Notes under the pieces: model-generated | Databases searched by the model: none | Told to the model about the DNA's origin: nothing | Seen by the model: only the letters and a program-made list of their open reading frames with translations | Assembly (NCBI GenBank): GCA_026389015.1 | Contig: JAPLIR010000021.1 | Location: 1 to 35,598, forward strand | Source: Candidatus Dependentiae bacterium | GTDB taxonomy: Bacteria; Babelota; Babeliae; Babelales; Vermiphilaceae | Direction: 5' to 3' | DNA length: 35,598 bases | Part shown: positions 1 through 35,598 of the stretch, one piece after another | Position numbering within the stretch: the first letter of the stretch is position 1 | How the letters are laid out: each line of letters opens with the position of its first letter | Translations under genes and position numbers: made by a program

Positions 1-1433
1 AAGAAGCTCAAAAAGTCTTTGATAAAGCAATAACAGCAAGCGATATGGCTGCAGCGCTCACTCAAGCACAAGCAACCTTACAACGAGTTCAGGATGCACA
101 AAAATTAACCATGACGACCAATGATGATATGAAAAAAACCGCTAGCGATGCACTCATGCGTGCTACCGTTCTTGTACAAAATGCGCAAAGCAAATTAGAT
201 CAACTAAAAAACGATGAGCAGAAGATATCACAAGAAGCGACTACAGCAGCTCAAACGGCAATAACTCAAGCACAAACCGCCCAAGCTGCTGCCAAAAAGG
301 TCTTAGATGCTGCCACTACACAAGATGCTCTTACAGCAGCCTTGGAGCAAGCCCAAACTGCATTAAATAAGGCTCAAGATGCCCAAAATGCGGCTTACAA
401 AACGAATGATGCTGCCCTCCACAACACTCTTATCGCACAAGCTCAAAATATAGTAGGCGACGCATCCTACACACAAGCACAAGCGCTGCTTAAACTCAGA
501 CAATTAATCGGTGACCAAACAGCGATAACTCAAACTCAAAAAAATGTAGATACGGCACGAACAGCCGTGGACGCAGCTCATACACTCGAGCAACTAGAAC
601 CAGCACTTGAAAAAGCATTCCAAGCATTTAGATCAGCCGAAATCAATCAAGACTATTATGCAGCTAGCACCGTTAATGACACTCTTAAAGCAGCCGCTCA
701 AAGAGCCCTAGCCGACGCAACGCCACTAGTCAAAATAGCGCAAGATAAATATACTGCCCTCGTCGCTATTCAAAGCAGCATGGCTAAAAATCAACAAACA
801 CGAGATGCTGTTAGTGCAGGAATAACCCAAGATGACAACAGAAGCGCACTCAAAAAAGCAGAAAGTGCGCTCATAGAAGCTAAAAACGCCAAGGCATTAG
901 TCGATGCTATTCAAGATGATACCATCAAAGCTTCAGCACAAAATCTGATGAGCTATGCAGCAGAAACAGTAAGTATGGCTCAAGAAAAAATTTATTTCTT
1001 CATGAAGCAAGCCATGGACCGCGCCTACTCATATTTAAATATCGCTTCAGAACGCCTTGCTGCCAGCACAACTCCGCAATACATTATGGAGCAAGTCTAT
1101 CCTATGGGGCAAGCTGTTTACACCGAAATAATCAATGCTAAAGATCTTGGTGAGTTGCTGGGTGGCGATGCTACACAAGCATACCAAGCATTAATTAATA
1201 CGATGAAAGAACTACAACAAAAAACTGACGCAACCTATATCGCCCTAAAAACTGCTCAAGATCAAGCAATCATGGCGCATAATGCTTCTACAGGCGAAGG
1301 ACTTTATCCAGATGCTCCATTAGGAGACTTGGTAGATACGCCATTTATTCCAAATGTGAGTACGCTCTTTGATATGCGTGTCTTTTTTGGAGATAAACCT
1401 TTGCCATTTCAAAGAAAAGATAAGCATATATAA
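1..1433 (+). CDS. Ala/Gln-rich helical repeat protein, 3' part (5' end outside window)
   Basis: The frame is open from the left edge, so the first internal Met (position 45) is probably not the start and the gene begins upstream. The visible ~476 residues are dominated by Ala, Gln, Lys, Asp and Thr and look almost wholly alpha-helical or coiled-coil. A degenerate repeat recurs every ~81-95 residues. Its core reads roughly AL-x2-AQ-x-AL-x2-AQ-x-AQ and begins near residues 3, 98, 186 and 267 counted from the Met at 45. Each core is followed by an Asn-Asp turn and a second helix ending in LVQxAQxK-like sequence. The last ~110 residues leave the repeat pattern and end in a Pro/Phe-containing tail. 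The family is not recognised. An extended surface or secreted rod is possible, but no export signal is visible because the N-terminus is missing. Confidence 0.85.
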   Translation, partial: EAQKVFDKAITASDMAAALTQAQATLQRVQDAQKLTMTTNDDMKKTASDALMRATVLVQNAQSKLDQLKNDEQKISQEATTAAQTAITQAQTAQAAAKKVLDAATTQDALTAALEQAQTALNKAQDAQNAAYKTNDAALHNTLIAQAQNIVGDASYTQAQALLKLRQLIGDQTAITQTQKNVDTARTAVDAAHTLEQLEPALEKAFQAFRSAEINQDYYAASTVNDTLKAAAQRALADATPLVKIAQDKYTALVAIQSSMAKNQQTRDAVSAGITQDDNRSALKKAESALIEAKNAKALVDAIQDDTIKASAQNLMSYAAETVSMAQEKIYFFMKQAMDRAYSYLNIASERLAASTTPQYIMEQVYPMGQAVYTEIINAKDLGELLGGDATQAYQALINTMKELQQKTDATYIALKTAQDQAIMAHNASTGEGLYPDAPLGDLVDTPFIPNVSTLFDMRVFFGDKPLPFQRKDKHI

Positions 1434-1454
1434 TTCAGAGTAAGCAAATCTGAA
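1434..1454. other. Weak stem-loop between convergent genes
   Basis: TTCAGA (1434-1439) and TCTGAA (1449-1454) are perfect inverted arms with a 9-nt loop. They start immediately after the stop codon of the left-edge gene and lie just before the 3' end of the minus-strand ankyrin gene. The stem is short and AT-rich with no T-run, so this is at best a weak bidirectional 3'-end structure. Confidence 0.25.
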
Positions 1455-1471
1455 AGCTGCTCCTATGGAAA

Positions 1472-2005
1472 TTATCTTTGATGATCAGTAATTGTTTCTA
1501 CCATAAGTAATTCTGCATATTCCTCAAACAACTCTCTAAAGGTGCGGGTACGTGCCAAATCGCCCACCGTATGACCATTTTTGTTTTTAAGCGTACAATC
1601 GACTGCGCTACCTTTTTGCAACAATGCACAAGCTGAAAAGTACTTCCGTTCAGACACGGCAACCATAATAGCTGAATTACCATCATGATTTTGGTGATTA
1701 ATAGCAGCATTTTTTCCAAGCAAAAATTCTATGCATTTAGAATCATTCTTCTCTGCAGCAAGAATAAGGGGAGTATTTCCACTCTCATCCTTAACATTGG
1801 GATCTGCTTTTGCACGAAGTAATCGGCGCATGTCTCGGTAATCTTTTTTTAGCACCGCCGCAGGAAAATTTCTATTGGCATGCGCCTGCATTGCTTGCGT
1901 AAGAACAGTTAAATCTTTCGATTTCGCCTCCGATTCCATAGCTCTTAAGCAAGAAAAACTACACAACGCTATCACCGCTACAGATTGCAAAAAATAAGCA
2001 TTCAT
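1472..2005 (-). CDS. Exported ankyrin-repeat protein (177 aa)
   Basis: The product starts with a hydrophobic leader (residues 1-22, ending CLRA before MESEA) that reads as a Sec signal peptide. Ankyrin units follow: a first unit around residues 46-72, a clear unit opening with SGNTPLILAAEKND at about 76-107, a third opening with DGNSAIMVAVSE, and a partial capping unit. Ankyrin repeats mediate protein-protein contact. An exported version points to a target in the periplasm, at the surface or in the host. An AAGGG-like ribosome binding site precedes the ATG. The neighbour at 2036-2611 is a second exported ankyrin gene on the same strand, 30 bases upstream, so they are probably co-transcribed. 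The ankyrin assignment is firm; the partner is unknown. Confidence 0.9.
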   Translation of the reverse strand: MNAYFLQSVAVIALCSFSCLRAMESEAKSKDLTVLTQAMQAHANRNFPAAVLKKDYRDMRRLLRAKADPNVKDESGNTPLILAAEKNDSKCIEFLLGKNAAINHQNHDGNSAIMVAVSERKYFSACALLQKGSAVDCTLKNKNGHTVGDLARTRTFRELFEEYAELLMVETITDHQR

Positions 2006-2035
2006 AGCAGAGCCCTTTTATTAGATCTAAAAAAA

Positions 2036-2611
2036 CTAGTTAGATTTTTGAAGTAGAGTAATAATAGCAGGATCTTTGGCAAGATCTAATGCTGTTTTTC
2101 CTTTGTCTGTTTTTGCTGCGGGATTAGCGCCGGCTTTAAGTAAACGCTTTACTGCAGCAACATGGCCATATTCAGCGGCATTCATAAGTGCTGTTTCTCC
2201 ATACTTATTCACACATGCAACACAAGCATCTGCTTTCAGTAATGCGTCAACAATGTATGCATCACCGATATATCCGGCTTTAACAAGCGCTGAGCATCCG
2301 TACGCATCAACGGCGTTAACATCAGCCCCTTGTTCAATCAAAAAGTCAACTGCTTCATGATGTTTTTTTAAAGCTGCCAACATGAGTGCTGTGCGGTTAT
2401 CTTCTTTGGCTTTACGAGCTTCAAGAGAGGCGCCAGCCTTCAGGGCCTTACGCATGGCTTTAACATCACCTAATTCAGCCGCTTTGAGTAATCTCACATC
2501 GGCACTATCTTTTGTTTTTTTCTTGTACTCAGAACGAGCTATTGATTCATGCGCTACACACGAAGATAGCAATAATCCCACAACAAGCATTCTACGAACC
2601 ATATTCTTCAT
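2036..2611 (-). CDS. Exported, possibly lipid-anchored ankyrin-repeat protein (191 aa)
   Basis: A positively charged N-terminus (MKNMVRRM) is followed by a hydrophobic core ending LLLSSC. This fits a lipobox (L-S-S-C, Cys near residue 18), so the protein may be a lipoprotein; cleavage by signal peptidase I after SIA is the alternative. About five ankyrin units follow from residue ~38, with classic signatures such as NRTALMLAALKKHHEAV, GADVNAVDAYGCSAL and GETALMNAAEYGHVAAV. The C-terminus is a short cap. The ribosome binding site AAAGGG lies ~8 bases before the ATG. It is the first gene of a probable two-gene unit with the ankyrin gene at 1472-2005. The molecular target is unknown. Confidence 0.92.
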   Translation of the reverse strand: MKNMVRRMLVVGLLLSSCVAHESIARSEYKKKTKDSADVRLLKAAELGDVKAMRKALKAGASLEARKAKEDNRTALMLAALKKHHEAVDFLIEQGADVNAVDAYGCSALVKAGYIGDAYIVDALLKADACVACVNKYGETALMNAAEYGHVAAVKRLLKAGANPAAKTDKGKTALDLAKDPAIITLLQKSN

Positions 2612-2748
2612 ATATACCCTTTCCCAAGATTAATAAAATTCTTCTTTAGGAAATTGTATATGATTATCAGTGACAGTTGCAATAAGAATGACATGTAATT
2701 TAAAAATGTTGATTACGTTGGCCCAGAAGACGCCTTGAAGCGATCTTT

Positions 2749-3117
2749 TTATTTTGTTGCATTCATTGATTCTGTCGCCATAGAATCTGCAGCAACGCCA
2801 GTCGGTGAAACCGGAGTATCATCTATTCCACTCATTAAATCATTTATTCTTGTGCGAGAGCTTGGCCGATAAGGTTTATGTCTAATTTTTGAAAAAGTAG
2901 CACCCAACTTAGAAACTTCATGATTATTAGACGGCTTGATTTTATGCTGAGCAAGCATAGCCTTAATGATTATTTGTTCCTGCTGCTCATGCGTTTCTTG
3001 ATTTACAGATTGCTCCTCTTTAATGACCTCTAATGAAGGCGCATCTTTTTTGTTCTCTTGCATGCCATCAACAGAGCAAGTCGCTGAAATTAATACTACA
3101 AAAATAAAATTTTTCAT
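2749..3117 (-). CDS. Small exported protein, unknown (122 aa)
   Basis: Residues 1-18 (MKNFIFVVLISATCSVDG) form a signal peptide. The mature part is polar and low in hydrophobic residues: Glu/Gln-rich at ~25-50, basic at ~65-90 (KIRHKPYRPSSRTR) and Ser/Thr/Met-rich at the end. It therefore looks largely disordered. AGGA precedes the ATG at good spacing, and a plausible sigma-70 promoter (TTGACT, 17 bases, TATACC) lies just upstream on the same strand. No family is recognised. It is divergent from tgt. Confidence 0.7.
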   Translation of the reverse strand: MKNFIFVVLISATCSVDGMQENKKDAPSLEVIKEEQSVNQETHEQQEQIIIKAMLAQHKIKPSNNHEVSKLGATFSKIRHKPYRPSSRTRINDLMSGIDDTPVSPTGVAADSMATESMNATK

Positions 3118-3136
3118 AAGAATCCTTTAATAACTG

Positions 3137-3165
3137 GGTATAGTTATAATTTTATTCTAAGTCAA
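3137..3165 (-). promoter_or_regulatory. Putative promoter for the small exported protein gene
   Basis: Read on the minus strand, TTGACT (3160-3165) is separated by 17 bases from TATACC (3137-3142), about 20 bases upstream of the ATG at 3117. The match to a sigma-70 promoter is good but unproven. Confidence 0.45.
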
Positions 3166-3201
3166 TCCTAGCAAAACGCCTATGTTAATGCGCTTGTTTT
3201 T

Positions 3202-3209
3202 GCTATAAT
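3202..3209 (+). promoter_or_regulatory. Putative extended -10 promoter of tgt
   Basis: TGC-TATAAT (TATAAT at 3204-3209) is a perfect extended -10 element ending 22 bases before the ATG at 3232. No good -35 is seen, as is normal for extended -10 promoters. The predicted leader is only ~15 bases and shows no Shine-Dalgarno sequence. Confidence 0.55.
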
Positions 3210-3231
3210 GTAAAAAAACCCCTTTAACCGT

Positions 3232-4374
3232 ATGATAATAACCATGACCCAATTTTCATTTAAAATTCTTCATAAATCATCCAAATCTCGTGCTCGAGTA
3301 GGTATAATCAACACACCTCACGGTATCATCGAGACGCCTGGTTTTGTGGCAGTAGGAACCAATGCTACCCTGAAGGCCGTTGACAGCACTATGGTTGAGT
3401 CTTTAGGCTTACAACTCATGTTTTGTAATACTTACCATTTAATTTTGCAACCAGGCCCTAACACCATTAAAAAAGCTGGCGGCTTGCACAAATTTATAAA
3501 ACGCAGTGGCCCCATTATTACCGATTCTGGTGGATTCCAGGTATTCAGCTTGGCCTACGGCACCGTCAACGATGAACTCAAAAGCAAAGGACAAAAAAAA
3601 CATGACGGCTCGGTGATAAAAATTAACGAAGACGGTGTGTTATTCCGGTCATATCGCAATGGTGATGCCGTACTATTAACTCCCGAATCTTCAGTTCAAG
3701 CACAAAAGGATCTTGGTGCGGACATTATTATTCCCCTTGATGAACTCCCGCCCTACCACATCGATCCACGCAAACTGGTAGAATCATTGCATCGTACCCA
3801 CCGCTGGGAAACTCGCTCACTCAACACACACCTTGCCAACCCCAATAATCAGGCAATGTATGCCGTAATTCATGGTGGCATTGACCCGGCATTGCGCAGC
3901 AAAAGTTGCGAATATCTGACCAAATTAGAATTTGATGGCTTTGCTGTTGGTGGCAGTTTAGGAAAAACACGCGAAGATATGTTCACTATGCTTGCGCACA
4001 CCATGCCACAACTCCCTACCGATAAACCAAATCATTTGCTTGGCATTGGCGATCTATTATCGCTCGAGCAGTGCATTAAGGAAGGGGTCGACACATTTGA
4101 CAGCTCACACCCAACCCGTTGCGCTCGCCATGGTTTGGTGTTCACCAAACGCGGCAATCTAAAAATTTTAAACAGTGGCAACAAAGAACTGTTCAGACCA
4201 ATCGAAGATGATTGCACCTGCATGGTCTGCCAAAATTACACCGTTGCCTATATTCACCATCTTTTTAAAGCAAAAGAAATGGTGGCTTATAGCCTTGCAA
4301 CCATTCACAATTTACATTTTATGATTCAATTAATGGCGGACTATCGCCGCAAAATTCTCGAAGGAGAACTCTAG
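3232..4374 (+). CDS. tgt: tRNA-guanine transglycosylase, Chlamydia-type (380 aa)
   Basis: This enzyme exchanges guanine-34 of GUN-anticodon tRNAs for a deazaguanine base (queuosine pathway, cytoplasm). Visible features are the TDSGGFQVFS motif with D108; the substrate-pocket Asp in PLDELPPY (D180); the nucleophile Asp in GVDTFDSSHPTR (D300); and a zinc site CTCMVC (C338, C340, C343) with H369. Compared with the preQ1-using enzyme of Zymomonas, the GGLAVGE loop is replaced by GGSLGKT (249-255), IVQGG by VIHGG, and the DEC of the pocket by DEL. A ~15-residue insert follows VFSLAYG. These are traits I recall from the Chlamydia trachomatis enzyme, which uses queuine, so this Tgt may salvage host queuine (inference). 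The start could also be the ATG at 3244. The SpoU gene follows after 3 bases, indicating an operon. Confidence 0.95.
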   Translation: MIITMTQFSFKILHKSSKSRARVGIINTPHGIIETPGFVAVGTNATLKAVDSTMVESLGLQLMFCNTYHLILQPGPNTIKKAGGLHKFIKRSGPIITDSGGFQVFSLAYGTVNDELKSKGQKKHDGSVIKINEDGVLFRSYRNGDAVLLTPESSVQAQKDLGADIIIPLDELPPYHIDPRKLVESLHRTHRWETRSLNTHLANPNNQAMYAVIHGGIDPALRSKSCEYLTKLEFDGFAVGGSLGKTREDMFTMLAHTMPQLPTDKPNHLLGIGDLLSLEQCIKEGVDTFDSSHPTRCARHGLVFTKRGNLKILNSGNKELFRPIEDDCTCMVCQNYTVAYIHHLFKAKEMVAYSLATIHNLHFMIQLMADYRRKILEGEL

Positions 4375-4377
4375 ACT

Positions 4378-5121
4378 ATGAAACAGATCATATCCATTGA
4401 AAACATGGAAATTAAGTCAGTAGCAGCACTAAAAGACAGCAAAGAACGTTATGCACAAGGCAAATTCATTGCCGAAGGTATTCGCACTGTTTCAACCATG
4501 GTGCAAAAGGGCATGCTGCCGTTTATGCTCTATGCTACAGAAAAACTAATGCCACAAGCGCAGGAACTTGTGGCCGATGATCACATCACCCTTGTGTCAG
4601 AACAAGTGCTCAAAAAAATCAGCCAAACAACCTCCCCTAGTGGCATATTGGCCGTTTTTGCCATTCCAAAAGCATTAGCTCCGCACACGATTACCCCAGG
4701 CTTGGTTCTTGCAAATATTTCCGACCCAGGCAACATGGGCACCTTAATCCGTACTTGTGCTGCGATGAACATTAAGTCACTGGTGGTAGTAGAAGGTGTT
4801 GACCCTTACAATCCAAAAGTAATTCAAGCAAGCGCTGGCACTATTGCCCACGTGAATATTTTTTCATGGGATTGGCAGGAAGTTTTGGAAAATAAAAAAC
4901 AACTTAAACTCTATGCTTTAGTTGTTGATGGCGGAAAAAACCCGCAAACCATTAACAAAGAATTTGCATTACTCGTTATTGGCAGTGAAGCACATGGCAT
5001 TCCTGAACAATGGCTTGCCGATTGCGACGAACGCATCACCATCCCTATGGCAGGAAACACTGAGAGCTTGAATGCTGCTGTTGCTGGTTCAATTGCTGCT
5101 TACGAAGTTTTTGGCAAATAA
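4378..5121 (+). CDS. SpoU (TrmH/RlmB)-family RNA 2'-O-ribose methyltransferase (247 aa)
   Basis: It transfers a methyl group from SAM to a ribose 2'-OH of rRNA or tRNA. The N-terminal ~100 residues match the SpoU substrate-binding domain (GKFIAEGIRTV near 28). The SPOUT knot motifs follow: ISDPGNMGTLIRTCAAM (~113-129), LLVIGSEAHGI (~199-209) and IPMAGNTESLNAAVAGSIAA (~221-240). All three motifs are intact, so the protein should be active. The target nucleotide cannot be told from sequence. AAGGAGAA lies about 11 bases before the ATG, and the start is 3 bases after the tgt stop, so the two RNA-modification genes are very probably one transcript. Confidence 0.93.
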   Translation: MKQIISIENMEIKSVAALKDSKERYAQGKFIAEGIRTVSTMVQKGMLPFMLYATEKLMPQAQELVADDHITLVSEQVLKKISQTTSPSGILAVFAIPKALAPHTITPGLVLANISDPGNMGTLIRTCAAMNIKSLVVVEGVDPYNPKVIQASAGTIAHVNIFSWDWQEVLENKKQLKLYALVVDGGKNPQTINKEFALLVIGSEAHGIPEQWLADCDERITIPMAGNTESLNAAVAGSIAAYEVFGK

Positions 5122-5147
5122 AAAACCAATCGAGACTTATACATAAT

Positions 5148-5175
5148 TATCGCCGGTCAGCAATGGCCGGCGATA
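5148..5175 (+). other. GC-rich stem-loop in the leader of the 5198 gene
   Basis: TATCGCCGG (5148-5156) and CCGGCGATA (5167-5175) form a perfect 9-bp stem with a 10-nt loop. No T-run follows, so it is not a typical terminator. It sits 26 bases after the methyltransferase stop and 22 bases before the next ATG. It may be a processing or stability element, or a weak terminator. Confidence 0.5.
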
Positions 5176-5197
5176 TGTTCTAACGAGGAATTGACCT

Positions 5198-5788
5198 ATG
5201 AAAAACACAGCATACAAGACATTACTTCTCCTCTGCTTAATCTTGGCAGCACCAGCATATGCCATGGAACAAAAAGTAACCTCTATCGCAGTACAACCAG
5301 CTGCTCAAAAACAACAACTAGAAAAAAAGTCATGCTGCACACGCATCATGCATCGGTTCTTTGGAGCTCCCACTCCTCAGCTCGTCATAGTAAGAACCAA
5401 ACCATTGTCAACACTTACAAAAGAAAACCAACAACTGTTAGACGACATCTCAGAAATACAGAGAGAAATTCGTTGCAAAACGACATGTATAAGAATACTA
5501 CTTGGAGGCCTTTTATTAGCCAATGCAGCAACAATTTACAGACTTCTGCCAAGCGCTACTTCACACACAGCACCTCAATTATCCATAATTCAATTTAAGC
5601 GTGAAAATCACATTGAAGGATATGCGCAATTGAATGCCAACGAAAAAACTATAATAAGCTGTGCCGAATTCCATGAAAAAAATAAGCACACCATACAATG
5701 TGTTTTTATAGATACTGAAACTGGCAAAGAGACACCGATACATCCAAAAATGTATCGTACGCTTAAAGATCTTTATACAAAACCATAA
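5198..5788 (+). CDS. Exported/membrane protein, unknown (196 aa)
   Basis: A textbook signal peptide (residues 1-22, ending AAPAYA before MEQ) is followed by a polar region with a Cys pair (KKSCCTRIMHRFFGAP, ~45-60). A short helical segment leads into a probable transmembrane segment (CIRILLGGLLLANAATIYRLL, ~99-119). The C-terminal ~75 residues are probably beta-rich (EKTIISCAEF, HTIQCVFIDTETG) and contain two more Cys. It is thus either anchored by the internal helix or periplasmic. GAGGAA precedes the ATG. The 5191 frame on the same strand is a shadow. No family is recognised. It converges on the ankyrin gene at 5798 with a 9-base gap. Confidence 0.8.
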   Translation: MKNTAYKTLLLLCLILAAPAYAMEQKVTSIAVQPAAQKQQLEKKSCCTRIMHRFFGAPTPQLVIVRTKPLSTLTKENQQLLDDISEIQREIRCKTTCIRILLGGLLLANAATIYRLLPSATSHTAPQLSIIQFKRENHIEGYAQLNANEKTIISCAEFHEKNKHTIQCVFIDTETGKETPIHPKMYRTLKDLYTKP

Positions 5789-5797
5789 GCAACCCCC

Positions 5798-6823
5798 TTA
5801 TCTCCGGGCATGTTCTTTAAGCCATGCCTTCATATAATTTGGCATGGTTAAATCATACACTGTCTTTCCCTGTTTATTGCGAATAGACCCCCGCAAAGCA
5901 AGCCCTGTAGTCTGTGCCGCCACAATTTTGCTGCAATCAACTAACGCTTGAGCTGCATTGCAATGGCCATTTTGTGCCGCAATCATGAAGGCCGTTAATC
6001 CCTCATCATTTTGTTCATTAGGATTCACTTTACTCTTTATCATGAGAAGATAGATACTTTTAGCATCGTTATTTTCTGCCGCACGCATAAGTGGCGTAAA
6101 GCCTCTATAACCCTTGAGGTGTGGATTACCACCGCTTTCTATTAACATTTTGAGCATGGATGAATCTTTGTTCTGAGCCGCAAGCATGACCGCTTTTCGC
6201 GCAAGTTCATCAGTTAATTGTTGGCGACACTCTAATGCTTTCAAAAGAAGTCCTACGATATGCACATCTCTAGCTTTAATAGCAAGCCCTATGGGTGTTT
6301 GCCCGGCACTATTTTTTGCCATGGGATCTGCCTGCGCATCTAATAAAGAACATACTATATCAGCATTAATAACAGGAAATAGATCAAAGTAGGATGACTC
6401 TGGTTGGACTGCAAGGGTAAGTGGTGTTTGTCCGTCACTATCAAATGCATTGACATCCAATGTTGTACGTTCTAACGAATTACGTACACCACCAGGCACT
6501 TGATCACGTATGCTCATGCATAAAAGCTTATGTGCAAACAATTTTAAAATATTACCAACCTTGTAGAATGGCTCCGGTTGGACTGCAAGGGTAAGTGGTA
6601 TTTGTCCGTCACTATCGAATGCATTGACGTCCAATGGTGCACACTCTAACGAATTACGTACTCCACCAGACACTTTGTCGCGTATGCTCATGAATGAAAG
6701 CTTATGTGCAAACAATTTTAAAATATTACCAACCTTTTCATAGCCATCTTGATTGTGTTGGCATGGCATAATAATGCTACTTGTGCTTAGGAGCAAAGCA
6801 GCTATTCCTTTTTTTATATACAT
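5798..6823 (-). CDS. Exported ankyrin-repeat protein with internal 58-codon duplication (341 aa)
   Basis: The N-terminal ~22 residues (MYIKKGIAALLLSTSSIIMP) form a signal peptide. A 58-residue unit beginning KVGNILKLFAHKL and ending LTLAVQPE occurs twice in tandem (residues ~30-87 and ~88-145) with high identity. Its last third is an ankyrin consensus (DVNAFDSDGQTPLTLAV). Four to five ordinary ankyrin units follow (SAGQTPIGLAIKARDVHIV, YRGFTPLMRAAENNDAKSI, DEGLTAFMIAAQNGHCNAA), with a C-terminal cap ending in a basic tail. It is probably exported to bind an unknown protein. It lies 19 bases downstream of the HD phosphohydrolase gene on the same strand, so the two may be co-expressed. Confidence 0.92.
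   Translation of the reverse strand: MYIKKGIAALLLSTSSIIMPCQHNQDGYEKVGNILKLFAHKLSFMSIRDKVSGGVRNSLECAPLDVNAFDSDGQIPLTLAVQPEPFYKVGNILKLFAHKLLCMSIRDQVPGGVRNSLERTTLDVNAFDSDGQTPLTLAVQPESSYFDLFPVINADIVCSLLDAQADPMAKNSAGQTPIGLAIKARDVHIVGLLLKALECRQQLTDELARKAVMLAAQNKDSSMLKMLIESGGNPHLKGYRGFTPLMRAAENNDAKSIYLLMIKSKVNPNEQNDEGLTAFMIAAQNGHCNAAQALVDCSKIVAAQTTGLALRGSIRNKQGKTVYDLTMPNYMKAWLKEHARR
6402..6737 (-). repeat. Tandem 174-bp (58-codon) duplication inside an ankyrin gene
   Basis: Two direct copies begin at 6402 and 6576 on the plus strand (period 174 bases) and keep frame. Long stretches are identical, for example the shared block ending TTTTAAAATATTACCAACC at ~6541-6560 and ~6715-6734. The remainder differs by scattered substitutions. 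The high DNA identity suggests a recent duplication. Confidence 0.9.
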
Positions 6824-6842
6824 AACAACCCCTCTTGCTGGA

Positions 6843-7946
6843 TTATCTCGTGAACTTTAAATACCAACCTTTTCGCGCCAAAGCTTCAACGCGCTTATAT
6901 TCAGCGGCATACTCCGCGTCGATAGCTGTTAAACGCTGCAAGCCTTGTTCCGTTTGCACCCAAGGATTAACCGCAAAACATTTTACTTTGACATGCTGAT
7001 CATAGTCAGACTCATCACTCAAAGAATAATAACGCACATAATGCATTACTTTATCAAGTGCTTTTTCAATAATATCATCGTGACTGCTGCACAATATATT
7101 CCATATAATTTCATCCTGAGAAAAACAAATATCATCCGTAGTAATAAGATTAAGCTCAACAGCACGCTTCAGAGCAACCGCCGCATGTTGGTAGGTGTAA
7201 CCATCTGATGCAGCACCAAACACATACTCAGAAAACCATAGAGAAATCATGCCTAATTTTTGTGCCTGAGCTACATGCTCAAAGCTCCACTCAGGATATT
7301 CAAAACAAAGGTCATTGACGATTGCACGCACTTCAGCCTCAGTTAATAATTGATCGGCAAGCGCACCGCGCAATAAATATTCAATGCGGTCCACACACAA
7401 ATCTGGCTTATCTTGTTCCAGCATCTTTTGTTGCTTCTTTTGTACTGCAGAACAACAACCACCAATATGGTGTTTTTTCAAAATATCCATAATGCCAACC
7501 TTGTCCAAATACCATTCAAGCTTATCGTCTTGAAAAGAAGATTCAGAAAAATAGGTCCCAAATACCACATCGCCAACATGAGAAAAAACCGTATGAGAAG
7601 CATCATGAAGTAACCCCGCCACTTGCTCATCCAAGCAAGCACCAAAATGCCGTAATAACACAAAAACACCTAAAGAATGGTCATAACGAGAAAATGAAAT
7701 TCCTTTATTGCCACAAGCAGCATCTCGGTACACCGTTACCCCATATTGCTCAATATGTTTTAACCGCTCGAAAGCAGAAGACCGTATTATCTCTACTAAC
7801 ACAGGCTCATGCACCTTATAATCACCGTATTCAGTCTGCACCACTAACTCATCACCTTTATCGATCACAAGCACTTCTGCCTGAAGCGGGTTGACAAAGA
7901 TGAGTAATAATCCCAATAATAATGAATAATTTTTCTTGTTTATCAT
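6843..7946 (-). CDS. Exported HD-domain phosphohydrolase, SAMHD1/COG1078-like (367 aa)
   Basis: After a clear signal peptide (residues 1-23, NPLQA before EVLV), the protein has a complete HD metal/catalytic set: H90 in FSRYDHSLGV, H114-D115 in AGLLHDASHTVFSH, and D186 in LCVDRIEYLLRGAL. The stretch AFERLKHIEQYGVT before the first His and the FSH after the HD pair are typical of the SAMHD1-like / COG1078 branch, whose members hydrolyse dNTPs or other nucleotides. Homologues I know of are cytoplasmic, so the leader is unusual. Both the signal peptide and the active-site residues are directly visible; the substrate is inferred. GGAG precedes the ATG. It is divergent from the permease at 8050 and followed on its own strand by the ankyrin gene at 5798-6823. 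Confidence 0.9.
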   Translation of the reverse strand: MINKKNYSLLLGLLLIFVNPLQAEVLVIDKGDELVVQTEYGDYKVHEPVLVEIIRSSAFERLKHIEQYGVTVYRDAACGNKGISFSRYDHSLGVFVLLRHFGACLDEQVAGLLHDASHTVFSHVGDVVFGTYFSESSFQDDKLEWYLDKVGIMDILKKHHIGGCCSAVQKKQQKMLEQDKPDLCVDRIEYLLRGALADQLLTEAEVRAIVNDLCFEYPEWSFEHVAQAQKLGMISLWFSEYVFGAASDGYTYQHAAVALKRAVELNLITTDDICFSQDEIIWNILCSSHDDIIEKALDKVMHYVRYYSLSDESDYDQHVKVKCFAVNPWVQTEQGLQRLTAIDAEYAAEYKRVEALARKGWYLKFTR

Positions 7947-8025
7947 GAGTATTCTCCTGCAAACTTATTAGACTTGGCTTCTGAAACAATTCAGATTAAG
8001 CTTACAGACTAGGTGACGAAAAATA

Positions 8026-8031
8026 TATAAT
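8026..8031 (+). promoter_or_regulatory. Putative -10 element of the permease promoter
   Basis: TATAAT lies 18 bases before the ATG at 8050. The -35 region is poor. A small dyad, TCTGAA (7980-7985) and TTCAGA (7990-7995), lies in the same divergent spacer and could be an operator, though it may be chance. Confidence 0.35.
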
Positions 8032-8049
8032 AAGCTAAAGGTTTTTTAC

Positions 8050-9363
8050 ATGAGCATATCCCATACCCAAGAGTATAAATTATCACTTCCCGCAGCTGTT
8101 TTGATTAATATCAATATTATGCTTGGCGCAGGTATTTTTATCAATACACCAGAACTGGCAAAACAAGCTGGTATGCTCGGCGCTTTCAACTATCTTATTG
8201 TTGGCGTTCTCATGCTCCCGCTCATTCTTTCTATCGCACAATTATTGCGACTGCACCCAGCAGGTGGGTTTTATACCTTTGCACAAAAAGAAATCAATCC
8301 TTTTATTGGATTTTTAAGTGGTTGGAGCTACTTCACCTCAAAGTTGGCCTCTAGTATGCTGATGATCCACGTGTCAGTCACCTTGCTCCAGCTCATTATA
8401 CCCAGCATTGCATGGATACATCCTTTTGCCCTCGACACCATGGTTGTCTGCCTTTTTTCTGCGCTCAATATGTTAAATATGAAAGCCGGTAGCACCATAC
8501 AAACCATGTTTATTGGTTTTAAAACAATTCCAATATTCTTTGCGATTTTAAGCGGTATATTTTTGTTTCAAACGAATAATTTCATCGCCACGACAATCAT
8601 GTGGGATGGCATCTATACGAGTTTACCTTTAGTGATTTATGCAGTCATTGGTTTTGAGGCTGCATGCTCCATGAGCAGTAAAATTAAAGATGCACACAAA
8701 AATGCACCGCTGGCAGTACTTATTTCTTTTGGCATTGTGATATCAATTGCTTTTTTATATCAGGCACTCTTTTATGGTGCACTCGGCACTACATTAACCC
8801 ATGTAGATTATCGCGGAGCATTTCCCGCATTATTACATGCACTGTTTGGCGACTCCCTGCTCACCCATAAATTGGCAGGATTACTGCATATAGCCATTGC
8901 ATCATCCACCTTGGGGGCTGCTTATGGCATCATCTTTAGCAACTCATGGAATTTGCACATCTTGGCACAACACCACCATATTATCGGTTCTCGATTCTTT
9001 ACCAAACTCAATAGCAACTTCATTCCCTTTGCTTGCGTTTTGGTCGAAGGTGCGCTCTGCTTAATGTACTTGATAATAAGCCAAGGCAATCATGTCCCCT
9101 TACAACAAATTGGTGCCCTCGGATGCGTTATTGCCTACACCTTAAGCGTGATAGCACTCTTGCATGCAACACGCAATAATCCTGCTACGACCATCAAACG
9201 CTGGATTCCTATGCTTGGATTAGTAAGTTGTGCCATATTAATGACAGCATGCATCAATAGTTTTTTTGTGAAAGGAATGAGTTCACTCATTGTGTATTCA
9301 TTGTTAATCGCGTTCGGCATTGGCATGTATAAAATTACTTTGCAGCGCGCACACAAACAATAA
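8050..9363 (+). CDS. APC-superfamily amino acid permease (437 aa)
   Basis: This is an inner-membrane transporter that should import or exchange amino acids or related solutes. TM1 carries the APC signature variant IMLGAGIFI (about residues 22-30), where the unwound glycine-rich turn binds the substrate amino/carboxyl groups. HPAGGFYTFAQKEINPFIGF (~74-93) is the conserved TM2-TM3 region. About twelve hydrophobic segments can be counted, and TM6 has AVIGFEAACSMSSKIKD, again typical of the family. AAAGG precedes the ATG. Specificity cannot be read from sequence. It stands alone, divergent from the exported HD protein. For a host-dependent bacterium this would fit uptake of host amino acids (inference). 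Confidence 0.92.
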   Translation: MSISHTQEYKLSLPAAVLININIMLGAGIFINTPELAKQAGMLGAFNYLIVGVLMLPLILSIAQLLRLHPAGGFYTFAQKEINPFIGFLSGWSYFTSKLASSMLMIHVSVTLLQLIIPSIAWIHPFALDTMVVCLFSALNMLNMKAGSTIQTMFIGFKTIPIFFAILSGIFLFQTNNFIATTIMWDGIYTSLPLVIYAVIGFEAACSMSSKIKDAHKNAPLAVLISFGIVISIAFLYQALFYGALGTTLTHVDYRGAFPALLHALFGDSLLTHKLAGLLHIAIASSTLGAAYGIIFSNSWNLHILAQHHHIIGSRFFTKLNSNFIPFACVLVEGALCLMYLIISQGNHVPLQQIGALGCVIAYTLSVIALLHATRNNPATTIKRWIPMLGLVSCAILMTACINSFFVKGMSSLIVYSLLIAFGIGMYKITLQRAHKQ

Positions 9364-9501
9364 ATTTGATCTTTTTCATGGTAAACATCAAGCAGCTGGG
9401 GCACAAATGGACTCCCTAGAGAAATAAATCTTTTTTTTGTAATATTTAAACAGTCTGATCATTGATTCTTTTTCAGTTTTCAGTGCGATCTGTTCTGCTG
9501 T

Positions 9502-10146
9502 TTAACCCAATGCATTCCTCACATACATGGATGCACCATATGAAAGTAAAGTATGTGCCAGTTGCACACGCCTCCCACGAACAGCACACATAAGGGGAGT
9601 AAAACCATCTGCGTCACAGGAATCTACATATGCGCCAGCTTTAAGTAATGCTTCTGTACTCTTTATATTGTTCATATAAGTCGCTTGCATAAGTGCAGTA
9701 TTTCGATGATCGTCTCGACTATTCATGTTGGCCCCAGCTCTTGATAGCACATCTATACAGTCAATGCGCTGCTCATAACTGGCATGCATAAGCGCTGTCC
9801 AATCGACATTATCAGTATTGTTAATATTCGCTCGAGCGCCTATCAGCACCCGCATGCAATCAGCATGTCCATGTCTAGCTGCATGCATTAAGGGCGTCAT
9901 ACCATCAACACCAACGCCATCTACATCGTGACCCTGTTCAACCAACATGGAAACTTTTTCTGCATCACCATTGCAAGCCGCCCTTGTTAAACGGCTATCT
10001 CTAAAACAATGAATTAACCCATGACACACGGTACCAACAACAGCCAGTTGCAACAAACCAGTGTTCAAGTCAAACGCCATTGAAGTAGTAACATTATTAT
10101 GGAGACTTACTATGACTACGACAAAAACAAGAATTAGTTTGCGCAT
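9502..10146 (-). CDS. Exported ankyrin-repeat protein (214 aa)
   Basis: The leader is MRKLILVFVVVIVSLHNNVT, a signal peptide or N-terminal anchor. A short second hydrophobic stretch at ~31-46 (GLLQLAVVGTVCHGLIH) could be part of a longer anchor. Five ankyrin units follow from residue ~52: LTRAACNGDAEKVSMLVEQG, DGMTPLMHAARHGHADCM, DWTALMHASYEQRIDCI, RNTALMQATYMNNIKS and DGFTPLMCAVRGRRVQLAH. The last unit ends the protein without a cap. The ribosome binding site is weak (AGGA about 12 bases away). It is a single gene between the permease and alr. Confidence 0.92.
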   Translation of the reverse strand: MRKLILVFVVVIVSLHNNVTTSMAFDLNTGLLQLAVVGTVCHGLIHCFRDSRLTRAACNGDAEKVSMLVEQGHDVDGVGVDGMTPLMHAARHGHADCMRVLIGARANINNTDNVDWTALMHASYEQRIDCIDVLSRAGANMNSRDDHRNTALMQATYMNNIKSTEALLKAGAYVDSCDADGFTPLMCAVRGRRVQLAHTLLSYGASMYVRNALG

Positions 10147-10214
10147 GCTATAATAAATCCTATTTTAAAAAACAATGTGACATTTAAACTTCAGTAAAAA
10201 ATAAAGGTTTTTAT

Positions 10215-10250
10215 ATGAACAATCCAGAAAAAATATCTAACGCACTATAA
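10215..10250 (+). other. Possible 11-codon leader ORF upstream of alr
   Basis: AAAGG at 10204-10208 is well spaced from an ATG that opens an 11-codon reading frame (MNNPEKISNAL) ending TAA at 10248-10250, 75 bases before alr. It could be a leader peptide or a chance match in AT-rich DNA. Confidence 0.2.
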
Positions 10251-10268
10251 AAATAACTCTTTATTTTA

Positions 10269-10297
10269 ATGACAATTTAATGTCATACTAAGATAAA
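10269..10297 (+). promoter_or_regulatory. Putative alr promoter with overlapping dyad
   Basis: ATGACA (10269-10274), a 17-base spacer and GATAAA (10292-10297) resemble a sigma-70 promoter 28 bases before the alr ATG. The -35 half also forms an inverted repeat with TGTCAT (10281-10286), a possible operator. This is moderate to weak evidence. Confidence 0.3.
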
Positions 10298-10324
10298 CGC
10301 AAACACAAAAACATTGAGAACATC

Positions 10325-11500
10325 ATGAACCTTACACAATTCACAACAAACCGCACAGCAATTACTCCTGACCAACAATACGTTCATGCAGCAACATGGT
10401 TAGAAATTAATCAACAAGCGCTCGAACATAACATACAGAGTTATAAAGCTGTTATAGGTTCTGCGTTGCTTGCACCCGTGATTAAAAGTAATGCGTATGG
10501 CCACGGCATAGAACAGGTTGCTAAAATTCTTGATAATCACGAAGCTATTGGCATGATTTGTGTTGTAAGCTTGTCAGAAGCTCTCACGCTGCGCACCCTC
10601 GGCATACAAAAACCATTACTCGTACTAAGTATCATTGATGCTGATATAAAAAAAACCGCTCTCCACAACATCACCCTCGTTGTGTATACCATTGCTATGG
10701 CTGAAGCAATGAATAACGTTGGTAAAGAATATAATAAAAAAATGTCAGTGCATGTGAAAATTGATACGGGACTTGCTCGCCTTGGCGTGCCAATAGACAC
10801 TGCCTTGGAATTTATTACCACACTCTCGCGCATGCCATACATTCACATCGAAGGCATCTTCACTCACTTTGCTAACTCAGAGAATAAAGACCAAACCTAT
10901 ATGACCCTGCAGCTTTCTCGATTTGTACACGTGTTAAATTCTCTTGAGCACCACAATATCCACATTCCGTATTGCCACGCAGCATCATCTGCTGGCATCA
11001 CCGGAAATCTCAACAGTCACTTTAACATGGCACGGGCTGGCATTGGCATCTACGGCTTATGGCCATCACTAAGTAATAAAGAACGCGCACAAAAATTGCA
11101 TCCAGATTTTACATTAAAACCAGTACTGTCGTGGAAAACAACGATCATTCAAATTAAAGAAATTCCAGCAGAAAGTTATGTTGGTTACGACTTGACGTAT
11201 CAAACAAAAGAAGCAACACGCATTGCAGTTTTACCGGTTGGTTATTGGGATGGATTGAGCAGAAAACTTTCTAATAAAGGCGTGATACTCGTACACAACA
11301 AACAAGCGCCGATTATTGGCAGAGTTGCCATGAATCTCACCTGCATTAATATTACCGGCATCGATGCATCCATTGGCGATGAAGTAACGCTACTAGGAGC
11401 TGGCATAAGTGCTGACGATTTAGCCGCACAATGCGACACTATTAACTATGAAATAACCACACGCATCAATCCATTGTTACCGCGTATTATAAAACTATAA
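10325..11500 (+). CDS. alr: Alanine racemase (391 aa)
   Basis: This PLP enzyme interconverts L- and D-alanine to supply D-Ala for peptidoglycan. The cofactor lysine is K54 in APVIKSNAYGHG. The barrel strands HVKIDTGLARLG, GIFTHFANSE and ARAGIGIYG follow in normal order. The C-terminal domain has SYVGYDLTYQ, carrying the expected catalytic Tyr region, and IAVLPVGYWDG. The usual MDQ near the C-terminus reads MNL. A ~22-residue extension precedes the barrel and the ribosome binding site is weak, so a start a little downstream is possible. The gene ends 3 bases from the end of convergent mraY, so peptidoglycan genes meet tail to tail. Confidence 0.95.
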   Translation: MNLTQFTTNRTAITPDQQYVHAATWLEINQQALEHNIQSYKAVIGSALLAPVIKSNAYGHGIEQVAKILDNHEAIGMICVVSLSEALTLRTLGIQKPLLVLSIIDADIKKTALHNITLVVYTIAMAEAMNNVGKEYNKKMSVHVKIDTGLARLGVPIDTALEFITTLSRMPYIHIEGIFTHFANSENKDQTYMTLQLSRFVHVLNSLEHHNIHIPYCHAASSAGITGNLNSHFNMARAGIGIYGLWPSLSNKERAQKLHPDFTLKPVLSWKTTIIQIKEIPAESYVGYDLTYQTKEATRIAVLPVGYWDGLSRKLSNKGVILVHNKQAPIIGRVAMNLTCINITGIDASIGDEVTLLGAGISADDLAAQCDTINYEITTRINPLLPRIIKL

Positions 11501-11503
11501 TCT

Positions 11504-12568
11504 CTATCGCAACTTTAATGTCACAATAGCAAGCAAGCAAAGAATTAAAGAAATGATGCCAAAGCGCACAGTAATTTTTGCTTCAGGCCAACCAAGCAAT
11601 TCAAAATGATGGTGAATCGGCGCCATTCTAAAAAGGCGTCGTCCCAAGTAACGATATGACAGAACTTGCAACATCACTGATACGGTTTCGAGCATAAAGA
11701 GCCCGCCAGCAATAGGCAGTAGCATCTCTTGCTTTGCCATGATTGCCATCAACGCTAAACCACCACCAAGGGCTAATGCGCCAACGTCACCCATAAAAAT
11801 TTGGGCTGGATAGGTGTTATACCATAAAAAGCCTAGCGATGCGCCGACAAGAATAGAACCAAGAACGGTCAGTTCTGCGCAACCGGCAAAAGGAATATGC
11901 AAATAAGAAGCAATCACGGCGTGCCCAGCCAAGTAACAAACCAAAGAAAACGTAGCAAAGTTTTGCACCAATGCCCCAATGGCAAGACCATCAAGACCAT
12001 CGGTCAGGTTGACTGCGTTACTGGTTCCTACCAAGATAAACATAACCCAAGGAATAAACAGCAACCCAATATCAGGTTGTAGATTTTTAAAGAAGGGAAA
12101 TACTATCGTGGTATCAACCACCTGGGTAGCATACAAAAGCAACCCGGTCACCCCCGCCACAAAACATTGCAGGTTAAATTTCAGTGCGGCCGAAATGCCC
12201 TTTTTCTTCTGAATCTTGTTCCAATCGTCCCAGAAACCTATGGCGCCAAAGCCAAGCAAACACCATAAAAATATCCAGATGCGAACATCGGCCAAATTGC
12301 ACCATACAAGGACACTGCCCACGACCACCATCAGAATAAAGAGCCCACCCATGGTTGGCATATCGTCCTTTTTTCTGTGGTTTTCTGGGGTCCACTCACG
12401 AGCCTTAGACCTAAAAAATCTCTTGGACATAGCAATAAACCAATCGCCAAAGATAAAGGAGAAGATAAGGGCGGTTAGAAGAGAGGTAACTGCCCGCACA
12501 CTGATATAATGAAATACGTTAAAAAATGGGGCACATTGCTTGAGATGTAGCGATATATGGTATAACAC
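11504..12568 (-). CDS. mraY: Phospho-N-acetylmuramoyl-pentapeptide transferase (354 aa)
   Basis: This integral inner-membrane enzyme transfers phospho-MurNAc-pentapeptide from UDP to undecaprenyl phosphate, making lipid I. Conserved motifs are PTMGG (~71-75), FWDDWNKIQKKK with the Asp pair, NAVNLTDGLDGLAIG (~183-197), MGDVGALALGGG and the histidine-rich loop MAPIHHHFELLGWPE (~317-331). About ten transmembrane segments are visible and the length is normal. Translation starts with GTG at 12568, with AGG six bases upstream. The N-terminal FNVFHYISVRAVTSLLTAL matches the family well, which supports this start. With alr it shows that the organism builds peptidoglycan precursors. Confidence 0.97.
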   Translation of the reverse strand: MLYHISLHLKQCAPFFNVFHYISVRAVTSLLTALIFSFIFGDWFIAMSKRFFRSKAREWTPENHRKKDDMPTMGGLFILMVVVGSVLVWCNLADVRIWIFLWCLLGFGAIGFWDDWNKIQKKKGISAALKFNLQCFVAGVTGLLLYATQVVDTTIVFPFFKNLQPDIGLLFIPWVMFILVGTSNAVNLTDGLDGLAIGALVQNFATFSLVCYLAGHAVIASYLHIPFAGCAELTVLGSILVGASLGFLWYNTYPAQIFMGDVGALALGGGLALMAIMAKQEMLLPIAGGLFMLETVSVMLQVLSYRYLGRRLFRMAPIHHHFELLGWPEAKITVRFGIISLILCLLAIVTLKLR

Positions 12569-12663
12569 ACTAAAAACCTGGTTAAAATGGGGAAAATGGC
12601 AATAACGATTACTCAGTCCAGAATAGCTTAAATCACTATTAAATCAACCTATTGCCCCCCCTG

Positions 12664-12691
12664 TTGACTATAGAACTCTATGGTTTAGACT
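12664..12691 (+). promoter_or_regulatory. Putative promoter for the 12752 gene
   Basis: TTGACT (12664-12669), 16 bases, then TAGACT (12686-12691) lies about 60 bases upstream of the ATG, in the spacer divergent from mraY. A plausible sigma-70 match. Confidence 0.4.
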
Positions 12692-12751
12692 GAGTAGGTG
12701 ATAAAACATGTTTAAATAAACAAATAAACCCCCAAGACACGGAGGAATTTT

Positions 12752-13237
12752 ATGATGTGTCCTTTATCAAAAAATGGAATTAAAAACAGCTTGTTGCTGG
12801 TAGTAGGATTAGTAATTGCAAGCAGCGCGCAAGCACGAGATATCGTAGAGATCTTGGATCATGTGGAAACACATATCAGACGTGCCGGTGCAAATCACAC
12901 AGACATCGTTAATTATCGCGAGAATGTTCGCAAGGTACTCTGTGATTTCTTAGATAAAAGCAATAACGAACGCTACGAAATTCACTTGGATAGAATACAA
13001 GTATACGTACAAGCCTTGCTCGTATTTGTAGAACATCCACACTATCAAAGCGCAAAGGCAACACTTGCCAAGCTGCATAAAGATCTTGTCGACATGCTCA
13101 AGATCTTAAGAGAAAACCGAACCGCCTTTTCACTTGGCACAAAACTTAACAAATACAAACCTCTTTTGCCTAACTGCATCAGAAGTAAGAACGTATTTGA
13201 ACTTGCTAGCGCAATCAATCACCGCCTAGCATGCTAA
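12752..13237 (+). CDS. Small exported helical protein, paralogue of the next gene (161 aa)
   Basis: A strong ribosome binding site (GGAGGAA, 12741-12747) precedes tandem ATG codons. The N-terminus has a signal peptide that ends ASSAQA before RDIVE (~residue 28). The mature ~130 residues look all-helical and end in HRLAC, placing a Cys at the very C-terminus; other Cys residues are rare. The neighbour at 13411-13884 shares the architecture (AQA cleavage site, helical body, a KxLLP segment and the terminal HRLTC), so the two are tandem paralogues of an unrecognised family. The role is unknown. The unpaired terminal Cys could form an intermolecular disulfide if the protein is periplasmic (inference). 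Confidence 0.85.
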   Translation: MMCPLSKNGIKNSLLLVVGLVIASSAQARDIVEILDHVETHIRRAGANHTDIVNYRENVRKVLCDFLDKSNNERYEIHLDRIQVYVQALLVFVEHPHYQSAKATLAKLHKDLVDMLKILRENRTAFSLGTKLNKYKPLLPNCIRSKNVFELASAINHRLAC

Positions 13238-13346
13238 TAGACTAAACATTTACATCATCCTTTCTTTTATTCCCTATGGTGTCGATCGCACCTCAATGAT
13301 CCTTAGATGGGGAAATGTAGGTTATATTCTTTATTTGTAAGAATCA

Positions 13347-13398
13347 TTTTAAATAATAATCCCAGGGTACTATACTACTCTGGGATTATTATTTAAAA
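13347..13398 (+). promoter_or_regulatory. 19-bp perfect stem-loop just before the 13411 gene
   Basis: TTTTAAATAATAATCCCAG (13347-13365) and its exact reverse complement (13380-13398) flank a 14-nt loop. The right arm ends 2 bases before the GGGAGA ribosome binding site (13401-13406). The loop contains TATACT (13371-13376), which could be a -10 element. No T-run follows. It may be a 5'-leader stability structure, an operator, or a terminator of the upstream paralogue. Confidence 0.7.
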
Positions 13399-13410
13399 CC
13401 GGGAGAACTC

Positions 13411-13884
13411 ATGAAGCGTTTTTTACTGCTCGTCATCTGCTGTATAGCTACATCTACCGCTCAAGCAACAGAAAAAATCGAATCCATTCGCGACACCATA
13501 GTCAGCACCTTAAAACACACCAACCCCACTACGCTTGCCCAATTCAATGAATTTTATAAACAATACGAACAATCAGTTTTTGAATTCTTTGACCCAAAAA
13601 ATGAACTACCCCTCACGCAACATATAGAACGCATGAACCAAGACCTCAAGACCCTCAAAGGTGTCTACGACAACCCGCAATTCAAAAGCGTGAGGCCAAA
13701 CCTCCTCGATCTCAACAACCATTTTATCGCAATGGTGGCGATATTAAAACAATACATCGGCTCACGCAACTCTATTGGCATGGCATTGAATGTCAGGCCG
13801 TTTAAATTTTTACTGCCCGCTGCGGTCAAAAATCGGGGAAATATATCACTTTTTAAAAGCCTACACCATCGCCTCACCTGCTAA
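13411..13884 (+). CDS. Small exported helical protein, paralogue of the previous gene (157 aa)
   Basis: A signal peptide MKRFLLLVICCIATSTAQA is followed by TEKIE. The mature part is helical and polar, with the pattern NPQFKSVRPNLLDLN, MVAILKQYI and FKFLLPAA matching the upstream paralogue position by position at low identity. Both end in HRLxC. GGGAGA precedes the ATG, and a perfect 19-bp stem-loop lies directly upstream of it, which may control expression separately from the first copy. No known family is recognised. Confidence 0.85.
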   Translation: MKRFLLLVICCIATSTAQATEKIESIRDTIVSTLKHTNPTTLAQFNEFYKQYEQSVFEFFDPKNELPLTQHIERMNQDLKTLKGVYDNPQFKSVRPNLLDLNNHFIAMVAILKQYIGSRNSIGMALNVRPFKFLLPAAVKNRGNISLFKSLHHRLTC

Positions 13885-14002
13885 TGACCAACCGCCAGAC
13901 CTTTTTTTGCTCTAACTTGCCAGCTTTACCCAGTTCAAGTAGACTAAAAATTATAAAAAAGTCTTATACCCCTATCATTTTTTAGGTTTCGCGTTAATCA
14001 TT

Positions 14003-15847
14003 ATGAATCAAACTATGTCTTATGATTTTGATGTTATTGTTGTTGGTGGTGGCCATGCTGGCATAGAGGCAGCGCACGCTGCAGCCAAAATGGGCTCAAA
14101 GACACTCTTGGTAACCATTAACTTGGACACCATAGGTCTTATGCCATGCAACCCGGCCGTTGGCGGTGTAGGCAAAGGTCACATCGTTTACGAGTTGAGT
14201 GCCCTGGGTGGCCTCATGCCAAAGTTATGTACCAAAACCTACCTGCAAGCTCGCATGCTCAACACGCGTAAAGGTCCTGCCGTCCAAGGCCTCAGATTAC
14301 AGATCGACAAGTACGCCTACAACAAATTGAGTAAAGAAGTTCTAGAGCGAATTGAGAACCTGACTCTGCGCATGGGCATGGTTGAAGAAATTCTTATTGA
14401 TGACGCACGTAACATCCGTGGCATTAAAACCCGTGATGGCTCAGAATATTTAGCGCCAACCTTAATTATTACCACCGGAACCTTCTTAAACGGTAAAATT
14501 CATATCGGGCCGACAAACTATCCTGCTGGCCGCCAAGGTGAAGAAGCAGCTTTAACGCTTTCATTTTTCTTAGAAAAAATGGGTATCAAGCTTGGCCGCC
14601 TCAAAACAGGAACCCCACCACGCTTACTTCGCTCAAGCATTGATTTTAGCAAGATGACACAACAAGAGCCGGATAACTTAAACTATCTGTTTGAGTTTTA
14701 TCCGCACAGCTCTGTTGAAACACGTCCCTGTTTTATTACCGAAACTAATGCAAGAACACACGAGATTATTAGAAAAAACTTACACTTATCAGCTATGTAC
14801 AGTGGCAACATTCAAGGCATTGGCCCACGGTACTGCCCTTCTATTGAAGACAAAATTTCCCGCTTTGCTGACAAAACCTCACATCATATTTTTGTGGAAC
14901 CAGAAGGCGCATCGTCAGAAGAAATTTATCCGAATGGGCTTTCCACCTCACTGCCAGTCAGCGTACAAAAAGAATACATTCAATCGATTGCTGGTTTTGA
15001 GCAAGCAGTCATCACACGCCCAGGCTACGCCGTCGAATACGATTTTGTTATGCCAAACCAATTGCACCACACGCTAGAAGTTAAAACCGTTGGCGGCTTA
15101 TTTTTAGCCGGACAAATTAACGGTACCACCGGGTATGAAGAAGCAGCCGGCCAAGGAATTGTTGCCGGTATTAATGCCCACTTAAAAGTAAAAAAACAAG
15201 AACCATTTATTTTAGACCGCACTGAAAGTTATATCGGCGTTATGATTGACGATCTAATTACTTTCAGCGTTGACGAACCTTATCGCATGTTTACCTCACG
15301 CGCCGAACGTCGCTTGTTGCTGCGTCAAGACAACGCATTCCTTCGTTTGACTGATCGCGCGTATAAACTCGGCATGATTGACGAACAACTGTACCGCGAC
15401 TTCAAACAAGAAAAAGACATTATCAACCAAACATTAACCGATTTGCGTGCTGGGCAAACCAATACACAACTATTAAAACTTTTTGGTGAATTAGAATGCA
15501 ACGCCCAAGCCATTAAGGAATCTACAACCAACACACTTTCTGACCGCAGCGTACAAACAATTTACGCTGAAGTTCGGTATGAACCTTACCTAAAACGTGA
15601 GGAAAAAGAAGTAGAAAAAACCAAGGCGCATCAAGAGCTCATTATCCCCGCAACGCTTGATTATATTGACATGCCAGGGTTATCAAGAGAGCTGCAACAA
15701 AAGCTCACCAAATATAAACCTCACACCATTGCCCAAGCATCGCTCATTCAAGGTATAACGCCAGCAGCTATATCGCTTCTGATTTTTAAGATCAGAAACA
15801 TGAGTAGAAGCAAAAATATAGTTGAATCATCGTGTAAAATTGGGTAA
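14003..15847 (+). CDS. mnmG: tRNA uridine-5-carboxymethylaminomethyl modification enzyme (614 aa)
   Basis: This FAD-dependent partner of MnmE builds the cmnm5 group on U34 of tRNAs. The FAD-binding GGGHAGIEAAHAAAKMG is at 15-31, followed by NPAVGGVGKGHIVYE, the insertion-domain motif GRLKTGTPPRL (~199-209), and the second cofactor motif GLFLAGQINGTTGYEEAAGQ (~365-384). The C-terminal helical domain ends with DYIDMPGLSRELQQKL and the GITPAAISLLIF segment used to contact MnmE and tRNA. Length and motif order are normal. The Met at 14015 is an alternative start. It heads a same-strand run with the 15888 gene, lgt, dnaG, rpoD and the CorC-like gene. No mnmE is in the window. Confidence 0.97.
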   Translation: MNQTMSYDFDVIVVGGGHAGIEAAHAAAKMGSKTLLVTINLDTIGLMPCNPAVGGVGKGHIVYELSALGGLMPKLCTKTYLQARMLNTRKGPAVQGLRLQIDKYAYNKLSKEVLERIENLTLRMGMVEEILIDDARNIRGIKTRDGSEYLAPTLIITTGTFLNGKIHIGPTNYPAGRQGEEAALTLSFFLEKMGIKLGRLKTGTPPRLLRSSIDFSKMTQQEPDNLNYLFEFYPHSSVETRPCFITETNARTHEIIRKNLHLSAMYSGNIQGIGPRYCPSIEDKISRFADKTSHHIFVEPEGASSEEIYPNGLSTSLPVSVQKEYIQSIAGFEQAVITRPGYAVEYDFVMPNQLHHTLEVKTVGGLFLAGQINGTTGYEEAAGQGIVAGINAHLKVKKQEPFILDRTESYIGVMIDDLITFSVDEPYRMFTSRAERRLLLRQDNAFLRLTDRAYKLGMIDEQLYRDFKQEKDIINQTLTDLRAGQTNTQLLKLFGELECNAQAIKESTTNTLSDRSVQTIYAEVRYEPYLKREEKEVEKTKAHQELIIPATLDYIDMPGLSRELQQKLTKYKPHTIAQASLIQGITPAAISLLIFKIRNMSRSKNIVESSCKIG

Positions 15848-15887
15848 GGTACCAACAAAAGAACTGTACCTCGCTATAAGGATTTTT

Positions 15888-16484
15888 ATGAAATTAAAGC
15901 ATCTATTTTTCTTACTTACCCTGATTTGCCTGCCAATCATTCTGCACACCCGCACAAAAAAATCTGAAAAAGAAAAACTACCGGCCTATTGCTCAGCAAG
16001 CCAAAAACCGTCAGTAAGAAAACAACAAAAAGAATCTCCTATAGTCTCGCCAGCATCGCTTGTAAAAACAGATGTGCCATCAATCAAGCAAGCACAAAAA
16101 ATTGCACCTAAGGTCGAACAAACCATTACCATCAATGATGCCTGCTTTGGCAAAGAAACCTTTGGTTACTACAAGTTTATGATGTGGCATTATCCCAATA
16201 AATTTGAATTGACCTGTAATGGCACACTGATTTTGACCTTTAATGGACAAAAAGTAACGCGCATCGCCAACACCGTAACTGCCGACCTTACCAAGCCATT
16301 AAAATTCCGTTTCGATTGGGAATTCCAAGGCGGTAGCCGCAATGGATGGAAAGAAGCTAGCTATCAAGTAGCTAGCACTACACAAGAACTCACCATCGAC
16401 TTTGATTGGAAAAATGAACCTGCACAAATTCTTGTGTCTCCTGCAACGCTCTTAGAACCCATTAACAGTTATAAAAATAAGTAA
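15888..16484 (+). CDS. Exported beta-rich protein, unknown (198 aa)
   Basis: The start chosen is the ATG at 15888, because AAGGA (15878-15882) is well placed and the residues from there form a signal peptide (MKLKHLFFLLTLICLPIIL). An upstream in-frame ATG at 15822 would overlap mnmG and bury the leader. A Lys/Ser/Pro-rich linker (~25-80) precedes a predicted beta-sandwich-like domain (~85-190) with alternating strands such as FELTCNGTLILTFNGQKVTR and KPLKFRFDWEF. It is probably periplasmic or surface-exposed. Its place 6 bases before lgt in the housekeeping run suggests a constitutive envelope role, but no family is recognised. Confidence 0.85.
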   Translation: MKLKHLFFLLTLICLPIILHTRTKKSEKEKLPAYCSASQKPSVRKQQKESPIVSPASLVKTDVPSIKQAQKIAPKVEQTITINDACFGKETFGYYKFMMWHYPNKFELTCNGTLILTFNGQKVTRIANTVTADLTKPLKFRFDWEFQGGSRNGWKEASYQVASTTQELTIDFDWKNEPAQILVSPATLLEPINSYKNK

Positions 16485-16490
16485 AAAATT

Positions 16491-17288
16491 ATGATGCGTC
16501 GAGAACTATGTCACCTGTGGGGTCCATTTTCAATCTATAGTTATGGCCTAGCTCTAGCAGCTGCCATACTTCTGTTTGTATGGCTATGCCTCCGTCACCC
16601 GCGCCGCGCCAAAATTATTTCCACCGAAAAGTTTATTGAAACAGTAGGCTTGAGCTTAATTGTAGGGCTTATCGGCGCACGATTACTTTTTATCGTTAAT
16701 TCGTATGATGAATTTGAGAGCATAGGTTCATTTTTTAGTCTTTGGAATGGCGGCCTTTCATTACTCGGCGGCATTATTGCCATAGTGCTAGTTATGCCTT
16801 TCTATTTAAAGAGCATTAATGTCCCCGTTCTTCCCCTGCTTGATATAGCCGCAATTCATGCACCGCTCTTACAAGCTATTGCCCGCCTTGGCTGCCTTAT
16901 GGCCGGTTGTTGCTACGGCAAACCAACCGATCTCCCCTGGGCAATTGTTTATTCAGACCAACAGAGCGAAGCACCTTTGAACATTGCTCTGCATCCAACA
17001 CAAATTTATACCTCAATCGCTATGCTCCTTGTTTTTGCTTTCTTTTATTTTTACTTACAAAAAAAAGTCACTATCCCCGGACAATTGGTCATGGCTTACC
17101 TTATGACTGAAGGCGCCGTACGCTTCTCAGTCGACTTTTTCCGTGACGATCAAGAGTATTTTTCAGGGGATATGCATCACACAATTTCCGCACATCAATG
17201 GCTTGCTTTAGGGCTTTTTACAGCCGGTCTAGTAGGTTTGATTTTAATCCGTTACACTAATAATGAGCGATACAATAACGCCCAATAA
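16491..17288 (+). CDS. lgt: Prolipoprotein diacylglyceryl transferase (265 aa)
   Basis: This inner-membrane enzyme adds diacylglycerol from phosphatidylglycerol to the lipobox Cys of lipoprotein precursors. Visible family features are the leading GPFSIYSYGLALA, GARLLFI (~62-68), WNGGLSLLGG (~85-94), the signature ARLGCLMAGCCYGKPTDLPW (~127-146, the Cys-containing variant rather than the enterobacterial RLGNFINGE), HPTQIY (~164-169), and EGAVRFSVDFFRDD near the C-terminus. About seven transmembrane segments are present. Nearby candidate substrates are the proteins with lipobox-like leaders at 2036 and 27042. It is tightly spaced within the mnmG-rpoD run. Confidence 0.93.
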   Translation: MMRRELCHLWGPFSIYSYGLALAAAILLFVWLCLRHPRRAKIISTEKFIETVGLSLIVGLIGARLLFIVNSYDEFESIGSFFSLWNGGLSLLGGIIAIVLVMPFYLKSINVPVLPLLDIAAIHAPLLQAIARLGCLMAGCCYGKPTDLPWAIVYSDQQSEAPLNIALHPTQIYTSIAMLLVFAFFYFYLQKKVTIPGQLVMAYLMTEGAVRFSVDFFRDDQEYFSGDMHHTISAHQWLALGLFTAGLVGLILIRYTNNERYNNAQ

Positions 17289-17329
17289 CCTACGCTCCAC
17301 CAAACGCCTAAACTAAACGGAAATTGCCC

Positions 17330-19153
17330 ATGAGTCTTTTTAATTTTATCAAATCATCCCTCTCTATATTGGATGTAGTAGGCAATTATACAACACTCAA
17401 AAAAGCTGGACTCTATTGGAAAGGTCACTGCCCATTCCATAACGAAAAGACCGCATCATTCACGGTAAGCCCTCATAAAGAAATTTATTATTGCTTTGGC
17501 TGCAACAGCGGCGGCGACCTCATTTCTTTTATCGCTAAAGTCGAAAACTGCTCGCCCATAGAAGCTGCAAAATTATTGGTCGAGCGCTATCAACTCAATC
17601 CGCCTGCCGATACATTCGACGGTCACGAATATAAGCCGGAAAAAAGCAAACATTATTACGAGCTTTGCAAGGCCGTAGCAACCTGGTGCCACGAGAGCCT
17701 CCTGCAATCACCCATGCTCATGGATTATCTGAAAAAACGGGGTTTTACCAAAAACATGGCAAGCTATTTTACCATCGGATATTTTCCTGGTGGATTGGCT
17801 GCTGTACAGAATCTCATGAAAGCAATGGGCACGCATCAAATTCTGCCTCACGACCTGATTGAAGCTAATATTTTAAGCCAAGGCAAAACAGTCCTTTATT
17901 CACCTTTTGAAGAACGCCTAATGTTCCCTATCAAAGATCATTTAGGAAGATACTGTGGATTTGGCGGCCGCGTGTTTAAACCACATGACGAGCGCCCTAA
18001 ATACTACAACTCACGAGAAAATGAATTCTTCACCAAAGGGTCGTTACTCTTTGGCATCGATTTAGCTAAAAAAAGTATTCAAGAAACCGAAACTGCATTT
18101 TTGGTTGAAGGGTACACCGACTGCGTAGCAATGGTTCAACATGGGTATCCTAATACCGTAGCAACGCTCGGCACAGCCTGCACAACAGAACACCTCAAAC
18201 AACTTGCTCGCTACACCCAACAGCTCTACATTATTTACGATAGCGACAATGCTGGACACCAAGCAATCTTGCGTCTCACTGAACTCTGTTGGCAAGTCAG
18301 TCTTGAACCAAAAGTTATTTGTCTACCTGCCAAAGAAGACCCTGCATCATTTCTTGGCAAAGGGAATGACCTCAAGCCGCTTATTGCAAAAGCCCAAGAT
18401 ATTTTTATGTTCTTTATTGATGCAGCCGGCAATGAATTCAGCACCAAACCGCTCAGCGAAAAAATTGCCCTGGTAAGAAAGCTCGTCGCCACGATTCACA
18501 ATATCGACGATTCACTAAAACGGGACATTCTGCTCCAAAAAGCTGCCAAAACGCTGGACATCCCTTTGCAATCTATGCAAAACGAACTAGCACGAACCGC
18601 CCTTCGATACGATTCTCAAAAAGAATCACTCAGGGTGAGCGGGACAGAATTATCATTAGCCTCCGCGCAACCAAAAACCGTAGCAAAACCAGAGAAACCA
18701 GCCAATACACCGCCAGTCTACCAGCCCATACCAAAGCTGGAAAAAATGATTTTTTCTGCTATAATGGACAATATGCAATTATTTAATAGTAAAAACGATA
18801 AATATTTGCTCGAGTATCTTCCAGCTCCATTACGTGATATACTAGAAAAACTAAAATCATTAACAGAGCACCGTAAAGGCATAGACTTTATACAGTTTTT
18901 CGACACACTCAATGAGTACGAACAACAGTATGTAAGCAAGCTTTTATTGGAACAAGAAGAAAAGAACATACAGCCAGAGGCATTTGAGCAGTTAGTGCTC
19001 CAATTCCACAAAAAGAATTGGAAGAGTATAGTGCACGCAATAAAGACGAAATTGACACAAGCAAAGAATGAAAACAACATTGAAGATGTCGAAAAATTAA
19101 TGCAGGATTTCCTGGAATTGAAGCAGGCTGTAATAGAAAAAAATATTATATAA
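17330..19153 (+). CDS. dnaG: DNA primase (607 aa)
   Basis: It synthesises RNA primers at the replication fork. The N-terminal CHC2 zinc finger is complete: C34, H37, C55 and C58 in KGHCPFHNEK and YYCFGC. The catalytic core follows, with FGGRVFKPHDERPKYYNS (~208-225), then the TOPRIM motifs VEGYTDCVAM (~258-267) and YDSDNAGHQA (~302-311), which carry the metal-binding acidic residues. The C-terminal ~150 residues are helical, as expected for the helicase-binding domain, preceded by a Pro/Lys-rich linker at ~435-465. The ATG at 17330 is preferred over the in-frame TTG at 17324. Placement directly before rpoD follows the classic macromolecular-synthesis operon order, here without rpsU. Confidence 0.96.
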   Translation: MSLFNFIKSSLSILDVVGNYTTLKKAGLYWKGHCPFHNEKTASFTVSPHKEIYYCFGCNSGGDLISFIAKVENCSPIEAAKLLVERYQLNPPADTFDGHEYKPEKSKHYYELCKAVATWCHESLLQSPMLMDYLKKRGFTKNMASYFTIGYFPGGLAAVQNLMKAMGTHQILPHDLIEANILSQGKTVLYSPFEERLMFPIKDHLGRYCGFGGRVFKPHDERPKYYNSRENEFFTKGSLLFGIDLAKKSIQETETAFLVEGYTDCVAMVQHGYPNTVATLGTACTTEHLKQLARYTQQLYIIYDSDNAGHQAILRLTELCWQVSLEPKVICLPAKEDPASFLGKGNDLKPLIAKAQDIFMFFIDAAGNEFSTKPLSEKIALVRKLVATIHNIDDSLKRDILLQKAAKTLDIPLQSMQNELARTALRYDSQKESLRVSGTELSLASAQPKTVAKPEKPANTPPVYQPIPKLEKMIFSAIMDNMQLFNSKNDKYLLEYLPAPLRDILEKLKSLTEHRKGIDFIQFFDTLNEYEQQYVSKLLLEQEEKNIQPEAFEQLVLQFHKKNWKSIVHAIKTKLTQAKNENNIEDVEKLMQDFLELKQAVIEKNII

Positions 19154-19169
19154 CTAGGGACAGATAACT

Positions 19170-21395
19170 ATGACAAAAACCAAGGCGACCAGTAACAACA
19201 AAAAGGAAACAAAAAAAGTTGTTACAACCAAACCATCTAAGGCAACAAAACCTACGCCAGCAACCCCTGCCAAAAAAACAGCAGTCAAACCTGTTGCTGC
19301 TTCTACGCCTAAAAAAATAACTCCTGTCGTCAAACCTGCACCCCTAGCAAAAGAAGTTCCAGCAAAAAAAATTGCACTCGCTACTCCCGTAGCAAAACCT
19401 GCTCCTGTAGTAAAAATTATTCCGGTAGCGCCTGCTGCAAAAGCTCCACTTAAAAGACCTGTAGCAAGACCTGCGCTCGCTGCTGTAAAAAAACCAAAAA
19501 TTGAAATCAATGAAGCTGACCTAAAAAAAGAATCCATCGAAGAATTCATTGAAAAAGGCAAAAAGCACAATCTATTAACCTATGAAGAAGTCATAGAATT
19601 TTGTGAAAAAAATCATTTGGTCGAACAAGAAACTAATGAGCTCTTGCGCACTCTTGAAAAAGAAAACGTTGAGCTCATCACTCAAGAAGAATTTGAAACT
19701 TCTCAGCAAGGCTTAGAGGGTTACGAATCTGACGAAACTCTTGAACGCACAACGAACATCAAGGCAAAATTAGAAAACTCAATGCAGTTAGACCACCTTG
19801 ATGAAGAAGATGCTGATGAAGAAGATGGCGAAAAAGAAGAAGAACACGAAACGATTCGCAGTGAAGCTTCACCTGTTGCTGATGGTGTAAAATCATATCT
19901 CCGTGATATTGGTAAAATACCACTTCTTAACAAGAAGACAGAAACAACCATTGCTGAATCAATAGCAAACAGCAAAAAAGAATCTATTGATGCTATTTCT
20001 CGCTTCCCATTCATTCATAAAGAATTTGTGTTAATCGGCGAAAAATTACAAAAAAATAGCGCACATCCAAAAGATATCATTCAGTTCTCAGAATTTGATG
20101 AAGAAAACTTACCTAAGATCGATGAAGAAAAATCGGCGCTCGTTAATACGATCAAAAAAATTGAAGACCTGATTGATAACGAAGAGAAGATTTACCTGAG
20201 CTATCGTAACAGACCTGATTACCTAGAAAAAAAAGACGAGATGCTCAAGAAGGTTAAGCTGAATAAAGAAGAAATCAGCAAAACCATTCAATCTATTAGA
20301 CTTGCCAATAAATTAATTCGTAAAATGGGCAAAAAAATAGAAAAATATTACAACAAGATTCAAGAAAAAGAAGAATCCATCCACATTTTGCAAGATAATT
20401 TGAAAAAATACAGCTTGCTCAAAAATCCTACTGAAGAAGAACTTCAAGCAAAGGACGAAGAAGAACGTAACTTCCGGGGCTCACTAAAAATAATCAAAAA
20501 ACTTGAAGCCGAAGCTGGTCTTCCTAAAGAAACCATTGCAAAGCTATTCAGACAATTACTTATTGCACAAGCAAACGATAAACGAGCAAAAGACAATCTT
20601 GCAAAAGCAAACTTACGTCTCGTAGTCAATATTGCTAAAAAGTACGTCAACCGTGGTCTACACTTCTTGGACTTGATCCAAGAAGGTAACATCGGTCTTA
20701 TGAAGGCAGTAGAAAAGTTTGAGTTTGAACGTGGTTACAAGTTCTCGACCTATGCAACCTGGTGGATTCGTCAAGCGATAACCCGCGCTATTGCCGACCA
20801 ATCACGTACTATTCGTGTACCAGTGCACATGGTTGAAACACTCAACAAGATTAATAAAATTAAGCGTACCTTTATCCAAGAACACGGTAGAGAACCATCT
20901 CATGCAGAATTGGCAAAAGAGCTTAATTTAGATGAAAAGAAAATTAAGAACATCATTAAAATTTCTAAAGAACCTATCTCACTTGAAGCCCCCGTTGGTG
21001 ATGGTGACGATGTATCTATTAAAGATTTTATTGAAAACGAAAACGAGTTTTCACCTTCCGATGCTGTTGCAAACAACGATTTGAAAGAACGTGTGCGTGA
21101 GGTGCTCAAAACCTTAACCCCTCGTGAAGAAAAAGTATTGAAAATGCGCTTTGGTATCGACGTTGCTTCTGAGCATACCTTAGAAGAAGTTGGTAAAGAC
21201 TTTTCAGTAACACGCGAACGTATTCGTCAGATTGAAGTAAAAGCATTGCGCAAACTGCGTCATCCGTCTCGTAGCAAGAAACTTCTCACCTTCTTTGAAA
21301 AAGAGTTGGCAGAAATCATGACTAACGAAGATATTCAAGACGATGGCGATATCGATATCAAAGATAATGATATGGATATGGACGACGACGAATAA
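19170..21395 (+). CDS. rpoD: Primary sigma factor, sigma-70 family, with basic N-terminal and acidic C-terminal tails (741 aa)
   Basis: It directs RNA polymerase to housekeeping promoters. Residues 1-~108 form a low-complexity Lys/Ala/Pro/Val tail, unlike normal sigma factors. A region 1.1-like helix bundle follows ([20 protein letters not shown], ~125-144), then an acidic linker (~205-230), region 1.2 ([14 protein letters not shown], ~240) and a long non-conserved helical insert (~275-465). Region 2 ([20 protein letters not shown], then [20 protein letters not shown], ~480-550), region 3 and region 4 with [14 protein letters not shown] and [20 protein letters not shown] (~648-710) are canonical. 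The last ~25 residues are mostly Asp. AGGGA precedes the ATG. The long minus-strand frame opposite the N-terminal tail is an artefact of its composition. Confidence 0.97.
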
Positions 21396-21458
21396 AAACA
21401 ATAGAATACAAAACATAGATATATAACATTTAACACACATTAAGGTAGATAAAACTAT

Positions 21459-22766
21459 ATGGGGTCTTTGCTCTCAGCAATTCAATTACCAGTTATTTTG
21501 TTTTTTATAGGGCTTTCTACACGCGCTATATTATCGTTTTTAGAAACAAGTGTTACCGCACTTCGTTTGTTTAAGCTGAAGGAGCTTGCTCAATCAACTA
21601 AACAATACGATACGCTCTTTAAAACGTTGGAACAAAGTCCTCATCGAGTACTTATTACCATTCTTATTGCCAATAACTTGGCCGATGCTGTCACCATTGT
21701 ATTGGCAGCACACATTACCCAAACAATTTTTGAAAGCCTTCAGCTATCAAGTAGCCTAGGGGTTTCAGTTGGTGTTGCTTTTGCATCGCTCACTACTATT
21801 GTTTTTGGTGAAATTATTCCTAAAAACTTAGCCAAGGGCCAAGGGGAGCGATTATTTCAATCCATGTTATGGTTAATGAATATTCTATTTTACGTTTTGT
21901 ATCCATTGGTTACTGTGTTAATCAAAATTTCTGATTACTTAGTATTCAAAATTACCAAGAAAAGAACATCTGAAGGTGGCAGCGAATGGGTATCATCTGA
22001 ACGCGAAATTCAGTTTTTGATTGATTACATCCACGAAAAAGGCTTGATGGAACCAGAAAAAACTGAAATGCTCCAAAACGTCTTTGATCTGGGACACACT
22101 CCCGTCAAAGAAATCATGGTGCCGGCAACTGATATCATCTCCGTGAACGTGAGTACCACCATTAAAAATACTCTAGAATTATTTTCAAAACATCGCTATA
22201 CCCGTATGCCGGTTTATGAAAATCAATCAGATAATTTCATCGGCATGGTTCATCAAAAAGACATCTTTGTATTGTTATCGAACAATGAAGACAAACCGCT
22301 TAAAGACATTATGCGTCCTATGCTCTTTGTCCCTGAGACGGTTAAGGTGAGCCAACTTCTACGTGAATTCCGCCAACAGCAGATGCATATTGCGATTGTT
22401 CTGAATGAACATGGCAGCGTGACTGGCTTAATAACCCTGGAAGATGTGCTTGAAGAAATTGTAGGCGAAATTAGCGATGAGCATGAACCTGTATCAGAAA
22501 AAATAATTCCCCTCAAACAAGGAGGCTGGTTGGTTGATGCTTCTATTCCTCTAGAAGATTTAGAACCTTTACTCAGTTTTATTTTTGAAACAGAAGATTC
22601 AGTTACCCTTGGCGGCTTCATGACAGAGCAGCTGCAGCATCTACCTAAAAAAGGCGAACGAGTACTGTATAAGGAATATTATTTCCAGGTACAAAAGGCA
22701 AGTCAAAAACGGGTACAACAAGTACTGATCTTTGCAGAAAAAAGCGCCCAACCAACAATAGTCTAA
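21459..22766 (+). CDS. CNNM/CBS-domain membrane protein, CorC/HlyC (hemolysin-C-like) family (435 aa)
   Basis: The N-terminal CNNM (DUF21) membrane domain (~1-160) has the typical SFLETSVTALRLFKLKEL and TIVFGEIIPKNLAKGQGERL. A CBS pair follows (~205-325) with VKEIMVPATDIISV and a second half ending GLITLEDVLEEIVGEISDEH, the hallmark of the family. A C-terminal CorC_HlyC domain (~340-430) closes the protein. Related proteins act in Mg2+ or Co2+ efflux or resistance; the older haemolysin label is not evidence of toxicity. AAGGTAG precedes the ATG. It lies 63 bases after rpoD on the same strand. Confidence 0.93.
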   Translation: MGSLLSAIQLPVILFFIGLSTRAILSFLETSVTALRLFKLKELAQSTKQYDTLFKTLEQSPHRVLITILIANNLADAVTIVLAAHITQTIFESLQLSSSLGVSVGVAFASLTTIVFGEIIPKNLAKGQGERLFQSMLWLMNILFYVLYPLVTVLIKISDYLVFKITKKRTSEGGSEWVSSEREIQFLIDYIHEKGLMEPEKTEMLQNVFDLGHTPVKEIMVPATDIISVNVSTTIKNTLELFSKHRYTRMPVYENQSDNFIGMVHQKDIFVLLSNNEDKPLKDIMRPMLFVPETVKVSQLLREFRQQQMHIAIVLNEHGSVTGLITLEDVLEEIVGEISDEHEPVSEKIIPLKQGGWLVDASIPLEDLEPLLSFIFETEDSVTLGGFMTEQLQHLPKKGERVLYKEYYFQVQKASQKRVQQVLIFAEKSAQPTIV

Positions 22767-22879
22767 AAAAAACTGCTCAGAAAAAATACTATACTCATTT
22801 TATACATCGTATTCCTCTGCGCATTAATTGTTTATCAACATACATTGATCAAATATTGATTTTGAATTACGACATGCAC

Positions 22880-22902
22880 TACAGTATCAAAAAAGTACTG
22901 TA
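22880..22902 (+). promoter_or_regulatory. Inverted repeat upstream of the 22936 gene
   Basis: TACAGTA (22880-22886) and TACTGTA (22896-22902) are perfect inverted arms around a 9-base A-rich spacer, 33 bases before the ATG. This could be a repressor operator or a leader hairpin. Confidence 0.35.
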
Positions 22903-22935
22903 AGCACTCAATCCCAAGAAAAGGAAGCGGTAACT

Positions 22936-23379
22936 ATGAAATTAGTCTCACCATTTTTCGCCATTTTATTATGCAGTTTAGCATTTTTTTCAACACAAAT
23001 AAACGCTGCCAGTAAGCCGAACAAACCCAAACCGCAAACCCCTAAAGTTGATGCTACACAAGAAGTTAATCAACTCAACGCAGCACATGAAACGGCAACT
23101 GAACAAATAGTATTAGGCACGTTTGCCAATCTTGTACAAAACTTCTTTAACATCGTACAAAACCCACACAACTCTACTAATGTTGGCACCAACGTTACTC
23201 AAATGGTAGCGGGTATTGTAAGCGCTGCATTACAAATTATGAAAAACTTACCCGAAGACATTACGGCTGAAGAAAAACAATACTGTCTTGACGAGCTTGA
23301 AACAACCTTGAGACAAAGCTTACGCACCCTTGCATTGGCACAAAAGGCGCTTAAACGTACCCAACTGCCATGCGCATAA
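22936..23379 (+). CDS. Small exported protein overlapping the lysozyme-like gene (147 aa)
   Basis: A signal peptide (1-25, STQINA before ASKPN) is followed by a Lys/Pro linker and a helical domain of ~110 residues. That domain is hydrophobic-patterned, with ATEQIVLGTFANLVQNFFNI and VAGIVSAALQIMKNL. A Cys pair (CLDE, LPCA) frames the C-terminal helix and could form a disulfide. AAAGGAAG precedes the ATG. The last 10 bases overlap the start of the next gene (ATGCGCATAA), implying translational coupling. Unrecognised family. It may be a functional partner, for example a periplasmic inhibitor or chaperone of the downstream enzyme (inference). Confidence 0.85.
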   Translation: MKLVSPFFAILLCSLAFFSTQINAASKPNKPKPQTPKVDATQEVNQLNAAHETATEQIVLGTFANLVQNFFNIVQNPHNSTNVGTNVTQMVAGIVSAALQIMKNLPEDITAEEKQYCLDELETTLRQSLRTLALAQKALKRTQLPCA

Positions 23380-24185
23380 TATTTGTTATCGTACTCCTTT
23401 TATTGCCATGTTCAACGCATCCAAAAAAAGCTGCGCATTCCTCACTACAAAAACAACTCAATGCACTTACACCTAAGCAGCTAGAAAGGATTGGCAATAA
23501 AATTTGGGACAACGAAAGCAACAAATCTATCGACAAACTCACCTGGTGGATCAAGGGTGAATCATGCGCATCTTTGGGTATTGGGCATTTCATTTGGTAT
23601 CCAAAAAATGGTAGTGATGGTTTTACACAAACATTCCCCGCGCTGCTTGAATATTTAGTTTCCCATGGCGTTGCGCTACCCACATGGCTCACGTGCAACA
23701 CCGCGTGCCCTTGGTCTACACACGCAGATTTTTTTGCAGCATTTGCAAGCAAACAGATGCAAGAGTTACGAACACTCCTTTCGACCACCATCGACTTGCA
23801 AACAAAATTTATGATACATAATGCATGCACCTGTTTTGACACCATGCTTGCACAAGCACCGCGTGACAAAAAAGCAACCATCAAAAAACAACTTGAATGC
23901 ATTGCACAGGACAATAATGGCCTCTATGCACTTGTTGACTATCAACATTGCAAAGGCATTGGCGTGAATAAAAACGAACGCTACAATGACAAGGGATGGG
24001 GACTATTGCAAGTATTAGAAGAAATGCAGAACACACAAAACAATAAAAGTGCTACACAAGAATTTGCTGAATGCGCAAAAAAAATACTCACCGAACGCAC
24101 CGAAAATGCACCACAAGAAAAAAATGAACAACGATTTTTATTAGGTTGGAAAAAAAGAATAAACACGTATACACAGCCACTGTAG
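23370..24185 (+). CDS. Exported lysozyme-like protein (271 aa)
   Basis: The leader MRIIFVIVLLLLPCSTHPKK is a signal peptide. The body begins LERIGNKIWDNESNKSIDKL, then WWIKGESCASLGIGHFIWYP (~60-79). SLGIGHF resembles the TIGIGH strand of phage T4-type lysozymes, and an acidic residue (E49, or E64 in GES) is in range to act as the catalytic Glu. Later conserved-looking segments are FPALLEYLVSHGVALPTWL, YALVDYQHCKGIGVNKNERY and GWGLLQVLEEM. I recall uncharacterised proteobacterial proteins with this same layout, but no experimentally defined member. A muramidase-like or peptidoglycan-remodelling role is therefore an inference. It has no separate ribosome binding site visible and overlaps the upstream gene by 10 bases. 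Confidence 0.85.
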   Translation: MRIIFVIVLLLLPCSTHPKKAAHSSLQKQLNALTPKQLERIGNKIWDNESNKSIDKLTWWIKGESCASLGIGHFIWYPKNGSDGFTQTFPALLEYLVSHGVALPTWLTCNTACPWSTHADFFAAFASKQMQELRTLLSTTIDLQTKFMIHNACTCFDTMLAQAPRDKKATIKKQLECIAQDNNGLYALVDYQHCKGIGVNKNERYNDKGWGLLQVLEEMQNTQNNKSATQEFAECAKKILTERTENAPQEKNEQRFLLGWKKRINTYTQPL

Positions 24186-24354
24186 CGCAATTCCAATCTG
24201 TCACAAAAAAATATTTTCGCAAAACTATTGCCGAAGAAAAAAAATTATGGTAATTATATATATCAGTAAGCAGAAAAGAGTTCGCTGTAAATGTAAGCAG
24301 TAAGCAGCAGACTCTAACCATAAACCAACAAACCTCAGTCAAAGGAGTACATCA

Positions 24355-24510
24355 ATGATGTACGATCACGCGCATTGCGCACATAGATGTTCGGATAACC
24401 GATCTCATTTCAACCTTTTCAACACAACAACCTTCTTTTCTTTATTATTCTTATTCTTTAGTTATCGCGCCCTCCAGCAAAATATTATTATTGCCCGCTG
24501 GCAGAGCTAA
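24355..24510 (+). CDS. Small single-pass membrane protein (51 aa)
   Basis: AAAGGAG (24341-24347) lies 7 bases before tandem ATG codons. The frame runs 51 codons to TAA at 24508-24510. The N-terminal half is His/Cys/Arg/Asn-rich (MMYDHAHCAHRC), and a hydrophobic stretch FFSLLFLFFSY (~27-37) could be a short membrane helix. The strong ribosome binding site is the main evidence that this is a gene. It is the only content I can support in the 453-base gap between 24185 and 24639. Confidence 0.5.
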   Translation: MMYDHAHCAHRCSDNRSHFNLFNTTTFFSLLFLFFSYRALQQNIIIARWQS

Positions 24511-24638
24511 ATTACCCCCCCCCATTTTTTAATGCCATATTTTCGTAATTCCCTATAAACCTCAGCAGATGTTGTGCGTCTCTTGCATGCATAACAATTC
24601 AAGCTTGGTTGATAGTATAAAAACTAAGGAGCACACCC
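24511..24638 (+). other. Non-coding spacer with a nine-C tract
   Basis: A run of nine C residues (24515-24523), followed by six T, follows the stop of the 51-aa gene. No terminator-grade hairpin or RNA gene is recognised in the remaining bases. Confidence 0.4.
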
Positions 24639-24833
24639 ATGAATGTGCATAGACGTATAATAAAAAAAGAAAACATGCTTGTACTTATAGTATGTATGAC
24701 CGTAATGCTCCTCAAAATATGCTCCATTGTAGCCTTGTGCTCAAAGCATAACGAACACCATGAGCTGGAACATACCCTCCATACGCATATAACCGTAAAA
24801 AAAAACTCAAAAAACCATAGCCCTAAGGAATAG
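24639..24833 (+). CDS. Small membrane protein with His-rich tail (64 aa)
   Basis: AAGGAG (24626-24631) is ideally spaced before the ATG. Basic N-terminal residues (MNVHRRIIKKEN) are followed by one hydrophobic helix (MLVLIVCMTVMLLKICSIVA, ~13-32) and a polar, His-rich tail (HNEHHELEHTLHTHI). The charge pattern suggests an N-in single-span protein with the His-rich tail outside, possibly metal-binding (inference). Family not recognised. Together with the 51-aa gene it may form a unit of small membrane proteins. Confidence 0.65.
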   Translation: MNVHRRIIKKENMLVLIVCMTVMLLKICSIVALCSKHNEHHELEHTLHTHITVKKNSKNHSPKE

Positions 24834-24859
24834 CTGACCCTTACTTTCTTTTTTTTTCA

Positions 24860-24909
24860 GTTCTGATAGACTTTTAATAGTAATTACCTATTAACCTTCT
24901 AATCAGAAC
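24860..24909 (+). promoter_or_regulatory. Nested stem-loop in the leader of the ABC-F gene
   Basis: Outer arms GTTCTGAT (24860-24867) and ATCAGAAC (24902-24909) enclose inner arms TTAATAG (24874-24880) and CTATTAA (24888-24894) with a 7-nt loop. A T-rich run (24845-24857) precedes the structure rather than following it, so it is not a plus-strand terminator. It may be a leader element of the ABC-F gene, 45 bases before its ATG. Confidence 0.4.
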
Positions 24910-24954
24910 AGCTACGGCTTTGGGAAACAATAACCAAGGTTCGCAACCAATACC

Positions 24955-26823
24955 ATGATACAAACAAATAACCTTAGTCTTGCTTTTGGCGATCAAATCG
25001 TTTTTGATAACATTTCCTTTACCCTCAATCAAGACGACCGCGTTGGCTTGGTTGGCCGTAATGGATCGGGTAAATCTACCCTTCTCAAGGCGATCGCCGG
25101 ACAACAACACCTGGATTCAGGAAAAGTTTCTATTTCTAACAAAAAAGTGGTCGCCTATATGCCACAAGAAGTGGTATTGGAATCTGAAAAATCAATTCTT
25201 GAAGAAACATTAACTGCCTCTGCTTCCTTAGTCAAAATCCAAGAAGAAATAGCAGCCCTTGAGCATCACCTATCCCTCGACCATGCAACGGCTGACCTCG
25301 AACGTTATGCAGATTTGCAAGCAGAGCTCTGCGAACTCAACCCTGCTCTTGTTAAAGCTCAAGCGCAAGAAATTTTAATTGGCCTTGGCTTTAGTGAAGC
25401 GCAATTGGCAACCACAGTAAACACCTTGAGTGTTGGGTGGAAGATGCGTATTGTATTGGCAAAGTTGCTCCTTCAAAAAGCTGACTTTTATCTCTTTGAC
25501 GAACCAACAAACCATCTTGACATCGTTGCCAAAGATTGGTTTTTAGAATTTTTAAAAACATCAGATTTCGGTTATCTCTTGGTAAGTCACGAACGTTATT
25601 TCTTAGATTACCTCTGCGAAAAGATTTTAGAAATTGAACGAGGCAAGGCAACCTTCTATAACGGTAACTACTCCAAGTATGTTGTTCAAAAAGAACACAA
25701 TCTTGAAATCTTGGAATCTGCCTACATTCAACAACAAAAAGAACTTAAACAAAAAATGGCAACCATCGAACGGTTCCGTGCTTCAGCAGCTCGTGCAAAA
25801 TCAGCACAGAGTATGCTTAAATCGGTAGAGAAACTCGATCTGATTACCATGCCACCTGCCATGAAAACTATGAAGTTCAACTTCCCTCCCGTCCAACAAT
25901 CGGGCAAAGTTGTGCTTGAAGTTGATGGCCTTGCTCACAGCTTTGGCGACAAAAAAATATTCAGCAATGCCTCATTCCAGATTGAACGTGGCGAAAAAGT
26001 TGCTATTGTTGCACCAAACGGCGTGGGTAAAACCACCCTGTTTAATATTATAATAGGCCAAATACCAAAACAAACGGGTACCATAACTCTTGGCTATAAT
26101 GTTATCCCAACAATCTTTGCACAAGATCAAAACAAATCACTCGATGGATCAAAAAACATCATTGAAAATCTTCATAACGCATGTCCTAAGAAATCGGAAG
26201 GAACCTTGCGATCATTCTTAGGTTCATTCTTATTCACCAGTGATGATGTGTACAAAAAAATAAACGTATTGAGTGGTGGAGAAAAAAACCGCGTTGGTAT
26301 GGCATGCGTTCTACTGCAAGATGCAAACCTATTGCTCTTGGATGAACCTACAAACCATCTTGATATTCAATCCAAAGAAATCTTGCTGACTGCGCTTAAT
26401 GCATTCCAAGGAACCATCCTTTTTGTTTCTCACGACCATGATTTTATTAATAAATTAGCTACACGCATTATTGAGTTGACACCTAGCGGAACCCATGGCT
26501 ACTTAGGCAACTACGAATCTTATCTCTATCAAAAAAAGCATGAAACATCTGCAGCACCTAAAGCAAAGAGTGCTTTTGCCAACCTTGCTGCCGTAGCTGA
26601 AGCCCCTAAAAAACCTGCTGGCAATCAATATGAAATTAAAAAACTGACTCGCAAGCTCGAACTCAAAATAGCTAAGCTCGAAAAAGATATTGCTGCCGTT
26701 GAGGAAACATTTTCTAACCTTACGTACGGTTCACAAAATTTTATTACGACACAAGAAAATCTCAACAAGCTAAAAGCTGAACTTAAAGATGCAGCACACG
26801 CTTGGGAAGAATTACATAAATAG
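24955..26823 (+). CDS. ABC-F family ATPase (622 aa)
   Basis: Two ABC domains sit on one chain without membrane segments, the ABC-F layout of ribosome-associated translation factors. Domain 1 has Walker A GRNGSGKST (~35-43), a variant signature LSVGWKMR and Walker B YLFDEPTNHLD. Domain 2 has APNGVGKTT, LSGGEKNR and LLLLDEPTNHLD. Both catalytic Glu residues are present. A linker of helical Lys/Gln/Ala character joins the domains. The C-terminal ~80 residues form a Lys/Glu coiled coil (LTRKLELKIAKLEKDIAAVE), as in Uup/YdiF-type members. The subfamily is not certain; a housekeeping translation role is more likely than antibiotic resistance. A strong terminator follows 20 bases after the stop. Confidence 0.95.
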   Translation: MIQTNNLSLAFGDQIVFDNISFTLNQDDRVGLVGRNGSGKSTLLKAIAGQQHLDSGKVSISNKKVVAYMPQEVVLESEKSILEETLTASASLVKIQEEIAALEHHLSLDHATADLERYADLQAELCELNPALVKAQAQEILIGLGFSEAQLATTVNTLSVGWKMRIVLAKLLLQKADFYLFDEPTNHLDIVAKDWFLEFLKTSDFGYLLVSHERYFLDYLCEKILEIERGKATFYNGNYSKYVVQKEHNLEILESAYIQQQKELKQKMATIERFRASAARAKSAQSMLKSVEKLDLITMPPAMKTMKFNFPPVQQSGKVVLEVDGLAHSFGDKKIFSNASFQIERGEKVAIVAPNGVGKTTLFNIIIGQIPKQTGTITLGYNVIPTIFAQDQNKSLDGSKNIIENLHNACPKKSEGTLRSFLGSFLFTSDDVYKKINVLSGGEKNRVGMACVLLQDANLLLLDEPTNHLDIQSKEILLTALNAFQGTILFVSHDHDFINKLATRIIELTPSGTHGYLGNYESYLYQKKHETSAAPKAKSAFANLAAVAEAPKKPAGNQYEIKKLTRKLELKIAKLEKDIAAVEETFSNLTYGSQNFITTQENLNKLKAELKDAAHAWEELHK

Positions 26824-26842
26824 CTTCATTTAATATTGACTT

Positions 26843-26883
26843 ATAGGCACGGTGTTTTATTTTTAATAAAACACCGTGCCTAT
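26843..26883 (+). terminator. Intrinsic terminator after the ABC-F gene
   Basis: An 18-bp perfect stem (26843-26860 with 26866-26883) closes a 5-nt loop (TTTTA). The lower half is GC-rich (GGCACGG). The right arm is followed by TTTAATAAAAA. The T-run is short, but the stem is very stable and lies 20 bases after the stop. Confidence 0.8.
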
Positions 26884-27041
26884 TTTAATAAAAATGTTTC
26901 TAACTCTTACATGAGCTTATTCCCTATTTATATCGGCCGTATCGCTTCATAATCAAAAAAAATATTTTTAATTTCATTTTTTTGTCTGCATGAGATAAAA
27001 TCATTTTGAAGATAATGCCTTTACACACGGGGTATGCCATA

Positions 27042-28004
27042 ATGAACAGACACAAAACAATCGCTTATTATGGGGTCATCATCGCTCTTGCGCTGAGCAC
27101 CTCGGGATGTCTGCATCTGCCGCCCTATCGCCTGAAACGGAGAAAGGTCTTTATACCTTTAACCACTCCTGTGTGTCCGCCAGAAAACCCATCAAAAGAA
27201 CACAGCATCTCCATTTGGATTCATGGCACGCGCTTAATTCCAAGACCAATTTTATTTAACTATTTCTATAGCAAACCTGGATTACACCATGCCAGCGTAC
27301 TAAACCAAAATTGTTACTTGTTACGAGAACTTGCCGACACGATCACCAATACTGATCCGCAACGATTCCCTTTTGATAATTTTTATATATTTGGTTGGTC
27401 AGGAGAGCTATCTGAAAGAACTCGTAAGGAAGCTGCCCTAGAATTGTATCAACAATTAAAAGAGCTCACCGTATCCTACTATGAAAAGTATAAGGTAAAA
27501 CCTAACATCCGCCTCATAACCCACAGTCATGGAGGCAACGTTGCACTCAATCTAACACAAGTAAAAAATCATCTTGATAAAGAGTTCACCATAAAAGAGT
27601 TGATTCTGTTGGCATGTCCCGTACAAAAGAAAACCATGGATTATATTCACGATCCTCTGTTTGAAAAAATATACGCGTTATATTCAAGCCTCGATCTATG
27701 GCAAGTTCTTGCACCACAATTTTTGTATCGCACAGAAGTGCATATAAAAAACAAAAAAGTGATACGCTCTAAAATGCCACTATTTTCTGAGCGGCGCTTT
27801 CCATCAAATCCAAAATTGGCTCAAATAAAGATAAAGATAAATGGCAATGCCATCTTCCACTCAAAGTTTACCTCATCAAAGTTCATGCAATTATTGCCAA
27901 GCATTCTCGACGAAGTTACTACGTGGCAAAAAGAAGAGCCACAATATCCTTACGACAAACCAGACACCAAGAGATTATTGAGCATTTCGACCAAGCAACG
28001 CTAA
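27042..28004 (+). CDS. Lipase-like alpha/beta hydrolase, probable lipoprotein or exported (320 aa)
   Basis: The ATG at 27042 is preferred: GGGG lies 9 bases upstream and the residues from there form a leader (MNRHKTIAYYGVIIALALST) ending SGC, a weak lipobox. The earlier in-frame TTG (27006) and ATG (27015) would lengthen the leader. The hydrolase core shows SIWIHGTRL (oxyanion strand), FYIFGWSGEL and the nucleophile elbow RLITHSHGGNVALNL, where the Ser lies in H-S-H-G. A later FHSKF may supply the His. The fold assignment is fairly secure; the substrate (lipid or other ester) is unknown. Its 3' end overlaps the convergent transketolase gene by 30 bases. Confidence 0.85.
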   Translation: MNRHKTIAYYGVIIALALSTSGCLHLPPYRLKRRKVFIPLTTPVCPPENPSKEHSISIWIHGTRLIPRPILFNYFYSKPGLHHASVLNQNCYLLRELADTITNTDPQRFPFDNFYIFGWSGELSERTRKEAALELYQQLKELTVSYYEKYKVKPNIRLITHSHGGNVALNLTQVKNHLDKEFTIKELILLACPVQKKTMDYIHDPLFEKIYALYSSLDLWQVLAPQFLYRTEVHIKNKKVIRSKMPLFSERRFPSNPKLAQIKIKINGNAIFHSKFTSSKFMQLLPSILDEVTTWQKEEPQYPYDKPDTKRLLSISTKQR

Positions 28005-29852
28005 TGCTTTTTTTACAATGCCAGCTGCATCAATGCCTGCCCATGCAAGAAGCTCTTGTGGTTTTCCTGAGCGTGGCAGTTGTGTAACAGCAAGACATTC
28101 AATGGTAATATCGGCGTTGCGTAATGCATACGTCACAGCCTCACCCAAGCCACCCTGCAGATAATGATCTTCGACGGTAATCAATTTTTTACCCGACGCT
28201 TGCGCAACCTTAATGATCGTTTCATGGTCAAGAGGTTTAATAGAATACAAATCAATCACTGCAACCGATATGAGTTGCTCTTGAAGTTTTTCGTAAGCCT
28301 TGAGGGCTTCAAAAAGAGTAACGCCTGCACCGACAATGCACAGTTGATCTTCATCACTTTGACGCACTACTTTGCAACCACCGATATAAAATTCTTCCTG
28401 CCAATCATAGATCACTGGCGTTGTCATGCGCGTTGTGCGCAGATAACTTATGCCGCGGTCGTATGCTACCATTTGTTCCACCAATCTATAGGTACACATC
28501 GCATCACTCGGATATAACACAATAGAATTTGGTAGTGCACGCATCTGCGCAATGTCTTCCAACGCCATTTGAGACGGCCCATCCTCTCCAATTGAAACAC
28601 CTGCATGCGACCCGACCAAACGCAGTGTAGCACTACCAATTGCAGCCATACGAATTTGGTCGTGTGCACGAGTTAGAAAACATCCAAAGGTAGAAATGAA
28701 CGGAATCTTGCCACGGCGATTCAGGCCAACGCCCATGCTCACCATATTTTGTTCAGCAATAAAACATTGGAAAAATCGATCGGGAAATTTTTCTTCAAAA
28801 AATTCAGCACCAGTAGAATTTTTTACTTCAGCATCAAGACTCACTACCGTATTACATGCAACGCCTGCAGCTCTGAGAGCATGGCCATAGGCAAAACGCG
28901 TAGCGACCTGTTCTCCTAATGTATAATGAGGGACCGTGAGTTCTTTCAAACATGATTGTTCGGTCCCATTAGATTTTTCAGGCACCGTAGGTTGCCAAGC
29001 AAAAGCTGCATCATCAAATTGTGCTGCCTCTAAAAATCGTTGTTTAAGATTTTCTAGAATACCAGGCAGCTCGTCTTTGGAAAATGATTTGCCATGAAAC
29101 CCTTCTTTATCTTGCGCAACATCAATGCCATACCCTTTTAATGTCTTGGCTATAATAATAGTTGGGCCTTCTTGATGCTCACGCGCTTTATCAAGCGCCC
29201 CCATGATTTGTTCCATGTCATGACCATCAACAATAATGGTATTCCAACCAAAAGCTTGGAATTTATTTGCATAGCGCTGTGCATGGTGACCATGCATTGT
29301 CTCGGTACTTTGCCCAAGACGATTACAATCTACAAGACCAATGAGGTTGTTGAGTTTATAATAAGCTGCAATTTCTGCAGCTTCCCACACAGAACCTTCT
29401 GCGACTTCACTGTCACCCATAAGAACATAGGTTTTGAAATTTCGTTTATCCAAACGCCCACTCAATGCCATGCCGGCACCAATTGAAAGCCCCATACCAA
29501 GAGAACCCGTTGCCGCCTCTGACCAAGGAAACCGCAACGTTGGATGCCCTTCGAGCACCGAATCAAACTTACGATAGGTTAATAGCTCATCCTCGGTCAA
29601 AACTCCCGCTTCCTTCCATGCGGCATAAAGCACCGGTGATGCATGCCCTTTGGACAAAATGAAGCGATCATTATTTTGATTGTCAGGGTTATGACGTTCG
29701 TACCGCATTGCATAAAAAAATAATGCCGATACAAGATCGGCTGCAGAAAGCGCTGAAGTCGGATGGCCCGAACCCGCAACGGTTGTCATTTTCAACGAAG
29801 AAACACGCAGTTGATATGCGTTGTGTTCAAGAAATTTTTTGAGTGTAGACAT
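27975..29852 (-). CDS. tkt: Transketolase, animal-type (625 aa)
   Basis: This thiamine-diphosphate enzyme moves two-carbon ketol units between sugar phosphates (non-oxidative pentose phosphate pathway). Motifs run in order: GSGHPTSALSAADLV, LSKGHASPVLYAAW, GSLGMGLSIGAGMA, the ThDP/metal motif GDSEVAEGSVWEA with DCNRLGQS (~147-185), the catalytic Glu in FIAEQNMVSMGVGL, DGPSQMALEDIAQMR and the C-terminal GAGVTLFEAL, ITVEDHYLQGG and LPRSGKPQELL. The length of ~625 and segments such as AFGWNTIIVDGH resemble the vertebrate enzyme more than the ~660-residue E. coli TktA. All key residues are intact. It overlaps the convergent hydrolase gene at its 3' end. Confidence 0.97.
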   Translation of the reverse strand: MSTLKKFLEHNAYQLRVSSLKMTTVAGSGHPTSALSAADLVSALFFYAMRYERHNPDNQNNDRFILSKGHASPVLYAAWKEAGVLTEDELLTYRKFDSVLEGHPTLRFPWSEAATGSLGMGLSIGAGMALSGRLDKRNFKTYVLMGDSEVAEGSVWEAAEIAAYYKLNNLIGLVDCNRLGQSTETMHGHHAQRYANKFQAFGWNTIIVDGHDMEQIMGALDKAREHQEGPTIIIAKTLKGYGIDVAQDKEGFHGKSFSKDELPGILENLKQRFLEAAQFDDAAFAWQPTVPEKSNGTEQSCLKELTVPHYTLGEQVATRFAYGHALRAAGVACNTVVSLDAEVKNSTGAEFFEEKFPDRFFQCFIAEQNMVSMGVGLNRRGKIPFISTFGCFLTRAHDQIRMAAIGSATLRLVGSHAGVSIGEDGPSQMALEDIAQMRALPNSIVLYPSDAMCTYRLVEQMVAYDRGISYLRTTRMTTPVIYDWQEEFYIGGCKVVRQSDEDQLCIVGAGVTLFEALKAYEKLQEQLISVAVIDLYSIKPLDHETIIKVAQASGKKLITVEDHYLQGGLGEAVTYALRNADITIECLAVTQLPRSGKPQELLAWAGIDAAGIVKKALALLGRNAQ

Positions 29853-29948
29853 AGGTTTTTAATGCCCCAGAAAAAAAGTATACCACATAGTAATGGGCAC
29901 TATACCAAACGGGCTAACAATTACAATATGCCTAATAAGCCGTATGAC

Positions 29949-30146
29949 TTATTTATGTTGATTAGGCTTGCGGAAATGACCTGCTTGTACTTTATCTTTG
30001 CGACGCCAATTGTCGTGATGAGCATGAGGCATCATGTTTACTATGCTTGCAGCGCCGCGGGATATACGATTCCACACAGAATGAAATCTTGTTTTCCAAC
30101 GATCCTTCAACTCTTGTGGCATTCCATGATTGATTTCTTTTTTCAT
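29949..30146 (-). CDS. Small basic protein, unknown (65 aa)
   Basis: The ATG at 30146 has an excellent ribosome binding site (AAAGGAG), so the longer frame opening at 30239 is not used. The product (MKKEINHGMPQELKDRWKTR at the start) is strongly basic and rich in His, Arg, Lys and Trp. It has no signal peptide or membrane segment, which suggests a cytoplasmic nucleic-acid- or ribosome-binding protein (inference). A 39-bp element shared with the DUF4160 gene lies 35-73 bases upstream. Unrecognised family. Confidence 0.7.
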   Translation of the reverse strand: MKKEINHGMPQELKDRWKTRFHSVWNRISRGAASIVNMMPHAHHDNWRRKDKVQAGHFRKPNQHK

Positions 30147-30180
30147 GATAGCTCCTTTTATTTGATCGAATAACACTACA

Positions 30181-30219
30181 TATAATAAAGCGTTGCCTTG
30201 CCATTGATCAGCATAAAAA
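30181..30219 (-). repeat. 39-bp direct repeat, copy 1
   Basis: Matches 30833-30871 at 36 of 39 positions (plus-strand core TTGCCTTGCCATT). Two of the three differences swap TGATCA for TCATGA, so a 6-bp palindrome is kept. It lies 35-73 bases upstream of the 65-aa gene on the minus strand. Confidence 0.85.
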
Positions 30220-30263
30220 GGGTGGAGCTCAAAAAGCAATAATTAATTGGATAATAACAAGAA

Positions 30264-30293
30264 AGACCCCAGATTATGCAGAATCTAGGGTTT
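30264..30293 (-). terminator. Probable terminator of the DUF2442 gene
   Basis: Arms 30264-30275 and 30282-30293 pair with one mismatch and one wobble around a 6-nt loop. Read on the minus strand, the GC-rich GGGGT is followed by the T-rich CTTTCTTGTT. The structure lies about 22 bases beyond the DUF2442 stop. Confidence 0.5.
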
Positions 30294-30314
30294 CATAAAA
30301 TCCTGTGATTAAAT

Positions 30315-30584
30315 TTAGGAGTATTTTAATGGATACGCATCTGGATATTTAAGCGATTCTAGATCAACATCAACATCAAGTGCAGGCCAATGCAGGTGAT
30401 GGCCATGGAAAAACTGTAAGTTATAGATTTGTTCTATGGTTGCTCCAAGAAACCAAGGAAATTGACTAAATGATAGAAAAAACTCTTGGTCATTAACCAG
30501 AATCCAAATTCCTTCTTTAGAAATATTTTGAATCTCAGCTTTGGCCGAAATGCTTTTTCCAAGCTTTTGTAATTTCTTTGACAT
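30315..30584 (-). CDS. DUF2442-family protein (89 aa)
   Basis: The stretch GIWILVNDQEFFLSFSQFPW (~25-44), then ATIEQIYNLQFFHGHHLHWP and the acidic LDVDVDLESL match the DUF2442 pattern as I know it. The family has no established biochemical role; it is usually found beside DUF4160, and such pairs are often suspected to be toxin-antitoxin-like. The ATG at 30584 with GAGGA just upstream is preferred to the TTG at 30593. It overlaps the 3' part of the DUF4160 frame by 50 bases, the usual arrangement of the pair. This gene appears intact while its partner carries a stop. Confidence 0.88.
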   Translation of the reverse strand: MSKKLQKLGKSISAKAEIQNISKEGIWILVNDQEFFLSFSQFPWFLGATIEQIYNLQFFHGHHLHWPALDVDVDLESLKYPDAYPLKYS

Positions 30585-30777
30585 GTTCCTCAACTACCTT
30601 TGCAAGTTCTTTAAGTTGCCGATCCTAAAAACGACTATAATCAGCAAGCGCAACCACTGGTTCAACCCAAAATTTTGCTTCTCCATCAGGCGATAAAATG
30701 TGTATGTGCATTCTTGTTTCTTCACGCGAGAAAAAAAAGAATCTATAATTTTTATACCTGAAAACCGTTGGACTCAT
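30535..30777 (-). pseudogene. DUF4160-family gene interrupted by an in-frame amber stop
   Basis: From the ATG at 30777 the frame reads MSPTVFRYKNYRFFFFSREE, then RMHIHILSPDGEAKFWVEPV and ADYSRF. This is a typical DUF4160 N-terminus. It then hits TAG at 30625-30627 (codon 51). The same frame continues after the stop with DRQLKELAKVVEEHVKEITK and AWKKHF, the expected family C-terminus, to TGA at 30535-30537. The total of 80 residues plus the internal stop equals the normal length, and no frame shift is needed. A nonsense mutation, a sequencing error or read-through are all possible. The DUF2442 partner gene overlaps it. Confidence 0.85.
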
Positions 30778-30832
30778 AAACTATCAATCCCTTATTAAAG
30801 TATCATAAAAACCAAGCAGATGACAATGGCAT

Positions 30833-30871
30833 TATAATAAAGCATTGCCTTGCCATTCATGAGCATAAAAA
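30833..30871 (-). repeat. 39-bp direct repeat, copy 2
   Basis: Second copy of the element at 30181-30219, same orientation, 56-94 bases upstream of the DUF4160 start on the minus strand. Sequence outside the 39 bases is unrelated. The position before two minus-strand units suggests a shared promoter/operator or a small dispersed repeat. Confidence 0.85.
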
Positions 30872-30935
30872 ACCAAGCCTTGATAATACAAGCTTTTCAA
30901 GACACTCTGGCAAAAAACTGTTAGTTTAAAACATT

Positions 30936-31934
30936 ATGAACATAAAATTTCTGCACAAAGTTGCCACCTGGCTTTTGCGTTTCCTTAAACTTCAATTGTT
31001 TATTTCTCTCGTAGCAATGCCCATGTTATTGTGGTGGGGATTACCCATATCCTTGCTCTCGCCCATCGGTAATCTTATTTTTGGGCCAGTACTTACCTTA
31101 TTTTTATCACTTTCATCATTGCTGTTTTTTACTGAGATGCTCTATATTCCCAATGGTTGGATTGCCAAACTACTTGATTGGACAACGCAAGCGTGGCTGT
31201 ATGTACTCAACATTGATGGTCACCCATGGCTTTATGGTTTTGCCAAGCCATCGTTGGCAATCCTCATTATAATTCCCGTTCTTGCACTGTGCGTTATTCA
31301 GTACAAAAGATTCACCAATACCCTGCAGAGTGTTGTTTGCCTAGGGTTGCTTCTTATTGGCTCATGTCTCTATCTCAAAACTAACTACGCCAAAACAGAA
31401 AGTATTGAAGAGCTTGCCTGTAATAAGGGGACATTAACTATCCTCCACGACTCTGCCGGCTGCATCGTGATTGACCCAGGCGTCATAGGCCAAAAAATTG
31501 CTGCCGCCTCCTGGACAGAATACACACTAGCGCCGCATCTGATTAAAACCAGTGGAAAAACCACCATTGATTGCCTCATTTTGTTACAACCGACAGCCAT
31601 GCTTTTTGATGCAGTAACCGCCCTTGTTACCAAAGTTAAAGTTAACACTATCTACCTGATTTACTGGGAAGGCCTAGTCCCTAAAAAAACATGGCACAGT
31701 TTTTTTGCCATGCGCAGAGCGCTTGAAGCCCAAGGTATTCCACTCAAAAGAATTGGCAACAAAGAACTAACCCTCAGAAGATCTGACCGTTCTTGCATCA
31801 CTATTACCCCGTTAAAACAAACCATAAAACAACAAGAAATCACCTATCCTGCTATTAAAGTTCATGGTTTTGTAGCTGATAAAATATTCGAATGCCATTC
31901 GTATAAATTCAAAAATCCCACACAAAAACCCTAA
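30936..31934 (+). CDS. Reduced ComEC/Rec2-like membrane protein with degenerate MBL-like domain (332 aa)
   Basis: Residues ~15-150 are hydrophobic, with the ComEC-type order: LLWWGLPISLLSPIGNLIFG resembles the end of the Competence domain, where the chain turns at SPxxN-hydrophobic-P. The rest (~160-330) aligns in layout with the ComEC metallo-beta-lactamase-like domain: CIVIDPG for the usual LIDTG, and DCLILLQPTAMLFDAVTAL where THxHxDHxGG would carry the metal ligands. Those His/Asp ligands are absent, so nuclease activity seems lost. At 332 residues it lacks the N-terminal OB part and half the channel of full ComEC (~700-750). It could be a remnant or a specialised short form. No obvious ribosome binding site precedes the ATG. 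Confidence 0.7.
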   Translation: MNIKFLHKVATWLLRFLKLQLFISLVAMPMLLWWGLPISLLSPIGNLIFGPVLTLFLSLSSLLFFTEMLYIPNGWIAKLLDWTTQAWLYVLNIDGHPWLYGFAKPSLAILIIIPVLALCVIQYKRFTNTLQSVVCLGLLLIGSCLYLKTNYAKTESIEELACNKGTLTILHDSAGCIVIDPGVIGQKIAAASWTEYTLAPHLIKTSGKTTIDCLILLQPTAMLFDAVTALVTKVKVNTIYLIYWEGLVPKKTWHSFFAMRRALEAQGIPLKRIGNKELTLRRSDRSCITITPLKQTIKQQEITYPAIKVHGFVADKIFECHSYKFKNPTQKP

Positions 31935-31997
31935 AATTCAACTCTCATCATTCAAACTCTTGCAATCTTTTCCCCTCTTTGGCTATGATAAATTATG

Positions 31998-32003
31998 TAT
32001 AAT
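31998..32003 (+). promoter_or_regulatory. Putative -10 element of the glycine-rich operon
   Basis: A perfect TATAAT preceded by TG lies 45 bases before the ATG of the first glycine-rich gene. No convincing -35 is seen. Confidence 0.45.
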
Positions 32004-32047
32004 AGAAATATTTTATCAATAATAATCATTAAAACAAGGAGTTTATA

Positions 32048-32698
32048 ATGAAGAAGTTTTGCACAAAAATGTTTGTACTGATACTCGGCACACTCATGGT
32101 GCTGCCCGAAAATATCGGCGCCAACGCACTGAATACCGAAGACAACACCGTCAATAACGATTTAGAAAGAGGCGGTGGTGGCGGCGGACGTGGTGGTGGC
32201 GGTGGCGGTGGACGTGGTGGCGGCGGTGGATCACGAGGAGGCGGCGCAAGCCGTGGCGGTGGGTCTCGAGGCGGTAGCGCAAGTCGTGGCGGTGGCAGTC
32301 GTTCAGGTTCTGGATCAAGATCAGGTTCAAGATCAGCTAGTGGTTCTCGCAGTGGATCACGTAGTGGATCACGTAGTGTTTCTCGTAGCGGATCACGTAG
32401 TGGAAGCTATGCGCACGGACGCGGTGGCTACGGTCGTGGCGGCTGGGGACGCGGCGGATACGGTTGGGGACGTGGCGGCTGGGGACGCGGCTGGGGCATA
32501 GGTTGGGGATGGGGCGCAGCTGGGTTCTTAGGCCTTTATTGGGGCGGAAGTTACTACAGCGATTGGCCTTCATTCTGTAACGCTTACGGCGCATGGGGCG
32601 AATGCTTAGTTTATGATGGATCTGGTCCATTACCTCTTGATGTACAAGAAGCTCTCGCTGAAAATTCTGCTGATTATGACGATGAAGACGAAGCTTAG
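32048..32698 (+). CDS. Exported RGG/SR-rich glycine protein (216 aa), first of three
   Basis: A signal peptide (1-26, ending NIGA before NALN) is followed by a short acidic segment, then RGG-type repeats (~38-85), Ser-Arg-Gly repeats such as SRSGSGSRSGSRSASGSRSG (~83-120) and a Gly/Trp/Arg region (YGRGGWGRGGYGWGRGGWG). A compact C-terminal domain (~150-205) contains GWGAAGFLGLYWGG, WPSFCNAYGAWGEC with two Cys, and YDGSGPLPLDVQEALAE. The last residues are acidic. The C-terminal domain is shared with the next gene. AAGGAG precedes the ATG. The function is unknown. Arg-Gly and Ser-Arg repeats are commonest in eukaryotic RNA-binding proteins, but a structural envelope role is equally possible. 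Confidence 0.88.
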   Translation: MKKFCTKMFVLILGTLMVLPENIGANALNTEDNTVNNDLERGGGGGGRGGGGGGGRGGGGGSRGGGASRGGGSRGGSASRGGGSRSGSGSRSGSRSASGSRSGSRSGSRSVSRSGSRSGSYAHGRGGYGRGGWGRGGYGWGRGGWGRGWGIGWGWGAAGFLGLYWGGSYYSDWPSFCNAYGAWGECLVYDGSGPLPLDVQEALAENSADYDDEDEA

Positions 32699-32729
32699 AC
32701 TTTTTTAGAACATTAAAAGGAATATTACG

Positions 32730-33173
32730 ATGAAAAAAATGTATACAAAGATATTCACTTTGTTACTCGGCATGGCACTCCTAGGAGTGCCATCTGCCCT
32801 TGATGCACGAGGCGGTGGCCACGGTGGTGGACATGGTCACGGTGGACACGGGCATGGTGGACATGGTCATCACGGCCACGGCGGTCACGGACACGGTGGT
32901 CATGGTAGACATGGTCATGGTGAGCACGGGCGCGGTTGGGGCCACGGCGGCTGGGGTTGGGGTAACGCAGGCTGGGGACTCGGCTGGGGAACAGCTTGGG
33001 GCTGGGGCGCAGCTGGATTTCTAGGTCTTACCTGGGGCAACAGATACTACAATAGTTGGCCTGCTTTCTGTGATGCGTATGGTAGCTGGAATGGATGTTG
33101 GACCTACGATGGATCTGGTGAATTACCTTACGATGTCCAAGAAGCTCTTGCTGCAGAAAATAGCTCTGAGTAA
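32730..33173 (+). CDS. Exported His-Gly-rich protein (147 aa), second of three
   Basis: The signal peptide (1-27, LDA before RGGG) is nearly the same as in the third gene. Residues ~28-70 are a His-Gly repeat (GGHGHGGHGHGGHGHHGHGG) with well over a dozen His, a likely metal-binding or pH-sensitive segment (inference). A Trp/Gly linker leads to the C-terminal domain shared with gene one: GWGAAGFLGLTWG, WPAFCDAYGSWNGC with two Cys, and YDGSGELPYDVQEALAAE. AAAAGGAA precedes the ATG, 31 bases after the previous stop, so it is co-transcribed. No family is recognised. Confidence 0.88.
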   Translation: MKKMYTKIFTLLLGMALLGVPSALDARGGGHGGGHGHGGHGHGGHGHHGHGGHGHGGHGRHGHGEHGRGWGHGGWGWGNAGWGLGWGTAWGWGAAGFLGLTWGNRYYNSWPAFCDAYGSWNGCWTYDGSGELPYDVQEALAAENSSE

Positions 33174-33208
33174 CGAGACAATGAAGATAAAGATTTAGGA
33201 GAAATGGT

Positions 33209-33916
33209 ATGAAAAAAATATGTAAAAAATTACTTACCCTATTACTCGGTATGGCACTTGTAGTGTCATTCGACATTGATGCACGAGGCGGCGGTGGCGG
33301 TCATGGTGGCGGAGGCCACGGTGGCGGCGGTCGAGGCGGACATGGTGGCGGTCGAGGCGGACATGGTGGCGGTCGAGGCGGACACGGTGGTCGCGGAGGC
33401 TATGGTCGAGGCGGTTACGGACGTGGCGGCTGGGGCGGACGCAGTTGGGGTGGTCGAGGTTATGGCTATGGAGGCTATGGGTGGGGCGGATACGGCTTAG
33501 GAGTCGGCCTTGGACTTGGATGGGGTTATGGATGGAATAGACCATACTATTGGGGTAATTATTATGGCCCATGGCAAGGTTATTACTATCCAAGAACCGT
33601 ATACATTACCCAAGCTACTGAACCCGTGCGTAGTAAATGGCTCGATGATCGCGGCAAAAAACACTGGGACATTTCCAATAGCACCGAGGAAACTATAACG
33701 GTAATGGGTCCAGAAGGTCGCATACAGATCAAGCCTGGTAAAACAGCTACATTAAGCCACGTTGGTAGTTTTAAGATAACGGTAAAAGCTGGAAGCCAGC
33801 GTGTCAAAGAAGATACGGACGCTCACTACTTAGATGCCGCAATGGATAAAGATGGCAATTTACGCCTGAGAACACCTGAATCAGAGTCTGAATCAGAAGA
33901 AGAAGGCTCTGAGTAA
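33209..33916 (+). CDS. Exported glycine-rich protein with C-terminal beta domain (235 aa), third of three
   Basis: The signal peptide (1-25, DIDA before RGGG) closely matches that of gene two. Residues ~26-110 are RGG/GHGG repeats, including three tandem 7-residue units, then Gly/Tyr/Trp-rich sequence (GYGYGGYGWGGYGLGVGLGL). A Tyr/Pro segment follows (~112-133). Unlike its neighbours, it ends in a predicted beta-sandwich-like domain (~145-215) with KHWDISNSTEETITV, IQIKPGKTATLSHVGSFKIT and DKDGNLRLR, then a Ser/Glu tail. TAGGAGAA precedes the ATG. It is the last gene of the operon; the terminator lies just beyond. Function unknown. Confidence 0.88.
   Translation: MKKICKKLLTLLLGMALVVSFDIDARGGGGGHGGGGHGGGGRGGHGGGRGGHGGGRGGHGGRGGYGRGGYGRGGWGGRSWGGRGYGYGGYGWGGYGLGVGLGLGWGYGWNRPYYWGNYYGPWQGYYYPRTVYITQATEPVRSKWLDDRGKKHWDISNSTEETITVMGPEGRIQIKPGKTATLSHVGSFKITVKAGSQRVKEDTDAHYLDAAMDKDGNLRLRTPESESESEEEGSE
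33328..33390 (+). repeat. Three tandem 21-bp coding repeats
   Basis: CGGTCGAGGCGGACATGGTG plus one G repeats at 33328, 33349 and 33370 (the third copy has one change), encoding Gly-Arg-Gly-Gly-His-Gly-Gly units. The copies have no spacers, so this is not a CRISPR array. Such repeats can change in number by slippage. Confidence 0.9.
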
Positions 33917-33935
33917 TGAGTTAATAACATGACAA

Positions 33936-33972
33936 AAAACTCCCTGTTAGGTTAGCCCTGACAGGGAGTTTT
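33936..33972 (+). terminator. Intrinsic terminator of the glycine-rich operon
   Basis: AAAACTCCCTGT (33936-33947) pairs perfectly with 33961-33972. With one G-U pair the stem extends to 15 bp around a 7-nt loop. The right arm ends in GTTTT and is followed by CGCTTT. The mirrored A-run on the left arm means it could also work on the minus strand. Confidence 0.87.
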
Positions 33973-34062
33973 CGCTTTGCTAAAGTATGGAAATAGAAAC
34001 ATAAACGGTGTATAGTAGTTTGATCACTATTTTATAACTACCTATATAGTACCGAGGTTCTT

Positions 34063-34674
34063 ATGCAATCTGTTTCACGCACATTATCGATAACACTATT
34101 GATGACATTATTCATTGTACCTTCTCTTTTTAGCATAGTAATCAATGAAGACCGCGAACAAAAAATCTTGGATCTACAACTTGAAGAAGCTATTGAAAAT
34201 AATGATCCAGAAAAAATCAAAAGATTATACGCAGAAGGCGCTAATGGCTCAACAAGCCCTGTAAAACCGGCTGCCTATGCATGTTTAAAAAAGTCGTCGC
34301 AAGCATTGGATGCAATACTCCGGAACGGGGGAGATTATCGCGAACGTTATTCAGCAATCACCATTTCCACATCATTTGGTAAAGAATATATTCTAAAACA
34401 AGCGACTAATTCTAATGACAATAGTCCAACATTTAGTCCTTTAGAGCTTGCAGACAATGACCCGCAAATAATACAAGTTTTTAAACGACACGGCATTAAA
34501 ACAACTAGATCTAATAGTTTTACCTTGCTCAAACAAGAAATGACAGAATCCAACTCGACTGAAGCTGCAATAGACCAACAAAAGCTGCCCATGTTTATAC
34601 ATCAAAACGTTAAGCCATCAAAAAAAAGCTGCTGGGAAATAGTATTGGCAAGGTTGGGTATACTGAAAAAATAG
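34063..34674 (+). CDS. Exported protein with degenerate ankyrin-like repeats (203 aa)
   Basis: The leader MQSVSRTLSITLLMTLFIVP is a signal peptide, cleaved probably near residue 24. The following LQLEEAIENNDPEKIKRLYA (~39-58), then an ankyrin-like pairing of short helices (KPAAYACLKKSSQALDAILR, ~68-87) and LELADNDPQIIQVFKRHG resemble ankyrin units. They lack the clean TPL turn, so the repeat assignment is tentative. The C-terminus is Ser/Thr/Gln-rich with a basic end. GAGG precedes the ATG. A possible promoter (TTGATC at 34020-34025, 17 bases, TATATA at 34043-34048) lies very close upstream. Confidence 0.75.
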   Translation: MQSVSRTLSITLLMTLFIVPSLFSIVINEDREQKILDLQLEEAIENNDPEKIKRLYAEGANGSTSPVKPAAYACLKKSSQALDAILRNGGDYRERYSAITISTSFGKEYILKQATNSNDNSPTFSPLELADNDPQIIQVFKRHGIKTTRSNSFTLLKQEMTESNSTEAAIDQQKLPMFIHQNVKPSKKSCWEIVLARLGILKK

Positions 34675-34708
34675 ATTGGATAACATTGTTCACCTATTAA
34701 GGTTTTTT

Positions 34709-35041
34709 GTGGAGCACTCAAAAAAAATAATTTTTTTTATAATGTTGACACTAACTTCTACACCTATGGCAACCGGCATGAACTCAAAAAGCATGAGGCA
34801 AATACCACAATCTAAGTATGTTAACACGATATCAAACAATACTCATACTCCCGTAACGGTTGTCTATCATGGTTTTTGTCGCTTGCCACAAGCAAGTCAC
34901 CTAGAAAATGTTGTTCGGCCTGGAGAATCTGTCACTTTTTATAGAGCTCAATCCATAAAAATAGATAATCAATTTTACTCTATAACTCATAAACATATGG
35001 TACTGTGTGCCTATCAAAATAGCGCCTTATATATGCAATAA
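34709..35041 (+). CDS. Small exported beta-rich protein (110 aa)
   Basis: The start chosen is GTG at 34709, because AAGG (34699-34702) is 6 bases upstream and the residues from there form a leader (MEHSKKIIFFIMLTLTSTPM). The in-frame TTG at 34676 would add polar residues before the leader. The mature part has a beta-type domain with NNTHTPVTVVYHG, ENVVRPGESVTFY and QSIKIDNQF. The order Asn-x-Thr, valine-rich strand, then [KR]PG-x3-T resembles the C-terminal domain of the third glycine-rich protein. Two Cys could pair. Unrecognised family; it begins 34 bases after the previous gene and may be co-transcribed. Confidence 0.65.
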   Translation: MEHSKKIIFFIMLTLTSTPMATGMNSKSMRQIPQSKYVNTISNNTHTPVTVVYHGFCRLPQASHLENVVRPGESVTFYRAQSIKIDNQFYSITHKHMVLCAYQNSALYMQ

Positions 35042-35076
35042 AATATTTGCACAAAAAAATCAGACACTAATAATTA

Positions 35077-35598
35077 TTATATTCCCTCAATCAACACCGC
35101 TCGCGCTGGAGCAGCTTCAATATCAATCACATGAAGTGGTAGACAACAAAAGAAATACGTACCAGGTTGTACATGTTGCAAACGTAAACCTTCAATGATC
35201 ACGATATCTGTGCTCATGAAAGCCAAATGTGTTTCATGCGCAGGCTGCGCTCGCTCAACACCAAGATAATCAATCCCCACTGCTTTGATCTTTTTTTCTT
35301 GCAAGTACTGTGCGCCGGAGGCTTCAAGATACACAAACGCAGGATTAAATAGATCTGTTGCACCTAAACTGCTGTTGGCAGTTTTGAGCAAAATAATATC
35401 ACCAGCTTTAATCATCGCATCATGCATCATTAAAACTTCGCGCGTGATTTTATCCTGCACTGACGTTAAATCAAGAACGTTGCAGGTGCCAACTAAAGAA
35501 TCTAATGCAACCTTGTCGATGGTGTTGCCATCACGCATAAAATGGGATGGTGCATCAACATGAGTGCCCGAATGCGCATCAATGGTGGTGGTCGTTTC
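35077..35598 (-). CDS. Cyclase-family (kynurenine formamidase-like) hydrolase, N-terminus outside window
   Basis: The minus-strand frame is open to the right edge, so the start lies outside. The visible N-terminal part carries the family signature DAHSGTHVDAPSHF, the His/Asp metal-binding motif of the cyclase family (PF04199), to which bacterial KynB belongs. Later segments are VLDLTSVQDKITREVL, GDIILLKTANSS, YLEASGAQYLQEKKIKAVGI with DYLGVERAQPAHE, and LPLHVIDIEAAPARAVLIEG, the usual C-terminal strand. Family members hydrolyse formamides or related amides; the substrate here is unknown. The internal Met used by a shorter frame (35538) is not a start, because the signature lies upstream of it. 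Confidence 0.93.
   Translation of the reverse strand, partial: ETTTTIDAHSGTHVDAPSHFMRDGNTIDKVALDSLVGTCNVLDLTSVQDKITREVLMMHDAMIKAGDIILLKTANSSLGATDLFNPAFVYLEASGAQYLQEKKIKAVGIDYLGVERAQPAHETHLAFMSTDIVIIEGLRLQHVQPGTYFFCCLPLHVIDIEAAPARAVLIEGI

Follow-up and report, generated by a model that had tools for sequence, protein, structure and literature searches.

Three short genes lie one behind another in DNA of a Candidatus Dependentiae bacterium (Babeliae/TM6), whose genome comprises 1.33 Mb in 29 contigs. Dependentiae are protist parasites, and the host of the source bacterium is probably a protist as well. The window, i.e. the whole stretch of 35,598 nucleotides that was analysed, contains the trio together with the two genes that border its chromosomal site (Table 1). 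The original prediction of three consecutive open reading frames was confirmed: the reading-frame ends are identical, Shine-Dalgarno-like sites precede the genes, the gaps between them are short (31 nt between genes 1 and 2, 35 nt between genes 2 and 3), and a single probable terminator follows, a hairpin absent from the list of the consensus terminator scan. Related signal peptides had also been claimed, which applies to genes 2 and 3 (MKKMYTKIFTLLLGMAL and MKKICKKLLTLLLGMAL), while the resemblance of gene 1 is looser. All signal peptides were assigned by composition and cleavage motif only, and an uncleaved membrane anchor is possible. The sequence ARGGG(G/H/R) appears soon after the signal-peptide-like N-terminus in genes 2 and 3; in gene 1 an acidic linker of about 13 residues comes first, located between the likely cleavage site and the start of the RGG body.

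Table 1. Features of the trio and of the genes bordering its site (window positions)
Feature	Position	Strand	Description
ComEC-like membrane protein, left border of site	30936..31934	+	weak Pfam Competence match; orthologues in 27/29 same-family genomes
Shine-Dalgarno, gene 1	32036..32041	+	AAGGAG, Shine-Dalgarno-like; AAAGGA for gene 2, TAGGAG for gene 3
Gene 1, 216 aa	32048..32698	+	signal peptide, acidic linker, RGG and Ser-Arg repeats, GW/GY tract, two-Cys C-terminal module, acidic tail
Two-Cys module of gene 1	32492..32680	+	motif; dN/dS about 0.18 against gene 2
Gene 2, 147 aa	32730..33173	+	signal peptide, ARGGGHGGG His-Gly body, GW tract, two-Cys C-terminal module
Two-Cys module of gene 2	32985..33170	+	motif; AlphaFold2 pLDDT 73.9
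Gene 3, 235 aa	33209..33916	+	signal peptide, ARGGGGGHGGGG, RGG/YG/WG body, C-terminal beta domain, acidic Ser-Glu tail
Beta-sandwich domain of gene 3	33620..33871	+	common to exported proteins of 10/29 same-family genomes (own included)
Probable operon terminator	33936..33972	+	16-bp hairpin and T-run, fold -25 kcal/mol, 3' of gene 3
PF04199 cyclase, right border of site	35077..35598	-	truncated by contig end; Pfam E 2.7e-22; relatives in 24/29 same-family genomes

Low-complexity bodies and C-terminal modules

The bodies differ from gene to gene in the manner first described, as motif counts demonstrate: RGG with Ser-Arg repeats in gene 1 (11 RGG, 20 SR/RS, a single His), His-Gly in gene 2 (15 HG, 16 His, 4 Arg), and RGG with Tyr-Gly in gene 3 (7 RGG, 8 YG). 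At the DNA level, the GGG-x-GGG pattern occurs six times in the window, always within the trio, compared with 0 in dinucleotide-preserving shuffles. The Gly, Arg and Ser codons of the bodies form a synonymous mixture and recent tandem copies are short, with near-perfect ones in genes 1 and 3. Therefore, the bodies are features of the protein and do not represent the slippage of a single DNA repeat. None of the three genes had a Pfam match at E ≤ 1, RNA-binding domains (RRM, KH and the like) included, or a match in NCBIfam.

Genes 1 and 2 share a C-terminal module of about 60 residues with about 70% identity, in which the reported motif WP-x-FC-x-AYG-x-W-x2-C is exact in both. Between the two copies dS is about 1.3 (near saturation) and dN is 0.24, giving a dN/dS of about 0.18 (bootstrap 0.09–0.40); since dN is low while synonymous change is near saturation, the module is kept by purifying selection. 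It was found in none of 100 other genomes of the phylum, a comparison set holding no same-genus genome, and not in the viral_contigs scan; plasmid searches also found none, at a sensitivity limited by the low-complexity filter. The AlphaFold2 model of the gene 2 copy had no structural match in the PDB. Candidates in three genomes (G001, G009 and G097; E 0.03–0.06) fall outside exported glycine-rich reading frames of a comparable kind and were rejected as chance matches.

The beta domain predicted at the end of gene 3 was modelled by AlphaFold2 as an eight-strand beta sandwich (pLDDT 75.6). Single-sequence and profile searches with this domain of about 85 residues find it in 10 of the 29 same-family genomes, in exported proteins with E-values of 4e-19 to 1e-32, and in 0 of the 72 remaining phylum genomes outside the family; the profile also recovers two members outside its training set (3e-17 and 3e-7). 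The first profile had included a doubtful reading frame at 34676–35041 of the window, and a profile without it still recovers the remaining members. This frame (forward strand) encodes an exported product with an N-T...V.V...PGE pattern resembling the gene 3 domain; it is not claimed as a stand-alone member, because the profile built without it fails to recover it at E ≤ 0.5. In another genome (G022, locus L058, approximately 3023–3672), a beta domain occurs in the frame next to an exported glycine-rich start, as if a frameshift had split a fused gene.

In Foldseek, the gene 3 model comes closest to the PepT extracellular domain, thaumatin-like proteins and AlgF (best E 7e-3, TM-score to query 0.35–0.62), with no PDB structural match at E ≤ 0.001. 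These are generic small beta sandwiches, i.e. fold neighbours to which a sequence relationship was not found. PDB sequence matches to designed Ig-like proteins (E 0.003–0.05) were taken as a fold hint only, and fold matches to giant-virus proteins in BFVD were set aside for their low TM-scores. A family search had been proposed along with the original prediction for the module of genes 1 and 2; searches of Pfam, NCBIfam, PHROGs and PDB sequences matched no characterised family for either type of C-terminal module.

A variable site and a class across the phylum

Most genomes of the family share a framework consisting of a comEC-like gene, a DJ-1/PfpI gene and a PF04199 cyclase, with exported proteins in a variable interval; a 7-sequence profile scan found comEC-like orthologues in TM6, Babeliales and Dependentiae. 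The trio lies between the comEC-like and cyclase genes of the window, where the usual DJ-1 gene is missing. Of the 27 same-family genomes with the comEC-like gene, 14 encode exported glycine-rich proteins within the interval or immediately next to it (G000, G002, G004, G005, G011, G013, G014, G015, G016, G020, G021, G022, G025 and G028). This count includes G013, in which the protein adjoins DJ-1 and cyclase and a different contig carries the comEC-like gene, as well as G020 and G021, whose proteins lie just past the cyclase. Roughly half of the family genomes lack such a protein at the site, and others carry arrays of 2–4 genes, with four consecutive ones in G016. A 277-aa protein of that genome runs from a signal peptide through ARGGGGHGGGG to a beta domain, and a 337-aa protein of another genus (G005) joins a signal peptide and ARGGGRGGGG with GRGRSMSPGRGG repeats, thus combining RGG with SR-like sequence in one protein. 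A further exported reading frame of the window (34063–34674, forward strand) starts like a decayed ankyrin repeat and has no Pfam match.

Five or more families of the phylum were found to encode exported RGG/HGG proteins, typically with ARGGG(G/H/R) close behind the signal peptide and with differing C-terminal modules. Sampled pattern sites yielded ARGGG-type members in four families beyond the trio's own (f3, f4, f7 and f14), with C-termini made of coiled-coil-like stretches, Cys-rich repeats or short aromatic tails; the sampled members have no detectable comEC, DJ-1 or cyclase neighbours. The coding-like GGG-x-GGG pattern itself is present in 75 of 95 Dependentiae genomes, a count that includes unrelated Gly-rich proteins. 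The trio holds the only RGG/HGG proteins found in its own genome, in which the remaining Gly-pattern places belong to different proteins. G028 has 78 matches on one strand, none of them at the conserved site, and a very long Gly-rich gene likely lies elsewhere in it.

The original prediction had viewed the three genes as a set to be sought in sister genomes. The exact trio, like its Cys module, is found in no other genome compared (no same-genus genome among them), but the class recurs at the same site within the family and elsewhere in the phylum. Because exported RGG/HGG proteins recur in this way, the trio is not a one-off operon. As judged from sequence, it is one local copy of a modular, phylum-wide class of exported glycine-rich proteins of Dependentiae. 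These share a signal-peptide-like start, a Lys-free or Lys-poor body of Gly, Arg, His, Tyr and Trp, exchangeable C-terminal modules and the repeated use of one site. The module of gene 3 is common to relatives, whereas that of genes 1 and 2 was found in this pair alone. A few class members are not Arg-rich, and several relatives are without His. Within the literature library searched, no paper links Dependentiae with glycine-rich proteins; the class is apparently previously undescribed, a claim of novelty limited by a survey of Dependentiae only.

The beginning of the mature proteins is distinctive. Over the first 15 mature residues, 38 exported glycine-rich proteins from the loci compared have a net charge of +1.45, versus +0.28 in 160 other exported proteins, and Lys stands at 0.05 versus 0.96; the glycine-rich proteins are rich in Arg and poor in acidic residues there, all positions being approximate under a crude cleavage rule. 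Cationic Gly/Tyr/His-rich secreted peptides are known as antimicrobials in plants and nematodes, and most of the bodies have a pI above 9, which would suit glycine-rich antimicrobial or membrane-active peptides that are processed from a precursor and act against competitors or the host membrane. However, C-terminal modules that are predicted to fold and are under selection are unexpected in simple peptide precursors, and no processing or immunity gene is conserved adjoining the class genes, so that we hold this explanation to be very improbable.

Body composition changes rapidly between genera. Together with the short near-perfect tandem copies of genes 1 and 3, this could mean that the Gly-rich repeats are fast-evolving filler produced by slippage, the body having little function and only the C-terminal modules being of importance. 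The mixed synonymous codons and the near absence of Lys speak against such an origin, as do the ARGGG start recurring across families and the bodies being kept with many different C-terminal modules; we regard it as unlikely.

Candidate roles and the cell envelope

RGG and SR repeats are characteristic of RNA-binding proteins in eukaryotes. Like FUS, fibrillarin and the SR splicing factors, the trio contains RGG (genes 1 and 3) or SR repeats and aromatic-Gly tracts and avoids Lys. The original prediction suggested that the trio could mimic host RNA-binding proteins. In an effector version of this idea, the RGG/Ser-Arg bodies would enter the protist and imitate or sequester stress-granule, splicing or nucleolar proteins. 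Gene 1 with its dense repeats fits this idea, a different genus combines RGG with SRSMSP-like repeats, and host-directed secretion is the accepted view for the phylum (PMC4378268; PMC6561590). Yet nothing positive was found beyond composition. Unlike the eukaryotic proteins, the trio has a signal-peptide-like start, which favours export, and includes a His-Gly sibling with just 4 Arg, and the Pfam and PDB searches gave no RNA-binding or nuclear module. Moreover, many members of the phylum keep the same build without SR and with little RGG, and RNA mimicry thus cannot be the common role; as an explanation of the trio, host mimicry seems improbable.

The His-rich members raise another explanation, namely metal binding or buffering in the envelope, with the His-Gly tracts and the two Cys as ligands of Zn, Ni or Cu. 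It would account for the 16 His among the 147 residues of gene 2, for HGG being common in the class and for the two conserved Cys of genes 1 and 2. But there is a single His in gene 1 and none in several relatives, and no metal transporter or regulator was recognised at the borders of the conserved site, which makes metal binding decidedly unlikely.

Among known systems, the sulfur globule proteins of purple sulfur bacteria are exported glycine-rich structural proteins, proposed to form coats. The trio resembles them in its small size, signal peptides and Gly/Tyr/Trp-rich low-complexity bodies, and in the coat proposed, but differs in being Arg-/His-rich, in its C-terminal modules with predicted folds and in its arrays at a variable site. 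This comparison was made through family profiles only, with no match in Pfam or NCBIfam, libraries that may lack a sulfur globule model. Exported ankyrin-repeat proteins have been reported for the phylum (PMC4378268; PMC6561590). With this secreted ankyrin/ORFan repertoire the trio has in common the phylum, signal peptides, variable gene islands and the lack of a characterised homologue; unlike the ankyrin proteins, it is devoid of ankyrin repeats. The main text of both papers does not mention glycine-rich proteins (PMC4378268; PMC6561590). The window itself encodes ankyrin-repeat proteins with signal-peptide-like starts on the reverse strand (1472–2611, 5798–6823 and 9502–10146; Pfam was run on two), which are typical of Dependentiae, and an HD-domain protein (6843–7946, reverse strand; PF01966, E 2e-5), possibly an exported phosphohydrolase given its signal-peptide-like N-terminus.

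As regards the envelope, LpxC of LPS synthesis was found in 0 of 27 same-family genomes with positive controls detected, and its absence extends to family genomes without exported glycine-rich proteins. This fits an LPS-less outer membrane, though the phylum is described as Gram-negative-like. No LPS genes were reported for Chromulinavorax (PMC6561590), and type II secretion is the sole secretion system reported for Babela (PMC4378268). Secretins are present in 24 of the 27 genomes, with two in the source genome; in most same-family genomes two secretin genes lie about 4.5 kb apart (G000:C28:47875-52779 in the source genome). Since the family is without LpxC and has secretins, the alternative that accompanied the original prediction, a surface matrix or condensate-like coat, is a better fit than host mimicry.

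In such a scheme, Sec would export the trio proteins across the inner membrane, from where they would travel onward via one of the secretins or outer-membrane vesicles, or become anchored in the envelope. The flexible bodies would self-associate through contacts of Arg and His with Tyr and Trp (sticker-and-spacer chemistry), giving a coat or matrix around the LPS-less parasite, in or near its host, and attachment of the strings, or the choice of their binding partners, would fall to the beta domain and to the Cys module with its potential disulphide. We put at about an even chance the general proposal that the exported strings of this class self-associate, forming a protein coat or matrix for which the C-terminal module provides attachment or specificity. 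Given that such proteins are missing from the site in roughly half of the family genomes, a coat would be either not universal or encoded elsewhere. The full version is tentative and rather doubtful: an LPS-less phylum of intracellular parasites would use a dedicated class of Sec-exported, condensate-forming RGG/HGG proteins with an ARGGG start after the signal peptide, routed through secretins into an extracellular coat or matrix, whose specificity would be set by swaps of C-terminal modules at one site.

Hardly anything is known about the proteins that Dependentiae display on their surface or use to interact with the host, and much of what they export has no known relative. A class that returns to the same chromosomal address, begins with a recurrent N-terminal start and has exchangeable ends provides concrete candidates for the covering of an LPS-less intracellular cell, together with an example of extracellular RGG-type, condensate-like chemistry that can be put to the test.
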